Assembly: GCF_001310955.1 (NCBI RefSeq)
Contig: NZ_BAZX01000007.1
Location: forward strand, 1 to 64,000
Origin: Marinifilum fragile JCM 15579
GTDB lineage: Bacteria > Bacteroidota > Bacteroidia > Bacteroidales > Marinifilaceae
DNA length: 64,000 nt
Direction: 5' to 3'
A program made the position numbers and the translations under genes. Of this stretch, positions 1-64,000 are shown in pieces (within the stretch, counting starts at the first letter, position 1; each line of letters opens with the position of its first letter). The notes beneath the pieces are model-generated. The model had not been told where the DNA came from, made no database searches, and saw only the letters and a program-made list of their open reading frames with translations.

Positions 1-2343
1 AAAAAGGAAGTTCTTCGCTAAAGGGAAAAATTATTGAAAACCAATCAAACAAACCATTGGAGTTTGCAACAATTTCCATTTATTCTTCAGATAGTTCAAA
101 GCTTGTAAAAGGAACAATTTCAAATAAGAGAGGCGATTTTTTGCTGGAAAAATTGAGTGCTGGATCCTATTACTTTAAGGTTGAGTATATGGGGTATATT
201 ACGTACAGTAGTAAAATGTTGGATATTAAGAATGGAGAAAGTAAGATTCTAACTAATCCCGTAAAACTTAAAATAGACACCAAAAATATTTCAGAAGTTA
301 AGGTTGAAGGAAATAGAGAATTTTCCAAGGTAGAACTTGGTAAAACTGTTTACAATGTTTCCAAATCGCCGGTTGCGGATGGAGGAACCATAAATGAAGT
401 TTTGAATACCCTGCCTAAATTGAGTGTAGATGCTGAAGGAGCAATACAATTTAGAGGAAGTTCTAATGTGAAAATTTTGATTGATGGAAAAATCAGTGGT
501 CTTCTAGGTATTAATCCAGCTGAAGTTTTAAATGGTATGTCCGCTCACGATGTTGATCGTATTGAAGTAATCAGTACATCTTCTGCCAAATATGATGCAA
601 CGGGAGCAGGAGGTATCATTAACATTATCATGAAAAAGGACAGAATAAAGGGCTTTAATGGTAGTGTAGCTGCAACGGTAGGTACTAAGGATAAGAAATC
701 TGGTGGTATTAGTGGAAATTATCGTACTGGAAAAGTGAATTTTTTCGGTTCATATAATTATAAAGATGATTGGGCAGGGAGAGATTACAATGTGCAAAGA
801 GAGATTAAGAAGGAAGATGCACATACTCTTCTTTTGGAAAATGCAGATGTTGATTTTGGAAATCGATATCATATTGGAAAATTGGGTTTGGATTATTTGA
901 TTAATGATAATAACACGCTTACTTTTTCAGCCAAGTACCAAGATGTTCTTCAAAATTGGAATGGAAGCTATGATTATACTCGTGCAAATGTAGTAAGTAG
1001 TGCAATGCCAATTATTGATTATAGAACCAGTGCTGTTGATTTAGATATGAATTCATGGGTTTACAATGCTTCTTATATGCACAAGTTTGCTAAGAAAGGG
1101 GAAACTCTCTCGATAGATTTGGCTTATACAGATAATGCTGCTGACAATGCTGGTAACTATGCAGAGTATTTTAATATCCAAAATTTCGCTCAAGATGAAA
1201 TATTGGAATCAACTGCTAATATCACAAACTTGTACTCAGATTTTTACAAAACGACAAGGAAAGAAGCTGTCGCTCAGGTGGATTATGAGCTTCCTGTTGG
1301 GGATAAAGGCAAGTTTCAAACTGGATATCTTTATAGAAATAACGAAATAGATTATAAGGTTGGTTCGGTTGTTTACGATTTTAATTACGAAGAAAACATC
1401 CACGGATTGTATGCAATGTATTCTGATTCAAAAGGGAAGTTTGCCTACGAATTAGGTCTTCGTGCCGAATATTCTGATATTAATACCAATAAAGAATTTA
1501 AGGATGATTATTTAGATCTTTTCCCAAGTATTCATTTGTCTTATCAGATTTCGGATAAGAAGCAATGGCAATTGGCTTATAGTAGAATGATATATCGACC
1601 TAATTCAGGAATGTTAAATCCTTTCCAAAACCTTCGCGATCCCGAAAATCAAAGGTTAGGATCACAGGATATGGATGCCTATTACAACCATAATGCAGAA
1701 ATGTCAATGTCTTTCGATAGAGAAAAGGCAAGTTACAAAACTACCTTATATGTGAATTACTATAAAAATCTAATTAATCAATATCGATTTAATTGATGAT
1801 AACAATAGATCTATTGTTCAATTTGGTAATTTTGATTCAAAGTTTTTCTCTGCTCTGGAGGTTGAAGCATCAACAAAGTTAAATAAGTGGTGGAGCTTGA
1901 GTGGATATGTGGCAGGTATTTATGAAGAAACAAAACCAGGAGAAGGATATAAGTTTGGTACACGTGATATGTGGGAAGTTGAAGGGAAAGTAACTTCAAT
2001 CATGAACTTCAAAAAGTGGTTTAAACTTCAGGCGAGCTTCCGTTATCAATCAGAAATCTTGGTTGCTCAAGGAAAATATCAAAATTTGTACTATGTAGAT
2101 TTAGGATTAAGTAGAAAAGTATTAAAAGGAAGAGGTAGTTTGTCTTTTACAGCTAATGATATATTCAATACTTTCAGATTTAAGATACATACTTCGGATC
2201 CTGAGTTTTATAATAAGGAAATCAAGTACAGAGAAACTCAAATTGCCAAATTAAGCTTTCGATACTTTTTTGGTAAGCGATATAGAATCATGAGAGCAAA
2301 TTCGAAAAAATCTGGAATGAGACATTCCGAAAATGATATTTAA
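1..2343 (+). pseudogene. TonB-dependent receptor (outer membrane beta-barrel family), 5' truncated by window edge, frameshifted
   Basis: The reading frame is already open at base 3, so the true start lies left of the window. The first visible part is a CarboxypepD_reg-like domain (LKGKIIENQSNKPLEFATIS), followed by a plug domain ending in SAKYDATGAGGIINIIMKK and a long aromatic-rich beta-barrel. The frame stops at 1794-1796 (TGA), but barrel sequence resumes at once in the +1 frame (reading DDNNRSIVQFGNF) and runs to the stop at 2343. One extra base near 1794 explains this. The role would be TonB-driven uptake of an unknown ligand across the outer membrane. It is either a real pseudogene or an assembly indel. 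The family assignment is firm and the ligand is unknown. Confidence 0.88.
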
Positions 2344-2494
2344 ATTTAATGCATAAGCTTCATCATAAGATGAAGCTTTTTTTTAATATCATTAATCAAG
2401 ATTTATTTAAACTCAATAAAAATAAATTTACTTTCTGCTTGACATTCAGCTCGGTCTTTCTTAATTTCTATTCTATTGGATAAATCGGAGGGAA

Positions 2495-3631
2495 ATGAGC
2501 TTGAAATTAGTAGATATTAAAAAGCTGAAAATAGCGAGAGGTGTTGAAGACAGTAGACGATCCAGATTAGGTAGCAGAAGAAATTTTCTAAAAGGACTGG
2601 GGTTTGGATTTCTTGCTTTGCAACCTTCTTTAAATGCTTTTGGAAAGCTTCTTGGAAATGATATTCAATACAAAAAGAGTGAGAAATCCATTACGTTTTT
2701 TTCCGATGAAGGAAATTCTTGGAATATTGATCTGAAATCTTTTGACGGCAATCCAAAATTGATATTTCGAAAGAAACAGGAAGATTACCATTTGATTCTA
2801 CGAAATGCTTTTTATCCAGGTACAGGCTTGCCAATGGATTTTAAAGCCATTCTCTACAATGATTTATCCTGGAGAATAAAAATCACTTTTACCAAACTGA
2901 ATATATCAAAAGATCTGAATCTGTCCGATTGGATCAATGGCAAAATAAGAATAAGCTCGTTAGTCCATTTGCATGATAGAATTGAATTAAATAGTCGATA
3001 TTCTTTGGATATTGAGGATCATTATCATTTTATCATTGATAAGTATTGGAAAATAACTTTACGGGGAAAAGATCTTGCTAACTATAAAGTGAACAATTTT
3101 TTTGGGACTGCTAAGCAAATTTGTTTCAGCTTTCCTGTTCAGAATGATTTGGCTTATTGTAATTCCAATTTTGAGCCAAAACTAAAATTGAGTATCACAA
3201 CCCGAAATGTAGAACCATTTCTATCAAATTGGAAAATGTTTAATGGCTCAGAATTGTATGGCTGTAGTGAGGTACATCATCAGGTTCAAATATTAAAATC
3301 TGAGAGGCTCTCAGGGAGATCTTCATCAGTTGTATTGATTGATGAAATGGATGTTAAGGCTATGCATGGCTTTTTATTTCATAAGAAAATTAAAGAGGAT
3401 CTAGAGGAGACACTTAAACTTTATCATTCTCAACTTGCAATTGAGTTAAATCATGAATCAGAAAAGTTGATTTTCTTTGCCAGCACAGCTAAAGATGAAT
3501 TTTGGACAAATTCTTCCGAAGTTTCTTGCCAGTTAATCAATTCAAATGAAAAGACTGCATTTGAAATGTATGGTACAAATGGTAGAATAGAAGCAGTAAA
3601 TGGATTGGCTCGTGCTGCTGATATCAAATAA
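2495..3631 (+). CDS. Hypothetical protein with Tat signal
   Basis: A 378-residue protein that I do not recognise. Residues 27-45 look like a twin-arginine signal (SRRNFLKGLGFGFLALQ), so export in folded form is likely, although about 26 basic residues precede the motif. The rest is rich in beta-strand-like aromatic stretches. A good Shine-Dalgarno-like GGAGG sits 5-9 bases before the ATG. Downstream of the TAA at 3629 the same frame stays open for 26 more codons and reads like protein (RLPDAIVLGVEHPEK), so the stop may be a recent nonsense change. No function is claimed. Confidence 0.7.
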   Translation: MSLKLVDIKKLKIARGVEDSRRSRLGSRRNFLKGLGFGFLALQPSLNAFGKLLGNDIQYKKSEKSITFFSDEGNSWNIDLKSFDGNPKLIFRKKQEDYHLILRNAFYPGTGLPMDFKAILYNDLSWRIKITFTKLNISKDLNLSDWINGKIRISSLVHLHDRIELNSRYSLDIEDHYHFIIDKYWKITLRGKDLANYKVNNFFGTAKQICFSFPVQNDLAYCNSNFEPKLKLSITTRNVEPFLSNWKMFNGSELYGCSEVHHQVQILKSERLSGRSSSVVLIDEMDVKAMHGFLFHKKIKEDLEETLKLYHSQLAIELNHESEKLIFFASTAKDEFWTNSSEVSCQLINSNEKTAFEMYGTNGRIEAVNGLARAADIK

Positions 3632-3722
3632 CGGTTGCCTGATGCCATTGTTTTAGGAGTTGAACATCCTGAAAAAACTGAGGTTGAAAATGAGTGTCAA
3701 GATAAAAGATAATACCAATATA

Positions 3723-4430
3723 ATGACCAAAGAGGAAGTATTTAAAGAGTTGGAATCTTACGGAAACGAAGGAACAAAAAGTGTACTTGTAAAACATGGA
3801 GCTCGTGAGCCATTTTACGGCGTGAAGGTTCAGGACCTGAAGAAAATTGTGAGGAAAATCAAAAAGGATTACCAGCTTTCGTTGGAATTGTACGATTCAG
3901 GTAATTCTGATGCCATGTATTTGGCCGGATTAATTGCAGATGAAAAGATGATGACTAAAGCAGATCTTCAGAAGTGGGTGAAGGGTGCATATTGGTACAT
4001 GATTAGTGAATACACTGTGCCTTGGATTGCTGCAGAGTCTCAATTTGGTTTCGAATTGGCTTTGGAATGGATTGAATCTAAGCAAGAAAACACAGCAGCT
4101 GCTGGTTGGTCAACTCTATCGAGTTTGGTTGCTCTAAAGCCAGATGAAGAATTGGATATAGAATTACTAAAAAGACTTTTGTTACGTGTTGAAAAGAATA
4201 TTCATACTTCATCGAACAGGGTAAAATACACCATGAATGGTTTTGTAATCTCTCTTGGTGCCTATGTGGCGGAATTAACCAACTTGTCTGTGAAGATTGC
4301 AGAGAAGATAGGCAAAGTAGATGTGTACACGGGAAAAACATCATGCAAAGTACCTTTTGCACCAGAATATTTACAAAAAATAATAGATAAAGGAAGAGTA
4401 GGAAAGAAGAAAAAAACAGCTCGATGCTGA
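3723..4430 (+). CDS. DNA alkylation repair protein, AlkD-like HEAT repeat family
   Basis: A 235-residue all-helical protein of the DNA alkylation repair family (PF08713, AlkD/YhaZ-like), which binds damaged DNA or excises alkylated bases without base flipping. Recognisable stretches are HGAREPFYGVKVQDLKKIV near the N-terminus, YWYMISEYTVPWIAAES in the middle, and the basic tail GKKKKTARC. The frame is open further upstream, with alternative starts at 3690 (ATG) and 3660 (TTG). I chose 3723 because family members typically start with MTKEEV. It lies directly before a second, divergent family member at 4470, probably in one transcript. Base specificity cannot be read from the sequence. Confidence 0.85.
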   Translation: MTKEEVFKELESYGNEGTKSVLVKHGAREPFYGVKVQDLKKIVRKIKKDYQLSLELYDSGNSDAMYLAGLIADEKMMTKADLQKWVKGAYWYMISEYTVPWIAAESQFGFELALEWIESKQENTAAAGWSTLSSLVALKPDEELDIELLKRLLLRVEKNIHTSSNRVKYTMNGFVISLGAYVAELTNLSVKIAEKIGKVDVYTGKTSCKVPFAPEYLQKIIDKGRVGKKKKTARC

Positions 4431-4469
4431 AAAATAGTATAGTTGAGCTTTTGTAAAACCAATGTCATC

Positions 4470-5129
4470 ATGCAAACAAAAACCATTAGAATAGTAGAGC
4501 AATTCAGAAAGAACTTCGATGAAGAAAATGCCATTAAAATGTCGGCATATATGAAATGTCGTTTTCCATTTCTTGGATTACCTAAACCAAAAAGGGATGA
4601 ATTGAGTAAAGGCTTTTTGAGAAAAGTTACTAAGGATAAAATGATCGATTGGAATTTGGTTAATTATCTTTGGGAACTTCCCGAACGAGAATTTCAATAT
4701 CTGGCTCTGGATTATCTCGGAAAACTTAAGAAAGAGCTTGAGAAGAAGGATATCTCAAAATTAGAGCAATTGATTATTACGAAATCCTGGTGGGACTCTG
4801 TTGATTCCTTGGCTCCATTGGTAGGTGTATTGTGTAAAAAATATCCTGAATTAAAGACAGAGGTGATAAGTAATTGGATCATCAGCTCGAATATTTGGTT
4901 GAAACGTGTATCAATTATTTTCCAATTAAAATTCAAAGATGATGTTGATACAGAATTACTATCAAAGGCAATCATTGCAAATACTCTGACCAAAGAGTTT
5001 TTTGTGAACAAAGCCATAGGTTGGGCATTGCGTCAGTATTCCAAATTTAATCCCGATTGGGTCAAAGAATTTATCTCAAAGTATCCATTGTCTCCGCTTA
5101 GTGTAAGGGAAGGCAGTAAATATTTGTAA
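4470..5129 (+). CDS. DNA alkylation repair protein, second AlkD-like paralog
   Basis: A 219-residue protein of the same PF08713 superfamily as its neighbour but of a different subfamily. It has the FPFLGLPKPKRDELSKGFL segment near the N-terminus, the ITKSWWDSVDSLAPLVG segment typical of AlkC/AlkD-like enzymes, and WALRQYSKFNPDWVKEF near the end. The ATG at 4470 is preferred over the TTG at 4443, which would add nine residues that the family lacks. The gap from the upstream paralog is about 40 bases, suggesting co-transcription. Likely role: recognition of alkylated purines in DNA. Confidence 0.87.
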   Translation: MQTKTIRIVEQFRKNFDEENAIKMSAYMKCRFPFLGLPKPKRDELSKGFLRKVTKDKMIDWNLVNYLWELPEREFQYLALDYLGKLKKELEKKDISKLEQLIITKSWWDSVDSLAPLVGVLCKKYPELKTEVISNWIISSNIWLKRVSIIFQLKFKDDVDTELLSKAIIANTLTKEFFVNKAIGWALRQYSKFNPDWVKEFISKYPLSPLSVREGSKYL

Positions 5130-5158
5130 ATTTCAAGCGAATTTAAAACTTATTCTAA

Positions 5159-5491
5159 ATGCAAGACATCTATCCAGACATGATTAAGAATTTACCTGAA
5201 GCTGATATTCCTTTTAATGGAGTTCGCGGTTGGGTTGCGCAAGGTGAAAATCATCAGATTGTATTTTTCGATATTGAACCAATTGGTGAAGTTCCTCGAC
5301 ATTCACACGGTGCACAGTGGGGCATGGTAATCGATGGTGATATGGATCTGACAATTAATGAGGAAACCCAAAAATACAGAAAAGGTGATCATTATTTTAT
5401 ACCGGATGGAGTTCTACATTCGGCTAAATTTAATAGTAGAACCATTGTAATGGACTATTTTGCGGAAAGAGATCGATATAAACTGAAATAA
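5159..5491 (+). CDS. Cupin domain protein
   Basis: A 110-residue single-domain cupin. The first metal-binding motif is visible as PRHSHGAQWGMVIDGDMDL and the second as YFIPDGVLHSAKF, giving the usual His-rich metal site in a small beta-barrel. Length is typical for small cupins. It follows the two AlkD-like genes by 29 bases and may share their transcript. The substrate is unknown: such proteins range from metal-dependent isomerases to simple binding proteins. Confidence 0.8.
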   Translation: MQDIYPDMIKNLPEADIPFNGVRGWVAQGENHQIVFFDIEPIGEVPRHSHGAQWGMVIDGDMDLTINEETQKYRKGDHYFIPDGVLHSAKFNSRTIVMDYFAERDRYKLK

Positions 5492-5657
5492 TTCTTTAAA
5501 GCTAAACATCTTTTTTTATTTAACTTTTCTCGCATAAGTTTACAGGCAATCAGAGGCTTTTTGCCTGTGAACAAATACCACTTACCGACTTTTGATAAAT
5601 TTTATTTGGAATTAGTCTTTGTTGCCAGGCATTCTTGGTACATTTGTCCCACTTTCT

Positions 5658-7016
5658 ATGGATAAAAACAGCCAAAACGTATACGAATTAGAGAATGCCA
5701 AAGTAAGCAGCTTGCTGTGGAAGTATTTTTGGCCTGCATTTACAGGAGTTGTAATCAACTCGCTGTATAATGTGGTTGACCGAATATTTATTGGCCAAGG
5801 CGTTGGATCGATAGCACTTTCCGGATTAAGTGCTGTGTATCCCATCATGTTAATTCTTATGGCATTTGGAATGTTAATAGGAATGGGCGCAGGTGTTCGT
5901 ATCTCAATTAATTTAGGGAAGAAAGACTTTAAAAGGGCAGAATGGGTATTGGGTAACTCTTTTATTCTAATGCTCATTGTATCTGCATTCATTACCGTTT
6001 TAGGATTTACAATTAAAGATCCTCTTTTACGACTGTTTGGAGTGTCGACAGATACCATGGATATTGCAAATGAATATCTAAATATTATACTTTATGGTGC
6101 TGTATTTAATGTGGTTGGATTTTCTTTAAACAATCTGATTCGTTCTGAAGGGAATGCAAAAATTGCCATGTACTCCATGTTAATTAGTGCAGGAACCAAC
6201 ATTGTTCTCGATCCTATTTTTATATTCCTGCTTGATATGGGAGTTGCAGGAGCAGCATATGCAACAATTATTTCTCAGCTGATATTGTGCATCTGGGTGA
6301 TCAAACACTTTAGAAGTGACCGATCCGTAATAAGGTTGAGCGCCACTAATTTTAAGCTTAATCCACAAATCATTTGGTATATCATTAGCATTGGATTTGC
6401 ACCATTTTCTATGCAAATTGCAGGTAGCTTTGTGCAAGGATTATACAATATACAGCTAATTAAATTTAGCAATGATGTAGCCATTGCGGCCATGGGGGTC
6501 ATCAATTCGGTTGCCATGTTAATTGTTATGACCGTTATTGCCATAAACATGGCATCACAACCAATTTTTGGATTTAGTCATGGTGCAAAACACTACCAGA
6601 GGGTAAAAGAGACGTTGAAAATTTGTATGACTGCAGCCACAGGAATTGCAGTAATTGGTTGGATATTGGTTCAGCTGTTCCCGGAAACCATGGTACTGGC
6701 ATTTAATAGTACGGATAAGGAATTATTGCAAGTAGGAGCCAAAGGACTTAGAACATTCTTGATTGCACTACCGATAGTCGGATTTCAGATCATAGTAGGA
6801 AACTACTTTCAATCCATCGGAAGAGCAGGAGTGTCTACCTTGCTTACTTTAATGCGACAAGTAATTCTTTTGATTCCGATTCTTTTTATCCTACCAGATT
6901 ATTTGGGGCTTGATGGAGTTTGGTTTGCAGGGCCAATTTCGGATGTAGGTTCAGCTATGATAGCGGGAATCTTTATCATCAGAGAGTTCAGAAAGTTGAA
7001 TACTCAAATTGCTTAA
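5658..7016 (+). CDS. MATE family efflux transporter
   Basis: A 452-residue inner-membrane protein with about twelve hydrophobic segments and MATE-family features (WPAFTGVVINSLYNVVDRIFIGQGVG near the N-terminus). It probably exports a cationic drug or metabolite using a Na+ or H+ gradient. The ATG at 5658 is chosen over the TTG at 5619, since MDKNSQNVYELENAKVSSLL is a normal cytoplasmic N-terminus. The two halves each carry a MatE domain. The substrate cannot be predicted. Confidence 0.92.
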   Translation: MDKNSQNVYELENAKVSSLLWKYFWPAFTGVVINSLYNVVDRIFIGQGVGSIALSGLSAVYPIMLILMAFGMLIGMGAGVRISINLGKKDFKRAEWVLGNSFILMLIVSAFITVLGFTIKDPLLRLFGVSTDTMDIANEYLNIILYGAVFNVVGFSLNNLIRSEGNAKIAMYSMLISAGTNIVLDPIFIFLLDMGVAGAAYATIISQLILCIWVIKHFRSDRSVIRLSATNFKLNPQIIWYIISIGFAPFSMQIAGSFVQGLYNIQLIKFSNDVAIAAMGVINSVAMLIVMTVIAINMASQPIFGFSHGAKHYQRVKETLKICMTAATGIAVIGWILVQLFPETMVLAFNSTDKELLQVGAKGLRTFLIALPIVGFQIIVGNYFQSIGRAGVSTLLTLMRQVILLIPILFILPDYLGLDGVWFAGPISDVGSAMIAGIFIIREFRKLNTQIA

Positions 7017-7138
7017 TTTCTATTTGTATTCGCAGGTGTGATTCGTCATTCTAAATAAGCAGTTTTACGAAATATTAATCTGCTTAATCCCTTGAATTTT
7101 TGTATTTTATACTTCGATATGTCAAAAGAAGGGACAAG

Positions 7139-9751
7139 ATGAGAAGTGTATTGGTATTTCTGTTTTTCTTTTTACTGTTTGGTTGTTATTCTCAGGATGT
7201 TCCACTTGTTAATGAACAACATCCAAGAATAGAATTGGGCAAGGAGCGCTTTGACTGGTTAAAAGCGAATATATCCAGTGGGGAGTGTCAGGAAACCTAT
7301 CAGCGATTTAAGAGTGCTTACGATAGAAATTGGGTTACCAGTTCAAAAACCTACATGGTTGGATCGGATTCCACTCAATGGAATTACGAGTTTGGTTCGA
7401 GTGATGCATTCCAAATGTCACGTATGACTGCCTTTTTATTGAAATTGGGGACTGATGGCTTGGCACTGAAACGCTGCGAATTTATTATATCGAGGTATGT
7501 TGAATACCTAAATTCATTAAACTTCGACAATTACTCAGGAGATACCAAAGAGAATCTGCTAAGGGATAATTGTAATTATGGAGCCATTCTTCTCGATTGG
7601 ACTTACAATGATGTTCCACAGATTAAGAGGCAACAACTCTCCAAAGCGTTGTTTCGGGTTTTGGAATACTTTATGGATAACTATGTTCTAACCTCTTCAG
7701 GTAATAGCTATGTAACCAGCCATAACATTTATAATTGCGGAATTACCATGCATGCTGTACTTGCACTTCATGGTGCAGATGGATTATCATCAGGCCAGAT
7801 GTCGGATGTAAATTCCTGGTACAAAACCTTGGTTGGCAAATGGGAAAATGGCATTCTACCAGCCTTTGCTTACTTTCGAGATGATGATGGAGGTTGGAAT
7901 TGGGGAGCAGCTTATTCTATGTTCGGTTTGCCACGACAGTACCAGTTTTTTGATGATATGAAAATTGCAACAGGTACTGATTACTATCAAGAACAATCAT
8001 GGATTAGAGAATCGATCAATCAGTACTGGTATTTCTATCGTCCAGATAATTATACCATTCATTTGGGGGATGCGGTAATCAATTTAGATCAGGCCAACAG
8101 GGTAATGTATCGTCATGCAGCAGAGTTTGGCGACGAAAGAAGCCAGTACTTGGTTCAAAAATATGGTGCAGCTCAATACCTGAACAATTCGAATCTGGTT
8201 TTTCAGAAACTTCTGTTTAAAGATTTTGAGACCCCTACGGTTTCGCATCCTGAGCCACCATTGGATTGGTGGGCTGACAAAACCGGACTGGCGGTTAGCC
8301 GAACTTCATGGAATGAGGATGCTACCATGATTTGGTATTATTGTGCTCCAGCCAAACGAGCGGATCATGAGCACAGAGACAACAACCATTTTGTAATTAT
8401 AAAAGACAAACCTCAAATATTGGATGCTGGTCATTACGATTCTTATGCCACGAATCATTACAACAATTACTATTCGCGTACCATTGCGCACAATTCCATT
8501 TGTGTTTTCGATGGTTCGGAGTCGTATCGTGCTTTTGGCCGATCCGTTTCGAATGATGGTGGACAGATATGGACCGATCGATTGGAGAATGTGGGTGATG
8601 TTACAGATAGTGATCACAGAAGGGGAGAGTGGCTAAAGTTTGCTGCTGGCGACGAGTATGCTTATTATATCAGCGATGCTGCAGATTCTTATGCATCCAA
8701 TAAATTGGACAGGTTCGAACGCAGGCTTTTGTATCACAAACCCGATAGAGTTTTGGTGTTGGATCATCTACACCTGCTAAATGTATCATCGAGAGAGCGA
8801 AAGGCAAAGTACATCAATCATTTTGCCAATCGTCCGGATATCAATGGTCAGGTGGTGAGTACTACAGTTTCTGATAAAATCATAACTTATAATGGCAGAG
8901 ATTATAAAGCATCGCATGGGAATGGAAATGTCGCCATACGTACCTTGTTGCCAGAATCAACAACAACTACTTTAATTGGAGGAAGTGCGTATGAGTATTG
9001 GGTAAATGGAACCAACTATCCTCCAGACAATAGTCCCAATTTCGTTTCGGCACACCCTGGAAGCTGGCGAATTGAGGTTGAGCCAACGCAAGTAAGTGAG
9101 GATTTGGTTTATCTGCATACCATAAAGATTGGAGACAATCAAAATCCATCGAATGCAGGTGGCAAACTGTTTAAAAACGAAAGCACCATTGGTGTTGATT
9201 GGGAGAATCACCTGTATCTGTTCCATGCAAAGGGCGATACTTTAAATTCCTCTTATATGGTCAACCCGATAGAGGGAAGCCGAACCATTAAGATTTTTGC
9301 TTTGGATATGCAGACCAATAACTCATTTGGTGTGTTTGTTGACGATGAATTGCAGCGAGTTGGAGATTCGAATGAAGCTGGGATTTTTGAGATTACAGTG
9401 GATCTATCTGAAGGAACGCACCAGTTGGTAGTTCGTGATACCATTGCTGGAGATCCGAATCCAGATACCGATCCAGATCCTACACCAGACCCAGGCGATG
9501 AGGCCGAAAGAGAGGTAAAAGTATATCCAAATCCAAGCAATGGAATTTTTACCATATTAATTGAACACGATGAGGTGAATGAGTTTCGGTTGAGTACTTT
9601 CGATTCTACAGGAAGGAAGGTAATGGAATATTTGAATTCGGGCAATCATATGGATTTGAATATGAATGGACTTTCTTCTGGTGTCTACTATTTACTCATT
9701 CAGTATCTCGATAAACAAGTGAAACGAAAGATTGTGCTTGTTGATAAATAA
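7139..9751 (+). CDS. Secreted heparinase II/III-like polysaccharide lyase with T9SS sorting domain
   Basis: An 870-residue exported enzyme. Residues 1-20 are a signal sequence, an alpha-helical toroid follows (about residues 30-380), then a heparinase II/III-type domain with HEHRDNNHFVI, GHYDSY and RTIAHNSICVFDG. A Pro/Asp-rich linker (DPNPDTDPDPTPDPGD) leads to a C-terminal type A sorting domain (VKVYPNPSNGIFTI to the final KRKIVLVDK), which sends proteins through the type IX secretion system to the cell surface or medium. It should cleave a uronate-containing polysaccharide by beta-elimination; the exact glycan is unknown. The ATG at 7139 is preferred because AAGGGA lies 10 bases upstream, although the frame is open from 7100. 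The signal contains FGC, so lipidation is possible but would be odd for a T9SS cargo. Confidence 0.87.
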   Translation: MRSVLVFLFFFLLFGCYSQDVPLVNEQHPRIELGKERFDWLKANISSGECQETYQRFKSAYDRNWVTSSKTYMVGSDSTQWNYEFGSSDAFQMSRMTAFLLKLGTDGLALKRCEFIISRYVEYLNSLNFDNYSGDTKENLLRDNCNYGAILLDWTYNDVPQIKRQQLSKALFRVLEYFMDNYVLTSSGNSYVTSHNIYNCGITMHAVLALHGADGLSSGQMSDVNSWYKTLVGKWENGILPAFAYFRDDDGGWNWGAAYSMFGLPRQYQFFDDMKIATGTDYYQEQSWIRESINQYWYFYRPDNYTIHLGDAVINLDQANRVMYRHAAEFGDERSQYLVQKYGAAQYLNNSNLVFQKLLFKDFETPTVSHPEPPLDWWADKTGLAVSRTSWNEDATMIWYYCAPAKRADHEHRDNNHFVIIKDKPQILDAGHYDSYATNHYNNYYSRTIAHNSICVFDGSESYRAFGRSVSNDGGQIWTDRLENVGDVTDSDHRRGEWLKFAAGDEYAYYISDAADSYASNKLDRFERRLLYHKPDRVLVLDHLHLLNVSSRERKAKYINHFANRPDINGQVVSTTVSDKIITYNGRDYKASHGNGNVAIRTLLPESTTTTLIGGSAYEYWVNGTNYPPDNSPNFVSAHPGSWRIEVEPTQVSEDLVYLHTIKIGDNQNPSNAGGKLFKNESTIGVDWENHLYLFHAKGDTLNSSYMVNPIEGSRTIKIFALDMQTNNSFGVFVDDELQRVGDSNEAGIFEITVDLSEGTHQLVVRDTIAGDPNPDTDPDPTPDPGDEAEREVKVYPNPSNGIFTILIEHDEVNEFRLSTFDSTGRKVMEYLNSGNHMDLNMNGLSSGVYYLLIQYLDKQVKRKIVLVDK

Positions 9752-10142
9752 GTGTAGTAAACGCAAAAAGGTGAAAATCCTTTATAAATACTGACCCCGA
9801 TAGAGTTTTGACTCGCCCTGTGATATTTTCACCCTTCAATTAATCAAATCCCTTTTTCAATTTACTCCAGAAGTGATTCAATTTCATTTTTCTCCTTCCC
9901 CTGAACTAAATTTCTAAGTCAATTTGAAAAAAGTACCCATTAATTGACGAAAGAATGTTTCCCATGACTTCATTTTTCTTTCCCATTGGAAAAAGTATGG
10001 TCTCAATTCAATATTCTATGTCGATAATTAAGTAAAGGAAGTTTCCACTGTATTATTCTTCTATTCCAATTGAAAAAATCAACCTTAATTTCTGTAGTGA
10101 CTCAGGTTTTATGCTTGGTAATTTTTCCTATCCATTAATATA
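9752..10142. other. Intergenic region, no gene seen
   Basis: There is no credible coding sequence here. Near the lyase gene there is a weak inverted pair, AAGGTGAAAAT at 9768-9778 and ATTTTCACCCTT at 9825-9836, with a 46-base loop; it could act as a loose terminator. The rest is AT-rich with several degenerate (C)AATTGAAAAA-like words. I see no further structure. Confidence 0.5.
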
Positions 10143-10172
10143 GTTGATGCCCATAATTTTCTCTTATCTTTG
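10143..10172 (+). promoter_or_regulatory. Bacteroidota-type promoter of the lactonase gene
   Basis: TATCTTTG at 10165-10172 matches the Bacteroidota -7 consensus TAnnTTTG. GTTG at 10143-10146, 18 bases upstream, fits the -33 TTTG-like box. The lactonase ATG follows 20 bases later. Confidence 0.55.
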
Positions 10173-10192
10173 AGTGAATTAATTCAAATCTC

Positions 10193-11293
10193 ATGAATAA
10201 ATCTACAATCATACTGGTGCTGATATCTATTTTTGCGCTATCATGCAATCAATCAAAAGAGAAGAAAATGACTCAGGCAGCCTATTCTATCTATATCGGC
10301 ACATATACCGATACCAACTCTAAGGGAATCTATAAAATCGCAATGAACAAATCGGGAAAGTTTGGCGAACTGAGTTTACAAGCTGAAACCAAGAATCCAT
10401 CTTTTTTGTGTTTTGCCAATAAGGGTAAAAATTTGCTTGCGATAAATGAGATCAATTCATTGGATGGAGTAGGGAGTGTTGAAAGCTATAAGATAGGTGA
10501 TCAGCTTGAGTTGATCAGCAGGAAATCGAGTGGGGGAGCACATCCTTGTTTTGTTACAGAAAAGGAGGGTATTGTTCTAACAGCTAACTATACCGGTGGA
10601 AATACGGGTTTACTGCGAGTTGATGAAAAAGGAAACCTTTCTGAACTGATGGATGTGAATCAGCACAAAGGATCAGGAACCGTTGAGGGTAGACAAGATG
10701 CTCCACACGCTCATAGTATTTGGTTTCATCCCAATAAAGATAGAGTAATTGCTGTGGATTTAGGAACCAATGAATTGTGGACTTCTACCATTAAGGATGA
10801 TAAATTTGACCATACAGAACGCATTGTAATGCCTGAAGGGTCAGGGCCAAGACATTTGGCCTTTCATCCCAATGGCAAATTTATTTATGTGATTAATGAA
10901 CTAAGCAATACAATCACCCTTCTAAAGGGAGAAAGCTTACAAACTATTGATAATGTAAATACCTTGCCACAAGCTTTTGAAGGAAGCAGTTTTACTGCAG
11001 ATATTCACATTTCATCCGATGGAAAGTTTCTGTACGGTTCTAATCGCGGACACAACAGCATTGTGATATATGCTGTATTGGAAGATGGAAGACTGGAATT
11101 GATAGGACATGAGTCTACACGTGGTGAACATCCTCGTAATTTTAGCCTTAGTCCTGATGAGAAATTTTTGCTTGTAGCCAATCAGAATACCAATAATTTG
11201 GTATGCTTTAAGCGCAATAAAGAAACAGGCTTACTCACTTTCATTGATGAGACAAAAGCACCTAAACCTGTTTGTGTGTTATTTGAAAAATAG
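10193..11293 (+). CDS. Lactonase family protein (7-bladed beta-propeller), lipoprotein
   Basis: A 366-residue protein of the PF10282 lactonase family (6-phosphogluconolactonase-like YbhE fold). The N-terminus is a lipoprotein signal with ALSC as lipobox, so it sits in the periplasm or outer membrane rather than the cytosol. Propeller motifs are visible (YIGTYTDTNSKGIYKI, PHAHSIWFHPN, GPRHLAFHPNGKFIYVINE, EHPRNFSLSPDEKFLLVANQ). Being a lipoprotein argues against the classical pentose-phosphate role and for a lactone or sugar substrate outside the cytoplasm. The family is sure, the substrate is not. Confidence 0.88.
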   Translation: MNKSTIILVLISIFALSCNQSKEKKMTQAAYSIYIGTYTDTNSKGIYKIAMNKSGKFGELSLQAETKNPSFLCFANKGKNLLAINEINSLDGVGSVESYKIGDQLELISRKSSGGAHPCFVTEKEGIVLTANYTGGNTGLLRVDEKGNLSELMDVNQHKGSGTVEGRQDAPHAHSIWFHPNKDRVIAVDLGTNELWTSTIKDDKFDHTERIVMPEGSGPRHLAFHPNGKFIYVINELSNTITLLKGESLQTIDNVNTLPQAFEGSSFTADIHISSDGKFLYGSNRGHNSIVIYAVLEDGRLELIGHESTRGEHPRNFSLSPDEKFLLVANQNTNNLVCFKRNKETGLLTFIDETKAPKPVCVLFEK

Positions 11294-11295
11294 AA

Positions 11296-11601
11296 TTATA
11301 CAGTTTTGAATTCAATCAACATTAAATGGTCTGTTTGTTTTAGGTCAGGATAAAATCCCAGCAAAACAGACCATAATTCTTCTTTCGTATCAAAGCCATC
11401 CTTCTTGATTTCTGCTATTGTCAATTCTTTAAAATTCTTGTGTGTCACTTTCGTAATTCGTATTTCTATTGAAGGCTTGTCATCAAAAATGGCTTCGCCT
11501 TTTCCCAATTCAGGAGCAGGTTCATCAACTCTTGCAGTTTGAGTTTTGTTGCCATCTTTAATGGCCTCATAAAAATCGGAGTGGAAATTGATTTGGGACA
11601 T
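11296..11601 (-). CDS. ASCH domain protein
   Basis: A 101-residue protein resembling ASCH domains (PUA-like RNA-binding fold): INFHSDFYEAIKDGNKTQTAR near the N-terminus and a final DHLMLIEFKTV strand. Family members act in RNA metabolism, and the YqfB type hydrolyses N4-acetylcytidine. It is the last gene of the minus-strand operon 15496 to 11296; its start codon directly abuts the stop of the Yip1-like gene. Function beyond the domain is unknown. Confidence 0.75.
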   Translation of the reverse strand: MSQINFHSDFYEAIKDGNKTQTARVDEPAPELGKGEAIFDDKPSIEIRITKVTHKNFKELTIAEIKKDGFDTKEELWSVLLGFYPDLKQTDHLMLIEFKTV

Positions 11602-12168
11602 TTATATATATTTGATTGCACTTATAATGTTTAGGATGATCCATATGATTAAAAAAGGACTAATATTTATGAGAGCTTTAAAATATCCATAATCATTAAA
11701 GAAATTTAACCCTTGGATTAGAATCTTAATAGATAGAATATAGAATGCTAAATTAAATATATTTAGAAAATAAGTGTGTGATTGAATGTTCTCAATGTTA
11801 AAATACAAAGGTATAAGTATACAAAGTTTGATTAATGTTGGAATTAATGAATATGCAAAAACAGTCTTTATATCTATATATTCAGCTTGCCCCTTCAATA
11901 ATTTTCCGAAAAGTAATGTAATGTACGGTAGAATATATCTACCTACTATTACAGAAACTCCTATGCTTAATAAAATTAGAAACAGCAAAATTCCCAAACC
12001 AGATTCATTGAAATATGGGTAATCTTTAAAAACAGAATCTAATCCAATTAGAATACCATAAATCATGAATATAATATCACTATATCCACTTAGCTCATCT
12101 GAAAATTTATTATTTAACTTTTCATAGGTCATTTTAGTGTTAAAAAGAATGCTAAATACAGTTGACAT
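11602..12168 (-). CDS. Yip1-like integral membrane protein
   Basis: A 188-residue protein with about five transmembrane helices and the LLKGQAEYIDIKTVFAYSLIP region typical of bacterial YIP1-domain membrane proteins. The start overlaps the Nudix gene end by 17 bases; an internal ATG at 12132 (MTYEKLNNKF) is an alternative. It is embedded in the minus-strand operon. The molecular role of bacterial Yip1 proteins is unknown. Confidence 0.65.
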   Translation of the reverse strand: MSTVFSILFNTKMTYEKLNNKFSDELSGYSDIIFMIYGILIGLDSVFKDYPYFNESGLGILLFLILLSIGVSVIVGRYILPYITLLFGKLLKGQAEYIDIKTVFAYSLIPTLIKLCILIPLYFNIENIQSHTYFLNIFNLAFYILSIKILIQGLNFFNDYGYFKALINISPFLIIWIILNIISAIKYI

Positions 12169-12607
12169 GGCTATTAGAGTTATTTATTAATATCTGATTC
12201 ACCTCTTCGAAGACTAGATTCTGAATATCAGGATAGGTTAAATCCTCAGGCAAGTCCTTAAAGAAACGAATTTCTGCAATCTCAGATTTAGGCAATTCTC
12301 CCAAATAAGTAATATTGGCAAAAAAGATTCTTCCATAATTGATTTCGCCTTTCCAATCGCAGGAATAGTCGGCAATTAATTTAAGGCTAAATTCTTTGGC
12401 TCCGGTTTCTTCGTACAGCTCTCTTCTGGCTGCCTGTAGTGCTGTTTCATTCGCTTCAATATGTCCAGCAGGCATTTCCCATGTTTCGCGCATTCTATGA
12501 CGCACAAACACCCATGTATTTTGATATTTCGAACAAACTATGGAATACTTTAAATTTTCGTCCGGTATACTTAAGGGATCTAAAAAATTAACGATTGGTT
12601 TTGTCAT
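12152..12607 (-). CDS. Nudix hydrolase
   Basis: A 151-residue protein with a complete Nudix box, GX5EX7REUXEEXGU, at GHIEANETALQAARRELYEE followed by TGA (about residues 48-70). The two glutamates of REXXEE bind Mg2+ or Mn2+. It should hydrolyse a nucleoside diphosphate linked to another moiety, and the short arms around the box resemble 8-oxo-dGTP-type hydrolases. It overlaps the Yip1 gene and follows the VOC gene by 9 bases, so it is translated from the same operon. Confidence 0.88.
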   Translation of the reverse strand: MTKPIVNFLDPLSIPDENLKYSIVCSKYQNTWVFVRHRMRETWEMPAGHIEANETALQAARRELYEETGAKEFSLKLIADYSCDWKGEINYGRIFFANITYLGELPKSEIAEIRFFKDLPEDLTYPDIQNLVFEEVNQILINNSNSHVNCI

Positions 12608-12616
12608 GTGTATATC

Positions 12617-13042
12617 TTACTCAGAGGTTGACTTTCCTTTGTACATCTCACTAAATGGGCCTTCAATAGGTTCCCAAAGTTCTACTTTATTTCCTTCAGG
12701 ATCAAGAATCCAGCCAAATTTTCCATATTCAAATACTTGCATCTCTCCAACAATCTCAACCCCTTCCTCTTTTAAAATTGTAAGCAATTCTTCAAGGTTC
12801 TCAACACGATAATTGAACATGAAATCTTTCTTTGAAGGCTGAAAATATTCAGTGTTCTCCTCAAACGGCCCCCAAATGGTAAATCCAGTTTCTTCAGGCT
12901 TACTGGTTTTTTGCCATTCAAATACACCACCATATTCATCAGGACATTGAATGCCCAAATGTTTGTTGTACCATTCTCTTGTTCTTTTGGGATCTTTGGT
13001 TTTGAAAAAGATTCCACCTATTCCTGTTACGCGTTTTTTCAT
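12617..13042 (-). CDS. VOC family (glyoxalase/dioxygenase fold) protein
   Basis: A 141-residue vicinal-oxygen-chelate protein. It shows GIGGIFFKTKDPKRTREWYN at the N-terminus and FGWILDPEGNKVELWEP near the C-terminus, with the usual metal-binding Glu in VELWEP. The start overlaps the stop of the upstream SDR gene in an ATGA, indicating translational coupling. Candidate roles are glyoxalase-like or antibiotic-resistance-like; the substrate is not identifiable. Confidence 0.83.
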   Translation of the reverse strand: MKKRVTGIGGIFFKTKDPKRTREWYNKHLGIQCPDEYGGVFEWQKTSKPEETGFTIWGPFEENTEYFQPSKKDFMFNYRVENLEELLTILKEEGVEIVGEMQVFEYGKFGWILDPEGNKVELWEPIEGPFSEMYKGKSTSE

Positions 13043-14472
13043 GATCTTTTATTGTAATTTATAATGCCATTAATCATTCCTTTAAATATAAAAACATGGA
13101 ATGGGTAACTCAAATACCAATACAGTCTTCCTGCCAAGCCTTTGGGTCTGAAAATGGCTTTTTGCTGCAGATGGTTTTGCTTCAATGAAAATTCGAGCCA
13201 AGCTTCTCCCGGTAATTTCATTTCAGCGTAGAGCAATAACCTCTTATTTTCTTTATCGGCCAATAATACTCTCCAAAAATCCAGAGAGTCGCCAATCTCT
13301 ATTTCCGAAGGATGTCTTCGTCCACGATTTAGGCCAACACCACCAAACAGCTTATCCAAAAAGCCACGAAATTGCCATAGCCAATTTGCATAATACCAGC
13401 CTCTATCTCCACCTAAAGCCCAAACATTATCCAAAACCAATTGTTTGTTTTTCACAGGAAGAATTTTGGTATCAAAATAACAACCAAAACTTGGAGGCTC
13501 TACATACTTAAAGTTTTTGTTCGATAATATTCCACTACTTAAGGCATCTTTCCAGGATGAAATTACCATCTGCTGTTTGATTTTACCCATAGCTTTTTCA
13601 ATCGCTTCTTTGTATGAGATTGGATGAATATCAAGTTTTTGGGCAAAATCATTTGGTCGGCAAACCACTTCCACTTTCATGCTGTTAACCAGGTTTACCG
13701 CTAGGTTATAGGATGTTGAAGTTATAAAAAATAGCCAGTAGGAAGAAAGGCGAGGTGTCATTATGGGTAAAGTGATTACCTTTCTATTCAGTTTTCGAAC
13801 CTCAGCATATTGCAATAGCATTTCCTTATAACTTAGAACTTCCGTTCCGCCAATATCAAAGGTCTGGTTCAGACAGTGTTTGTTGTAAATTACCTTGTGC
13901 AAATACTCAATTACATTGCGAATGGCTATGGGTTGACATTTGGTTAATAACCATTGTGGGGTTATCATTATTGGTAGCTTTTCTACCAAATCGCGAATAA
14001 TTTCGAAAGATGCACTGCCAGAACCAACTATAATTCCTGCTCTTAAAATGGTCACATAGCTGCGACTCTCTTTTAGGATGTCTTCAACTTCTTTTCTCGA
14101 TTGTAAATGCTTTGAAAGTTTTTCTTCATTGGCAATGCCGCTAAGGTATACAATTTGTCGATTCTCCGTTTTCTTTAGGCAGTTTACAAAGTTTTGTGCA
14201 CATCGTTTTTCGAGAACATCAAATCCTACAGTACCATGAAGCATTGAATGAATCAGGTAGTAGCTGACCTGAATATCTTTTGGAATTTTCTCTAAAGATT
14301 TTGGATCTAGAAGATCCACTTCTAATACCCTAATGTTTGGATGGAAATATTCTTTATGCGTAAACCGTTGCTTGTTTCGAACACAGCAATACACAGTATG
14401 ACCTTGTTCCAAGAGAACAGGAAGTAATCGTTTACCTATATAACCATTGGCGCCGGTCAATAAAATCTTCAT
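13039..14472 (-). CDS. SDR/NAD(P)-binding epimerase-like protein with DUF2867 domain
   Basis: A 477-residue two-domain protein. Residues 1-230 form an extended or atypical SDR Rossmann domain with the nucleotide motif TGANGYIGKRLLPVL. The C-terminal half (about 290-470) resembles DUF2867, with WALGGDRGWYYANWLW and RGRRHPSEIEIGDSLDFWRV. This fused form is annotated in many bacteria as an NAD(P)H-binding oxidoreductase with no proven substrate. It starts 4 bases after the PD40 gene stop and overlaps the VOC gene, in a tight operon. Confidence 0.85.
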   Translation of the reverse strand: MKILLTGANGYIGKRLLPVLLEQGHTVYCCVRNKQRFTHKEYFHPNIRVLEVDLLDPKSLEKIPKDIQVSYYLIHSMLHGTVGFDVLEKRCAQNFVNCLKKTENRQIVYLSGIANEEKLSKHLQSRKEVEDILKESRSYVTILRAGIIVGSGSASFEIIRDLVEKLPIMITPQWLLTKCQPIAIRNVIEYLHKVIYNKHCLNQTFDIGGTEVLSYKEMLLQYAEVRKLNRKVITLPIMTPRLSSYWLFFITSTSYNLAVNLVNSMKVEVVCRPNDFAQKLDIHPISYKEAIEKAMGKIKQQMVISSWKDALSSGILSNKNFKYVEPPSFGCYFDTKILPVKNKQLVLDNVWALGGDRGWYYANWLWQFRGFLDKLFGGVGLNRGRRHPSEIEIGDSLDFWRVLLADKENKRLLLYAEMKLPGEAWLEFSLKQNHLQQKAIFRPKGLAGRLYWYLSYPFHVFIFKGMINGIINYNKRS

Positions 14473-14476
14473 ATGC

Positions 14477-15496
14477 CTACTGTTTGTTCTGTTTTGCTAA
14501 AGCTTCTGCTTTAAGATCTTCTATAAAATCGGTTTTTATCCAATACAAATCAAGATTTCCATTTTGTGGAGAAACAGCATTTTTCTTTATCTCCTTGAGA
14601 TTTGGCCTTTCCTGACGTATTTGCTTGTTATTAGAAAAGATAAAATATTTTCCATCAGGAGACAAAGATGGCGACAATGCAAATGTGTTTGGGAAATTTA
14701 CTTTATTCCCCATATTCATTAAAGGAGTCCAATTATCATTCCCTAAATTAAAGCTGATATAATAATCTGCTCGACCAATGCTATTCCCTTCAATCAAAGT
14801 ACAAACAATAAGGTAACTCTCATCAGGTGCAATCAGCGAGTTGTATTGCATATTGGTAGGATTTACTTCTTTAGGAAGACGCTCTGGCGTTTGATATTTC
14901 CCATCAATCAATTTCGATCGATATATGACTTGCACATTTTTACTTTCTTCGTGTGTGTAGTAAATGGTACCACTATTGGTTAATGTTGGATAATATTGTC
15001 CTGAATCAGTATTTATTGGTCCTTCTAGTTCATATGGTTCCGACCATCCCTCAACTGTTTTATCCATTACCCAAATGTTTTGATAGAACCATCCATCTTT
15101 TTGTTCCTTTCCTTTGGGCGGTCTTGTGGACATGAAGAACAATTTTTTGCCATCTCGGGTAATGAATGGTTCAAGATCTTTGTATGCTGGATTTCCTGAA
15201 AAAGAAGCAAATTTAGGCTCAGTCCAAACATCATTTACCAGTTTGGAAGTGGCAATGTAATAGTCAGCGCCATTTCTGATGGTATAGTATATTTCTTTAC
15301 CATCGGGACTCATGGTAAAGTCTCTTTCATGCAGATGACTGGATACGAAGTTGGGTGCAAATAACCTGGCGATGCTATCCGGTTTAATTTCTCCTAAATA
15401 TTCTCCTTTTCGGATATTTTTAATACCTGATTCTTTTTGTTGAGTGCATGAGTAAATAATTACAAGAAGGAATACTGTGTAAATTAGTTTTTTCAT
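14477..15496 (-). CDS. PD40/TolB-like beta-propeller lipoprotein
   Basis: A 339-residue lipoprotein (lipobox IYSC near residue 17) with repeated PD40 motifs: FTMSPDGKEIYYTIR, FITRDGKKLFFMSTRPP, IAPDESYLIVC and LSPDGKYFIFSNN. This is a TolB-type propeller facing the periplasm or surface. It is the first gene of the minus-strand operon running to 11296. Such proteins usually bind proteins or small ligands; the specific role is unknown. Confidence 0.8.
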   Translation of the reverse strand: MKKLIYTVFLLVIIYSCTQQKESGIKNIRKGEYLGEIKPDSIARLFAPNFVSSHLHERDFTMSPDGKEIYYTIRNGADYYIATSKLVNDVWTEPKFASFSGNPAYKDLEPFITRDGKKLFFMSTRPPKGKEQKDGWFYQNIWVMDKTVEGWSEPYELEGPINTDSGQYYPTLTNSGTIYYTHEESKNVQVIYRSKLIDGKYQTPERLPKEVNPTNMQYNSLIAPDESYLIVCTLIEGNSIGRADYYISFNLGNDNWTPLMNMGNKVNFPNTFALSPSLSPDGKYFIFSNNKQIRQERPNLKEIKKNAVSPQNGNLDLYWIKTDFIEDLKAEALAKQNKQ

Positions 15497-15680
15497 TGAG
15501 TTTTAGGTTAAAATTTGGTAGTTATCTAATTTACTAAAATATTTATTCATTTAGATCTTAAAAATCAATAGCGGATAATTAGGAAGTGATTAATGAATAT
15601 TGGAAATGCATTTCTTAGAATTTATTAAAAAAATGAAACAGCTTTTGCACGAATTGTAGGATATGAATGCATGTTTTGTT

Positions 15681-15744
15681 TATATTTGGAACATATTTCC
15701 AAAAGCCAATTTACTATTTACATTTTCCATTTTATTTGGAAAAT
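15681..15744 (+). promoter_or_regulatory. Putative promoter box and two inverted repeats upstream of the GH92 gene
   Basis: TATATTTG at 15681-15688 matches the TAnnTTTG box, though a good -33 box at normal distance is not seen. It overlaps an inverted repeat TTTGGAA-5 nt-TTCCAAA (15685-15703). A second repeat with the same half-sites in opposite order, ATTTTCC-9 nt-GGAAAAT, lies at 15722-15744, just before the ATG. They look like operator sites for a dimeric regulator. Confidence 0.4.
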
Positions 15745-15760
15745 AAACTATTTACTTATT

Positions 15761-17944
15761 ATGAGATTATTAGCCTTTTGTTTGGCAATGATTGGTCTCT
15801 TTGCGTGCAATAAAAAGCAGGCAGAGCCGCGGAAATTAACTAGCTATGTAAATACTTTCGTAGGTACCGATGGACCAGGTAATACTTATCCTGGAGCAGT
15901 AATGCCTTTTGGTATGGTGCAGCTTAGTCCTGATAACGGTTTGCCAGGTTGGGATAGAATCGCAGGGTATTTTTGGCCTGATTCAACCATAGCTGGATTT
16001 AGTCACACTCATTTATCAGGAACTGGCGCAGGGGATATGTATGATATTCTTTTGATGCCTTTAAATAGTCGTTTTACAGATAATTTAACACCGGAAGGAG
16101 ATTATCGTCCATACTCAAAATTTTCTCATGAAAAGGAGGAAGCTTCACCTGGCTATTATAAAGTGGAATTGTTGAGTTCGGGAATTACCGCTGAGCTTAC
16201 CACTACAAAGCGAGTAGGTTTTCACAGATACAGTTTTCCTAAAGATTCTGATTCTAAAATTATTTTGGATTTGGGATATAAATTGAATTGGGATAACCCA
16301 TATGATACTAAAATAATTGTTGAGAATGATTCGACCATATCGGGATACAGAAAATCAAATGGTTGGGCAAGAGATCAACATCTGTATTTTACTGCACAAT
16401 TTTCAAAAGCTTTTAAATCTGTTGAATTGTTTGAAGGAGATAAGAAGTCGGCAAATATGTCGGTTACCTCTCCTAAAACAAAATTGATCGCAAATTTTGA
16501 CATTGAAAATCCTGAAGAAATTTTGGTAAAAGTTGCCTTATCTTCTGCTTCCATTGAAGGAGCAAAAAAGAATATGAAGGCAGAGCTAAATCATTGGGAT
16601 TTTGATGGTGTAGTAAAACAAGCCGATCAAGAATGGGAGAACTTATTGTCTCAGATTGAGATTGAAGCAGATGAAGAACAAAAAGAATTGTTTTATACCA
16701 ATTTGTATCATTTATATCTTACTCCTAGTTTGCACTCAGATATTGATGGAATGCACAAAGGTGCAGATGGAAAATACCACAAAGCAGAGGGATTTGATCG
16801 CTATGATACTTTCTCATTGTGGGATACCTACAGAGCTGCACATCCATTATACACAATTTTATGTCCTGATAAAGTAGAAGATTTCATCAAATCTTTTCTA
16901 ATTCATTACGATGAAACAGGTTTGTTGCCTGTATGGTCTATGGCAGGGAACGAAACCAATATGATGATTGGATATCATGCGGTTCCGGTAATTGTAGATG
17001 CTTATTTTAAAGGAATTGAAATGGATGTTGAAAAAGCTTACAAAGCTTGTAAAGAATCGGCAATGGAGAAAGGTCGCCAGATTGATGAGTATATGCACTT
17101 GGGCTATGTTCCTACTGATGAAGAAGGTGAAAACTGGTCTGTTTCAAAAACATTGGAGTATGCTTACGATGATTGGTGTATTGCACAGTTTGCAAAAGCT
17201 TTAAATAATGAAGCAGACTACAAATATTTCTTAAAAAGAGGAGAAAATTGGAAAAATCTATACGATCCAAAATCAACTTTCTTTAGACCTAAAGATCCTA
17301 AAGGAAATTTTGTTTCACCATTCATACCTAAGGAATATACCAATTACTTTTGTGAGAGTAATGCCTGGCAGTATTTCTGGTATGTACCTCAAGATGTGCC
17401 AGAGTTTATAAAAACAGTTGGGGAGGACAAATTTTCGGCGAAATTGGATTCAATGTTTACTTATTATCCTACGGCAGATGATAAGTTGCCGATATTTAGC
17501 ACAGGTATGATTGGTCAATATGCTCACGGAAATGAACCAAGTCATCATGTTGCCTACTTGTACAATTATATCAATCAAGCAGAGAAAACTCAGGAAATGG
17601 TTCGCAGAATTATCAATACCCAATACACTACTCAACCAGATGGATATTGTGGTAATGAGGATTGCGGTCAAATGTCTGCTTGGATGGTATTTTCGTCTTT
17701 AGGAATCTATCCGGTAAATCCGGCGAATGGAGTTTATGATATTACTTCACCTTGGGTTGAAAAAGGAATTTTGCATTTGCCGAATGGTAAAACTTTTACC
17801 ATTACTACCGAAAACCAAGGCAAAGAAAACCACTACATTGAAAAGGTATTGCTAAATGGTGAAGAGTACAAAGAATTAACCATTACTCATCAGCAAATAA
17901 TGCAAGGTGGAGAATTGCATTTTGTATTAAAATCAACGAAATAG
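15761..17944 (+). CDS. GH92 family alpha-mannosidase, lipoprotein
   Basis: A 727-residue glycoside hydrolase family 92 enzyme, an inverting Ca2+-dependent exo-alpha-mannosidase acting on N-glycans or mannans. The start at ATG 15761 gives a clean lipoprotein signal (LFAC). Family signatures run in order: YVNTFVGTDGPGNTYPGAVMP, FSHTHLSGTGAGD, FDRYDTFSLWDTYRAAHPL, NETNMMIGYHAVPVIVDAY, and GNEDCGQMSAWMVFSSLGIY near the end. Length matches the family. It is followed by an exonuclease/phosphatase-fold enzyme but separated by a strong terminator. Exact linkage specificity is unknown. Confidence 0.94.
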   Translation: MRLLAFCLAMIGLFACNKKQAEPRKLTSYVNTFVGTDGPGNTYPGAVMPFGMVQLSPDNGLPGWDRIAGYFWPDSTIAGFSHTHLSGTGAGDMYDILLMPLNSRFTDNLTPEGDYRPYSKFSHEKEEASPGYYKVELLSSGITAELTTTKRVGFHRYSFPKDSDSKIILDLGYKLNWDNPYDTKIIVENDSTISGYRKSNGWARDQHLYFTAQFSKAFKSVELFEGDKKSANMSVTSPKTKLIANFDIENPEEILVKVALSSASIEGAKKNMKAELNHWDFDGVVKQADQEWENLLSQIEIEADEEQKELFYTNLYHLYLTPSLHSDIDGMHKGADGKYHKAEGFDRYDTFSLWDTYRAAHPLYTILCPDKVEDFIKSFLIHYDETGLLPVWSMAGNETNMMIGYHAVPVIVDAYFKGIEMDVEKAYKACKESAMEKGRQIDEYMHLGYVPTDEEGENWSVSKTLEYAYDDWCIAQFAKALNNEADYKYFLKRGENWKNLYDPKSTFFRPKDPKGNFVSPFIPKEYTNYFCESNAWQYFWYVPQDVPEFIKTVGEDKFSAKLDSMFTYYPTADDKLPIFSTGMIGQYAHGNEPSHHVAYLYNYINQAEKTQEMVRRIINTQYTTQPDGYCGNEDCGQMSAWMVFSSLGIYPVNPANGVYDITSPWVEKGILHLPNGKTFTITTENQGKENHYIEKVLLNGEEYKELTITHQQIMQGGELHFVLKSTK

Positions 17945-17952
17945 TTTAGTTA

Positions 17953-17979
17953 GGCTGTGCTTTAAGTGCAGCCTTTTTT
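17953..17979 (+). terminator. Rho-independent terminator after the GH92 gene
   Basis: A 10-bp stem (GGCTGTGCTT against AAGTGCAGCC, with two G-U pairs) is followed directly by six T residues. It ends 18 bases before the next ATG, so the next gene must be expressed by partial read-through or by a promoter inside this short gap. Confidence 0.8.
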
Positions 17980-17996
17980 CAAATTTGAAAAGAAAA

Positions 17997-18821
17997 ATGA
18001 AGAAAGTAATATGTAATATCATAATAATACTGGGATTACTAATGAATTCCTTGTATGCCCAAAAATTTATGACCTATAATCTGCGATACGATAATCCCAA
18101 TGATGGCATAAACAAGTGGGAACTTCGAAAAGAAAATATCATTGACCTAATTTGTGAGTATCATCCGGACGTATTCGGTACACAAGAAGGTTTGTGTCAT
18201 CAACTTGAATTTTTAGATGAGAACTTAACAGATTATTCATATGTTGGAGTTGGAAGAGACGATGGGAAAAAGAAAGGGGAATATTGTGCTATTTTTTATA
18301 AAAATTCAGCTTATAAAATTGTAAAAGAATCTACATTTTGGTTGTCAACAACTCCAAATGAAATATCGGTTGGCTGGGATGCTGTTCTTGAGAGAATATG
18401 CACATATGCTTTATTTGAAGATAAGAAATCAGGAAAACAATTTTGGGTGTTTAATGCTCATTTCGATCATGTTGGAGAAAAAGCTCAATATGAAAGTGCT
18501 AAGTTAATCTTGAAGAAAATTCAACAATTGAATCAGGGAAATTTGCCTGTTGTTTTAATGGGTGATTTAAATTTAAAGCCAGAAAGTAAAGCCATAAAGT
18601 ATTTGGCCGATAATATGATTGATTCTCATATTAAAGCAAAAACTAAATCAAAGATTGGAACCTTTAATGCCTTTGAACACGATAAGCCCGTAACAGATAG
18701 AATCGATTATATTTTTGTGGATAACTCAACAAAAATAGTCAATTACAAAATTATTGATCTTAAAGTAGATGGTAAATATCCATCTGATCATTTGCCAGTA
18801 ATGATTGAAATAAAAAAATAA
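17997..18821 (+). CDS. Secreted endonuclease/exonuclease/phosphatase family hydrolase
   Basis: A 274-residue protein with a signal peptide (residues 1-21, ending LYAQ) and the EEP fold. Motifs are FMTYNLRYDNPNDGINKWELR, DVFGTQEGL (catalytic Glu), VFNAHFDHVG, VVLMGDLNLKPES (the Asp-x-Asn pair) and the final YPSDHLPVMIEIK (catalytic Asp-His). Secreted Bacteroidota members with this arrangement are probably phosphodiesterases or phosphatases on sugar or lipid substrates rather than nucleases. The ATG at 17997 is preferred over the TTG at 17985. Confidence 0.87.
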   Translation: MKKVICNIIIILGLLMNSLYAQKFMTYNLRYDNPNDGINKWELRKENIIDLICEYHPDVFGTQEGLCHQLEFLDENLTDYSYVGVGRDDGKKKGEYCAIFYKNSAYKIVKESTFWLSTTPNEISVGWDAVLERICTYALFEDKKSGKQFWVFNAHFDHVGEKAQYESAKLILKKIQQLNQGNLPVVLMGDLNLKPESKAIKYLADNMIDSHIKAKTKSKIGTFNAFEHDKPVTDRIDYIFVDNSTKIVNYKIIDLKVDGKYPSDHLPVMIEIKK

Positions 18822-18916
18822 ATCTTCAAGTTTCTGATTGTATCTTTTATGCCAATTCACTCTTTTTACTATCTTGAATGAAGAATTAAAGGGGGAGAAT
18901 AATAATATAAAGGCCT

Positions 18917-21465
18917 ATGCAATCAGAAACATTTCAAAACGAAGTTGAACTTCGGTACAAATTGTACAATAGTATCTTTCTAACGCTTCCGTTAGATGGC
19001 ATACACGGAACAGGTATTCTTATTCCCCTTATGAAGGATACTTGTCGTAAGGGATTAGAGGAAGGAAAATCTCCTGTTGAGATTTTAGATCATTTTTTCG
19101 AAAAGCAAACCAATTTTAAAACAGAATCGGAACAGTTGGATTTCATGTTTCGTGTGATTAACTATATTGAGCGTCAAGTAGTATTATTGGATGCCTTGGA
19201 AGATGCGGCTTTTTTAGATTTGCATGATCCGGAAAGAAGAGGAAAGATAGAATCGATTAAAAACAGATTATCAAGTAGTGAAAGCAAGGAGAAAATTGGT
19301 GAGGCGTTAAAAAGTCTGGCAGTTCGAATTGTATTGACAGCGCACCCAACACAGTTTTACCCAAGTACGGTATTGGCAATTATTAATGATTTAATTGATG
19401 CCATTCAAAAGAATGACCTACTGCAGATAAAAATGTTATTAACGCAGCTTGGTAAAACTCCCTTCTATAAAAAGGAACGACCAACGCCTTATGATGAGGC
19501 CAAAAGTTTAAGCTGGTATCTCGAAAACATATTTTATCAATCTGCATCCGAATTGTATGGAGATTTGATGAAAGAAGTGAGTAATCCGGAAGAGCAGGAC
19601 GGAAATGTACTTACTTTCGGATTTTGGCCTGGAGGCGATCGCGATGGTAATCCTTTTGTAAAGGTAGATACTACTTTAGCTGTGGCTGATAGGTTGCGAA
19701 GTATTCTACTGTCAAATTATCACGATGATATCAGAAAACTGCGAAGAAGATTAAGTTTTAAAGGCGTTTACGAGAAACTACTTGCTCTGGAGAGAGAATA
19801 CTGCAAGCAGTTAATGGTGAAGATACCTCATCCAGGATGCAGCAGGAAGAAATCCTTCAATCCTTGGCGGTAATTGAAAAACAATTGATAGAAGAGCATG
19901 ATGGTTTCTTTGTAGAATTGTTGCATGAATTTAGGAACAAGGTCTTGTTGTTCGGAACTCATTTCGCTGGAATAGATATCAGGCAGGATAGCAGAATTAT
20001 AAAGCAAGCCTTTGATGTGCTTTGTTCCACAGCTCCAGAATTGAAGGATCAAAATTGTAGTTTGGAGTTTGAGGAATTAACCAAACTGAATACTCCGGTT
20101 TCTTTATTCCAGTCGGATGATGAAGTGATAAAAGATACTTTGAGTCTTTTTGGAACCATTAAGGAAATTCAGAAAAGAAACGGAGTGAAAGCTTGTAATC
20201 GAATAATTATAAGCAATTGTAGAGGTGAAGATGATGTGGCAAGAGTTTTTGCTATGGCTAAAATGTGTGCTTGGCAGGGTGAAATTCCATTGGATATTAT
20301 TCCTCTGTTTGAAACCATTAATGACTTGGAAAAAGCTGCGATTACCATGCGTAAGCTTTATGAGAATGAAGAATATGCGGAGCATCTTGTAAGCAGAGGA
20401 AAGAAACAAACCATAATGCTTGGATTTTCTGACGGAACAAAGGATGGAGGGTATTTCTCGGCAAACTGGAATATCTACAAAGCGAAGGAGAATATTACCA
20501 AACTATCTCGTGAAATGGGAATTACAGTTGCATTTTTCGATGGTCGTGGGGGACCACCAGCACGCGGAGGTGGAAATACACATAAATTCTATTCATCATT
20601 GGGAAATACGATAGAGAATCGCGAAATCCAAGTTACCATTCAAGGACAAACCATTAGTTCTAAATTCGGAACCCGGGATTCTGCAAGATTTTACCAGGAG
20701 CGATTAATTTCTGCAGTATTGGAAAACAGTTTATTTGATGACTCGGACAAGGTGTTGAGTGACAAAGATAGATTAGTGATGGAAAAACTTTCGGAATATA
20801 GTTTGGCAGAATATCAAAGGTTTAAATCATCAGATAAATTTGTTCCTTACCTGGAGAAGATGAGTGCTTTAAAATACTATGGTAAAGCAAATATTGGTAG
20901 TCGTCCGGGAAAGAGAAAGCAAACCGAGAAACTGAATTTCGAAGATCTTAGAGCAATTCCTTTTGTTGGAGCATGGAGCCAAATGAAACAGAATGTTCCA
21001 GGATTTTTTGGTGTAGGATCATCATTAAAGAAACTAGAAGAGGAAGGATTACTTTCTGACTGTAAAAATTTGTACAATTCATCATTGTTTTTTCGAACGC
21101 TAGTAGCAAATAGTATGCAATCCATCTGTAAGTCGTACTTTAAACTTACCGAGTATATGAAGAATGATGAAGAATTTGGCGAGTTCTGGGGGTGGATCTA
21201 TGATGAATATCAATTAAGCATAGAAATGTTGTTGAAGGTATCTGGTCAGGATGAGTTAATGCAAAATGCTTTATTCTTAAAAGATTCGATTAATCTTAGA
21301 GAAGAAATAGTATTGCCATTAATTACAATTCAACAGTATGCTCTAATAAAAATTAGAGAATTAGAGAAAAAAAATGTAACAAACGCTACAAAATACAGTA
21401 TATTGCAAAAGTTGGTCATCAGATCTCTTTATGGTAACATAAATGCAAGTCGAAATTCTGCCTAA
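18917..21465 (+). pseudogene. ppc: Phosphoenolpyruvate carboxylase, split by a -1 frameshift
   Basis: Two overlapping frames together make a nearly complete PEP carboxylase of about 849 residues, which turns PEP and bicarbonate into oxaloacetate. The first frame carries the catalytic-His motif TAHPTQFYPS and the GGDRDGNPFV loop. The second carries FFDGRGGPPARGGGNTHKF, GSRPGKRKQTEKL and the C-terminal ASRNSA. The frame changes near 19808-19820: the +2 frame would run on to a stop at 19873, while the correct continuation (NGEDTSSRMQQEEILQS) is read one base earlier. One missing base explains this. For an anaplerotic core enzyme an assembly error is more likely than true loss, but the sequence alone cannot decide. 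Confidence 0.9.
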
Positions 21466-21562
21466 AAAATGTTTAAGAAAAAATGAACAGCTGGCAATTT
21501 TAAGACATGTTGATCGTTTAATTGTAATCAGAGCTTAAATTAATAATAGAAACCCAATTAAA

Positions 21563-22180
21563 ATGCACAAATCAATTCTTACGTACTGTTTACTGTTTTT
21601 ATTTTCGTTAACATTATCGGCACAGGAAACTGAATCGACCCAACAGGAAGCGAAACCATCCTTGGATAATGGAACAATAAGTAGCCAATTTCAATATATG
21701 ACAAAAAAATCAAGTAATTGGCAAGGTCATGAAGTGATTAAGGTGGAGATGTTGAGTAAATACCAATCAAATGTTCAAGATTCTCTAAACCAACTAAAAT
21801 CTTTCCTTAAAAAATCTGAAACTAAAGTAGATAATCAGGGAAGGGAAATTGATAATCTTAATACTGAAATTCAGAATTTAAAAAAGGAATTGGATGAAAC
21901 CATCCGTATGAAGGATAGTATGAAATTTTTAGGCATGGAATTGTCTAAATCTACATACAATACTTTAATGTGGGTACTTATTCTAGGTTCATTGGCTGTA
22001 GCTGGTGTTTGCTTTATGATGTTTAAACGAAGTAATGTTGTAACCGTTGAAACCAAGCAAACTTTGGACGAGGTTAGAGAAGAGTTTGATACTCATAGAA
22101 AAAACGCATTGGTAAGGGAACAAAAGTTGGCCCGTCGTCTTCAGGATGAGGTAATAAAAAATAAAAATTTGGGATTGTAA
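21563..22180 (+). CDS. Membrane protein with signal peptide, coiled coil and one transmembrane helix
   Basis: A 205-residue protein that I do not assign to a known function. It has a signal peptide (LTLSAQ cleavage near residue 21), a coiled-coil stretch around residues 75-120 (heptad-like KSETKVDNQGREIDNLNTEI), a transmembrane helix at about 132-152 (MWVLILGSLAVAGVCFMMF) and a charged cytoplasmic tail rich in E, R and K. Similar Bacteroidota proteins often carry misleading tRNA methyltransferase names; nothing here supports that. It is followed by a strong terminator. Confidence 0.75.
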   Translation: MHKSILTYCLLFLFSLTLSAQETESTQQEAKPSLDNGTISSQFQYMTKKSSNWQGHEVIKVEMLSKYQSNVQDSLNQLKSFLKKSETKVDNQGREIDNLNTEIQNLKKELDETIRMKDSMKFLGMELSKSTYNTLMWVLILGSLAVAGVCFMMFKRSNVVTVETKQTLDEVREEFDTHRKNALVREQKLARRLQDEVIKNKNLGL

Positions 22181-22205
22181 ATATTCCGTGAAAAAATAAA
22201 AAAAT

Positions 22206-22243
22206 AACGAGGCTGTACACCATTTGGTGCAGCCTCGTTTTGT
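22206..22243. terminator. Strong hairpin terminator between convergent genes
   Basis: AACGAGGCTG at 22206-22215 pairs perfectly with CAGCCTCGTT at 22230-22239, and an inner CACC/GGTG stem extends the hairpin. A short T run follows on the plus strand. It lies between convergent genes ending at 22180 (+) and 22271 (-) and probably serves both. Confidence 0.78.
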
Positions 22244-22270
22244 ATAAAGTATTTTGTGATGTACCTGAAT

Positions 22271-22483
22271 TTATAATGCATTATTTACAAGTTTCTTGGC
22301 GCAATAAAGCCCTCCAATTACAGATAACGTAATTAGACTTAATGCAAACTTGCAATAAAAACCACAATAAAAACCTTCTTGGGCTCCACATTTAAATGCA
22401 GAACATCCTACAGCTATTAAAATCAGGTAATCTATAAACAGAAAACAAGCCAATAGAAATGTTGTAAACAACAATTTTTTCAT
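22271..22483 (-). CDS. Small cysteine-containing membrane protein
   Basis: A 70-residue hypothetical protein with two hydrophobic segments (residues 4-26 and 48-62). Between them is a Cys-rich loop, CSAFKCGAQEGFYCGFYCKF. The ATG at 22483 and the shared terminator downstream suggest a real gene, but I recognise no family. Confidence 0.5.
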   Translation of the reverse strand: MKKLLFTTFLLACFLFIDYLILIAVGCSAFKCGAQEGFYCGFYCKFALSLITLSVIGGLYCAKKLVNNAL

Positions 22484-22586
22484 TTTTCTAAATATTACTT
22501 CTTTTAATCAAAAGGAATACCTCCCAATACAAAGTTACAACAGGCTATTGTGCATATATTCAATAAAGAATGTGATTGTTTTATCT

Positions 22587-22608
22587 TATCTTTGTGATAT
22601 ATTTCACA
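22587..22608 (+). promoter_or_regulatory. Promoter with overlapping CRP-type palindrome
   Basis: TATCTTTG at 22587-22594 fits the TAnnTTTG -7 box. It overlaps TGTGATATATTTCACA at 22593-22608, a perfect TGTGAN6TCACA palindrome of the CRP/FNR operator type. The site covers the likely start of transcription and lies 12 bases before the regulator ATG, a layout expected for negative autoregulation. Confidence 0.65.
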
Positions 22609-22620
22609 TTATTCTTTAGC

Positions 22621-23325
22621 ATGTTTCATCAGCCAGATTATAAGATTTTTTCCAATTGTCAAACCTGCGACGATCGTTCATGTGCTTCGCAAACTTTATC
22701 GGAATCTGAACTAGAATTACTAAGCAAAAATTGCAACGAAGTTAAGTTTGAAAAGGGCGAAATTATTTTGGCTGAAGGATCAAGGACTTCGCATATTGTT
22801 TATTTAAGAGAAGGTTTAGCGAAGGAGTATGGAAAGAACCGATTCCAGGAAGAGTATATTTTACAGGTTGTTAAGCCACATTCCTATTTGGGTTTGCATT
22901 CTATATTTACTGATACCAACAATCATTATTCATATGCTGCATTAACCACTGTACGTGTTTGTTACATTGATTTGAATGTATTCTCTCAATTTATAAAAGA
23001 GAATGGGCGTTTTGGATATGAGATACTTTCTTCGGTATGTAACGATAGTTTGAACAATTACCATCGCTTTATTGATCAGCACCAAAAGAAAATTTACGGA
23101 AAGCTTGCGGATGCAATACTTTATTTTGCAATAGTTATTTTTGAGAAACAAGAATTTGATTTGCCATTAACTCGTAAAGAACTTGCACACATGATTGGTA
23201 CGAGTAGAGAAAGTGTTTCCAAGCAAATTAGTGTGTTTGTGAAAGATAAAATCATTTCTGTTGATGGTAGATACATAAAAATTCTCGATATGAACCGCTT
23301 GCAAAATATCAGTAGGGTGGGATAG
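22621..23325 (+). CDS. Crp/Fnr family transcription regulator, FNR-like with four cysteines
   Basis: A 234-residue regulator: cyclic-nucleotide-binding-type beta-barrel (about 30-130), dimer helix, and C-terminal winged helix (LTRKELAHMIGTSRESVSKQ as helix-turn-helix). The N-terminus has C13-x2-C16-x4-C21, and C114 lies 93 residues after C21, the same distance as between C29 and C122 of E. coli FNR. This suggests an oxygen-sensing [4Fe-4S] cluster, which is inference. The ATG at 22621 is preferred over an AUG-less hydrophobic extension beginning at 22576, because that extension overlaps the promoter palindrome. Neighbours are an MsrQ-like heme protein and molybdate transport, consistent with redox control. 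Confidence 0.85.
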   Translation: MFHQPDYKIFSNCQTCDDRSCASQTLSESELELLSKNCNEVKFEKGEIILAEGSRTSHIVYLREGLAKEYGKNRFQEEYILQVVKPHSYLGLHSIFTDTNNHYSYAALTTVRVCYIDLNVFSQFIKENGRFGYEILSSVCNDSLNNYHRFIDQHQKKIYGKLADAILYFAIVIFEKQEFDLPLTRKELAHMIGTSRESVSKQISVFVKDKIISVDGRYIKILDMNRLQNISRVG

Positions 23326-23346
23326 ATACGCTTATTTTTTATGCAA

Positions 23347-23370
23347 TAAATACCAACATCTAGGTATTTA
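23347..23370 (+). promoter_or_regulatory. Inverted repeat after the Crp/Fnr gene
   Basis: TAAATACC and GGTATTTA form perfect 8-bp arms separated by 8 bases, 22 bases after the regulator stop. It could be an operator for the gene starting at 23445 or a weak terminator; there is no T run. Confidence 0.35.
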
Positions 23371-23444
23371 CATCTTCAATAATAAATCCCAATTTTGAAC
23401 TATTCTAAATAAATTGAGAGGGATTTACAAGTATAGTTGAAGTT

Positions 23445-24152
23445 ATGAGTTTTCTACAGAAGAATTTCGCGTGGTTGATGGTTTGTGTGTTGGCATTATT
23501 TCCTTTAATTAAGATTTTTTCATTGATTAGTTTCAATTTCGAATATCCTGAGTTTGATTTTATTCTTTTTGATGATATCGAACTGGCCGAACAAGTTGCA
23601 CTCAAAACTGGAAGAGATATTATTCCAGGAATCGAAATTGCAATTGAGCAAACAGGTGAATGGGCTATACGATGGCTAATGGCTGTTTTAATGATTACAC
23701 CATTTAAGATTGTATTTGGCACCAAAAGCAATCTATTTGTAAGACAGGCAATGGGAATATCTTGTGGTGTTTATGTTTTTTTACATGCTTTCTTTTTTCT
23801 GTATCATGAAGGATTTTTTGCAGTTGTTTCGGATTTACCTTTAATTCTTTCAGGAATTTCAACAATAATAATATTTGCACTAACCATTACTTCAAATCGT
23901 CGATCAATGAAGTTGTTGAAAAGACATTGGAAAACCTTGCATCGATTGGTTTATTTCGCTACACTGTTGACTATCGCTCATGTTGTTCTTTTAAATAAGG
24001 ATTGGGAATTGTATTCGACTTTATTCTGTACAGGCTTAATCGTTAGATTTGGTCCGGTTCGTCAATTTTTTCAAACGCAAAACCTCAAGGTTTTGTTGTT
24101 GAATCAGTTTAAGGCTGTAAGCACTCTTACCAAAATTAGACGTCTATCATAG
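23445..24152 (+). CDS. Ferric reductase-like transmembrane protein, MsrQ/YedZ-like
   Basis: A 235-residue membrane protein with about six helices and the conserved HWKTLHRLVYFATLLTIAHVV segment, in which the two histidines are typical heme b ligands of MsrQ. A further candidate pair sits in the earlier helix region. MsrQ passes electrons to the periplasmic molybdoenzyme MsrP, which repairs methionine sulfoxide. No msrP is seen here, but the modABC molybdate transporter follows. The long loop between helices 1 and 2 (about residues 30-60) is unusual. It could instead serve another periplasmic oxidoreductase. Confidence 0.72.
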   Translation: MSFLQKNFAWLMVCVLALFPLIKIFSLISFNFEYPEFDFILFDDIELAEQVALKTGRDIIPGIEIAIEQTGEWAIRWLMAVLMITPFKIVFGTKSNLFVRQAMGISCGVYVFLHAFFFLYHEGFFAVVSDLPLILSGISTIIIFALTITSNRRSMKLLKRHWKTLHRLVYFATLLTIAHVVLLNKDWELYSTLFCTGLIVRFGPVRQFFQTQNLKVLLLNQFKAVSTLTKIRRLS

Positions 24153-24547
24153 GTAATCACTCTATCTTGCTCTAACGAATTAAATGTTGTTGCTATAGTT
24201 TGGAACCATGGCTGCAAAACGGGCTATGTCTTAATGGGTGAGGTTCAAACTGATATCTCTTTCTTTGTCTATCTAAACTTTTTCAATCCATTTATTTCAG
24301 AATGGATAGTGAGCCGAGAAAATAAAAACTTTCAAAATACCATAGGATTTTGTATTGTATAATTCATTGATTTGGAGGATAAATCAATAGTGTGCTTGTG
24401 CGGAAATTATCCAAAATGAATCAAAATAAGAACTGCTAAACAATTGCTAATTATGAGCTAGAGGTGATCAATCTGGTATCATATTGTTTTAAGGAGTTCA
24501 GTATTCTTTAAAAATTACTATTTTCATGTTTTGCTAAGCATTTATAC
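24153..24547. other. Intergenic region upstream of modA with one hairpin
   Basis: There is no coding sequence. The only clear structure is ATTGATTT at 24366-24373 and AAATCAAT at 24381-24388, 8-bp arms around GGAGGAT. It contains TTGAT/ATCAA half-sites like FNR boxes, but with an 11-base instead of 4-base gap. I could not fit a molybdenum-cofactor riboswitch by eye. Confidence 0.4.
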
Positions 24548-25318
24548 ATGAAGAAAACTGTAATTGTAATCATATTATCGATGTTTGTTTTTTCTTGTTC
24601 GAATAAAAAGAATAGAAAAAATGAAATTACCTTATTTGCTGCTTCCAGTGTAACAAATGTTGCTCAAGAAATTTCCAGAAGTTTTGAGAAGGAAACTGGT
24701 ATTAAGGTCAAGCTAAATGTTGCTTCATCGGGGATATTGGCCAGACAAATTGAAAGTGGAGCTGATTTTGATTATTACATTTCTGCCAATAAAAAATGGA
24801 TGGATTACATAGACAGCTTGCAGTTGGTTAAAAAGACCACAATAAAGAATTTAGCAACAAACCGATTGGTGGCCATTGTTCCTGTAGGCAATAATAAAAA
24901 GCTAAATAGTGAAGAGGTAGAGAACAATTTTTTGAACCAATTTAGTGGCCGATTGTCCATTGGCGATCCTAAACATGTTCCAGCAGGTAAGTATGCAATG
25001 CAGGTTATTAAATTTTATGGATGGGAAAGAGATCTTGCTGATAGATATTTGCCTGCAAAGAATGTTAGAGATGCATTGTTAATGGTTGAAATGGGCGAAG
25101 CTGAAATGGGTATCGTTTATGAAACAGATGCAATGAAATCTGAAAAGGTCAATATTGTTTATCGATTTCCAAATACTGCATGTGAAGCCATTGCCTATGT
25201 GGGTGCTGCAAAAAAGGAGAGATCTGAAAGTTTAAATTCATTTTTGTTGTACCTTCAATCGGAAGAGGTGAAAAGGATATGGAGAATAAACGGATTCAAT
25301 CTGGATGAATATGAATGA
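24548..25318 (+). CDS. modA: Molybdate ABC transporter substrate-binding lipoprotein
   Basis: A 256-residue ModA. The lipobox FSC near residue 17 anchors it. The mature protein opens with EITLFAASSVTNVAQEISRSFEKETG, where the two serines after AA are the usual oxyanion contacts. GDPKHVPAGKYAMQ and MGIVYETDAM are further ModA motifs, the latter with the ligand-contacting Tyr/Asp region. It delivers molybdate (possibly tungstate) to ModBC. modB overlaps its end by 14 bases. Confidence 0.92.
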   Translation: MKKTVIVIILSMFVFSCSNKKNRKNEITLFAASSVTNVAQEISRSFEKETGIKVKLNVASSGILARQIESGADFDYYISANKKWMDYIDSLQLVKKTTIKNLATNRLVAIVPVGNNKKLNSEEVENNFLNQFSGRLSIGDPKHVPAGKYAMQVIKFYGWERDLADRYLPAKNVRDALLMVEMGEAEMGIVYETDAMKSEKVNIVYRFPNTACEAIAYVGAAKKERSESLNSFLLYLQSEEVKRIWRINGFNLDEYE

Positions 25319-26006
25319 ACTGCTAAATTTTAGTGAAGATGAATTGCTGGCAATCGGACTTTCGTTTCGTGTTGCTTTTTGGTGTGCTGTTTTTATTCTT
25401 CCTCCATCGGTATTATTGTCCTGGTGGTTGGCTCGCAAACATTTCAGAGGAAAATCAATAGTAGAAGGTTTTGTGAATTTGCCTTTGGTTCTTCCGCCTG
25501 TTGCAACAGGATTTATATTGCTTTTGTTATTGGGAACAAATGGATTAATTGGCAAGTACCTGAATAATTGGTTCGGAATAAAGTTGGCATTTAGTTTCTA
25601 TGCTGCTGTACTTGCCTCAATGGTGGTTTCATTTCCTTTGGCAATTCGTGCCATTCGTTTGTCTATCGAAATGGTAGATCCAGGCTACGAAGAAGCTGCA
25701 AAAACACTAGGAGCAAATTCATTACAGACTTTTATTCGTGTTACTTTGCCATTGGCACTTCCAGGAATTATAAGTGGTTTTGTTTTGGCTTTTGCCAGAT
25801 CATTGGGAGAGTTTGGTGCAACCATAATCTTTGCCGGAAACATATCTGGTGAAACTCAAACCATACCTTTGGCGCTTTTTAATGAAATTCAGGTTCCCGG
25901 GCATGAAACTGCAGCTTTTAGATTGCTTTTGGTAGCTGTTGTATTTTCATTTGCAGCCATGTCTTTTTCTGAGATTTTGGTAAAAAAACTTCATCATCGT
26001 AAATAA
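25305..26006 (+). CDS. modB: Molybdate ABC transporter permease
   Basis: A 233-residue inner-membrane permease with five to six helices and the conserved EAA loop (EEAAKTLGANSLQTFIRVTLPLALPG), which docks onto ModC. SLGEFGATIIFAGNI is a ModB/CysT signature. The ATG at 25305 overlaps modA; ATG 25311 is equally possible. With modA and modC it forms a three-gene operon. Confidence 0.93.
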   Translation: MNMNELLNFSEDELLAIGLSFRVAFWCAVFILPPSVLLSWWLARKHFRGKSIVEGFVNLPLVLPPVATGFILLLLLGTNGLIGKYLNNWFGIKLAFSFYAAVLASMVVSFPLAIRAIRLSIEMVDPGYEEAAKTLGANSLQTFIRVTLPLALPGIISGFVLAFARSLGEFGATIIFAGNISGETQTIPLALFNEIQVPGHETAAFRLLLVAVVFSFAAMSFSEILVKKLHHRK

Positions 26007-26029
26007 TTATCCAAAATATATTACTGAAT

Positions 26030-27124
26030 ATGCATGCATTATCGGCCAAATTAAAAATTCAAAAAGGAAATTTCTCTCTCGATGTTGAGGTTGATTTTTT
26101 GAAGGGAATTACTGGGGTTTTTGGTCCTTCTGGATCTGGAAAAACCACTTTAATGCATTTGATTTCTGGACTGGAAAATCCGGATGAAGGGCATATTGAG
26201 ATTGGTAATGAACTGGTGCTGGATACGGAAAATAATACACTTGTAAAACCTCGAAAAAGAAGAATTGGATACGTTTTTCAGGAAGGCAGATTGTTTCCTC
26301 ACATGACAGTGCGAAAGAACCTATTGTTTGGAAGTGTTTATGCCGATAAAGCTCAACAAATTATTCATTTCGATGAGGTAGTGGATTTATTGGAAATACG
26401 TGAATTACTGGAGAAAAGACCCAAGAGTTTATCAGGAGGTGAAAGGCAACGGGTAGCTATTGGAAGAGCATTGTTAAGTGCTCCAAAATTACTATTAATG
26501 GACGAGCCTTTTTCATCTTTGGATGTGGCCCTGCGTAGACAAATTATTCCTTATCTGATTAGAATCAATAAAAAACTTGGTATTCCCATGTTGGTGGTGA
26601 GCCATGATTTACCTGATTTGCTTAGTCTGACGCAGAAACTGTTTTTACTACGCAATGGTAGAGTAGAAGGGCATGGTAATTATTTTGATTTGATACAGTC
26701 GGAAAAATCATTGGATATCATGCGTGGAGCAGGCCTGATGAATGTGATTCCATTTAAGGTAGAATCGCATGATGTTGAGAATGGCTTAACCCAATTAATC
26801 AATCGTGAAGCCAGTCATGAAATTCATGTAGAGCGGGAATTAATTAACGATTGCTGCAAAGTGGGAGATGAGTTAAATGTTTCTTTACGTCCCGAAGACA
26901 TAGCGATCACCTTGAATGAAATAAGCGACATTTCTATTCGCAACCAACTGAAGGGAAATATTACCAAAATCATTAAAAAAGAGAACAGAACCTATTGTCT
27001 TGTTGATGTTGGATTTCTTTTAATTGTATCTATTACACAGGCCTCTCAACAAAAAATGAATTTGGATGCAGGTACAGAAGTGTATTGTCTGTTTAAATCG
27101 ATGGCCTTGCAGATAAACATTTAA
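26030..27124 (+). CDS. modC: Molybdate ABC transporter ATP-binding protein
   Basis: A 364-residue ATPase with Walker A (GPSGSGKTT), Q-loop (GYVFQEGRLFPHMTV), signature (LSGGERQRVAIGRAL), Walker B (LLLMDEPFSSLD) and switch His (VVSHDL). The C-terminal about 100 residues look like the regulatory Mop/TOBE domain of ModC, which senses intracellular molybdate. It is the last gene of modABC, 23 bases after modB. Confidence 0.93.
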   Translation: MHALSAKLKIQKGNFSLDVEVDFLKGITGVFGPSGSGKTTLMHLISGLENPDEGHIEIGNELVLDTENNTLVKPRKRRIGYVFQEGRLFPHMTVRKNLLFGSVYADKAQQIIHFDEVVDLLEIRELLEKRPKSLSGGERQRVAIGRALLSAPKLLLMDEPFSSLDVALRRQIIPYLIRINKKLGIPMLVVSHDLPDLLSLTQKLFLLRNGRVEGHGNYFDLIQSEKSLDIMRGAGLMNVIPFKVESHDVENGLTQLINREASHEIHVERELINDCCKVGDELNVSLRPEDIAITLNEISDISIRNQLKGNITKIIKKENRTYCLVDVGFLLIVSITQASQQKMNLDAGTEVYCLFKSMALQINI

Positions 27125-27136
27125 ATGTGCTGGTTG

Positions 27137-27162
27137 TAGAGACGCAAGGCTTTGCGTCTCTA
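27137..27162. repeat. Palindromic repeat, TAGAGACG family, copy 1
   Basis: Perfect 11-bp arms TAGAGACGCAA and TTGCGTCTCTA around GGCT. A second copy lies at 27435-27464, so the DUF3820 gene between them is bracketed. Such GTAGAGACG palindromes are dispersed elements in many genomes and could also work as bidirectional terminators. Confidence 0.7.
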
Positions 27163-27173
27163 ACGGTATAATT

Positions 27174-27416
27174 CTATTGATATTTTTTGCACAACGGACG
27201 CAACATTCCTTCCAGTCCATTCAATTTAATTTCGTACATAGATGCTAGCATTTCGCCTAACTTTCCAGGAGGAAATCCTTTCTCACGAAACCATACCAAA
27301 TAAGGTTCTGGCAAATCGATAAGGTATCGACCTTTGTATTTGCCAAATGGCATTCGCATTTGAATCAGTTTGATCAATTCTTCGTTTAGTTCTGTTTTAT
27401 TGATTCCGTCAGTCAT
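27174..27416 (-). CDS. DUF3820 family protein
   Basis: An 80-residue protein matching the small DUF3820 family: MPFGKYKGRYLIDLPEPYLVWF is the hallmark, followed by GFPPGKLGEMLASMYEIKLNG. The family is sometimes called quorum-sensing-regulated virulence factor, but its mechanism is unknown. It is flanked on both sides by the same palindromic repeat and could be co-transcribed with mnmA upstream (56-base gap). Confidence 0.8.
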   Translation of the reverse strand: MTDGINKTELNEELIKLIQMRMPFGKYKGRYLIDLPEPYLVWFREKGFPPGKLGEMLASMYEIKLNGLEGMLRPLCKKYQ

Positions 27417-27434
27417 TTATAATATCGTTAGTAC

Positions 27435-27464
27435 TGTAGAGACGGATGGCCATGCGTCTTTACA
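27435..27464. repeat. Palindromic repeat, TAGAGACG family, copy 2
   Basis: TGTAGAGACG and CGTCTTTACA are imperfect arms (one G-U pair, one mismatch) closing over ATGGCCAT. Same family as the copy at 27137-27162 but more decayed. Confidence 0.6.
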
Positions 27465-27472
27465 AAGTGTGA

Positions 27473-28570
27473 TTAATCGTTGTATTCGGCAAAACCACCG
27501 CCAATAAGTTTGTTGCCAATGTAAAAAGCTACCGGTTGCCCAGGTGCCATAGCCCAAGCCGGGTTTTCCAAATCCACCAATAGTTCATTATCGTCCAAAA
27601 TTGTAATCTTTGAATAGCCATCAGGATTTAATCCAAGACCCCTTACCACTGTGGTAATATTGTTTTGCTTGATATCCTCGATATTATGGAAATAGTAGCC
27701 AGATATTTTAAGCTGTAGCTTATTTAAATCGGCTTTTTTCTCCAGAATTAAGGTGTTGTTCTTGGCATCAATTCGGCTGACCATTAAACCCGTTTTTTCT
27801 TCCAATTCAATACCTCGCTTTTGGCCTACGGTATAGTAAGGATAACCATCGTGTTTTCCCAATACTTTACCATTTATATCAACAGCCTTTCCTTTTCCGA
27901 TCTTCTCATTCAAATCAGGAATCATTTCTTGTAAAAAGTCACGATAGTCTTTTCGATCCATAAAGCAAACACCCATACTTTCCTTTTTCTTGGCCACCTC
28001 TTCGAAGCCGTAAGATTTTGCAATCTCCCGAACTTCAGGTTTTGTGTATTTTCCAAGAGGAGTTAGTGTTCTGGAGAGAATGTTTTGTTGAAGATTCCAA
28101 AGAAAGTAGGATTGATCTTTGGCAGGATCTTTTCCTTTATTGATGTAGAACAATCCGTTCTCATCCTCAATGGTAATGTAATGACCCGTTGCAATGTGAT
28201 CACAATTCAGTTCATCGGCTTTTTCGAGCAATAATTTCCATTTCAAATTCGGATTGCATTGTATGCAAGGACTAGGTGTACGACCAGCCAGGTACTCATC
28301 TAAAAAGAATTGGATGATTGTATCCCTAAATTCTTTTCGTGCATCGATAACATGATGTTCCATGCCAAGTTTATGGGCAAGTTTTTGAGCATCTACAATA
28401 AAGTCAGGATACTTGTCATTTTCATCATAAGAATGATTGTTGGAGTAAAACCAAAGTGACACTCCAATTACTTCATAGCCCTGATCTTGCAACATCATTG
28501 CAGTTACCGAAGAGTCTGTTCCTCCGCTCATTCCCAATATTACTTTTCCCTTGCTCACGTCCTGATTCAT
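27473..28570 (-). CDS. mnmA: tRNA-specific 2-thiouridylase MnmA
   Basis: A 365-residue MnmA, which thiolates U34 of the Lys, Glu and Gln tRNAs. Visible motifs are the PP-loop GMSGGTDSSVTAMML (the more usual form is SGGVDSS), the catalytic Cys in TPSPCIQCNPNLKW, the second Cys in SMGVCF, and GYPYYTVGQKRGIE in the central domain. Length is normal. A V-to-T change in the PP-loop is conservative. Confidence 0.93.
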   Translation of the reverse strand: MNQDVSKGKVILGMSGGTDSSVTAMMLQDQGYEVIGVSLWFYSNNHSYDENDKYPDFIVDAQKLAHKLGMEHHVIDARKEFRDTIIQFFLDEYLAGRTPSPCIQCNPNLKWKLLLEKADELNCDHIATGHYITIEDENGLFYINKGKDPAKDQSYFLWNLQQNILSRTLTPLGKYTKPEVREIAKSYGFEEVAKKKESMGVCFMDRKDYRDFLQEMIPDLNEKIGKGKAVDINGKVLGKHDGYPYYTVGQKRGIELEEKTGLMVSRIDAKNNTLILEKKADLNKLQLKISGYYFHNIEDIKQNNITTVVRGLGLNPDGYSKITILDDNELLVDLENPAWAMAPGQPVAFYIGNKLIGGGFAEYND

Positions 28571-28746
28571 CCTGTGTTGTTCTATTTACGAATGCAAACA
28601 TATTGCTTTCGCAGAAGATAAGCAAAGAGTCTTATCCCGAGATTTGTCCTGCTTATCGAAAAAATAGGCTTATTGTTCGGAATTTTTATAAATTCGGCAA
28701 CTTTAAGAAAACCAAGAATCAAAACTAAACTATAAAAACAGTAAAC

Positions 28747-30786
28747 ATGAAAAAACTAGCATGGGGAGCATTAGGCCTTGGAGCCGCTCTTGCTATTACA
28801 GTTGCATGTTCACAGCAAGCACAAAAAGGCATTGGTGTGATCAAAAAAGAGGACATGAACTTATCTGTTAAACCAGGTGAGGATTTCTTTGAATACGCTA
28901 ACGGAACCTGGATGAAAAATACTCCAATTCCTGCAGATAGAAGTCGTTATGGCGCTTTTGATATCCTTGGTGAAAAAGCCAACGAAGCAGTTCACACTTT
29001 GTTGGAAGAGGCAGCTAAAGCTGAAAATGTAGAAGAAGGAAGTAATCTGAAAAAGATTAAAGATTTCTATGCAACTGCAATGGATGTAAAGAAGATTGAC
29101 GAAGTTGGTATCAAGCCATTGTTGCCAGAATTCGAAAGAATTGCAAGCCTGCAGAATACTACAGACCTTCGCAAAGAATTGGTTCACCTGCACCAATTGG
29201 GAATTAGCGCTTTATTTGGAGCAGGTGTTGAGCAGGATATGAAAAATACTGAGGTAAACCGCATGTATTTGTCAGAAGATGGTCTTTCATTATCCGATCG
29301 CGATTACTATGTGGTAGATAACGAAACCAACCTGAACATTCGCGCTGAGTTTGTGAAGCACGTTGCCAAAATGTTCGAATTGATTGGCGAAGATGCTGAT
29401 GTTGCTGCAAAAAATGCGGAGAGAATCATGAAGTTTGAGACTCGCATGGCAGCTAAATTCAACACTCGTTTAGAAAACAGAAATTATCCAGCAATGTACA
29501 ACCCTAAGCCGGTTGAAACATTGATGAAAGAATATCCAAACTTCGATTGGGCAACATATTTCAAGGAAAGAGGCGCTGATATCAAAGAGTATGTAATTAC
29601 TATGCATCCAAGATACATGGCAGAATTGAACCAGATGTTGGTTGATGAGAAAATGGATGATATCAAATTGTACCTAAAATGGAAAGTTTTAGATGATGCA
29701 GCAGGTTCTGTTGGAACTGAATTGGAGAAGCAAAACTTTGCTTTTTACGGAACAACTTTAACCGGAGCTACAGAACAAAAGCCACGTTGGAGACGCATGT
29801 CGGATGCTACAGGTAGCGTATTGGGCGAAGCTGTTGGTCAATTGTACGTTGCAAAATATTTCCCACCTGAAGCCAAAGAGAGAATGGACAAGTTGGTAAA
29901 CAACTTGAAAATTGCTTTGCGCGGAAGAATTGAGAAATTGGATTGGATGAGCGATTCAACAAGAACACAAGCATTGGCTAAGTTAGATGCTTTTGGTGTG
30001 AAGATTGGTTATCCTGACAAATGGGAAGATTACTCAAAACTAGAAGTAGGTACTGATTCTTACATTCAAAACTTGTGGAGATCTGCTAAATTCTACGATG
30101 CTAAAAACATTGCAAAATTAGGTCAGCCTGTTGATACAGAAAAATGGGGTATGACTCCACAAACTGTAAATGCATACTACCACCCATTGTTGAACGAAGT
30201 GGTATTCCCAGCTGCAATTCTACAGCCTCCATTCTTCTATTTAGATGGTGACGATGCTGTAAACTACGGTGCAATTGGGGTTGTAATCGGTCACGAAATG
30301 ACTCACGGTTTCGATGATTCTGGTCGTAGATTCGACAAAGATGGTAACATGATAGACTGGTGGACAGCTGAAGATACAGAGAAGTTTAACGCTAGAGCAG
30401 AGAAGTTGGTTGAGCAATTCAACGGATTCTACGCATTCGAAGATCTTCATGTTGATGGTAAACTAACTCTTGGTGAAAATATTGCTGATTACGGTGGGTT
30501 AACTGTTGCTTTGGAAGCTTACAAAATGGCTTTAGATGGTGATCAGCCAGCAGATATAGAAGGTTTCACTAACATGCAGCGTTTCTTCCTGGCTTACTCA
30601 AAAGTTTGGAGAGGTAACACTCGCGATAAGTACCTAAGAAAATTAATTAAGGAAGATGTTCACTCACCAGGTAAATACCGTGTAAATGGTGGATTGTTCA
30701 ACATTCCTGAATTCTACGAAGCATTCGAAATTGCTGAAACAGATCCATTGTACCGCACCGAAGAACAACGTGCAGTAATCTGGTAA
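28747..30786 (+). CDS. M13 family zinc metallopeptidase (neprilysin/PepO-like), lipoprotein
   Basis: A 679-residue exported endopeptidase. The N-terminus is a lipoprotein signal (VACS). The gluzincin motif is VIGHEMTHGFDD, the third zinc ligand lies in ENIADYGGL, and NAYYHPLLNEVVFPAAILQP is the family substrate-binding stretch. Length equals the usual 660-700. Codon choice looks stronger than in neighbours, suggesting high expression. It acts in the periplasm or on the surface, degrading peptides. Confidence 0.95.
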   Translation: MKKLAWGALGLGAALAITVACSQQAQKGIGVIKKEDMNLSVKPGEDFFEYANGTWMKNTPIPADRSRYGAFDILGEKANEAVHTLLEEAAKAENVEEGSNLKKIKDFYATAMDVKKIDEVGIKPLLPEFERIASLQNTTDLRKELVHLHQLGISALFGAGVEQDMKNTEVNRMYLSEDGLSLSDRDYYVVDNETNLNIRAEFVKHVAKMFELIGEDADVAAKNAERIMKFETRMAAKFNTRLENRNYPAMYNPKPVETLMKEYPNFDWATYFKERGADIKEYVITMHPRYMAELNQMLVDEKMDDIKLYLKWKVLDDAAGSVGTELEKQNFAFYGTTLTGATEQKPRWRRMSDATGSVLGEAVGQLYVAKYFPPEAKERMDKLVNNLKIALRGRIEKLDWMSDSTRTQALAKLDAFGVKIGYPDKWEDYSKLEVGTDSYIQNLWRSAKFYDAKNIAKLGQPVDTEKWGMTPQTVNAYYHPLLNEVVFPAAILQPPFFYLDGDDAVNYGAIGVVIGHEMTHGFDDSGRRFDKDGNMIDWWTAEDTEKFNARAEKLVEQFNGFYAFEDLHVDGKLTLGENIADYGGLTVALEAYKMALDGDQPADIEGFTNMQRFFLAYSKVWRGNTRDKYLRKLIKEDVHSPGKYRVNGGLFNIPEFYEAFEIAETDPLYRTEEQRAVIW

Positions 30787-30812
30787 AAATACCTGTCAGC
30801 GTCTTAAAATAT

Positions 30813-30845
30813 AGCCATCTCCATTGTGGGGATGGCTTTTTTTTG
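30813..30845 (+). terminator. Rho-independent terminator after the M13 peptidase
   Basis: AGCCATCTCC pairs with GGGGATGGCT (10 bp, one G-U pair) and is followed by a run of T. Confidence 0.85.
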
Positions 30846-31072
30846 TGATTCATAAATTAGGTAAGGGGCTTTAGCCCTAAAATCTTCGTAGAAAAATAAA
30901 CATTGGAATTGCCAGAGGGGCATAGCCCTGGCATATAAAATCAATAATATATTTAAGAATCAGGTAATGATATTTTGATATCAGCACTACGTCCCTAATA
31001 TGTATATGGAACATTATATTCCTATGAAGAAAACAGGACTACGTCCCTTTATTCTCTGCTTTAGCTGGAAAT
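30846..31072. other. Repeat-derived intergenic region
   Basis: No gene. It holds a hairpin at 30911-30932 (GCCAG...CTGGC around GGGGCATAGCCC) and two copies of ACTACGTCCCT, at 30986-30996 and 31038-31048. These words look like remnants of dispersed elements. Confidence 0.5.
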
Positions 31073-31210
31073 CACCTCATCCCTCGGTCCCTTCTCCTTA
31101 AGGAGAAGGGAAGTTCTCCAGATCATCGCCGCGAGTGTATTTGTTATAATTCTCTACTAATTTAATTCGTAGATATTCCCTCTCCTTCAGGAGAGGGAAA
31201 GGGTGAGGTG
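31073..31210. repeat. MITE-like inverted element with nested palindromes
   Basis: The outer ends are CACCTCATCCCT (31073-31084) and AGGGTGAGGTG (31200-31210), near-complementary. Inside are a perfect 22-bp palindrome at 31089-31110 and a near-perfect 20-bp palindrome at 31178-31197, both CTCCTT/AAGGAG-type. Half copies occur at 32447-32473 and 37766-37797. There is no coding capacity. Confidence 0.65.
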
Positions 31211-31292
31211 TTTTCATGGTTGATGTAATTTTGCCACCCAAAACATAAGCTATATTAATCTTAAAGCTTAAATTGCAGAAAAAGGATTCAAA

Positions 31293-31402
31293 TTGGAAAT
31301 AATAAAAATCAAGCTACAGGTTAAATCCATAAAAGAAGATCGGGTTGAATGTTTTCTTTCTGATGAAAATGAAAACATTCGTTTGTTTTATGATCCGATA
31401 AG
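31293..31402 (+). pseudogene. Displaced 5' part of the RNase H gene
   Basis: Frame 0 reads a protein-like stretch (KIKLQVKSIKEDRVECFLSD, then ENIRLFYDPI) that should continue into the RNase H frame as KGEIKFEEESNLAATIHRL. The downstream frame has a TGA at 31391 and frame 0 stops at 31432. A one-base loss near 31400 would join them. There is no ATG upstream; the first plausible start is TTG at 31293. Confidence 0.5.
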
Positions 31403-31474
31403 GGAGAGATCAAATTTGAAGAGGAGTCGAATTTAGCGGCAACCATTCACAGGCTAAAATTTCAGTTCAAAAAG

Positions 31475-32071
31475 GTGGTGCGTTCTGCCATTAAAGGAAA
31501 TTTGCAACCCAATCAAACCATCAACTGCGTGTTTATAGAGGATTTTCGATTTTTAGAGGAGGCCGATTTCAATACCTACATCAGGGTTGACCGACGAAAA
31601 AGTGTGCTACAAATTACAACCAGTAAGACCGAAACCAAAGACATTCATAAAATCTATGCCGATGCATCGCACTCTACGGAATTCAATCAATCTGCCTATG
31701 GCGGATTTACCGAAGATCCATATGGTACACAGCAGATCTACTCCCGATTGATTGAAGGAGGAAGTAGCAATATGATGGAGCTGCTTGCCGTAACGGATGG
31801 CTTACAGCGCTTAAAATCGGTCGAGAAAATACAGATTAATACCGATAGCCGTTTTGTAATTCGAGGATTGGTACAATGGGTGCATTTTTGGCAACACAAC
31901 CATTGGCAAACCGCCTTTGGTCGCGATGTTCAATTTGCAAAACACTGGAAAGAGGTGAATGAACTTTGCAAAGGAAAACTGATGGAATTCAACTGGATAA
32001 AAGGACATTCGGGAAACGAAAAGCAAGATTTCTGTCACCGCCTGGCACGAAAGACAATGAACAATGAATAA
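31475..32071 (+). CDS. RNase H family protein with N-terminal extension
   Basis: A 198-residue product from the first usable start in this frame (GTG 31475), probably a fragment of a longer protein (see 31293-31402). The C-terminal half is an RNase HI fold: KIYADASHSTEFNQSAYGGF (first catalytic Asp), NMMELLAVTDGLQRL (Glu), INTDSRFVIRGL (Asp) and WIKGHSGNEKQDFCHRLA (His and last acidic position). It should cut RNA in RNA-DNA hybrids. The extension is specific to Bacteroidota-type homologs as far as I recall. It lies about 1.4 kb from the 41-bp array. Confidence 0.72.
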   Translation: MVRSAIKGNLQPNQTINCVFIEDFRFLEEADFNTYIRVDRRKSVLQITTSKTETKDIHKIYADASHSTEFNQSAYGGFTEDPYGTQQIYSRLIEGGSSNMMELLAVTDGLQRLKSVEKIQINTDSRFVIRGLVQWVHFWQHNHWQTAFGRDVQFAKHWKEVNELCKGKLMEFNWIKGHSGNEKQDFCHRLARKTMNNE

Positions 32072-32265
32072 TTAGCAATTAACAATTAACAATGAGTAAT
32101 GATAATGAATAATGGGGATTGCTTGGGTTAAAGCTCAAGTCTAGGGATTCTGCACACAGCATTTCCACATGCCTTCTACTTTAGATGGTTGTTATCTTTA
32201 AACACAATTATCATTTTAATAAAATGTATAGAGAATTAGATGAACAATCCCTTAATTTCCAAATT
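32072..32265. other. AT-rich intergenic region, no gene
   Basis: Just after the RNase H stop there is a run of AATGA/ACAATTAAC-like words (32055-32110). Nothing else is recognised before the repeat at 32266. Confidence 0.4.
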
Positions 32266-32368
32266 CTCCCATTTTAGGGGAGATGGCGATAGCCAGAGGG
32301 GTGCTTTTGCTTTATTTTTTATTACTTCACCCTTTTGCCTGTAGGCATTTTCCCTTTTAAGGGAAAAA
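32266..32368. repeat. Dispersed inverted element, GATGGCnAnAGCCAGA family, copy 1
   Basis: GATGGCGATAGCCAGAGGGG near the left side and a CACCCTTTTGCCTGTAGGCA block plus TTCCCTTTTAAGGGAA palindrome at the right make an imperfect inverted repeat of about 100 bp. The second copy is at 39911-40007. No coding capacity. Confidence 0.6.
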
Positions 32369-32446
32369 CTCTACTTGATAATACTACTCAAAAATCATCT
32401 GATACTAATTAGTATTGCTATTTCATATTTGTGCATAAAGATTAAC

Positions 32447-32473
32447 TCCTTCAGGAGAGGGGTAGGATGAGGT
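32447..32473. repeat. Half copy of the CTCCTT/AGGAG element
   Basis: CTCCTTCAGGAGAGG followed by GGATGAGG, matching the right half of the element at 31073-31210. Confidence 0.5.
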
Positions 32474-32542
32474 AAGAACGCAAAAAAGGGCAACACCAGA
32501 GTGTGCCCCATGCATTAGTCCTTAAAATTTATAAAAATGGAA

Positions 32543-33289
32543 TTAATCTTCGGTGGTTTCATCCTCAATGCCACCATTGGCATTTCGGGTTTTACGAGCA
32601 CGCGCTTTAGCGTTTACCTCTTCAATTCTTCGCTCGATGGCATCCAATAAAGCACCATACTTATCGGGCTGCACCATATTCCAGTTGTTCAAATGCGGCA
32701 ACAACTTTTCGTTAATGATGTTGCGAAGAATGTTCTTCTGACTCGATGGAGCAATCACTTCCTCAATTTGCGACTCCTGAGCGTTCAGCTCCTCGTAGCA
32801 AAGCTCAACATTTTTTAAGGATGCCTTTGCTTTTGCAAGACAATCACTTACGCCAATCATTTTATCAATCTTGGCCTTCATAACAGGCTCTTCAAGTTTT
32901 GAGAACAGGATATTGGCATTGGTAAACTGCCCTTCGAAACTTAAGTTGTGAAGCTGGCGATTGTACTTGCCCATTAAATCCCAAATTTCGTTGGCATCAT
33001 TGGCAATTTCTTCACTGGTCATGTTTCGGTTGGCAATAATAAAGCCTTTCAAACAAGTAAAGTCATTGTCGAAAATATCGTCCAATTCCTTTAATTCCTT
33101 GCTAACAGAACCTCTTTTATTGTACTTGATACTGTTTTCCAATACCGAACGTTCTTGCTTCTCTTCAGCAATAATTTGGGTAAAAATAGGATCTTCACTG
33201 GTATCAATTTTTACACTTTCTGTTTCAATGGTTTTGCCGATACTATTGACCTCATCACCATTGCAGTAAAAATAAATGCTTGTTGACAT
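32543..33289 (-). CDS. Hypothetical helical protein, DUF6261-like
   Basis: A 248-residue, charged, mostly helical protein without signal peptide or membrane segment. Features are LKELDDIFDNDFTCLKGFI, a second helical half with several KAKAS/EELNAQ stretches, and an acidic tail after an R/A/K-rich patch (NAKARARKTRN). Spacing and composition resemble DUF6261-type proteins of Bacteroidota, which have no known function; this assignment is weak. Its start lies about 200 bases from the 41-bp palindrome array, which sits in its upstream region. Confidence 0.65.
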   Translation of the reverse strand: MSTSIYFYCNGDEVNSIGKTIETESVKIDTSEDPIFTQIIAEEKQERSVLENSIKYNKRGSVSKELKELDDIFDNDFTCLKGFIIANRNMTSEEIANDANEIWDLMGKYNRQLHNLSFEGQFTNANILFSKLEEPVMKAKIDKMIGVSDCLAKAKASLKNVELCYEELNAQESQIEEVIAPSSQKNILRNIINEKLLPHLNNWNMVQPDKYGALLDAIERRIEEVNAKARARKTRNANGGIEDETTED

Positions 33290-33484
33290 TTTGTTTTAGT
33301 TTTTTGTGTTAAGGGCTAAAAGCAATCAAAATTTAAGAAATATAATTTAGGAAGTAATGTTAATAACTGTTAAAAATGTATGATAAGTGAAATAAAGTAA
33401 GAATGTCTTGGTTGATTAAACCAATTATTATAACTTCATTAGTTTTTGTCGCATTTTTAAGATAAATATTGATGTGGTGATTGT
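33290..33484. other. Intergenic region leading into the palindrome array
   Basis: AT-rich and without a credible gene. TTTGTCGCATTT at 33445-33456 may be one more decayed array unit, one base out of register. Confidence 0.4.
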
Positions 33485-33947
33485 TTTGCGCTACAGATAC
33501 CGTCATTGCTGATCTTAGACTTCTTTTTGTGGCAAATGATTCATTCAGATGGATGGGAAGCAAAATTTTGCACAAAATTTCCCTTTCCGATGAATTTTGA
33601 GTGTTCTTTTGTACAAAATAATACGATTGGATGCTTGAGAGAGGCAATTTTTTACAAAATAGTCGTCTTTAATAATCTTGACCTGAAATTTTGTACAAAA
33701 TCGTTACGTCTATTGATATTCAATACGAATTTTCTACAAAATCAGCGTAAAAATAGATCTAAACGACCAGGTTTGTACAAAATTTAGACGATTAACGATC
33801 CTGAACGATAAATTTGTACAAAATTCCAAATTTTAACGATTAAAACGCCCAGATTTGTACAAAATAGACACCCATATCGATCTTTAAGCTTCTATTTGCA
33901 CAAAATAAAGGCCACAACTCATTTGCTCATTATTTTGTGTGCAAACT
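33485..33947. repeat. Strict 41-bp-period array of short palindromes with unrelated 29-nt spacers
   Basis: Nine units share TTTGTACAAAAT (variants TTTGCACAAAAT, TTTTTACAAAAT, TTTCTACAAAAT). Their ACAAAAT starts are at 33572, 33613, 33654, 33695, 33736, 33777, 33818, 33859 and 33900: eight intervals of exactly 41. Between motifs lie 29-nt stretches that do not resemble each other. Decayed motifs continue in exact register at 33485 (7 of 12 matches), 33526 (9 of 12) and 33936 (9 of 12). The core TTTGTACAAA is a perfect palindrome. 41 is not a multiple of 3, so this is not a repeat protein. No cas gene, tRNA or transposase abuts it. CRISPR-like geometry, phased operator array or nucleoprotein site are the options. 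Confidence 0.93.
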
Positions 33948-34198
33948 ACATTCAATTCATCTTTTTACTGAGTTTTATATTGGAATATGTTGATATTGGT
34001 GTTGCTTGAAATGTTGGTGAGATATGTTAATATATAAATTTTGATTTGTACTGATATGTTTTTTGGAAATAATGAGGGTGTTGGTTGGGGATTTTGTAGA
34101 TTTGGAGTTTTAGATGAAAGATTGGATTGTTCTTTAATATAGTAAGGTAAACCAAACTTTTATTAGTGAAATAAAACAATTGGTTGGGTTATCCCAAC
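33948..34198. other. Intergenic region right of the array
   Basis: AT- and GTT-rich sequence without a gene. A hairpin-like TTGGG-TTAT-CCCAA occurs at 34184-34197, next to the inverted repeat arm at 34199. Confidence 0.4.
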
Positions 34199-34212
34199 GT
34201 TATGGGCAAGCA
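34199..34212. repeat. Left arm of inverted repeat around an orphan ORF
   Basis: GTTATGGGCAAGCA. Its reverse complement, with one mismatch, is found at 34661-34674 (TGCTAGCCCATAAC). The two arms bracket exactly one small gene. Confidence 0.6.
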
Positions 34213-34267
34213 TACTACATAACCCAGATTAATGATCGATGATATTAAAGTTAATAGACGAAAGTAA

Positions 34268-34660
34268 ATGTTGACATTGGATAAATTGAGCGAATTAAAA
34301 CAATACAAAAAATTCATACTAATTGTTACAGTTTTTGGCGCAATAATTTTCGCTATAATATTAATACAAGGTTCGATAGAAAGAAAAGAATTTAGATCTT
34401 CCTATGATGAGCTAATATCCAAAGAAAAATCTGGCATAGTGAAGTTAATATCCACTAATCGTGGAGGAAATACTATTATATTGGATAAACTAATTGATAA
34501 TAGAATCTGCTTCTTAAATTTCACCGTTGAAACACGTGAAGAGTGGGATATTCATCAATTTATTAGCCAAGGAGATTCAGTTTACAAAGCAAAAAATTCT
34601 ATGGAATTAATTGTGATAAACAGAAATACAAAAATTAAAACCAGTTTAAAAATTGAATAA
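34268..34660 (+). CDS. Orphan small membrane-anchored protein
   Basis: A 130-residue protein with one N-terminal transmembrane helix (about residues 16-35, FILIVTVFGAIIFAIILIQG) and a soluble domain predicted to be mostly strand. I recognise no family. It is bracketed by a 14-bp inverted repeat whose right arm begins immediately after the stop codon, a layout resembling a mobile gene cassette. Base composition is more AT-rich than the surrounding core genes. Confidence 0.6.
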   Translation: MLTLDKLSELKQYKKFILIVTVFGAIIFAIILIQGSIERKEFRSSYDELISKEKSGIVKLISTNRGGNTIILDKLIDNRICFLNFTVETREEWDIHQFISQGDSVYKAKNSMELIVINRNTKIKTSLKIE

Positions 34661-34674
34661 TGCTAGCCCATAAC
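34661..34674. repeat. Right arm of inverted repeat around an orphan ORF
   Basis: TGCTAGCCCATAAC begins one base after the ORF stop codon and pairs with 34199-34212 (13 of 14). Confidence 0.6.
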
Positions 34675-34766
34675 AAAAGTTAAAATTAAAGGGCGGTGAC
34701 GCTCAACTAGATAATGTAACAAAAACAATAAACGGTAGCGGCTTTGATATGGCAACATGAATAAAT

Positions 34767-34847
34767 CCCCTCGCTAGCGCAGATTTGTAATCTGTGCTAA
34801 GTATGTAAATAAACTATTAGCAAGGATTATAAATCTACATCGGCATT
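34767..34847. repeat. REP element left of the RAYT transposase
   Basis: An 81-bp copy starting CCCCTCGCT. It holds a hairpin AGCGCAGATT-TGT-AATCTGTGCT (34776-34798) and a second, weaker inverted motif (AAGGATTATAAATCT) near its end. It is nearly identical to 35533-35614 on the other side of the transposase gene. Confidence 0.75.
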
Positions 34848-34949
34848 GTGCAAAATAAGCCAGTATTTGAATTAATTTATTAGTCTTATGCACAAACGTT
34901 TGACTATTACAGTTGGGCTTTTGCATATTTATATTTCAAACTAATATCT

Positions 34950-35480
34950 ATGAGTCGTAAGTATAAGTTCTATAATCCAGAAGGTGTTTATTTTATAAGC
35001 TTTGCAGTTCAAGGCTGGGTTGATGTGTTTACACGTAATTGTTATAAAGATATTCTTATTAAGAATCTGGATTATTGTCAGAAAAATAAAGGATTGGAAC
35101 TATTTGCTTGGTGTATAATGACCAATCATGTTCATTTGATAGCACGTGCCAAAGGAGATTTTTTATTATCAGATATCTTAAGAGATTTTAAAAAGTTTAC
35201 TTCAAAAGCAATTATTGAGGCAATTAAAGCTAATAATCAGGAAAGCAGAAAAGAGTGGCTGCTTCAAAAGTTTGCAACAGAAAAAGGTAATCGGTTTTGG
35301 AGAGCTGATAACAAACCAATAGAATTATGGAGTAATAAGGTTATTGATCAAAAACTGAACTATCTACATAATAATCCGGTTGAGGAAGGGCTTGTATTTA
35401 GAGCTGAGGATTATGTGTATAGTAGTGCCGTTGATTATAGTGGTGAGAAGGGTTTGTTGGATATTTTGGTTATAAAATGA
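34950..35480 (+). CDS. REP-associated tyrosine transposase (RAYT, Y1/IS200-like)
   Basis: A 176-residue single-copy-type transposase of the Y1 superfamily. It shows YFISFAVQGWVDVFTR near the N-terminus, the HUH metal motif MTNHVHLIA, and the C-terminal LNYLHNNPVEEGLV with VYSSAVDY, where the catalytic tyrosine lies in the helix region before the end. RAYTs nick and rejoin REP hairpins and are domesticated rather than self-spreading. It is flanked by 81/82-bp REP copies and further REP hairpins occur to 37717, which fits the assignment. RAYTs are usually stably inherited. Confidence 0.9.
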   Translation: MSRKYKFYNPEGVYFISFAVQGWVDVFTRNCYKDILIKNLDYCQKNKGLELFAWCIMTNHVHLIARAKGDFLLSDILRDFKKFTSKAIIEAIKANNQESRKEWLLQKFATEKGNRFWRADNKPIELWSNKVIDQKLNYLHNNPVEEGLVFRAEDYVYSSAVDYSGEKGLLDILVIK

Positions 35481-35490
35481 TGGGCACGGA

Positions 35491-35614
35491 TTGCAAATCC
35501 GCTCCAGCGAGGGGCAGCTTCACGAATCCTTGCCCCTCGCTAGCGCAGATTTGTAATCTGTGCTAAGTATGTAATTAAACTATTAGCCAAGGATTATAAA
35601 TCTGTATCGGCATT
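35491..35614. repeat. REP pair (BIME-like) right of the RAYT transposase
   Basis: An inverted REP hairpin (GGATT-GCA-AATCC, 35489-35501 region) is followed by AGCGAGGGGCA (35506-35516), which pairs perfectly with TGCCCCTCGCT (35531-35541). Then comes the 82-bp direct copy 35533-35614 of the left element, with one inserted base and a few changes. This opposed arrangement is typical of BIMEs mobilised by RAYTs. Confidence 0.75.
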
Positions 35615-35697
35615 AATCATTTTGATATACAATTGGTATTACATAAACGGCAATAAAGAAGCAATAAAATGAGTTAGTATTCTAAAATTAAGGAGTT

Positions 35698-36858
35698 ATG
35701 AATAATAGAACAGAGTTGAAAGAGTGTGAATTTGAATCCTTATCCTATAAAATTCTTCCTGGAGTTATCGACTACCATTGTGTATCTCATCATATGGATT
35801 TAAAACATGAATCGCCTTTTTATACAGAGGTCGGAACCATTAACCACAATGTTCATGTTAAGGATATTTCTATTGAAGAAAATCGATTTTTCAAGTATCA
35901 TATTATAAAGCCTGCAGGAGTAGAATCTACCAAAAAAGTAGTGTTTCTTTTTCATGGTTTTAACGAGAAAGACTGGGATAAATATCTGCCTTGGGCCGAA
36001 TCGATTTGTGAAGGTACAGGAAGCAGCGTAATATTATTTCCAATTGCTTTTCACATGCAGCGAGCACCAAAACATTGGAGTAACAAAAGAGGCATGTACA
36101 AGCTAAGCGAGGAGCGAAAAAAGAGATATCCTAATGTTGTGAATTCTACGCTGTCGAATGTTGCCATAAGTATGCGATTACATTCAATGCCACAACGTTT
36201 TATTTGGTCAGGTTTGCAGACTTATTATGATATCATCCAGTTTATTGAAGAGTGCAAAAAAGGCAAACATGATTTTATTAGCAAGGATTTTGAATTTGAT
36301 ATTTTTGCCTATTCCATAGGAGGCTTTCTGGCTCAAATCTTAAAATTAAGCAATCACAAGAATTATTTCGCCAACACAAAGGTTTGTCTGTTTTGCAGTG
36401 GTGCTACCTTTAATCGTTTATCTCCGGTTTCTAAATTTATTCTTGATAGTGAAGCTAATGTTGCCTTGTATTCATTTTTGGTTGAGCATTTTGAGAAAAT
36501 GTTACAAAAAGACAATTTGCTAAACCATTATATAGAGGAGGATCATTTGGAAGGGAAAATATTTTATGCGATGTTGGATTACCAGAAAATGAGATGCTTT
36601 AGAGAGGAGTTGTTTAAAAAATATGAAAATCAAATTTATGCAATCACACTAAAAAAAGATGTTGTAATTCCTTCCTACGAAGTAATAAATACTTTGAAGG
36701 GAGCTTACCATGATATTGACATAAAAGTTGATGAGTTGGATTTTGACAGAGAATATACCCATGAAAATCCATTTCCTTCCAATGGCAAGCCATCACAGGA
36801 ACTCACCAACGATTTTGATACTGTATTTAATAAGGTTTGTGATTTTTTCAACCACTAA
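35698..36858 (+). CDS. Alpha/beta hydrolase-fold protein, DUF6051-like
   Basis: A 386-residue cytoplasmic protein. VVFLFHGFNEKDWDKYLPWA is the oxyanion-hole strand-loop, and FDIFAYSIGGFLAQIL carries the probable nucleophile Ser in an A-Y-S-I-G elbow. Later Asp/His candidates occur in LKKDVVIPS and YTHENPFPS. A Bacteroidota family named DUF6051 has this layout, as far as I remember; substrate unknown. It lies between REP clusters and has no operon partner. Confidence 0.72.
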   Translation: MNNRTELKECEFESLSYKILPGVIDYHCVSHHMDLKHESPFYTEVGTINHNVHVKDISIEENRFFKYHIIKPAGVESTKKVVFLFHGFNEKDWDKYLPWAESICEGTGSSVILFPIAFHMQRAPKHWSNKRGMYKLSEERKKRYPNVVNSTLSNVAISMRLHSMPQRFIWSGLQTYYDIIQFIEECKKGKHDFISKDFEFDIFAYSIGGFLAQILKLSNHKNYFANTKVCLFCSGATFNRLSPVSKFILDSEANVALYSFLVEHFEKMLQKDNLLNHYIEEDHLEGKIFYAMLDYQKMRCFREELFKKYENQIYAITLKKDVVIPSYEVINTLKGAYHDIDIKVDELDFDREYTHENPFPSNGKPSQELTNDFDTVFNKVCDFFNH

Positions 36859-36880
36859 AAAAAACGGTAGTTTTGATGTG

Positions 36881-36910
36881 TCTCGCTAGCCCTGATTTGT
36901 AATCAGGGCT
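36881..36910. repeat. REP hairpin
   Basis: TCTCGCT followed by a perfect 10-bp stem AGCCCTGATT-TGT-AATCAGGGCT. It has the same foot and loop as the RAYT-flanking copies but with compensatory changes in the stem. Confidence 0.7.
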
Positions 36911-36962
36911 CGTGGTGTAAAGGATTTTTAAATTCGATTTTATAGGACCGTAAATTCCACCG

Positions 36963-37060
36963 CACTGCCGCAAGTCTGTAACTTGTGGATAAAATTGTTC
37001 TGTATTTAGCAGAGTATGCCGAATTTTTATAAGGTCCGAGTTACAAACTCGAACCAGCGA
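36963..37060. repeat. REP-related ~100-bp repeat, copy 1
   Basis: Starts CACTGCCGCAAG and ends with the hairpin CGAGTT-ACA-AACTCG (37037-37051) plus AACCAGCGA. About 98 bp, homologous along its length to 37621-37717. The pair brackets the DUF3859 gene. Confidence 0.65.
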
Positions 37061-37088
37061 AGAGTAGACTATAAAAAAATCTGTAGTT

Positions 37089-37119
37089 TTGACGCTCTCA
37101 TTTCAATTGAGGGTATCAA
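37089..37119. repeat. 31-bp imperfect palindrome, copy 1
   Basis: TTGACGCTCTCA ... TGAGGGTATCAA. A second copy lies at 37566-37596, five bases after the stop of the DUF3859 gene. Here it ends 15 bases before that gene starts. Confidence 0.6.
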
Positions 37120-37134
37120 GTAAAGACATTAAGC

Positions 37135-37560
37135 ATGAAAATAAAAATAGTTGATTACGGAATTTGTAAAGCCATTGGGAAGACGAAGAAGGAATATGTT
37201 CCTGGCAGTTCAACAGGCTACTTTTTGCATTCTGACGATATGGAGTTTCAGGAAAGAACCCATGTCATTAATCCTGAGAAAGGCTTGAGTTTTGGAATCA
37301 GCTATCGCTTCGAAACGGAATCGGAGATTGCAGAACGTGTTGATTTTGTGTGTAGAATCAAGCATCCTAAATTAGTTAATCCTGAAACCAATGAAGCATT
37401 TATCGAAACCACCGAGGAAAAAGACGAATACAGCGACGAGCTAGGTTTCGACTTCTACACCTTCGAGTTCGATTGGGAAATGCAATTGGGCGAATGGATC
37501 TTTGAGATCATACATGAAGGTGAGGTGATGTGTAGTCAGACTTTTGTACTGAAAGAATAA
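37135..37560 (+). CDS. DUF3859 domain protein
   Basis: A 141-residue protein with DUF3859 features: KIVDYGICKAIG at the start, GLSFGISYRFE in the middle and MQLGEWIFEIIHEGEVMCSQ at the end, predicted as an all-beta sandwich. Function is unknown. It is bracketed by two families of repeats on both sides, so it may have been duplicated or moved as a block. Confidence 0.72.
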   Translation: MKIKIVDYGICKAIGKTKKEYVPGSSTGYFLHSDDMEFQERTHVINPEKGLSFGISYRFETESEIAERVDFVCRIKHPKLVNPETNEAFIETTEEKDEYSDELGFDFYTFEFDWEMQLGEWIFEIIHEGEVMCSQTFVLKE

Positions 37561-37565
37561 CTTAT

Positions 37566-37596
37566 TTGATGCTCTCACTGTGAGTGAGGGTATCAA
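37566..37596. repeat. 31-bp imperfect palindrome, copy 2
   Basis: TTGATGCTCTCACT and AGTGAGGGTATCAA arms; better paired than the copy at 37089-37119. Could end transcription of the DUF3859 gene. Confidence 0.6.
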
Positions 37597-37620
37597 TTAG
37601 TCCAATGGGAGCATCTCCCT

Positions 37621-37717
37621 CACTGCCGCAATTCTGTGATTTGTGGTTAAAATGTTCTGTATATGGCAGCGTCTGCGAAATTTGCATAAGGTCCGAGTTG
37701 CAAACTCGAACCAGCAA
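37621..37717. repeat. REP-related ~100-bp repeat, copy 2
   Basis: Starts CACTGCCGCAAT and ends with the hairpin CGAGTT-GCA-AACTCG then AACCAGCAA. Homologous to 36963-37060. Confidence 0.65.
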
Positions 37718-37765
37718 GTGTGTCCACAAGTAATTTACCATCCATAAAACTTGGTAGTTCAAATT

Positions 37766-37797
37766 CCCTCTCCTTGAGGAGAGGGTTAGGGTGAGGT
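37766..37797. repeat. CTCCTT/AGGAG palindrome, half element
   Basis: A 20-bp palindrome CCCTCTCCTTGAGGAGAGGG followed by TTAGGGTGAGG, the right half of the element described at 31073-31210. It lies 5 bases from the purU stop and may terminate it. Confidence 0.65.
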
Positions 37798-37801
37798 AAT
37801 T

Positions 37802-38665
37802 TTACCCAAAAACAATTGTCCTGGTACCATCCACAATAATACGATGTTCGGCTTTGTAGCTCAATGCACGAGCCAGAACAATACGTTCCAAATCGCGACC
37901 TTTTCGAATTAAGTCTGGAATGGTATCCTTGTGCGTAATGCGCATGATATCTTGTTCGATAATCGGTCCCTCGTCCAAATCTTCTGTCACGAAATGGCTG
38001 GTTGCACCAATCATTTTTACACCGCGTTCGTAGGCCTGTTTGTATGGGTTTCCGCCCACAAATCCAGGAAGGAAAGAGTGGTGAATGTTTATTATTTTAT
38101 TGCGATAGGCTCCGATAAAAGCTGGTGATAATACCTGCATGTAACGAGCCAGTATTACCAAATCGATATCATGTTCCTTCAAAAGGGCAATCTCATTGGC
38201 CTCTTGTTCCTGTTTGTTTTCCTTTGTAATTGGGAAAACGTGGTAAGGAATGTTATGAGCATCGGCAATGTGTTGCAAATCGGGATGATTGGAGATGATC
38301 AATGGAATTTCAATCTCGTACTCGTTCATGTTGTATCGCCATAAAATCTCTTGCAGGCAATGATCGTATTTCGATACAAAAATGGCCACACGTTGTTTCT
38401 GTCCTGAAAACTCGATTCTCCAGTGTGCCTTAAACTCATTGGCAAGCGGCTCGAAAGCTGCATGCAATTCCGAAGCAGGAATACTTGAGTTTTTCATGTT
38501 CCAAACCACACGAAATGAAAAGAATTCCTGGTTTTGATTTACATGTTCGTCCAAGGCAATAATATTGCCGCCACTTTGGTAAATGAACTGGGTAATTTTA
38601 GCTACAATCCCATTTTGATCGGGACAAGTAAGAAGTAAATAAGCATTTACATTATTTTCAGACAT
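37802..38665 (-). CDS. purU: Formyltetrahydrofolate deformylase
   Basis: A 287-residue PurU, which hydrolyses 10-formyl-THF to THF and formate. An N-terminal ACT domain (residues 8-85, LLLTCPDQNGIVAKITQFIY) precedes the formyltransferase fold: VILARYMQVLSPAFIGAYRN, the catalytic-type NIHHSFLPGFVGGNPY, and HFVTEDLDEGPIIEQD. Length and architecture are canonical. Its formate could feed purine synthesis and balance one-carbon pools. Confidence 0.95.
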   Translation of the reverse strand: MSENNVNAYLLLTCPDQNGIVAKITQFIYQSGGNIIALDEHVNQNQEFFSFRVVWNMKNSSIPASELHAAFEPLANEFKAHWRIEFSGQKQRVAIFVSKYDHCLQEILWRYNMNEYEIEIPLIISNHPDLQHIADAHNIPYHVFPITKENKQEQEANEIALLKEHDIDLVILARYMQVLSPAFIGAYRNKIINIHHSFLPGFVGGNPYKQAYERGVKMIGATSHFVTEDLDEGPIIEQDIMRITHKDTIPDLIRKGRDLERIVLARALSYKAEHRIIVDGTRTIVFG

Positions 38666-38866
38666 ATTCGTGCGTTTAATCGGATATTCCCGATGGTTAA
38701 TTACTTAAAATTTACGAATTGTCCGTTAGAATTTGATAGGTGTGTCATGCAAAAATAGAAATTTTGTCGAAAGAGAGAAAATCCTAAGATATTTCATTAG
38801 GTTTGCTATGTAAAATCACAGTTCGAAAGAGAACTGTAAGTTTAGCAAAAGATGACAAAGGAAAGA

Positions 38867-39801
38867 ATGTATAAATATTTGTTTGGGCCAATCCCATCGA
38901 GGCGTTTGGGTATGTCTTTGGGGGTTGATTTGGTGCCAAAAAAAGTGTGCTCCATTGATTGTGTGTATTGCGAAGTTGGAAGAACAACGCAATTATCGGT
39001 TCAACCAGAAGATTATATCTCTGCAGATAAAATTAAGGAAGAGTTGAGCCATTATTTGCAACACAATCAGGCTCCTGATTATGTGACCATAACGGCATCG
39101 GGTGAGCCAACCTTAAATGCCAATTTGGAAGAGATCATTGCCTTTGTAAAGCAGAATGAGGCAAATATTCCGGTGTGTGTAATCACCAACGGAACCCTTT
39201 TACACGATAAGAAGGTAAGAGAAGCGCTAAACAAAGCAGATTTGATTCTTCCATCATTAGATGCAGCAACAGAGCCTGTATTCAGAAAAATAAACCGTCC
39301 ACACAAAGAGATCAATTTTGAAGCTTACATTCAGGGGATGATTGATTTTAGTGCTGAGTTTAATGGTGAAATTTGGCTGGAAGTATTCATTTTACCAAAC
39401 TATAACGACAGTAAGGAGGAATTGTTGGCCTTAAAGGAAATCATTTTGAAGATTAAGCCTGATATCGTTCAGCTAAATACTCTGGATCGTCCGGGTACTG
39501 TGACCAATCTTCGTGGAGCTAGCAGGAAGAGTTGCAAGCGGTAATGGATTTGTGGCAATTGGATAATGTGAGAATCATTGCCAAAGCCAAGCAGTCTACA
39601 CAAACCCAATTCCGATCGGATACCGAAACCGCAATCAAGGAAACCATATCGCGCAGACCTTGTACAGTTGAAGATTTAATTACCATGCTTGGACTGTGTG
39701 AAGAGGAAATCGATCGTTGTCTGGGAAATTTGTCCAGCCTTAAAGGATTCGAAAAAGTGGAGCAGGAGAGAGGTGTTTTTTATCAAATAAGGGAACAGTA
39801 A
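38867..39801 (+). pseudogene. Radical SAM protein, split by a -1 frameshift
   Basis: The first frame holds MYKYLFGPIPSRRLGMSLGV and the cluster motif CSIDCVYCEVG (C-x3-C-x2-C), followed by VTITASGEPTLNANL. It ends prematurely after LDRPGTVTNLRGAS. The continuation (ELQAVMDLWQLDNVRIIAKA) is in the next frame, up to a small winged-helix-like tail. One lost G near 39524-39528 (AGGAAG instead of AGGGAAG) explains it. An in-frame ATG at 38852 is the alternative start, but homologs I recall begin at MYKYLFGP. The role of this wyosine-base-like radical SAM family is unknown. Confidence 0.82.
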
Positions 39802-39910
39802 AATTTCACGCAGAGTTCGCAAAGAATTTATACAGGAAAAACGCAGAGTGTTACTTCGACGAGAGTCGTTCATTTAATACTTGAAAAGCAATAGAAAGGT
39901 TTATTTAGGA
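39802..39910. other. Intergenic region, no gene
   Basis: Contains CGCAGAGTT and ACGCAGAGTG words typical of dispersed Bacteroidota repeats; nothing else is seen. Confidence 0.35.
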
Positions 39911-40007
39911 ATTCTTCCCTTCTAGGGAAGATGGCAACAGCCAGAAGGGTGTATTTTTAATTATATGATTCTTATTTCACCCTTTTCCCTAGAAGGGAAA
40001 AACACAG
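39911..40007. repeat. Dispersed inverted element, GATGGCnAnAGCCAGA family, copy 2
   Basis: TTCCCTTCTAGGGAAGATGG at the left, GCCAGAAGGGTG inside, and CACCCTTTTCCCTAGAAGGG at the right make an imperfect ~97-bp inverted repeat. Relative of 32266-32368. Confidence 0.65.
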
Positions 40008-40082
40008 CTTGAAAAGTGATAAGGTTCATCATTGTCTAATTAATACAGTTATTTTAACCTTTGATTGGCATATAATTATAAG

Positions 40083-40118
40083 AACAAAGGCAGTTGAATT
40101 ACTCCAACTGCCTTTGTT
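40083..40118 (-). terminator. Perfect 14-bp hairpin downstream of the phosphofructokinase gene
   Basis: AACAAAGGCAGTTG and CAACTGCCTTTGTT close over an 8-base loop, 46 bases beyond the stop of the minus-strand gene. There is no clear T run, so it may act as RNA stabiliser or factor-dependent stop. Confidence 0.6.
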
Positions 40119-40163
40119 ATATCCTTACAATTATTAATTACTCATTACTAATTGTTCATTGAT

Positions 40164-41384
40164 TTAATTCCAGTTCAAAATCTTTTTGAAAATGTAATTT
40201 TCTGGATCTGGAAGATACTCCTTAGCCGCTTCCATATCTTCCTCAGTTAGATAATGCAAGTTGTAATTCATTATATTTTGCACTTTTTCGCTGTTCACAT
40301 CCACCAAACGAGGCTTCACTTTTCCGTTTTCATCTTCAACATCTTTCAAGAAAAGTGGAGCAACATCACCTTTAGGATCAACAGTTACCATACATTTCGA
40401 GTGACCTTGCTTGAATAGGCTGTAAACGCCATCACCAAGAAGAGTACAAAGGCTCAAGTCGAATCCGATAGGACGACAACAACGCAAACCGAAACCTAAC
40501 TCAACCGGACGAGTTCCAATGTTTAGTCCGTAAGATTTGATCTTGCGCTGAATCAACATGTTAAATACGTGAGATTTACTTACGTTGAACAACTCAGGGT
40601 GACCGTGAGCATCATAAGTAAAGTTCACACCTGTACTTTCAATTTCTTCATCGCTCATAAAATGGAAAACACCTTCACTAATTACAGCAGCACCATAGTT
40701 CAAGCCTAAGATTCTACGCTTAATGATAGATGAGATCACCAATTGAGCAATTTTCTCTGCAGAGATAGCAGTTTTGTTGAACATCTCAGGGATGATAATC
40801 ATTGGGAAATGACATGCAGCACCAATTCCGAATGCCAGGTGACCTGCTTCACGCCCCATAGCTGCCAAAACGAACCAGTTTTGAGAAGTTCTTGCATCTT
40901 CGTATACAGTTGTTGCAATCTTAACCCCTTCGTCTTTTGCCGAGTGGAATCCGAATGTAGGAGTTCCTTCTGGCAATGGAAGATCGTTATCGATGGTTTT
41001 TGGTACGTGAATGTTTGAAATGTTCACATTATTATCAGCCAAATATTTGCTGATTCTGTTTGCTGTAGAAGCGGTATCGTCGCCACCAACAGTAACCAAT
41101 AGTTTTACGTTGTTATCAATAAAGAATTTGGTTGAAAAATCGCTGTCTTTTGGCTTAAAACGACTCATCTTAAGGTGCGAACCACCTTTGGTGAAAATTG
41201 CATCAAGAGTTACAAAGTCTAGCTCCTCCATTTTACGATCTTCAGAGAAAAGACCTTTATAACCTTCGTGTAAACCAATAACTCGGTAACCATTTCTTAA
41301 AAACACTTTACCAACGCTACTAATTACAGTATTAATTCCTGGTGCTGGACCTCCACCACACAAAATAACAACAGATTCTTTCAT
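40164..41384 (-). CDS. 6-phosphofructokinase, PPi-type active site
   Basis: A 406-residue phosphofructokinase-family enzyme of glycolysis. CGGGPAPGINTVI is the nucleotide/PPi loop, VGGDDTASTAN carries Asp at the position that is Gly in ATP-PFKs, and VPKTIDNDLP carries Lys where ATP-PFKs have Gly. This Asp/Lys pair is the known signature for pyrophosphate use (reversible PPi-PFK). GREAGHLAFGIG is the substrate helix. The start ATG 41384 (MKESVVILCGG) is preferred; ATG 41405 is also in frame. PPi use is inferred from the residues. Confidence 0.9.
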   Translation of the reverse strand: MKESVVILCGGGPAPGINTVISSVGKVFLRNGYRVIGLHEGYKGLFSEDRKMEELDFVTLDAIFTKGGSHLKMSRFKPKDSDFSTKFFIDNNVKLLVTVGGDDTASTANRISKYLADNNVNISNIHVPKTIDNDLPLPEGTPTFGFHSAKDEGVKIATTVYEDARTSQNWFVLAAMGREAGHLAFGIGAACHFPMIIIPEMFNKTAISAEKIAQLVISSIIKRRILGLNYGAAVISEGVFHFMSDEEIESTGVNFTYDAHGHPELFNVSKSHVFNMLIQRKIKSYGLNIGTRPVELGFGLRCCRPIGFDLSLCTLLGDGVYSLFKQGHSKCMVTVDPKGDVAPLFLKDVEDENGKVKPRLVDVNSEKVQNIMNYNLHYLTEEDMEAAKEYLPDPENYIFKKILNWN

Positions 41385-41598
41385 ACTATTAGTCTCAAAT
41401 ATCATTTTTAAAAAGATTGGGCAAATATAGAGCTTTTGAATTGAATTGATTGGTTGCAAAAGCTAATTCTTGAACAGAATTAAATGATTTGAACAGGATA
41501 TAAATATTTTGTAAAGCCAATACAATGTTATAAATTTATAACTGACACCACTCTCAATACTTAATTCTAAAAGTATTTCTAACCTTCATTTAAAAAAT

Positions 41599-43518
41599 AT
41601 GAAACGTAATTATCTGATTTTATTGATTTTTGTTGTTGCTCTTGTATCTTGTGAGCCAGCAAAAGAAAAGATTACTGTACCATCGTACAGTATCGAACAA
41701 TTCTACAAAAATATTAGTGTAAGCGGAGGATCATTTTCTTCTGATAAATCGAAGTTATTGGTAAGCAGTAACGAAACAGGGATCTATAACCTCTTCGAAA
41801 TCCCTGTTGATGGCTCACCTCAAAAACAATTAACTTCCTCCGAAAAGGAGTCTTACTTTGCCATTTCCTATTTCCCTAATAGCGATATGGTGTTGTTTTC
41901 GGCTGATCAGGGAGGGAATGAAAACAATCACATTTACATGAGAGACGAAGAAGGAAATATTACAGATCTCACACCTTTCGAGAATGCCAAAGCAAGTTTT
42001 TGGGGATGGGATCGTGATGAAAAATCTTTCTTTTATCAATCGAACAAGCGCAATCCTAAGTTTATGGATTTGTACCAGGTAAGTGTTGAATCAGTTCTTA
42101 ATGGTAATCCAAATCATAAGTTAATTTACACCAACAATGATGGTTTTGATGTTGAAGCAAAAAGTAAGAATAACAGATACCTGGCACTAACACAAAGTTT
42201 GACTACTACAAATAATGAGATGTATTTGTATGACAGAAATACAGGCAAGCGTACGCATATTTCGGAACATCATGGAGATGCAAGCTATAATCCACAATTC
42301 TTCAGTTTAGATAATAATTACTTGTATTATTTGTGTAATGAAGATTCTGATTTTGTATATCTAAACAAGTACAATATTGAAACTGGAGAGAAAAGTTTGG
42401 TTTATAAAACCAATTGGGATGTTTGGTATGCTTATCACAGTTATAATGAAACTTATAGAATTATAGGTATCAATGAGGATGGCAAAACCAATATTAAAGT
42501 GGTTGAAATTGCAACAGGAAAAGAAGTTCAATTGCCTAAAATTCCTGGTGCCGATATCAAATCGATTAGCTTAACCAAAGATGAACAAAGAGGAAGATTG
42601 GTTGTTGGAACATCGGTATCTCCAAATAATATTTATGTATTTGATATGGGAGACAATGAAGCCAAAAAGCTAACCAACACCTTGAATCCTGAAATTGATC
42701 CGGCAAATCTTGTTGAAGCAGAAGTAGTTCGTTACGAATCATTTGATGGCCTTCCAATTCCTGCTATTTATTATCAACCAAAAGTTGCAAGTGCCGATCA
42801 TAAAGTACCTGCTTTGGTTTGGGTACATGGTGGTCCTGGTGGACAATCGCGTGTTGGATATTTTTCGTTAATTCAATATATGGTAAATCAGGGTTATGCT
42901 GTTTTGGCTGTAAATAACCGTGGCAGTAGTGGTTATGGAAAGAAATTCTATGCTATGGACGATAAAAAGCATGGTGATGTGGATTTGAAAGATTGCATCT
43001 GGGGAAAGAAATTCTTAATTAATACTGGCGTTGTTGATTCTGATAAGATTGGTATTATTGGTGGATCGTATGGTGGATATATGACTATGGCTGCGCTTAC
43101 TTATACACCAGAAGAGTTTAAGGTTGGAGTAAATATTTTTGGAGTAACCAACTGGTTGAGAACACTAAAATCAATACCTCCATATTGGGAGTCATTTAGA
43201 AAAGCTCTATATGCTGAAATGGGAGATCCTACAACACAGGATTCTGTTGCCTTGTATAACAAATCGCCACTATTTTTTGCTGATAAGGTAACCAAACCAT
43301 TAATGGTGCTTCAAGGAGCAAATGATGTTCGTGTTCTTCAGGTGGAATCGGACGAAATTGTTGATGCGGTGAAGAAAAACAATGTTCCTGTGGAATACAT
43401 CGTTTTCCCGGATGAAGGTCATGGTTTCCGTAAGAAGGAAAATGAAATTAAAGGGTATGGACAAATTGTGACTTTCTTGGATAAATATTTAAAAGGAAAG
43501 AAAGATCAAAAAGAATAA
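41599..43518 (+). CDS. S9 family prolyl oligopeptidase-like peptidase, lipoprotein
   Basis: A 639-residue exported peptidase. Lipobox VSC at residues 17-19. The N-terminal about 370 residues form a PD40-type propeller; the C-terminal alpha/beta hydrolase has nucleophile GGSYGGYM, Asp in QGANDVRV and His in DEGHGFRKKEN. Length and layout match DPP/acyl-aminoacyl peptidase types in Bacteroidota. It should cleave small peptides in the periplasm or at the surface. A strong terminator follows. Confidence 0.93.
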   Translation: MKRNYLILLIFVVALVSCEPAKEKITVPSYSIEQFYKNISVSGGSFSSDKSKLLVSSNETGIYNLFEIPVDGSPQKQLTSSEKESYFAISYFPNSDMVLFSADQGGNENNHIYMRDEEGNITDLTPFENAKASFWGWDRDEKSFFYQSNKRNPKFMDLYQVSVESVLNGNPNHKLIYTNNDGFDVEAKSKNNRYLALTQSLTTTNNEMYLYDRNTGKRTHISEHHGDASYNPQFFSLDNNYLYYLCNEDSDFVYLNKYNIETGEKSLVYKTNWDVWYAYHSYNETYRIIGINEDGKTNIKVVEIATGKEVQLPKIPGADIKSISLTKDEQRGRLVVGTSVSPNNIYVFDMGDNEAKKLTNTLNPEIDPANLVEAEVVRYESFDGLPIPAIYYQPKVASADHKVPALVWVHGGPGGQSRVGYFSLIQYMVNQGYAVLAVNNRGSSGYGKKFYAMDDKKHGDVDLKDCIWGKKFLINTGVVDSDKIGIIGGSYGGYMTMAALTYTPEEFKVGVNIFGVTNWLRTLKSIPPYWESFRKALYAEMGDPTTQDSVALYNKSPLFFADKVTKPLMVLQGANDVRVLQVESDEIVDAVKKNNVPVEYIVFPDEGHGFRKKENEIKGYGQIVTFLDKYLKGKKDQKE

Positions 43519-43524
43519 AAAAAG

Positions 43525-43553
43525 AAAAGGGAAACCAAACGGTTTCCCTTTTT
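43525..43553. terminator. Bidirectional terminator
   Basis: AAAAGGGAAACC and GGTTTCCCTTTT around AAAC, with A and T runs on either side. It serves the S9 peptidase gene (+) and the superoxide reductase gene (-). Confidence 0.85.
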
Positions 43554-43570
43554 ACAAATCTATGAAATTG

Positions 43571-43951
43571 TTATTCTGAAACTTCAACTAGTTTCTCATC
43601 TGAATGCCATAATCCGTGTTTTGTACAGAAAGCAGTTGCAGTTAATTTCATTTTACGAGAAGGAACCACGTAAAAATCAACTTCGGTTTGGTTTGCTTCG
43701 CCACCAAGTACTCCTGAAGAGAAGTTAGCTTGAGTTAACATTTTCTCACCATCCCATAATTGAACCCATGCTACATAGTGATCGAAATCATCTGGATGAG
43801 CATAAGCATCACCTATTTTCACTTTTACCTTGAATTTTTCACCTTTTTTTGCTGATTCATCACAGTGAATGAAAGCTGAGTGTCTATCGATATAATCTTT
43901 TTTTGCTTCACCTTCGATAGTAGTGATATCTTGATAAGTGTTAATTTTCAT
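43571..43951 (-). CDS. Superoxide reductase (desulfoferrodoxin/neelaredoxin-type)
   Basis: A 126-residue single-domain superoxide reductase that reduces superoxide to H2O2 at a non-heme iron without making O2. The iron ligands are visible: His in DRHSAFIH, His pair in AHPDDFDHYVAW, and Cys and His in AFCTKHGLW. The canonical EKHxP loop is changed to DRHSA, so the conserved Lys is Arg. No N-terminal desulforedoxin cluster domain is present. The adjacent peroxiredoxin gene, also minus-strand, would remove the H2O2. Confidence 0.82.
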   Translation of the reverse strand: MKINTYQDITTIEGEAKKDYIDRHSAFIHCDESAKKGEKFKVKVKIGDAYAHPDDFDHYVAWVQLWDGEKMLTQANFSSGVLGGEANQTEVDFYVVPSRKMKLTATAFCTKHGLWHSDEKLVEVSE

Positions 43952-44015
43952 GATATTGTATTTTTTTGATTTTATCCACCTAAGTGGTATAGAGATTAAT
44001 TTTGTTTTTTAATTC

Positions 44016-44648
44016 TTAGTTCTTGCTTAAGTATTCTGCAACACCAGCAGCAGTAGCTTTCATAGCCTCTTCACCTTTGTTCCAGTTTGCAGGACATACT
44101 TCACCGTTTTCTTCAAAGTGGTGTAGTGCATCAACCATACGGATTGCTTCATCAACGTTACGTCCCAATGGAAGGTCGTTAATTACAGAGTGGCGAACAA
44201 CACCTTGCTTGTCGATAAGGAATAATCCACGGTAAGCAACAGGAGCACCAGTCGAAACAGCATTTCCTTCAGTATCGTAATCATACTCAGAAGCCAATAC
44301 TCCGAAGTTTTCTGAAATTGTTTTTGATAAGTCAGCAACAAGTGGGTAAGTTACACCTTCGATACCACCTTTGTTTCTTGGAGTATTTAACCAAGCAAAG
44401 TGTGAGAATTCTGAATCAACAGAACAACCTACTACTGCTACATTTCTTTTTTCGAATTCAGCTAATTTGTCTTGGAATGCGATTAACTCAGTTGGACAAA
44501 CAAAAGTAAAATCAAGAGGGTAGAAAAAGAATACTACTTCTTGCTTTCCTACGAATTGATCTAAAGAAAATCCTTCAACAATTTGATTTCCGTTTACTAC
44601 AGCGCTAGCCTGAAATGATGGAGCTTTTTTTCCGATTAAAGTTTGCAT
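44016..44648 (-). CDS. 2-Cys peroxiredoxin
   Basis: A 210-residue typical 2-Cys peroxiredoxin (AhpC/Prx1 type). The peroxidatic Cys lies in FTFVCPTEL, the resolving Cys in GEVCPANW, and the active-site Arg in the RGLFLIDKQGVVRH region. It reduces H2O2 and alkyl peroxides using thioredoxin or AhpF. The start ATG 44648 (MQTLIGKKAPSF) fits the family; the upstream in-frame stretch does not. It precedes the superoxide reductase gene by 64 bases, a likely oxidative-stress unit. Confidence 0.93.
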   Translation of the reverse strand: MQTLIGKKAPSFQASAVVNGNQIVEGFSLDQFVGKQEVVFFFYPLDFTFVCPTELIAFQDKLAEFEKRNVAVVGCSVDSEFSHFAWLNTPRNKGGIEGVTYPLVADLSKTISENFGVLASEYDYDTEGNAVSTGAPVAYRGLFLIDKQGVVRHSVINDLPLGRNVDEAIRMVDALHHFEENGEVCPANWNKGEEAMKATAAGVAEYLSKN

Positions 44649-44951
44649 CTTAGAATTTATTTTAAAGTTTATTTTTCTTTGTTTTTGTAACGATACAAAT
44701 GTAGAATTGATTTGAATAACGCACAAATTATATTAATCAGTAATTTTTATGCCTATATAGAGAGAATTAATATTGGGGTACTGAAACCATTTAAATATGC
44801 AGTGTTTCAGGCAAAACCAAAAAATGGAAAGTTCATGTGCTTCGAAAAATTTTTTATTGGTTGATAATTTTTAGTTTTGTAGAAGATACAATTTTATTCT
44901 GCAAATTATTTGCTCTTAATATAGATTTTATAAAAAGATAATATACTGAAT
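44649..44951. other. Divergent intergenic region
   Basis: Lies between the peroxiredoxin (-) and an esterase-like gene (+). TAGTTTTG at 44872-44879 fits TAnnTTTG for the plus-strand gene, but no good -33 box is at the right distance. Confidence 0.4.
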
Positions 44952-45776
44952 ATGAATGCCTCGAAATATTGTTTTGAAAGCTATAATGAAATAAAAGATA
45001 CATCAGGTAAGGATGGAAAAATAAGCTTTTTTGTTTTCAATAGCAGTCCACGTTCCTGGGTTCCATATTTTGTTTATTTGCCACCCAATTTTTCAAAAGA
45101 AAGAAACTATCCATTGATAATTTTTATGCATGGACAAGGTGGAGACGAGACAACTTTTAATAAATACGTAAATGAAGAACAGCTTAACAAATGGATTCTG
45201 GATGGTAAAATTGAACCAGTTGTAATTGCTGGAATTCGTGGAGATAATTACAGAGAAAATGTGCAATGGTTTACCCCAGAGAATGAAAGTCTAATTGCTG
45301 GAGATATACAGGGAGAGTTTGTTAAGTATTGTCAGAATAACTTCAATGCCGGTCTTCAAAATAATAGTATTTCAATTGAAGGACACTCTCGCGGTGCAGC
45401 AGGAGCCATTCATTACTATTTGAAATATCCAGGTAAGTTTGCTTCAGTTGTTGGAATGGGATACGTTAGTGATTATACTTTGCCATTTAATAAAAAGTTG
45501 GCAGCACAAAATCTGGAATTATTAAAGGAGTTACAAATTCCTTTGCGATTGGAAATAGGTACAGAAGATAGTTTTGTGCTGACCAGAAATCGCAGATGCA
45601 TTTATGATTTGCATGACTATTTGAACGAACTGAAATTGAATCATGAATTTGAAGTTTTGCATGGAGTAGAGCATAGGTTCGATTACTTTTGGCATTATTA
45701 TACCGACGAAGGATTGATTAATGGATTACGACATTTAAAATTTCATGAAAAGGCCAGAAAATTTTTAAAGAAGTAA
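44952..45776 (+). CDS. Alpha/beta hydrolase, esterase-like
   Basis: A 274-residue protein of the esterase (esterase D/feruloyl esterase-like) group. PLIIFMHGQGGDETTF is the oxyanion loop, SIEGHSRGAAGAIHYYLKYP holds the nucleophile Ser in GHSRG, the Asp is probably in IGTEDSFV, and HGVEHRFDYFWH the His. No signal peptide is evident, so it is cytoplasmic. Substrate unknown. Confidence 0.82.
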   Translation: MNASKYCFESYNEIKDTSGKDGKISFFVFNSSPRSWVPYFVYLPPNFSKERNYPLIIFMHGQGGDETTFNKYVNEEQLNKWILDGKIEPVVIAGIRGDNYRENVQWFTPENESLIAGDIQGEFVKYCQNNFNAGLQNNSISIEGHSRGAAGAIHYYLKYPGKFASVVGMGYVSDYTLPFNKKLAAQNLELLKELQIPLRLEIGTEDSFVLTRNRRCIYDLHDYLNELKLNHEFEVLHGVEHRFDYFWHYYTDEGLINGLRHLKFHEKARKFLKK

Positions 45777-45819
45777 CTTTAGGAATGAATATTGCTACAT
45801 TCACTCAAAACACATTATT

Positions 45820-46902
45820 ATGAAACCAAATCTACTTTTATTCTTTTGTTTGATCTTTTTTTCCTCATTAAGTCATGGACAAAAAACAGTTTATTTCGAT
45901 GAAAACTGGCTTTCTATAGAAAAAGCTGATGCTAAATATTATAGTGTTATTTATCCCATCTTGGAGGGCAAATATCAGGTTAAAGATTATACTATTTCAG
46001 GTGCATTGCTATCCGAAACAGATTATTTGCCAAAGGTTGAATTAATTGAGTGGGAAAGATTGTATGAGGAAGGATTTCAGGAATTAGCAATTGAAGATGG
46101 CAAGTGTATTGAATATTTTCCCAATGGAAATAAAAAGAAGCAGTTTTCCTATAAAAAGGGAGTGCAGGATGGAAATATTCGTTTATGGACGGAAGATGGT
46201 AAATTACTGCGTGATTTTATCGCACAAAATAACATTGCCAATGGCTTGTATCTCGAATATTATCCGAATGGCAAGGCTAGTTTATCAGTAAACTTTAAAA
46301 ACGACACTTTAAACGGACCTGCTGCCTATTATTATTCAAATGGCGAACTATCACAAAAAGGAAGCTTTGAAAAGGGTAAAAAAAATGGGAAGTGGACTTA
46401 CTGGTCGGAGAATGGAGATGCAATTGGAACAGAAACCTATAGGAATAGTTTTTTTATTGAAGGACCAGATATCAATATCGGTTTTCCAAAAGGGAATTGG
46501 TGTTTGGAAGATCAATTTAAGGAAGGTAAGCTGTTGAATTTTGTTTTTTCCAGAAATGGAGCTGTTGAAACACTGGAAAGTGGAGTTGTTCCATCCTGTA
46601 TTTTGTCTTTGGAATATATCGGAGAAGAGAATACACTGCTCGACTACTCATCATTTAAAAGAAGAAGGTTAACGGTTGATATTCATAAGGTAATTGCAAA
46701 AGAGCAAGAATTATTCTCGTTAGAGAATTCAATGGGGTATTTAGGTTCCTATAATGATGATGAAACGAAGAAACATACAGTTGTAGTTTTTCATTCCATT
46801 CAAAAAGGAATTGGCGTTGAAATGATTCTTGATATCAGACAAGAGGATTACGAGAGTCTGAAGAAAGAGGTAGTTTATATTTTAAGATCCATTAAAAAAT
46901 AA
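45820..46902 (+). CDS. Secreted MORN-variant (YwqK-type) repeat protein
   Basis: A 360-residue protein with a signal peptide (cleavage after SHG near residue 20) and several MORN_2 repeats: CIEYFPNGNKKKQF, YLEYYPNGKASLSV, YYYSNGELSQKGS and WTYWSENGDAIGTE. Bacteroidota have many such YwqK-type proteins with no proven role; the toxin-antitoxin name attached to the family is not supported by context. It lies 6 bases before the MOSC gene and may share its transcript. Confidence 0.78.
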   Translation: MKPNLLLFFCLIFFSSLSHGQKTVYFDENWLSIEKADAKYYSVIYPILEGKYQVKDYTISGALLSETDYLPKVELIEWERLYEEGFQELAIEDGKCIEYFPNGNKKKQFSYKKGVQDGNIRLWTEDGKLLRDFIAQNNIANGLYLEYYPNGKASLSVNFKNDTLNGPAAYYYSNGELSQKGSFEKGKKNGKWTYWSENGDAIGTETYRNSFFIEGPDINIGFPKGNWCLEDQFKEGKLLNFVFSRNGAVETLESGVVPSCILSLEYIGEENTLLDYSSFKRRRLTVDIHKVIAKEQELFSLENSMGYLGSYNDDETKKHTVVVFHSIQKGIGVEMILDIRQEDYESLKKEVVYILRSIKK

Positions 46903-46907
46903 TTTCT

Positions 46908-47534
46908 ATGAAAGTTGTGTCGACTAATAAAGGAACATCAGTAGAAATCAATTATCATGGAAAGCTGGTGAATACAGGCATGTATAAATTTCCGGTAGAT
47001 GAAGGAATTTATTTGGGCAAAGAGGATGTTAAAGATGATTCTGTAATTGACAGAAGGTATCATGGCGGAGTAGACAAAGCGTGTTATTGGTATTCTACTA
47101 GTCATTATGATTTTTGGAAGAACAGATTTCCTGATTTGGAATGGGATTTTGGCATGTTTGGTGAAAACCTAAGCATTTCAGAATTGGATGAAGGAGAGGT
47201 GAAAATTGGCGATGTTTATGAGATTGGTGAGTGTTTGGTGCAGGTAACTCAACCAAGACAGCCATGTTTTAAATTAAACTATCGATTTTTTTGTGATAAC
47301 ATGGTAAAGGAATTTATTGAAGCTGGTTTTCCTGGTGTATACATTCGTGTTTTACGTGAAGGAAACATAAATAAAGGCGATGACTTGATATTGAAAGAAC
47401 GAAACGAAAAAAGCTTGTCGGTTCGAGAGGTGTATCAATTGCTTTATCAGGTGGATAAAGATCCCTTGCTATTAAAAAAAGCAATTGAAGATAAAGCATT
47501 AGCAGGCAGTTGCAGGATTGATTTAAGCAAATAA
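46908..47534 (+). CDS. MOSC domain protein, YiiM-like
   Basis: A 208-residue protein with the MOSC fold (DRRYHGGVDKACYWYS, MFGENLSISELDE, VTQPRQPCFKLNYRF) and a C-terminal 3-alpha domain (SVREVYQLLYQV). The Cys in QPCFKL is the conserved residue thought to bind a molybdenum cofactor. YiiM-type proteins reduce N-hydroxylated compounds. It is functionally consistent with the modABC genes at 24.5-27.1 kb. Confidence 0.88.
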   Translation: MKVVSTNKGTSVEINYHGKLVNTGMYKFPVDEGIYLGKEDVKDDSVIDRRYHGGVDKACYWYSTSHYDFWKNRFPDLEWDFGMFGENLSISELDEGEVKIGDVYEIGECLVQVTQPRQPCFKLNYRFFCDNMVKEFIEAGFPGVYIRVLREGNINKGDDLILKERNEKSLSVREVYQLLYQVDKDPLLLKKAIEDKALAGSCRIDLSK

Positions 47535-47562
47535 AAAAAGGACGGTTTTCCGTCCTTTTTTT
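47533..47562. terminator. Bidirectional terminator
   Basis: AAAAAAAGGACGG and CCGTCCTTTTTTT around TTTT, between the MOSC gene (+) and a lipoprotein gene (-). Confidence 0.9.
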
Positions 47563-47583
47563 ATTATTGGGAATATTATATCT

Positions 47584-48345
47584 CTAGTTGGCTAGTATAA
47601 TCTCTCTAACCATAGCTTCGGCGTCAATGGCACTAACATCCATATTGAAACCGATTTTGTAGATCAAACCGTTGTACCAAGCATAGTATTGGTAAGATCC
47701 TGTAGATTCTTTATAAATTCTTTTTTCTGCTTCAACATATTTGTAATAGTCAAACATTCTTGGCCACATGTTATCATCTGACTTAGGCAAATAGTATAAA
47801 GTATCTGTATCGGTTAATTTTAAGTTTTGGTATCTTCTTTTTTCCAGATCCTCTTTCAAAGTTTCCAATTCCTTTTCACTCATTTCATCAAAAGGATTGT
47901 TTGGATGTTGAGTTACTGAAATCGTAAAGAAATCTTTGAAATTGGTGGCATAACTTTCATCATTCTCCAGATATGAGATTTGAATTTGAAATACAAGTTT
48001 ATTTTTGTCATTCCAGGAAGTAACAATATTTGCTTTCTGGGTATTTACTTCAAAAGGCAATTCTGATGTAGAAATAAGATTGATTTTATTTCTCATTTCA
48101 GCAGGAATTCTGTTTAGAGCCTGACCAATACTAACAGGAACATAGTAGTCAACACTTTCCCTTTCTTTCAATATGTTAAAATCGTAATTGTAAGTGTGAT
48201 CATAGCCTTCCACCTTGCTTAAACCAACTAATAATTCTTCATTCGGATCGATAAAACCAGTGTGTTTGTCATTTTCCGAACAAGATATTATTCCCATGAA
48301 TAATAGCGCAAGACTAAGATATTGGCAGGATTTTTTGATACTCAT
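47584..48345 (-). CDS. Hypothetical lipoprotein, DUF4843-like
   Basis: A 253-residue lipoprotein (lipobox IISC near residue 22). The N-terminal half, with the polar DFNILKERESVDYYVPVSIG pattern, resembles the DUF4843 lipoproteins of Bacteroidota; the assignment is weak. The end (GLIYKIGFNMDVSA) is not diagnostic. No partner gene (such as SusC/SusD) is next to it. Confidence 0.55.
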   Translation of the reverse strand: MSIKKSCQYLSLALLFMGIISCSENDKHTGFIDPNEELLVGLSKVEGYDHTYNYDFNILKERESVDYYVPVSIGQALNRIPAEMRNKINLISTSELPFEVNTQKANIVTSWNDKNKLVFQIQISYLENDESYATNFKDFFTISVTQHPNNPFDEMSEKELETLKEDLEKRRYQNLKLTDTDTLYYLPKSDDNMWPRMFDYYKYVEAEKRIYKESTGSYQYYAWYNGLIYKIGFNMDVSAIDAEAMVREIILAN

Positions 48346-48480
48346 AATTGTATGCTTATAGAATTCACCATGAACAATACAAACTTACGTAAAAAAAGAA
48401 TTTATGTTTTCTTTTTGTTTAAGTTTTACTTAATCTTTCCGAAAAATTACTTCTAACAACTTAATGTGAATGCTTCTAAT

Positions 48481-49998
48481 TTACTCTTGATTAGCCAATT
48501 CTATAGCTGTAAGAAAAATTAAACTACTTACTTTTTTAATGGCTTCATAATCTATTTTATCTGGAGTATCTGTGGTTTTGTGATAATCATTGTGTAATCC
48601 ATTAAAATAAAAGATCGCGGGTATATTTCTTTTTACAAATGACGCTTGATCCGATGCAGAATAGAGAAAATTATCTGCAGTATCATAGGAATAATCCAAT
48701 TCGAGTTTTGGATATTGATTGTTTATACTATCAGTAATTGATTTAAGCTTTGGGTCCAGATCATTTGCTCCAAGTAGGTATACAAAATTAAGGTTCTCAT
48801 GGCGGTTATCCTTTCTACCCAGCATATCAATATTTAAATTGGTTTTAATATTGCTGTGAGGAAAAGTATTAGACTCTACAAAATATTTTGATCCCAACAG
48901 GCCTTTTTCTTCACCGGTAAATGCAGCAAATACAAAACTTCGCTTTAGTTGTAAACCAGCATCCACAGCTTTTTTTAGTTTTCGGGCAACCTCCAACAAG
49001 GCTGCAGTTCCCGATGCATTATCATTTGCTCCGTAATATATTTTTTGTCCATTCATTCCAATATGATCGTAATGAGCGGATAAAACGATGTATTCATCCT
49101 TCTTCTCAGTTCCAGGGATACAGGCAATTACATTTTCCGTTGATTGCAAATTGTACTCGTTTTGAAGTACTACATCAATTTTTAGTTTTTCATCGTTTTT
49201 TATTTTGAAAGGACTACCATTGATACATTTTTTAAGATCTTTTACTTTTACCTTTAGGATTTTAGCAACAGCTTTAGCACTGATAGGGCCTTGATAAGTA
49301 CTAAGCATTCTATTATACCTGTTATATTGTTCAGGTTGAGCTAGTGAATCGAAAGGAATATTTAAAGGGAATCTTTTGGGGTGTAAAATTTGTCTCCTAC
49401 TAAACATGTTTTTTTGTCTTTGCATAACCGTTTGAATCTGATGAGGATTCAGCGGATTACAGTAAAAAACGATATTACAATTGGTTTTATTAATGATATC
49501 AAGAGCCTTTACAGGACCAGCATATAAATTGGATGTGAGAAACAATACTGCCTTATTGGATAAGTCTTTGTTTGTATACGAGCTATCAGGTGCTGTTCCT
49601 AAATAAATTAAATCAAGATCATCTGCTTTAAAACTTTTGTATCCAGATAATGCAAAATCTTCGTACTCGCTAAGTTTTTTTCCATTGACAGAAAGATTTA
49701 GACCTGGAACTGTTTTGGAGTAGATTGAAAAGTTTTGAAAATAACTCAAACTATCGGTTTGCATTTTGTAGCCAATTAAGCCTGCTTTTTTGAACTGTTT
49801 GTAGATGTATACAGCTGCCAATTTTTGACCATTCTTGGCTGTTTCTCTACCTTGCATTTTTGCTGAAGCCAATTCATATACATCATTTTTGATGTTTTCT
49901 GCCGATATGTTTCGAGAAAAATCAACAATATTGAATTGTTGTGCGATTAGTTTAATTGAAATAAGAAAACAGATGGATAGAATTGTAAACTTCTTCAT
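48481..49998 (-). CDS. M28 family aminopeptidase with signal peptide
   Basis: A 505-residue exported peptidase. The start at ATG 49998 gives a signal peptide (LISIKLIAQ). The zinc ligands sit in VLSAHYDHIG, GANDNASGTAALLEVAR (Asp), FTGEEKGLLGSKYF (Glu-Glu) and NLNIDMLGR; the final His is in GLHNDYHKTTDTPDKI. Between residues 110 and 250 a PA-like insertion is present. Divergent from pcm. It should remove N-terminal residues from periplasmic peptides. Confidence 0.9.
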   Translation of the reverse strand: MKKFTILSICFLISIKLIAQQFNIVDFSRNISAENIKNDVYELASAKMQGRETAKNGQKLAAVYIYKQFKKAGLIGYKMQTDSLSYFQNFSIYSKTVPGLNLSVNGKKLSEYEDFALSGYKSFKADDLDLIYLGTAPDSSYTNKDLSNKAVLFLTSNLYAGPVKALDIINKTNCNIVFYCNPLNPHQIQTVMQRQKNMFSRRQILHPKRFPLNIPFDSLAQPEQYNRYNRMLSTYQGPISAKAVAKILKVKVKDLKKCINGSPFKIKNDEKLKIDVVLQNEYNLQSTENVIACIPGTEKKDEYIVLSAHYDHIGMNGQKIYYGANDNASGTAALLEVARKLKKAVDAGLQLKRSFVFAAFTGEEKGLLGSKYFVESNTFPHSNIKTNLNIDMLGRKDNRHENLNFVYLLGANDLDPKLKSITDSINNQYPKLELDYSYDTADNFLYSASDQASFVKRNIPAIFYFNGLHNDYHKTTDTPDKIDYEAIKKVSSLIFLTAIELANQE

Positions 49999-50172
49999 AT
50001 TATAGCGCTTTAAAGAGACAAAGGTCAATTGTGAATTTAATAAAATAAATCTCCTTTTTAGTACATCTGCGATAAAAGATGCATGCAAGGACATTTCGAT
50101 AAGCACTAATAAAGTCGTAAATTTATAGTATACAACTAATAAGGTATATTTCAATATCAAAAATGGGATAAA

Positions 50173-50892
50173 ATGAACTTTAGTTTAATATACGGTTTGG
50201 TTTTGCTTATTACTGGTATTGTTATTCCTGTGAGACAAAATGTTCAGAAAATGGATTTTAAAGAACAGAGGTTTAAAATGGTGGCTGAACAGATAAAATC
50301 CCGGGGAATAAATGACTCGGAAGTAATTAAAGCCATGCAAAAAGTACAACGGCATTTGTTTGTGCCCCATTATTTGCAGAAGTATGCTTATCAAGATCGC
50401 CCATTGCCAATTGGACATGGACAAACCATTTCACAGCCATATATTGTTGGATTAATGTCTCAATTGCTAGAGGTGGAAGAAGGAGAGAAGCTATTGGAAA
50501 TAGGAACGGGATCAGGTTATCAGGCCGCTATTCTTGGAGAATTGGGTGGAGAAGTGTATAGCATAGAGATTGTAAAACCATTGCAAAAAAGAGCAGCTTT
50601 TGTTCTGGATTCTTTAAACTATGAAAATGTTAATACCCGATATGGTGATGGATATTTAGGTTGGCCGGAAAAAGCTCCTTTTGATGGCATAATTGTAACT
50701 TGTTCGCCAACAAAAATACCACAAGCTTTGATTGATCAGTTGGCTGAAGGAGGAAAGCTTGTGATTCCTGTTGGCTTAAAATATGTGAAAAAATTGGTTC
50801 TTCTTGAAAAGAAGAAAGACGAAGTGATTCAACGCAATGTCATACCCGTTAGGTTTGTACCAATGGTTGATGCAGATGGAAATATATATTAA
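50173..50892 (+). CDS. pcm: Protein-L-isoaspartate O-methyltransferase with N-terminal signal/anchor
   Basis: A 239-residue Pcm, which methylates isoaspartyl residues with SAM for repair of aged proteins. IGHGQTISQPYIVGLMSQLL is the substrate loop, and LLEIGTGSGYQAAIL is SAM motif I. DGIIVTCSPTKIPQALI is motif II. Unlike the E. coli form, it starts with about 20 hydrophobic residues (LIYGLVLLITGIVIPV), so it may be exported or anchored. An internal ATG (MDFKEQRFKMV) could instead give a cytosolic protein. Confidence 0.88.
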   Translation: MNFSLIYGLVLLITGIVIPVRQNVQKMDFKEQRFKMVAEQIKSRGINDSEVIKAMQKVQRHLFVPHYLQKYAYQDRPLPIGHGQTISQPYIVGLMSQLLEVEEGEKLLEIGTGSGYQAAILGELGGEVYSIEIVKPLQKRAAFVLDSLNYENVNTRYGDGYLGWPEKAPFDGIIVTCSPTKIPQALIDQLAEGGKLVIPVGLKYVKKLVLLEKKKDEVIQRNVIPVRFVPMVDADGNIY

Positions 50893-50906
50893 CCAAAATT
50901 AGTTTA

Positions 50907-51410
50907 TCAATTTGATTTCTTATAAATCCCTTGAAATTGAACATTCCAACTCTTCCCACTATCCGTAGTTGATTCCCAAACTTGTTTCACATTGCCGTTT
51001 GTTAGCTGTGTCCATGTTATTCTGTGTTTGGAGTTTGGTTCACCCATATTAGAGTCTAAGCCACTGGTAAGAACCATTTTGCCATCGGAAAACTCACCTG
51101 TAAGAAGAAGGTTGTTACCATTCTTATCAATCCATATTTGGTGCCATTTGGCTGTTTTTGGATTATAGAAACTGTAACTGGTACCGGTAAAATTTTCTTT
51201 CTCAGAAACCCAATTCTCCTGAATTACATTTTTATTTTGGAGAAATACGATTTTATTCTTGCCAACTAAATTTTCTTCTGTATAAACATCCCAGTCACCA
51301 ACCCAAAAGTCAAACTGGCGGGTTGGATCAACAGGTTTATTTTCTTTTTGTGCGATGATAGAACTGGGGATGCAAATAACAACAATAATTAAAATTAGAA
51401 ATGATTTCAT
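50907..51410 (-). CDS. Secreted hypothetical protein, DUF1579-like
   Basis: A 167-residue protein with a signal peptide (SSIIAQ) and FDFWVGDWDVYTEENLVGKN, a pattern found in DUF1579-like beta-barrel proteins. The rest, including SFYNPKTAKWHQIWIDKNG, fits a lipocalin-like small barrel. Function unknown. Confidence 0.65.
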   Translation of the reverse strand: MKSFLILIIVVICIPSSIIAQKENKPVDPTRQFDFWVGDWDVYTEENLVGKNKIVFLQNKNVIQENWVSEKENFTGTSYSFYNPKTAKWHQIWIDKNGNNLLLTGEFSDGKMVLTSGLDSNMGEPNSKHRITWTQLTNGNVKQVWESTTDSGKSWNVQFQGIYKKSN

Positions 51411-51428
51411 ATTTAAGATTTTTGTGTG

Positions 51429-51821
51429 TTATTCATCAAGATAGGTAAGACTACGCTCCAGTTTTTTCTTTAGCTCGATGGCAAATGGCTGCAACTCTTC
51501 GTTTTCAATTACATTAAAAGCAGCCGTAGGATCCATAATTGAAATATCTACATGACCATTATCCTGCTCAATTACTGTAATATTACATGGCATCATTATT
51601 CCAATTTGATCTTCAACTTGGAATGCCTCGTAGGCAAATGTTGGATTACATGCACCAAGAATGCGATATTTTTTAAAATCAACATTAATCTTTTCTTTCA
51701 ACGTTGCAGTCACATCAATATCTGTTAAGATTCCAAATCCTTCTGTTTGTACAGCTTTGGTAATTCGTTCAATAGCATCATCGAAGCTAAAGTTTGTACT
51801 TCTTTTAATATAGTAGCTCAT
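51429..51821 (-). CDS. DUF302 domain protein
   Basis: A 130-residue single DUF302 domain: FDDAIERITKAVQTEGFGIL at the start, YRILGACNPTFAYEA and IGIMMPCNITVIEQD, with CNP and PCN Cys residues conserved. Proposed as small-molecule or redox binding; function unknown. It lies 18 bases upstream of the preceding gene on the same strand and may share its transcript with the DoxX-like gene. Confidence 0.82.
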   Translation of the reverse strand: MSYYIKRSTNFSFDDAIERITKAVQTEGFGILTDIDVTATLKEKINVDFKKYRILGACNPTFAYEAFQVEDQIGIMMPCNITVIEQDNGHVDISIMDPTAAFNVIENEELQPFAIELKKKLERSLTYLDE

Positions 51822-51847
51822 ATTTTAAATTTTAGGTTTGTAATTGG

Positions 51848-52342
51848 TTATATATCATGTTTAAATCGATCTGTTTGAAGTCCCTTTCTTGGAGACATAT
51901 CACATACTTTAAATAAAGTCCATATTAATATAGGAAATGATAAGATTCTAACATATCCTAGAATGGGTTCATATTCTGGGCCTAATGGTCCAGGAATGTA
52001 ATCCATCATCATAAAAATGCTTAAGGGTATAAATAGCGCGAGAAGGATCATTAATAATATGGCAGCTTCCTTGTATACTCTTCGGATTAATAAGCCAACT
52101 CCACAAATGATTTGTATAAATCCTGAAATACTGGTGGCCGTATAGGTAGATTTAAAAATAGTTGAGAATAGGTGACTAAAAAATATTGGGAACATAATAT
52201 GCAAAGCGCCTACGATGATTGCAGCAATACCAAATGCAAAACGAAGGTGCTCGTTTCTGGAAAAAGCTTTTAGATAATTGCTGAATATTGAAACAATTCT
52301 AATAAGGATATAGCTTGATAATATCACAAGAATTAGAAGCAT
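51848..52342 (-). CDS. DoxX-like integral membrane protein
   Basis: A 164-residue protein with four to five hydrophobic helices and a DoxX/MauE-like central part (ISGFIQIICGVGLLIRRVYKE). It heads the minus-strand cluster with the DUF302 and DUF1579-like genes. DoxX proteins relate to quinone or sulfur redox chemistry in archaea, but no substrate is evident here. Confidence 0.65.
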   Translation of the reverse strand: MLLILVILSSYILIRIVSIFSNYLKAFSRNEHLRFAFGIAAIIVGALHIMFPIFFSHLFSTIFKSTYTATSISGFIQIICGVGLLIRRVYKEAAILLMILLALFIPLSIFMMMDYIPGPLGPEYEPILGYVRILSFPILIWTLFKVCDMSPRKGLQTDRFKHDI

Positions 52343-52413
52343 GGTTGCATATTTTTATATTCTCATCATCAAGTTACGAATTTGTTATTCTGCTTGCAAA
52401 TCAGAGTATACTA

Positions 52414-52444
52414 TAAAAAAAGGATCACTTTTTCGTGATCCTTT
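52414..52444 (-). terminator. Terminator of the M56 gene
   Basis: AAAGGATCAC and GTGATCCTTT close over six bases; on the minus strand seven T residues follow. It lies 22 bases past the M56 stop. Confidence 0.85.
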
Positions 52445-52466
52445 GTATAAAATTGATATTGAGTTT

Positions 52467-55337
52467 TTATTTTTTTAATGTAATCTCAATAGCTCCTTGT
52501 TTCCCTTTTTCTCCATACTTGTCAATGGTTGATTTATCCTTTAAGACATTAATACTTTCGATATCCTTGGATTTAATGAAATCCATTTCTTTTCCAGAAA
52601 TAATCTTACCATCCACAACGTAGATAGGGCTATTTTTTCTTAGCTTTCCCTTAATTTTAATGGAAGTGTTGTCAACATCTTCTTTATTTTTTAGTGAAAC
52701 AAGTACAACTCCATTTTTACCATTTTCACCAAACTGCTCAATTGCCGATTTATCCTTTAAAACCGTTACGCTTTCGATATCATTTTGTGACAATTTATTT
52801 AAGGCTTTTATTGTTGTTTTCTTTCCGTCAACAATGAATAAAGGAGCATCTTTTCCGGAAAAGTTTTCTAAACGAAACTGATTAGACATTTCATCTGATT
52901 CACCTTTACTTGTAACAAGCACAACACCATTTTCAGCAGCTTTTCCATATAAGGCAGTGGCCGACTCATCTTTTAATACAGTTACACTTTTATAACTGCT
53001 TGAATCAAGCTTTTTAAATTGTTCATAATCCAATGGTTTACCATCCAAAATAAAAAGAGGGTTCTTTGCTCCTGAAACTCCTTTTACTTGAACCAAATGC
53101 GCTGTCTTTCTTTTATTTTCAATGGTATTAATAATTATGGCTCCGTTTGATGCTTTTTCACCATACAAATCGGTTGCATTCTTGTCCTTCAATATTTCAA
53201 TGGAATTAATGGTACTTGGCTCTAAAGATTTAAAAGTGTTCTTGTCGATTACTTTTCCATCAAGGACAATAAGTAAATTCTCACCTTCATAAAAACCCTT
53301 AGTTCTAACGGATTGATTCTTATTATTTTTTTCTTGTTTGATTTGTTCTTCAAGTTCTTTTCTGTACTCAGGAGTGTTTAGTTTTTCCAAATGCTTTTGA
53401 ATGCTTTCCCTGCTTCTTTCAAGTTTTTCTTGAAGTTCCATTTGATATTTGGGAGAATTAAATTTTTCAATCTGCTTTTTTATGGATTCTCTTTGTTTTT
53501 GAAGCTGCTTTTCAAATTCTCCTGATTCCATTTTTTCAAGATGCTCTTGAAGAGATTTCTGAGATCTTTCAATGTTTTTCTTCAACTGCTCTTTAAATTC
53601 TTTGGAATTAACTTTTTCAATTGTCTCTTGAATTCTTTTCTTAATTTCAGCTTTTTCTTTTTCATTAAGCTTTTTGTCAGATTCAATTTCTTTAAGCTCA
53701 TTGCTTAGTTCTTCCTTCTGAAGTTCTTTTTCCAATTCAAGTTGCTTGATTAAATTCTGATTTGTTAACTCCTCAAGTTCTTTCCTTAATTCAGCTTGCT
53801 GCTCTTGCATTTCTTTTTTAATCTGCTCAACATCCAAATCCTTAAGAGCATTTTCCATTTCCAGACGCATTTTATCAAAGTTCATTTCTACTTTGACATC
53901 CTGTAATTCCTGGGCAGCCTTTTCTAATTCAATTTTTTGCTCCTTAATTATTTCGTTTACTTTTTTCTGGAGCCACTCTTTTGATTTTAAAGAATCTTGA
54001 GGAATCTCAAAATCAACATCAAAATCTATCGGAAATTCCTCTTCTGAATTCACTTCAGCAACAGGTTCAAGCTCGATTTCAGGTGCAATTTCTGCTACAT
54101 CCTCCAGTTCTATTTCAGGAGTAATTTCAACTACATCTTCAATTTCTGATTCCACTTCAACAATTTCAGTTGATTCAAGCGTCTCATTTGCTTTTTTGTT
54201 CTTTTTAGATTTCCTTTTCTTCTTATCAGGAGCAAGGAGCATAGCATCAGATCCATTTTGTTGATTTTGATCTAACACATTAATCTTTGAGAAAAATTGC
54301 TTGCCAGTTAATGCATTGCCCGAAATGGCAAAATTCGAAATCAAAATGAATCCACTAAGAAGAAGAACAAATAAACCACTAAAAACGATTTTGTTTGTCT
54401 TTTTCACCGAAGGTTTTTGTCTCACAATTCGTTGTACTCGATTTAATAGATTATCCTTTTTACCTGATAATCCCAATACCAATTCGAATCTCTTTTTTCT
54501 AATTGCTTCCATATTATTTAATGCTTTAATTAGGGTTAAGGATTCACCACAAACCTTTACCGCCAGATCATCACAAATGTGTTCTCTTTCGGTATTAACC
54601 ACAGAAGATAGCCACCAAACAACAGGATGATAGAAAAATAACAATTCTATTATGCCTTGAATAAATTGAAATAAATAATCGTGACGCTTGATATGCGCCA
54701 ACTCGTGTGCTATAATAATTTCCAATTGATTTTCTGGTATTCCGCTAAGCATGCTTACCGGCAGCAAAATCATAGGTTTAAAATATCCTACTAAGGATGG
54801 AGTTTGAACATAGCCAGACTCCAACAATGTAATGTTTTGATTTAAGTTGAGCTTTTGACTGAGCTTATCGGCAATGATTTGCGTCTTTTTCGATACCGGA
54901 TAGGTGAGGTGTTTACGTAATTTTATGGTTTGCAAATAATTGAATGTCATATGACATGAAAGAATACAAACACCAATAATCCAAATATTCACCATTATTG
55001 GAAAATACCTGTCGATATGTAAATTTTCAAAACTAAATTGATTTAGAGTTTCAGGACTACTATTGAGAAGATACAACAGTAGTTCAGGACTTAAACTTAG
55101 ATCGGAACCATTGTTATGATTAGATAATGGAAGGTAATGGAAAAATGTAATGGCAAAGCTCACAAATATAAAAGCCAAAGCTAAGCTTGCCACTCCATAT
55201 CTTAGTTTGGCATTATCTTTTGATATAAATCGAAAAAGAATCCAAACGATAAGTCCAAAAATCACAATTTGCCATACTGAATGCAGGAGGGTCCATCCCA
55301 AAGCATCAACCAATTTGTATAAACTAAAACTATTCAT
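52467..55337 (-). CDS. M56 (BlaR1/MecR1-like) metallopeptidase with coiled coil and four plug-like repeats
   Basis: A 956-residue membrane protein. Residues 1-310 hold the transmembrane helices and the zinc motif HELAH (about 211-215) typical of BlaR1-type M56 peptidases that sense a signal and cut the paired repressor. Another helix is near 330. Residues 450-680 are an E/K/Q-rich coiled coil. Residues 686-956 are four tandem copies of a unit like the TonB receptor plug: a VDGK strand, IESVTVLKD, then YG..GKNGVVLV. Known family members often have one such copy; four is unusual. The start is ATG 55337, overlapping the blaI-like stop by 8 bases, so it is translationally coupled. The sensed signal is unknown. 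Confidence 0.88.
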   Translation of the reverse strand: MNSFSLYKLVDALGWTLLHSVWQIVIFGLIVWILFRFISKDNAKLRYGVASLALAFIFVSFAITFFHYLPLSNHNNGSDLSLSPELLLYLLNSSPETLNQFSFENLHIDRYFPIMVNIWIIGVCILSCHMTFNYLQTIKLRKHLTYPVSKKTQIIADKLSQKLNLNQNITLLESGYVQTPSLVGYFKPMILLPVSMLSGIPENQLEIIIAHELAHIKRHDYLFQFIQGIIELLFFYHPVVWWLSSVVNTEREHICDDLAVKVCGESLTLIKALNNMEAIRKKRFELVLGLSGKKDNLLNRVQRIVRQKPSVKKTNKIVFSGLFVLLLSGFILISNFAISGNALTGKQFFSKINVLDQNQQNGSDAMLLAPDKKKRKSKKNKKANETLESTEIVEVESEIEDVVEITPEIELEDVAEIAPEIELEPVAEVNSEEEFPIDFDVDFEIPQDSLKSKEWLQKKVNEIIKEQKIELEKAAQELQDVKVEMNFDKMRLEMENALKDLDVEQIKKEMQEQQAELRKELEELTNQNLIKQLELEKELQKEELSNELKEIESDKKLNEKEKAEIKKRIQETIEKVNSKEFKEQLKKNIERSQKSLQEHLEKMESGEFEKQLQKQRESIKKQIEKFNSPKYQMELQEKLERSRESIQKHLEKLNTPEYRKELEEQIKQEKNNKNQSVRTKGFYEGENLLIVLDGKVIDKNTFKSLEPSTINSIEILKDKNATDLYGEKASNGAIIINTIENKRKTAHLVQVKGVSGAKNPLFILDGKPLDYEQFKKLDSSSYKSVTVLKDESATALYGKAAENGVVLVTSKGESDEMSNQFRLENFSGKDAPLFIVDGKKTTIKALNKLSQNDIESVTVLKDKSAIEQFGENGKNGVVLVSLKNKEDVDNTSIKIKGKLRKNSPIYVVDGKIISGKEMDFIKSKDIESINVLKDKSTIDKYGEKGKQGAIEITLKK

Positions 55338-55728
55338 GGGATTCAGACTTTTGTGATGATTCGATGTCATCAATTAAATTGCGAATTTTATTCAGTTCTT
55401 CGGTACTGCATGTTTTATTGCCCAGTGCTTGCAATACCATTCCTGATGTTGATCCGTTGAACAGGGTAGATATGAATTTATCTATGAGAAGATTTTTGGT
55501 TTCTTTTTCTTCCACAATAGCCTCATAAATATGAGTTCGAGAGTTTTTTTCTCTGCGAAGCATATTTTTTTCCGTCATGATTTGCATCACCTTTAGAGTT
55601 GTTGTGTATCCAACATCTCTTCCAGTTTTTAATTTTTCGTTTACAAAACGTACTGTCGACGGACCATAAGTCCATAATACTTGCAAAATCTCTAATTCTG
55701 CTTCGGTTGGCTTAATCTTCTTTGGCAT
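55330..55728 (-). CDS. BlaI/MecI/CopY family transcription repressor
   Basis: A 132-residue winged-helix repressor: EAELEILQVLWTYGPSTVRF and DVGYTTTLKVMQIMTEK contain the DNA-binding helices, followed by the C-terminal dimer region. In BlaI/BlaR1 systems the repressor is cleaved when the M56 partner is activated. It is the first gene of a two-gene operon. Three near-identical operators lie just upstream. Confidence 0.93.
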   Translation of the reverse strand: MPKKIKPTEAELEILQVLWTYGPSTVRFVNEKLKTGRDVGYTTTLKVMQIMTEKNMLRREKNSRTHIYEAIVEEKETKNLLIDKFISTLFNGSTSGMVLQALGNKTCSTEELNKIRNLIDDIESSQKSESHE

Positions 55729-55747
55729 TTTGTGGTGAATTCCGTTA

Positions 55748-55819
55748 TACGATTAATTTCGTAGATAAAATTATACGAAAGATTTCGTAATACAAAATAT
55801 TAGTACGATAATTTTCGTA
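55748..55819 (-). promoter_or_regulatory. Three BlaI-type operators
   Basis: TACGATTAATTTCGTA (55748-55763), TACGAAAGATTTCGTA (55774-55789) and TACGATAATTTTCGTA (55804-55819), centres 26 and 30 bases apart. Each is an imperfect palindrome TACGA-N6-TCGTA, 20-75 bases upstream of the repressor start. They fit autorepression by the BlaI-like protein. Confidence 0.78.
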
Positions 55820-56054
55820 GTAAGCACTCTTTTTTCATTTTTTTAACATTTGAGAGTTTTGTCTAGATTCTTTATTTAAAACTTTTTACCCTTTACTTCC
55901 ACCTTTTTTTTTTGTATTTTAATAGTTCCCTCTAATGCTTCTAAAATAGGGGTGAAAGTGAGAAAAGAAAGGTATATAACTCATCGGCTTGACCGATTAA
56001 AGGTGATGAAGCCTTATGCAGATTGCAAATTTTAAACCATAGAACAAGAACGCT
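55820..56054. other. Intergenic region, no gene
   Basis: Homopolymer-rich (a T run at 55905-55912). TTTTTGTATTTT words precede the YbaK gene, but no clear -7/-33 pair is found. Confidence 0.35.
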
Positions 56055-56528
56055 ATGCCTATCCGAAAGTTAAAGCAATATTTAGATGAACGACAGATAA
56101 AATATGTTACGATTCGGCATTCTTCAGCTTATACAGCTCAACAGATTGCAGCATCGGCCCATATTCCCGGGAAAATGCTTGCAAAAACTGTAATGATTAA
56201 AATAGATGGTAGAATGGCAATGGCCGTATTACCTGCATCTTATTTAATCGATTTTGATTTGTTAAAGCAAATGTTAGGCTGTAAAAAAGTTGAATTAGCT
56301 CACGAACAGGAGTTTAAAGATATTTTTCCTCAGTGCGAGGTAGGAGCAATGCCTCCTTTTGGAAATCTTTATAACCTGGAAGTTTATGTGTCAGAAAGTT
56401 TAGTAGAAGATGATGATATCGTATTCAACGCTGGAACTCATACCGAATTACTCATGTTATCGTATGAGGATTTCCACAATAGTGTTGAACCAGTAGTTTT
56501 GAAATTTACACATAAGTGTTACGCTTAG
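56055..56528 (+). CDS. YbaK/EbsC family protein (aminoacyl-tRNA deacylase-like)
   Basis: A 157-residue YbaK/aa-tRNA deacylase domain. YVTIRHSSAYTAQQIAASAH is the first conserved block, KTVMIKIDGRMAMAVLPAS the second (the Lys is the catalytic-type residue), and GAMPPFGNLYNLEVYVSESL the third with the GxxPPFG loop. It may remove mischarged amino acids from tRNA in trans. Length is typical. Confidence 0.86.
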   Translation: MPIRKLKQYLDERQIKYVTIRHSSAYTAQQIAASAHIPGKMLAKTVMIKIDGRMAMAVLPASYLIDFDLLKQMLGCKKVELAHEQEFKDIFPQCEVGAMPPFGNLYNLEVYVSESLVEDDDIVFNAGTHTELLMLSYEDFHNSVEPVVLKFTHKCYA

Positions 56529-56699
56529 AAATTATATAAATGATTAAAAATAAAAACACTTTTCTTTTCTTACTTTTTATATCATTTATAGAAAAAGAGC
56601 TGTTATAAGCTCTATTATCCGTTAGGTATAATGCCGATATAATTTGTTAGCCATTTGAAACAAAATGAACAAATGGCTCATACAAATTAATAATCGATA

Positions 56700-57680
56700 T
56701 TACTTTTGTGCCTTATAATCATCAATAACTCCTTCGCAAAGCCAATTAGCCAGAGCTTGTCTGTTATCAGTTTTGGTAAATCTAATCTGATCTCTGTAGT
56801 TGTTGATATTCCCAAGTTCGACAAACACCGATGGAGGTGTGGTCGTTTTTAGCATGTATAATCTTCTTGTTCCAATGGTTCCTGTATATTTCCTGTTAGG
56901 CTGATATTTTGCGTATTTGACTTTCATCTTTTCCTGAAGCATTAATGCAAGCTTTTTGCCTTTTGCACTATTAGAATGATGATAAAAGTATACATCGGTT
57001 CTGTTTCTTTTACTTCTTGAATCGAGATGCAGTATAATTAAGCGCTGATAGGTTCCTGGCTTTTCCTTCCTCGCTAAAATGTTTACAGCAGCAGCTCTTT
57101 GTCTTAAGCGTGGGGTCTGTTTTTTTGGAATTACCTGCGATGGATAGCACTTTTCATCTTTATCAGGCTTTAAAAAAGCTGCGTTTCTAATTCCATCATT
57201 GTCATCTCTAATAATGAAATGCACCTTGGCACCATGCGACATAAGTTCTTTGCCCAATCTTAAAACAATATCATAAGCATACTCATCTTCACAAATTTTA
57301 TTGCCCGATACCTTACCTACTGCTCCAGGATCAGGACCACCATGACCAGCTACCAAGTGAATGACCGCACCTTCAAGCAAATTGTCTATTTGCTTTACAC
57401 TTTCATGTTCTTTTCCAAGAAGTGGAATGGAATAGGTGGAGTATCGCAGTGGTACTTTGTATTTTTTTCCTGCAATTAAATGACCACTTTTTGTGAAGCG
57501 CCCTTGGTTTAAGGATTTGAATTTTGCGCTATGTTTGGCTGGAGTAAGTTGATTCCTGTATAAAAAGGCATTGAATCCTTCACCTTTTTTTACAGCCACC
57601 CATTTGAAATTTTCTTGTGCAAATATCGGATTCGCTATGTTTAAAATTAATATTATTAAGAAAGGAAGGTATTTTGACAT
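56700..57680 (-). CDS. N-acetylmuramoyl-L-alanine amidase (Amidase_3)
   Basis: A 326-residue exported protein. Signal peptide at residues 1-21, then an N-terminal domain with a LysM-like start (FKWVAVKKGEGFNAFLYRNQ), then the zinc amidase: VAGHGGPDPGAVG (His), EDEYAYDIVLRLGKEL (Glu), ILHLDS (His) and VFVELGNINN (catalytic Glu). It cleaves the amide between MurNAc and the stem peptide. Acts in the periplasm. Confidence 0.88.
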   Translation of the reverse strand: MSKYLPFLIILILNIANPIFAQENFKWVAVKKGEGFNAFLYRNQLTPAKHSAKFKSLNQGRFTKSGHLIAGKKYKVPLRYSTYSIPLLGKEHESVKQIDNLLEGAVIHLVAGHGGPDPGAVGKVSGNKICEDEYAYDIVLRLGKELMSHGAKVHFIIRDDNDGIRNAAFLKPDKDEKCYPSQVIPKKQTPRLRQRAAAVNILARKEKPGTYQRLIILHLDSRSKRNRTDVYFYHHSNSAKGKKLALMLQEKMKVKYAKYQPNRKYTGTIGTRRLYMLKTTTPPSVFVELGNINNYRDQIRFTKTDNRQALANWLCEGVIDDYKAQK

Positions 57681-57748
57681 TGAAATGAGTTTAAGTGTGG
57701 TTCAATAAAAATAAATCAATTTTTAATATAACCCTCAATGTCATAAAA

Positions 57749-58615
57749 TTATTGTTTTGATACAATTTTATAATCCAAAGCATAGCTTGTGAAAATTCCA
57801 AATGCTCCTTCAACATTGGAATAGAGATTCGTTTTATTAGAAAATGGCAAATCGCCTTTATTTTCAAGAGATACAAACGACCTTTCGTAATTAAAATAAT
57901 CTTCATTTAGGTGATACAACTCAATTTTATATTCTTGATAATCCACAAAAAAATCATCATTCAAAATATAAAATGAAATCTCAACTTGTGAACTTTCAAA
58001 GTTTTCATCGGAAAAACTTCGGCTACCTCGCAGCATATTTTGTTCGAATCCATTATCATTTACATTCAAATTCCCTTCAAATACAATATCGTTGCTATAA
58101 TATTCAATTACATTCGAGTAATTATTTGATATACCTTTTACTAGTAGCATATAGTAGTTGCTTTGACTTGCATCATCAGTAAATTTTAATTTAAATGTGG
58201 TTTTACCTTCTGATACATCATTCAAAAGTTTGATGTCGTTGATTAATACTTTTTTGGGAGCAATGGTTTGTGTTGTTACCTTCTTGAAATTTGGATGAGT
58301 AATGGTAATTTGATATTCGGATTCACTCGCCAGATATTGCTCTGGGAGTTCATAAGTGCCATTTTCCCGATAAATGAATTCACCTAATTCCTTATCGTTT
58401 TTATATGCGGTAATTGTTGCATCTGAGATGTATTGGATTTCAACAGGAGATCCAACACTCTTCGATAAATTGACCTTAATTAAACTATCTACTCCAATTA
58501 ATGAGTTAATTGAAATGATTGGATCAGATTGAGCCGTAGGAAGTTCAGCTTCCTCTTCACATGAAATAACTAGTAATAATAAAATTAAGCTGATTAATAA
58601 TTTAAAATAATTCAT
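57749..58615 (-). CDS. DUF4249 lipoprotein
   Basis: A 288-residue DUF4249 protein. The lipobox is VISC near residue 18; EEEAELPTAQSDPIISINSL starts the mature part. DUF4249 proteins accompany TonB receptors in Bacteroidota and may play a SusD-like lid or binding role, which is inference. It starts 10 bases after the receptor stop and so is co-transcribed. The start at ATG 58615 gives a normal signal. Confidence 0.82.
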   Translation of the reverse strand: MNYFKLLISLILLLLVISCEEEAELPTAQSDPIISINSLIGVDSLIKVNLSKSVGSPVEIQYISDATITAYKNDKELGEFIYRENGTYELPEQYLASESEYQITITHPNFKKVTTQTIAPKKVLINDIKLLNDVSEGKTTFKLKFTDDASQSNYYMLLVKGISNNYSNVIEYYSNDIVFEGNLNVNDNGFEQNMLRGSRSFSDENFESSQVEISFYILNDDFFVDYQEYKIELYHLNEDYFNYERSFVSLENKGDLPFSNKTNLYSNVEGAFGIFTSYALDYKIVSKQ

Positions 58616-58625
58616 GTTTAAAGGA

Positions 58626-61211
58626 TTAAAATTTATAGGAATAGCTAACACTTGGTATAAATGAGAACAGATTGATTTTTTTTAATTTAGGATCAGTAGA
58701 TGTACTGTTATCAGTAGATACATACATAAAGCTAGTGTTTTTTCTATTGTAAAAATTATAAATGCTTATATCCCAAGATCTTGTTCCATGTTTCTTTTTC
58801 TTCATAAAGCTAATTGACAAATCTAAACGATGATAGTCAGGAAGTCTGTAAGAATTTCTTTCCGTATAGACAGTTTTAGTTTCAAATGAGGAAGGATCAT
58901 AAGGAGATATTGCTGTAATATTTGAAGTTGATAATGTTGCGGGAAGCCCTGTGCCATAAGTCCAGAAGGCTGAAAACTTGGTTTTATTGCTAATGAACTG
59001 ATTGACTTGAATGGAAAAATTGTGTCGTCGATCATAAGGAGAAGCATAGGCCTTACTATTGTTAATGCCTTTAAATCTTACTTTTGATTGAGATAGAGTA
59101 TAGGCAATGTTTCCATTTGTTTTCCCCAGACTTTTGCTAAGTTCAACTTCCAATCCTTTGCTCCATCCTTTGCCACTTTCAACCATATTTTCCCAGTCAG
59201 AGCTAACATCTTGAAAGTATGATGTTCCTTTCAAGTCCAGTAAATTTCGACTTAGTTTGTGATAAAATTCGATATTTAGTTTAACCGATTCGTTAAACGA
59301 ATAATGTGTTCCGGTTGTATATTGGAAAGAATCGATCGGTTTAATTTTTCTGGTTACCGGAAACCATAAATCGGTGGGCAAACTTAAGGTACTCGTTCTT
59401 ACCAAATGAAGATATTGTGTCATTTGAGAAAAGCTACTTGTAAATGACCATTTTGGAGTAAGGAAATATTGCAAATTTAACCTTGGTTCAATTGTGGAGT
59501 AATAGGTGTTATCGACAATGAAACTGCTCCAGCGAGTTCCCATATTAAGCAGTAATTTTTTACCAAATCTAATTTGAGCTTCACCATATAAGTTAAGCTC
59601 TTTTGATTTGATTAATTCATCAGTTGAAATTCCAGGGTTGTTATCTCTTGTGTTTTTGAGAAAATCACTACCCGGCTTGGTGTGATGCAGGGAAGCTTCT
59701 ACTCCAAATTTTAAATAATGCTTGTAATCAGGGATAAAGTCAAACTCCGTTTTGAATGAGAAATCACGAATACCAGATTTAAATTCATGAATGTAATTTT
59801 CCATGTAATCTGAATCATTGGCTTTTTGACTTCTCTTTTCTTTCAACAAAAAAGTGTATCTACTTAAAATCAGAGTAGTGTTGCCAAATAAATGATCGTT
59901 GTAAACATGATTCCAGCGTAGTGAGTTGGTAAAATTACCCCAACCTAGTTTATATCTAACTTTTTCTCTGATGTTTGTAGAAATATTTTCTGAGCTTTTT
60001 ACACTGGCCAAATCACCTCCCCAATAAGTACTGAAGTATAGTTTATCTCGTTGAGAAAATCGGTGCACAATTTTCCAGTTCAAATCACCAAAATAGTAGC
60101 CAGCATTTACATCGCTACCTGAAAGGTCCAGAATTCCATTGATCAAAAGATCAAGATAGGTCCTTCGGATAGATAAATTGAATGTAGTTTTATCTTTTTT
60201 GATTGGCCCATTTAGATTGAACTTAGCAGTAAGCAATCCCAAACTATAGCCTCCTTCCAATTTCTTGGTATTTCCATCTTTCATACGAATGTCTAAAACC
60301 GAAGAAACTCTGCCTCCATAATGTGCAGGAAAACCACCTTTAACCAACTTTACCTGGTTGAGGGCATCCTGATTAAAAACAGAATACAGGCCCATTAAAT
60401 GCGAAGAATAATAAACAGGAACATCATCTAATAGGATAAGATTTTGATCGGGTGAACCATTCCTAATATTTAGGCCACCTAAACCTTCGTTGCTGTTTTG
60501 CACACCAGGCAAATGTCTTAGGTTTTGGAACAAATCATTTTCACCAAAAACACCGGTTTGCTGCATGTTTTTGGCCTGGAAACTATTCGTACTAACAAAT
60601 AAATGATTAATGTTGTTTGCTCTCTCGTCTGCGGTTACTTTAACTTCCTGAAGCATGGTTATGGGTTGCAAGGATATATTAATGGTAGTATCTCTTTCCA
60701 GCTCAATATCTAGAAGTACCTCTTTGTAACCCACAAAAGAAAACTGTAAAAGGTGTGTTTTGTTTTTTAAGCTCAAACTATAAAAACCAAAATTATTACT
60801 AACTGTTCCTGTGAAGTTGCTCAGGTTTGCAACAGTTGCATTGATTAATACTTCTCCAGATTTGGCATCACTAATGTATCCGCTGATTCTGTATTTTCTA
60901 TCGTATGGTGGAATAGAGACAATGAAAATTTTACCGCCTCTTGCCTGAATCTTAAAATTTTTCAGGTTGATTGATTGGTTTAAAATATCTCTAATGGATG
61001 AAACCGAATCAGATAGTTGAACCCTTTTATTGGTATTTAGTTCACTGGTAAAACTAAACTGGGCCTTAGTTTGACTTGTAATTTCTTCCAGCAGTTCGGA
61101 TAATTGATAACGACTTTTGGGAAGGCTAATTTCTTGCTGCAGATTGACATTCTGACAATAGGCCGATAGAAAACATAGCAATAATGAAAAAGTAAAAATA
61201 AATTTTACCAT
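58626..61211 (-). CDS. TonB-dependent receptor with STN domain
   Basis: An 861-residue outer-membrane receptor. Signal peptide 1-19; STN/secretin-like domain (about 25-105, LLEEITSQTKAQFSFTSELN); CarboxypepD_reg domain (108-190, RKYRISGYISDAKSGEVLIN); plug (about 215-320, GVFGENDLFQNLRHLPGVQN); and a 22-strand barrel ending with FSFIPSVSYSYKF. STN-carrying receptors can signal to an anti-sigma factor (FecR-like). The DUF4249 gene follows immediately, and a FecR/sigma pair lies 1.3 kb away, so a surface-signalling uptake locus is likely. Ligand unknown. Confidence 0.92.
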   Translation of the reverse strand: MVKFIFTFSLLLCFLSAYCQNVNLQQEISLPKSRYQLSELLEEITSQTKAQFSFTSELNTNKRVQLSDSVSSIRDILNQSINLKNFKIQARGGKIFIVSIPPYDRKYRISGYISDAKSGEVLINATVANLSNFTGTVSNNFGFYSLSLKNKTHLLQFSFVGYKEVLLDIELERDTTINISLQPITMLQEVKVTADERANNINHLFVSTNSFQAKNMQQTGVFGENDLFQNLRHLPGVQNSNEGLGGLNIRNGSPDQNLILLDDVPVYYSSHLMGLYSVFNQDALNQVKLVKGGFPAHYGGRVSSVLDIRMKDGNTKKLEGGYSLGLLTAKFNLNGPIKKDKTTFNLSIRRTYLDLLINGILDLSGSDVNAGYYFGDLNWKIVHRFSQRDKLYFSTYWGGDLASVKSSENISTNIREKVRYKLGWGNFTNSLRWNHVYNDHLFGNTTLILSRYTFLLKEKRSQKANDSDYMENYIHEFKSGIRDFSFKTEFDFIPDYKHYLKFGVEASLHHTKPGSDFLKNTRDNNPGISTDELIKSKELNLYGEAQIRFGKKLLLNMGTRWSSFIVDNTYYSTIEPRLNLQYFLTPKWSFTSSFSQMTQYLHLVRTSTLSLPTDLWFPVTRKIKPIDSFQYTTGTHYSFNESVKLNIEFYHKLSRNLLDLKGTSYFQDVSSDWENMVESGKGWSKGLEVELSKSLGKTNGNIAYTLSQSKVRFKGINNSKAYASPYDRRHNFSIQVNQFISNKTKFSAFWTYGTGLPATLSTSNITAISPYDPSSFETKTVYTERNSYRLPDYHRLDLSISFMKKKKHGTRSWDISIYNFYNRKNTSFMYVSTDNSTSTDPKLKKINLFSFIPSVSYSYKF

Positions 61212-61273
61212 GAATTAAAGGATGTGATTGGTTAAGGCCGTAAAATTAATTATTGTCATTATAAACAACAAAA

Positions 61274-61292
61274 GGAAGCCCATAAGGCTTCC
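61274..61292 (-). terminator. Hairpin terminator of the DUF4177-like gene
   Basis: GGAAGCC and GGCTTCC around CATAA; on the minus strand it is followed by TTTTGTTGTTT. It lies 55 bases beyond the stop at 61348 and separates it from the receptor. Confidence 0.75.
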
Positions 61293-61347
61293 CATTTAAT
61301 GCATTTTATTTGATGAATATATTATAATTTCAATTGACAGGAGGGGA

Positions 61348-61809
61348 TTAATTATTATTTACCCTTTTAAAGATATATCTGGTAATAAATATCCCTTTAC
61401 CATCACCTTTTCCACTATCACTTTCAACACCACTAGCAACAAAGGCCAATTCCCATCCATCGTTAGTAAGCTTGTTAATTTTTGACGAAATTAAAGCATC
61501 ATTAGAAGCAATATTCTGGAAATTAATACCTGCAATACTATAGAAGTTTAATAATTTGGTTTCAGAAAAGAGATTGACTTTTGCATCCGCTCTTTTCACC
61601 GCTTTTTGTTTGCTTTTCTTACCATCGGTTCTTTCAGTGGTGAAATTTGCAGCCTCAATTGGATCTTTCTCTTCAATGATTCTTGAACGACCAATTCCCA
61701 TAGGAACGATTGACTCTACTGAAGTAATTACTTTATATTCTACTTTTTGAGCATTTGATGTTGAGAAAAATCCGAATGCAATTGCTGCAATAATTAATAA
61801 TCTTTTCAT
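61348..61809 (-). CDS. Secreted small protein, DUF4177-like
   Basis: A 153-residue protein with a signal peptide (cleavage after SNAQ at 21). The C-terminal INKLTNDGWELAFVASGVES pattern is like DUF4177 (YKV... GWEL). A basic internal stretch (KKSKQKAVKRADAK) follows an acidic one. Function unknown. It sits between FecR/DUF3575 and the receptor and may belong to the same regulon. Confidence 0.62.
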   Translation of the reverse strand: MKRLLIIAAIAFGFFSTSNAQKVEYKVITSVESIVPMGIGRSRIIEEKDPIEAANFTTERTDGKKSKQKAVKRADAKVNLFSETKLLNFYSIAGINFQNIASNDALISSKINKLTNDGWELAFVASGVESDSGKGDGKGIFITRYIFKRVNNN

Positions 61810-61904
61810 GTTTATTTATTTGTTTATTAAATTTTTTGACACAAGTTTGAGCCTTTCACTCAAATTATCGAGTAATTATTTATTTTAATACGTTTTGTGA
61901 TTTT

Positions 61905-62438
61905 TTAAAATACGATCCCTAAAGTGATTCCTGCTCGCAAGGTAAAACCATCCCAGCTACCGGTTTCAAAGTCATCTTCAACACCTGATTCTACATCCAA
62001 ATCAATATTGGTGTAACCTGGACCAAAGAACCATTCAAAGCTAACCCTATCTTTGAAAATATATTGTTGTCCAATAATTAATCCTGCTCCTAATCCATTC
62101 ATTTTTGCTTCGTTATTGGCTTCGTTTTCCAATTCAAAATGTAAATATCTGGCGTATGGGGCAACAAAAAAACCTTTTGGAGCAGGTGAATCAGAAAGAT
62201 AGAATCTGTATTCAGGTGTAACTCCCCAGCCTCTGATTTGTGTTTCATCCCAGGTTTTTCCGGTATACAGTAAGCCCAACTGTATACTGCTATTATCGTT
62301 TAATTGATGCTCTACAAAAAATGATCCTGTTCGTACCAATGGACTAAGCATATTAGCTTTAACTACTGTTTTTTGTGCCTTTGCAAATGAAACGCTTAAC
62401 AATAGAATGAATGATATCAGTGCAATTTTATTTTTCAT
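61905..62438 (-). CDS. DUF3575-like outer-membrane beta-barrel protein
   Basis: A 177-residue exported protein: signal peptide 1-22 (SFAKAQ), then eight or so amphipathic strands (VVKANMLSPLVRTGSFFVEH, WGVTPEYRFYLSDS, GFFVAPYARYLHFEL, VSFEWFFGPGYTNI) ending in an aromatic C-terminus (GITLGIVF). It resembles the DUF3575 family of small OmpW-like barrels. Role unknown. Confidence 0.72.
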   Translation of the reverse strand: MKNKIALISFILLLSVSFAKAQKTVVKANMLSPLVRTGSFFVEHQLNDNSSIQLGLLYTGKTWDETQIRGWGVTPEYRFYLSDSPAPKGFFVAPYARYLHFELENEANNEAKMNGLGAGLIIGQQYIFKDRVSFEWFFGPGYTNIDLDVESGVEDDFETGSWDGFTLRAGITLGIVF

Positions 62439-62553
62439 CTGTTTAAATTTTATTTTTTGGCTAGATGGAACTCTCGATGAATTTAATCATTCTCATGTGT
62501 GTATTTTAGAATGCTAAAATTCATGTTCGTTTCATTGTTTCTTTCTATTAGAT

Positions 62554-63531
62554 TTAATTACTTTTTTCTGAAATAATGAGATGCTTGCCTCTTTTCACTG
62601 TTTTTACATTCAGATGCAATTCCAGTTCTGATATCACATCTTTGATATCATCGTTGTTGAATATGCTGTTAAATGTCAGCGTATCTATTCTTTCGCATCT
62701 GTTCGTAATTTTTACACCATAGTAGTCTTCTATGTATTTAAAAACTACAGGTATTGGTGTTTTATTAAATCTTAGAATTCCAGTTTTCCAGGCATCAAAA
62801 TTTGGTTCGTCATTTTCCGACTCGGTAAGATTGGAATTGTGCAAAATTCCCTTTTCACCTTTGGTCAGGTAAACCACTTTTTTAGTTTTCTGATCTGTTA
62901 AACTTACTTTTCCAGATTGAACGGTTACTATGGTTCTTCCATACTCATCGTTGCGAACATTAAAGGCGGTACCAAGTACTTCAATTATCGCATTTTCAGA
63001 AGTGATTATAAATGGTTTGGATGGATCTGATTTTACCTGAAAGTAAGCTTCACCTTCCAATTTTACATTTCGTTTTTTACTGCCAAAGTGGTTTGGATAT
63101 ACCAATCGGCTGTTCTGATTTAAATAAACTTGTGTTCCATCAGCCAAAAGAACCTGATCTTTGTTTATTTCTGTCTTTTGCTGAGCCAATTTTCCAAATC
63201 CAGGAGTGGTTTGGTAAAGCAACACAAAACTCAAACCGATTAAAAGCACAATTGAAGCTGCATATCGCATGAAAACCCTAAGTTTTCTTGATTTAACCGA
63301 TGCACCGCTTTTTGATTTTACCAGTTTCCAGTCTGCTGCTACATCAATTTTATCGAATACCTCAATTTCAGAACTCTTTTCCCAAATCTTACGCATTTTA
63401 TCAAAAGCAGCTTTGTTTTCCGGATTTGATGCCATCCACTTTTCGAATGTTTCTACATCTTTTTCCGAAGCCTTTTGATTTAAAATGCTTAATAATATTT
63501 GCTCGTCGATATGTTGTTTGTTCTCGTTCAT
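62554..63531 (-). CDS. FecR family anti-sigma factor
   Basis: A 325-residue FecR-like protein. An N-terminal cytoplasmic part (residues 1-85) precedes one transmembrane helix (about 89-107, YAASIVLLIGLSFVLLYQT). The FecR domain follows (YLNQNSRLVYPNHFG, GEAYFQVKSDPSKPFII, VLGTAFNVRNDE), then a C-terminal DUF4974 domain (FNKTPIPVVFKYIEDYYGVK). It should hold the adjacent ECF sigma factor until the outer-membrane receptor signals. Encoded just downstream of the sigma gene (64-base gap). Confidence 0.93.
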   Translation of the reverse strand: MNENKQHIDEQILLSILNQKASEKDVETFEKWMASNPENKAAFDKMRKIWEKSSEIEVFDKIDVAADWKLVKSKSGASVKSRKLRVFMRYAASIVLLIGLSFVLLYQTTPGFGKLAQQKTEINKDQVLLADGTQVYLNQNSRLVYPNHFGSKKRNVKLEGEAYFQVKSDPSKPFIITSENAIIEVLGTAFNVRNDEYGRTIVTVQSGKVSLTDQKTKKVVYLTKGEKGILHNSNLTESENDEPNFDAWKTGILRFNKTPIPVVFKYIEDYYGVKITNRCERIDTLTFNSIFNNDDIKDVISELELHLNVKTVKRGKHLIISEKSN

Positions 63532-63595
63532 TTTCCCTTTTCTAATAGTAAGACAAGTAAGAATATCCTTACACGTATTTAAATTTGAAAAAAAA

Positions 63596-64000
63596 TCACA
63601 TTTTTTCCATAAGCCATAAAATCAGCAGGCTAGCTAGCATTGGTCCTATTTTATTTCGTAGGATTTTTAATGCTTTGCTGATTTGTGTTTCTACAGTTCG
63701 TTTTGATATGCCTAACTGATCGGCAATTTCCTGGTTGGTAAAACCATCAAAACGATTCATTTTAAAAATACGCTGACATTGTTCAGGCAATTCATCAATG
63801 GCTTGATACAATTCATACTCTAATTCGGTTTGCTCCAAAATTTTGTCAACACCAGTTCCAATATCCGAGTTCAAGTACTTGATATTTTCATGATGCTTGG
63901 CATGCGTGTTTTTTTGTTTGATTGCATTTAAACATGCATTCCGAACAGAGGTATACAAATGTGCTTTTGCCGAGGTGTGAATCTTTACCGTGTCTTTGTG
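63596..64000 (-). CDS. RNA polymerase ECF sigma-70 factor, 5' truncated by window edge
   Basis: The frame is open to base 64000, so the start is outside. The end of region 2 is visible (AKAHLYTSVRNACLNAIKQK), and region 4 is complete: YELYQAIDELPEQCQRIFKM and GFTNQEIADQLGISKRTVET, the -35-binding helix-turn-helix. A hydrophobic tail (IGPMLASLLILWLMEKM) follows. This FecI-like sigma factor works with the FecR anti-sigma and probably controls the TonB receptor genes to its left. Confidence 0.9.
   Translation of the reverse strand, partial: HKDTVKIHTSAKAHLYTSVRNACLNAIKQKNTHAKHHENIKYLNSDIGTGVDKILEQTELEYELYQAIDELPEQCQRIFKMNRFDGFTNQEIADQLGISKRTVETQISKALKILRNKIGPMLASLLILWLMEKM

Follow-up and report, generated by a model that had tools for sequence, protein, structure and literature searches.

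A tandem array of short palindromes beside a gene for a small helical protein was found in the 64,000-nucleotide stretch of Marinifilum fragile JCM 15579 analysed here (the window), and the recurrence of this pairing at other loci points to an undescribed DNA-organising or regulatory system. Genes of the DUF6261 family generally carried phased arrays upstream: a tandem array at a lag of 40–44 bp preceded the gene in 58 of 74 regions, orthologs of related species included, and no such array followed it in any of 61 downstream regions. The pairing of a phased array with DUF6261 was undescribed in the open-licence literature searched by titles and abstracts. It offers a first testable role for DUF6261 and for three protein families that Pfam does not name. 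Should the pairing prove functional, the chromosomes of these Bacteroidales would carry many protein–array modules in which spacing follows the helix while sequence evolves freely; such modules would form a natural collection of orthogonal recognition pairs and allow selection on helical phasing to be tested directly.

The array in the window

Nine TTTGTACAAA-type palindromes, five exact and four with one change, spanned 33567–33895; they started at 33567, 33608, 33649, 33690, 33731, 33772, 33813, 33854 and 33895, each of the eight steps measuring exactly 41 bp. This recount agreed in copy number and spacing with the original prediction, which had also described three decayed copies in register at 33485, 33526 and 33936 (visible near 33484, 33525 and 33935) and had put the array 200–650 bp upstream of the minus-strand gene at 32543–33289, a distance that held. 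At up to one mismatch, TTTGTACAAA had 21 matches in the window, nine of them in the array, versus 8.1 expected, and 21 was reached by 0 of 100 shuffles. Over the whole source genome the enrichment was not strong (38 matches versus 29 for the reversed pattern). Pairs of TTTGTACAAA at 41 bp were present in all five Marinifilum genomes searched, the source genome included. The features are listed in Table 1.

Table 1. Array elements and neighbouring genes in the window
Feature	Position	Strand	Remarks
Core array, nine copies of dyad A (TTTTGTACAAAAT and variants)	33566..33906	no strand	
Starts of the 13-nt cores of dyad A	33566, 33607, 33648, 33689, 33730, 33771, 33812, 33853, 33894		
Two decayed units, left end	33484..33565	no strand	Same 41-bp register
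One decayed unit, right end	33935..33975	no strand	Same register
Core B, clearest example in the window (ATCGATCTT; consensus ATYGATYTT)	33876..33884		Centre 20 bp past dyad A
DUF6261 family gene (PF19775), 248 aa	32543..33289	-	Predicted all-helical; presumed partner of the array
Small ORF, 130 aa	34268..34660	+	Far side of the array; no Pfam match; putative member of the unit
REP-associated tyrosine transposase (RAYT), 176 aa	34950..35480	+	NF047646, 94 bits (cut-off 80); not a constant partner

The claim that the spacers between the palindromes, counted as 29 nt, share no sequence was not confirmed. The nine in-register intervals (28 nt, between the 13-nt cores) had a mean pairwise identity of 0.344, compared with 0.266 (sd 0.014) for shuffled and 0.267 for rotated intervals, and 0.344 was reached in 0 of 2000 cases either way. 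In 32 units, taken from the window and relatives, a second core, ATYGATYTT, followed each palindrome at half a period, its centre lying 20 bp further on, with columns A24, G27, A28 and T29 conserved at 88%, 84%, 88% and 91%, respectively; apart from the example in Table 1, it appeared in weaker form in the units of the window array. In the consensus of the 32 units only the first palindrome reached 6 of 7 complementary pairs; the second core of this group was thus conserved, with only weak symmetry.

Against its ortholog in Marinifilum sp. D737, block 33526–33947 aligned through 422 columns without a gap, 313 of them matches and 109 mismatches; gap events numbered 2 in the left flank, where the first decayed unit lies, and 4 in the right. 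The units were collinear, with order, number, length and the 41-bp step kept and none gained or lost, while their sequence drifted, in keeping with the original proposal that spacing is constrained more than sequence. In orthologous DUF6261 arrays of two Marinifilum species (L256 4024–4350 and L263 2181–2550), most units viewed had a symmetric stem change, CCTGAA/TTCAGG versus CCTCAA/TTGAGG, with loop and flanks unchanged.

DUF6261 genes and further families with phased arrays

The gene next to the window array matched the DUF6261 Pfam model with 28.9 bits (cut-off 27), and the source genome gave 11 matches to the model at an E-value limit of 0.001, of which 10 exceeded the cut-off. The distribution was patchy: all 5 genomes of the genus had DUF6261, as did 9 of the 60 sampled across the order and 6 of the 296 across the phylum. 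An IMG/VR search with one DUF6261 protein gave no relative; the plasmid search placed the window protein on no plasmid and yielded one Prevotella replicon with another DUF6261; the phage search yielded one unannotated faecal scaffold, whose remaining ORFs looked bacterial by eye. The structure model consisted of helices only (mean pLDDT 92.3, pTM 0.62), with no recognised DNA-binding fold or clear PDB relative among the 50 fold matches per list. A basic C-terminal 14-mer had a median net charge of +4, an uncontrolled figure taken as the best within the last 60 residues and given no weight here.

For the test of pairing, upstream regions of up to 900 bp were used, those below 200 bp were left out, and identical ones were counted once. 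L143, L150 and L185 (no intact ORF) and L195 (N-filled) were omitted, the L143 gene, which has an internal stop, re-entering as L270 among the 16 misses. The lag was 41 bp in 32 arrays, 42 in 22, 43 in three and 40 in one, whereas the control bands 28–32, 30–34, 35–39, 46–50 and 52–56 bp gave 1, 1, 0, 1 and 0 of 74, respectively. Arrays preceded 36 of 46 genes in Marinifilum and 22 of 28 in other genera, with 13 to 681 bp (median 204) between the best array stretch and the start codon. In the same test, 444 background genes of M. flexuosum gave 14 upstream arrays, two of them those of DUF6261 genes, and 9 downstream, and 222 genes of one genome without DUF6261 gave 0 and 2. The 16 loci below threshold included some with periods of 83–127 bp and some with none. 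Arrays of 41 bp also lay by the start of two DUF6261 genes detected by protein search, in Prevotella nigrescens and on a human faecal scaffold (scores 0.94 and 0.58). Several paralogs in the source genome had upstream arrays of the same period and different sequence, while the nearest paralog of the window protein (39% identical) had the TTTGTACAAA palindrome in common; overall, array sequences mostly differed among paralogs but on average had the same layout of two dyads.

Phased arrays were not confined to DUF6261. A survey found 18 tandem arrays (20–99 bp) in 800 kb of M. flexuosum and 2 in 400 kb of genome G006, and from such background arrays three more families were traced (fam241, fam196 and fam198; 220–260 aa, no Pfam match above cut-off). 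One seed locus per family had been picked for its array, the other members not. In fam241 (228 aa) a 41/42-bp array lay downstream at 12 of 12 loci and upstream at none. In fam196 (249 aa; 7–9 copies in five genomes) a downstream array at 20–22, 40–43 or 61–64 bp was found at 23 of 26 loci, three of 29 having been dropped for want of an ORF; upstream arrays and downstream arrays in other bands were each seen at 0 of 26. In fam198 (237 aa) an upstream array of 21 or 42 bp was found at 9 of 12 loci, eight of the 9 from close relatives; the three misses included one interrupted gene and one wrongly picked reading frame. The arrays thus kept a fixed side per gene family, with periods of about 21, 42 or 63 bp.

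The fam196 model was likewise all-helical (mean pLDDT 93.2), with no clear solved structural relative among the fold matches listed. The fold matches listed for both models were generic helical ones; they included Nop5 for fam196 (Z 7.0 over 88 residues), which lay inside the stated noise of the tool. Homology among DUF6261, fam241 and fam196 was rejected (hhalign probability below 2% for all three pairs), and a weak match of the fam241 seed to the DUF6261 profile (7e-5, two sequences searched) was not upheld. Two further arrays were noted: at L201 7300–7600, a 21-bp array with a CTTAGCCAAA core lay upstream of a protein of about 238 aa without Pfam match (6179–6892, minus strand), possibly a fifth array-bearing family; at L207 9563–9826 in M. 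flexuosum, a 44-bp (2 x 22) array, outside the 41–42 class, lay near an RseC-like gene.

Copies of some arrays occurred apart from their genes. A 385-bp copy of the DUF6261 array on contig C1 of the source genome, 78% identical and with unit order kept, sat between convergent genes on contig C10. The CCGCCAGCG array of one M. flexuosum DUF6261 gene had two unlinked repeats (L204 and L273), one of whose places also carried the array at the corresponding site of the source genome (L275); a third CCGCCAGCG match, at C7:41130 of M. flexuosum, lay in no array and was discarded. The array at L211 was related to that of DUF6261 locus L137 (72% over 303 columns). Distant binding sites would give this picture, and functionless duplication would do so too. 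In addition, 41/42-bp arrays of the TTTGTACAAA type were present without DUF6261 in the examined locus at L003, L004, L036, L075, L085, L019 and L071, the last six in a Marinifilum MAG, Carboxylicivirga, Dysgonamonadaceae, Sunxiuqinia and a Bacteroidales MAG; L003, from M. flexuosum, had a RAYT-like ORF (1752–2201) beside its 41-bp array. Among the matches listed, Litoreibacter and Roseovarius had many dispersed elements of about 51 bp that contain a pair of TTTGTACAAA palindromes at a distance of exactly 41 bp (for example L008, L011–L013, L015, L017, L007, L016 and L029), a spacing that was part of the search pattern and hence selected for; the Litoreibacter copies viewed had an inner dyad ATGGG...CCCAT midway, a layout like that of the Marinifilum unit. 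These matches were rejected as arrays, being dispersed two-copy elements.

Unit architecture and possible roles of the array

When the 58 DUF6261 arrays were aligned on their best dyad, the score was 0.376, versus 0.262 (sd 0.007) in 200 column shuffles. A second dyad stood out at offsets of -21 (z 13.1), -20 (z 3.9), +20 (z 7.3) and +21 bp (z 8.6), all other offsets having z below 2 except -2 to -1 (z 2.6–2.9). Because the two dyads occupy different columns, the second is not explained by periodicity alone. This two-dyad layout is an average over the 58 arrays and not a property of each. The arms were more conserved than the remaining columns in 45 of 58 arrays. The original suggestion of a dimeric protein on one face of the helix agrees with dyad steps of four turns and with the two-turn step averaged over the 58 arrays.

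The reading preferred here, tentatively, is that the adjacent DUF6261 protein recognises the array as DNA, its dimers binding along one face of the helix. Each 41–42-bp unit would present dyads A and B about 20–21 bp, or two helical turns, apart; dimers on A and B would line up along one DNA face and form a nucleoprotein platform. The platform could autoregulate the DUF6261 gene itself; through array copies at other places in the genome it could affect chromosome structure or segregation. Different paralogs and families mostly keep different arrays. The reading rests on the pairing, the mostly private array sequences, the dyads, the helical multiples and the lack of a wobble excess in DUF6261 arrays. 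The sequences themselves show the pairing of array and gene, the period, the two dyads as an average, the mostly private sequence and the unlinked copies of some arrays; the adjacent protein as binder, DNA rather than RNA as its target and the effect of binding are inferences. Against DNA binding, DUF6261 arrays vary in arm length and their loops range from 0 to 11, unlike half-sites at a fixed spacing; the model without a recognised DNA-binding fold, the 16 loci below threshold, the lack of strong genome-wide enrichment of TTTGTACAAA and the arrays without DUF6261 in the examined locus also speak against this reading.

The main rival, considered unlikely although several observations speak for it, is that the array acts as RNA: its units would be transcribed and serve the adjacent helical protein as guides or decoys, in the manner of TIGR-Tas arrays or of type III toxin-antitoxin systems with their RNA antitoxins. 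The dual repeats half a unit apart, the 3–11 units, the place upstream or downstream of one small helical-protein gene, and sequences that agree inside a locus but vary across loci resemble the published TIGR arrays. The symmetric stem change with conserved loop in the L256 and L263 arrays would fit a hairpin as well. Pairing statistics differed between families. In DUF6261 arrays, broken pairs were G-T in 115 cases and A-C in 118 (332 versus 307 with longer arms, p 0.34). In 25 of these arrays the arms paired within their own unit and across units about equally (5.14 versus 5.07 of 9), own-unit pairing being higher in 16 and lower in 9 (p 0.36). For this comparison the dyad centre was set by odd/even cross-validation; where cross-unit pairing set it, a choice that disfavours pairing inside the unit, own exceeded cross in only 15 of 61 DUF6261 arrays. 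The equal numbers of G-T and A-C pairs and the absence of a within-unit gain favour DNA half-sites over an RNA hairpin in DUF6261 arrays. No wobble excess was seen in fam196 arrays either (G-T 71 versus A-C 74, and 159 versus 141). The 12 fam241 arrays had the same two dyads (z 15.7 at 0 and 7.8 at 21), but with 74 G-T against 46 A-C pairs (p 0.013) and arms pairing slightly better inside the unit in 7 of 8 arrays (p 0.02). Both observations favour an RNA hairpin in fam241, whose arrays may thus have an RNA role, and this wobble excess lowered the standing of DNA binding and raised that of RNA. Further points against RNA are that several DUF6261 arrays have nearly identical units, intervals included, which would give the same guides, and that the box C/D pattern was found in 0 of 58 and 0 of 12 consensuses and a Nop domain in none of the families listed (see below). 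Rfam over 32400–35600 gave nothing above the gathering score, with four sub-threshold miRNA matches.

The array might instead be the operator of another regulator, with the DUF6261 gene only as regulated target. An upstream position at a median of 204 bp before the start codon would suit an operator, but mostly paralog-specific arrays would require many different regulators, and the arrays of fam241 and fam196 lie downstream of the gene; such a role is considered improbable. A wider proposal is regarded as similarly doubtful, namely that several unrelated-looking families of small helical proteins in Bacteroidales each use their own phased two-dyad array as an address, array RNA or DNA directing the protein to matching arrays at other genomic sites.

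A mobile origin, with a REP-like minisatellite spread by RAYT and its location at DUF6261 genes due to insertion preference, is judged slightly less probable still. Two queries detected RAYT-like ORFs at 8 distinct DUF6261 loci and none in the 800-kb M. flexuosum sample, in which the NF047646 profile had one weak 33-bit match; array-only copies exist elsewhere, and 6 of 25 distinct RAYT loci in four genomes stood beside a 41/42-bp array, with one borderline. Conversely, 18–19 of the 25 had no such array, and most DUF6261 loci examined had no RAYT within the flanks examined. One side per gene family, locus-specific sequence, and the unit number and step kept in the D737 ortholog also argue against spreading by RAYT, which is regarded as a secondary association of the array. 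The chance that this is a CRISPR-like array with acquired spacers, as the short repeat and regular longer intervals might suggest, is negligible: the intervals are related and collinear across species, the array had no match in phage or plasmid records, and PADLOC, which includes cas models, matched no cas model among the 10 neighbouring proteins and DUF6261, as the original prediction had said of the neighbourhood.

Comparison with known systems

CRISPR-Cas systems have unrelated spacers that turn over, whereas the intervals in the window are related and align with those of one related species over 422 gap-free columns. In ParR/parC, TubR/tubC and Rep/iteron systems, phased tandem sites are bound by the protein of a neighbouring gene. 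The present arrays resemble them in that phased tandem sites adjoin the gene of the presumed binder, but they are chromosomal and multi-copy, their 41–42-bp units have two dyads, and the protein has no recognised DNA-binding fold. In type III toxin-antitoxin systems (ToxIN), tandem repeats lie upstream of one gene for an endoribonuclease of the ToxN/CptN/TenpN type, with a terminator separating the repeats from the toxin gene. The present loci likewise have tandem repeats ahead of one gene, but the protein here is the all-helical DUF6261, without a ToxN/CptN/TenpN-type match, and the one terminator-like site in 33200–34300 (34198–34183) lies beyond the array, with none between array and gene.

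As in REP/BIME–RAYT systems (PMC6006769), the palindromes are intergenic and a RAYT gene lies about 1 kb from the array, but the present arrays are tandem, phased and mostly private to their locus, and the GTAG/CGTC palindrome foot (the REP tag) was not conserved in the window units. BrickBuilt of Porphyromonas gingivalis, with 23-nt units forming one dispersed minisatellite-MITE family, is similar in consisting of intergenic tandem repeats in a Bacteroidales genome, and differs in that its abstract mentions no partner gene (PMC4596501).

TIGR-Tas (Faure et al. 2025, PMC12045711) is the nearest published look-alike, with a similar plan. TIGR arrays are described there as two alternating short repeats of 8–12 nt with variable intervals of 8–12 nt (about 9 nt), processed to 36-nt units; most often they comprise 5–15 units and lie upstream and/or downstream of a small solo protein, TasA; the system has a Nop-domain protein. 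Repeats of one locus are alike and those of different loci vary; they begin with UG and end with CCA (box D and box C). The UG...CCA pattern was found in 0 of 58 DUF6261 and 0 of 12 fam241 consensuses on either strand, and the arrays are therefore not classed as TIGR-Tas. No Nop family stood among the 25 listed out of the 109 Pfam families that 60 DUF6261 proteins matched, nor among 10 PDB profile hits with E up to 10 or the 50 matches listed per DUF6261 fold list. The present units do have a second dyad or core at half their length, but their intervals are often alike between units and nearly identical in several arrays, and DUF6261 arrays have no wobble excess. If the arrays do serve their proteins as addresses, they would represent a new self-addressed nucleic-acid-guided class, parallel to TIGR-Tas and not derived from it.
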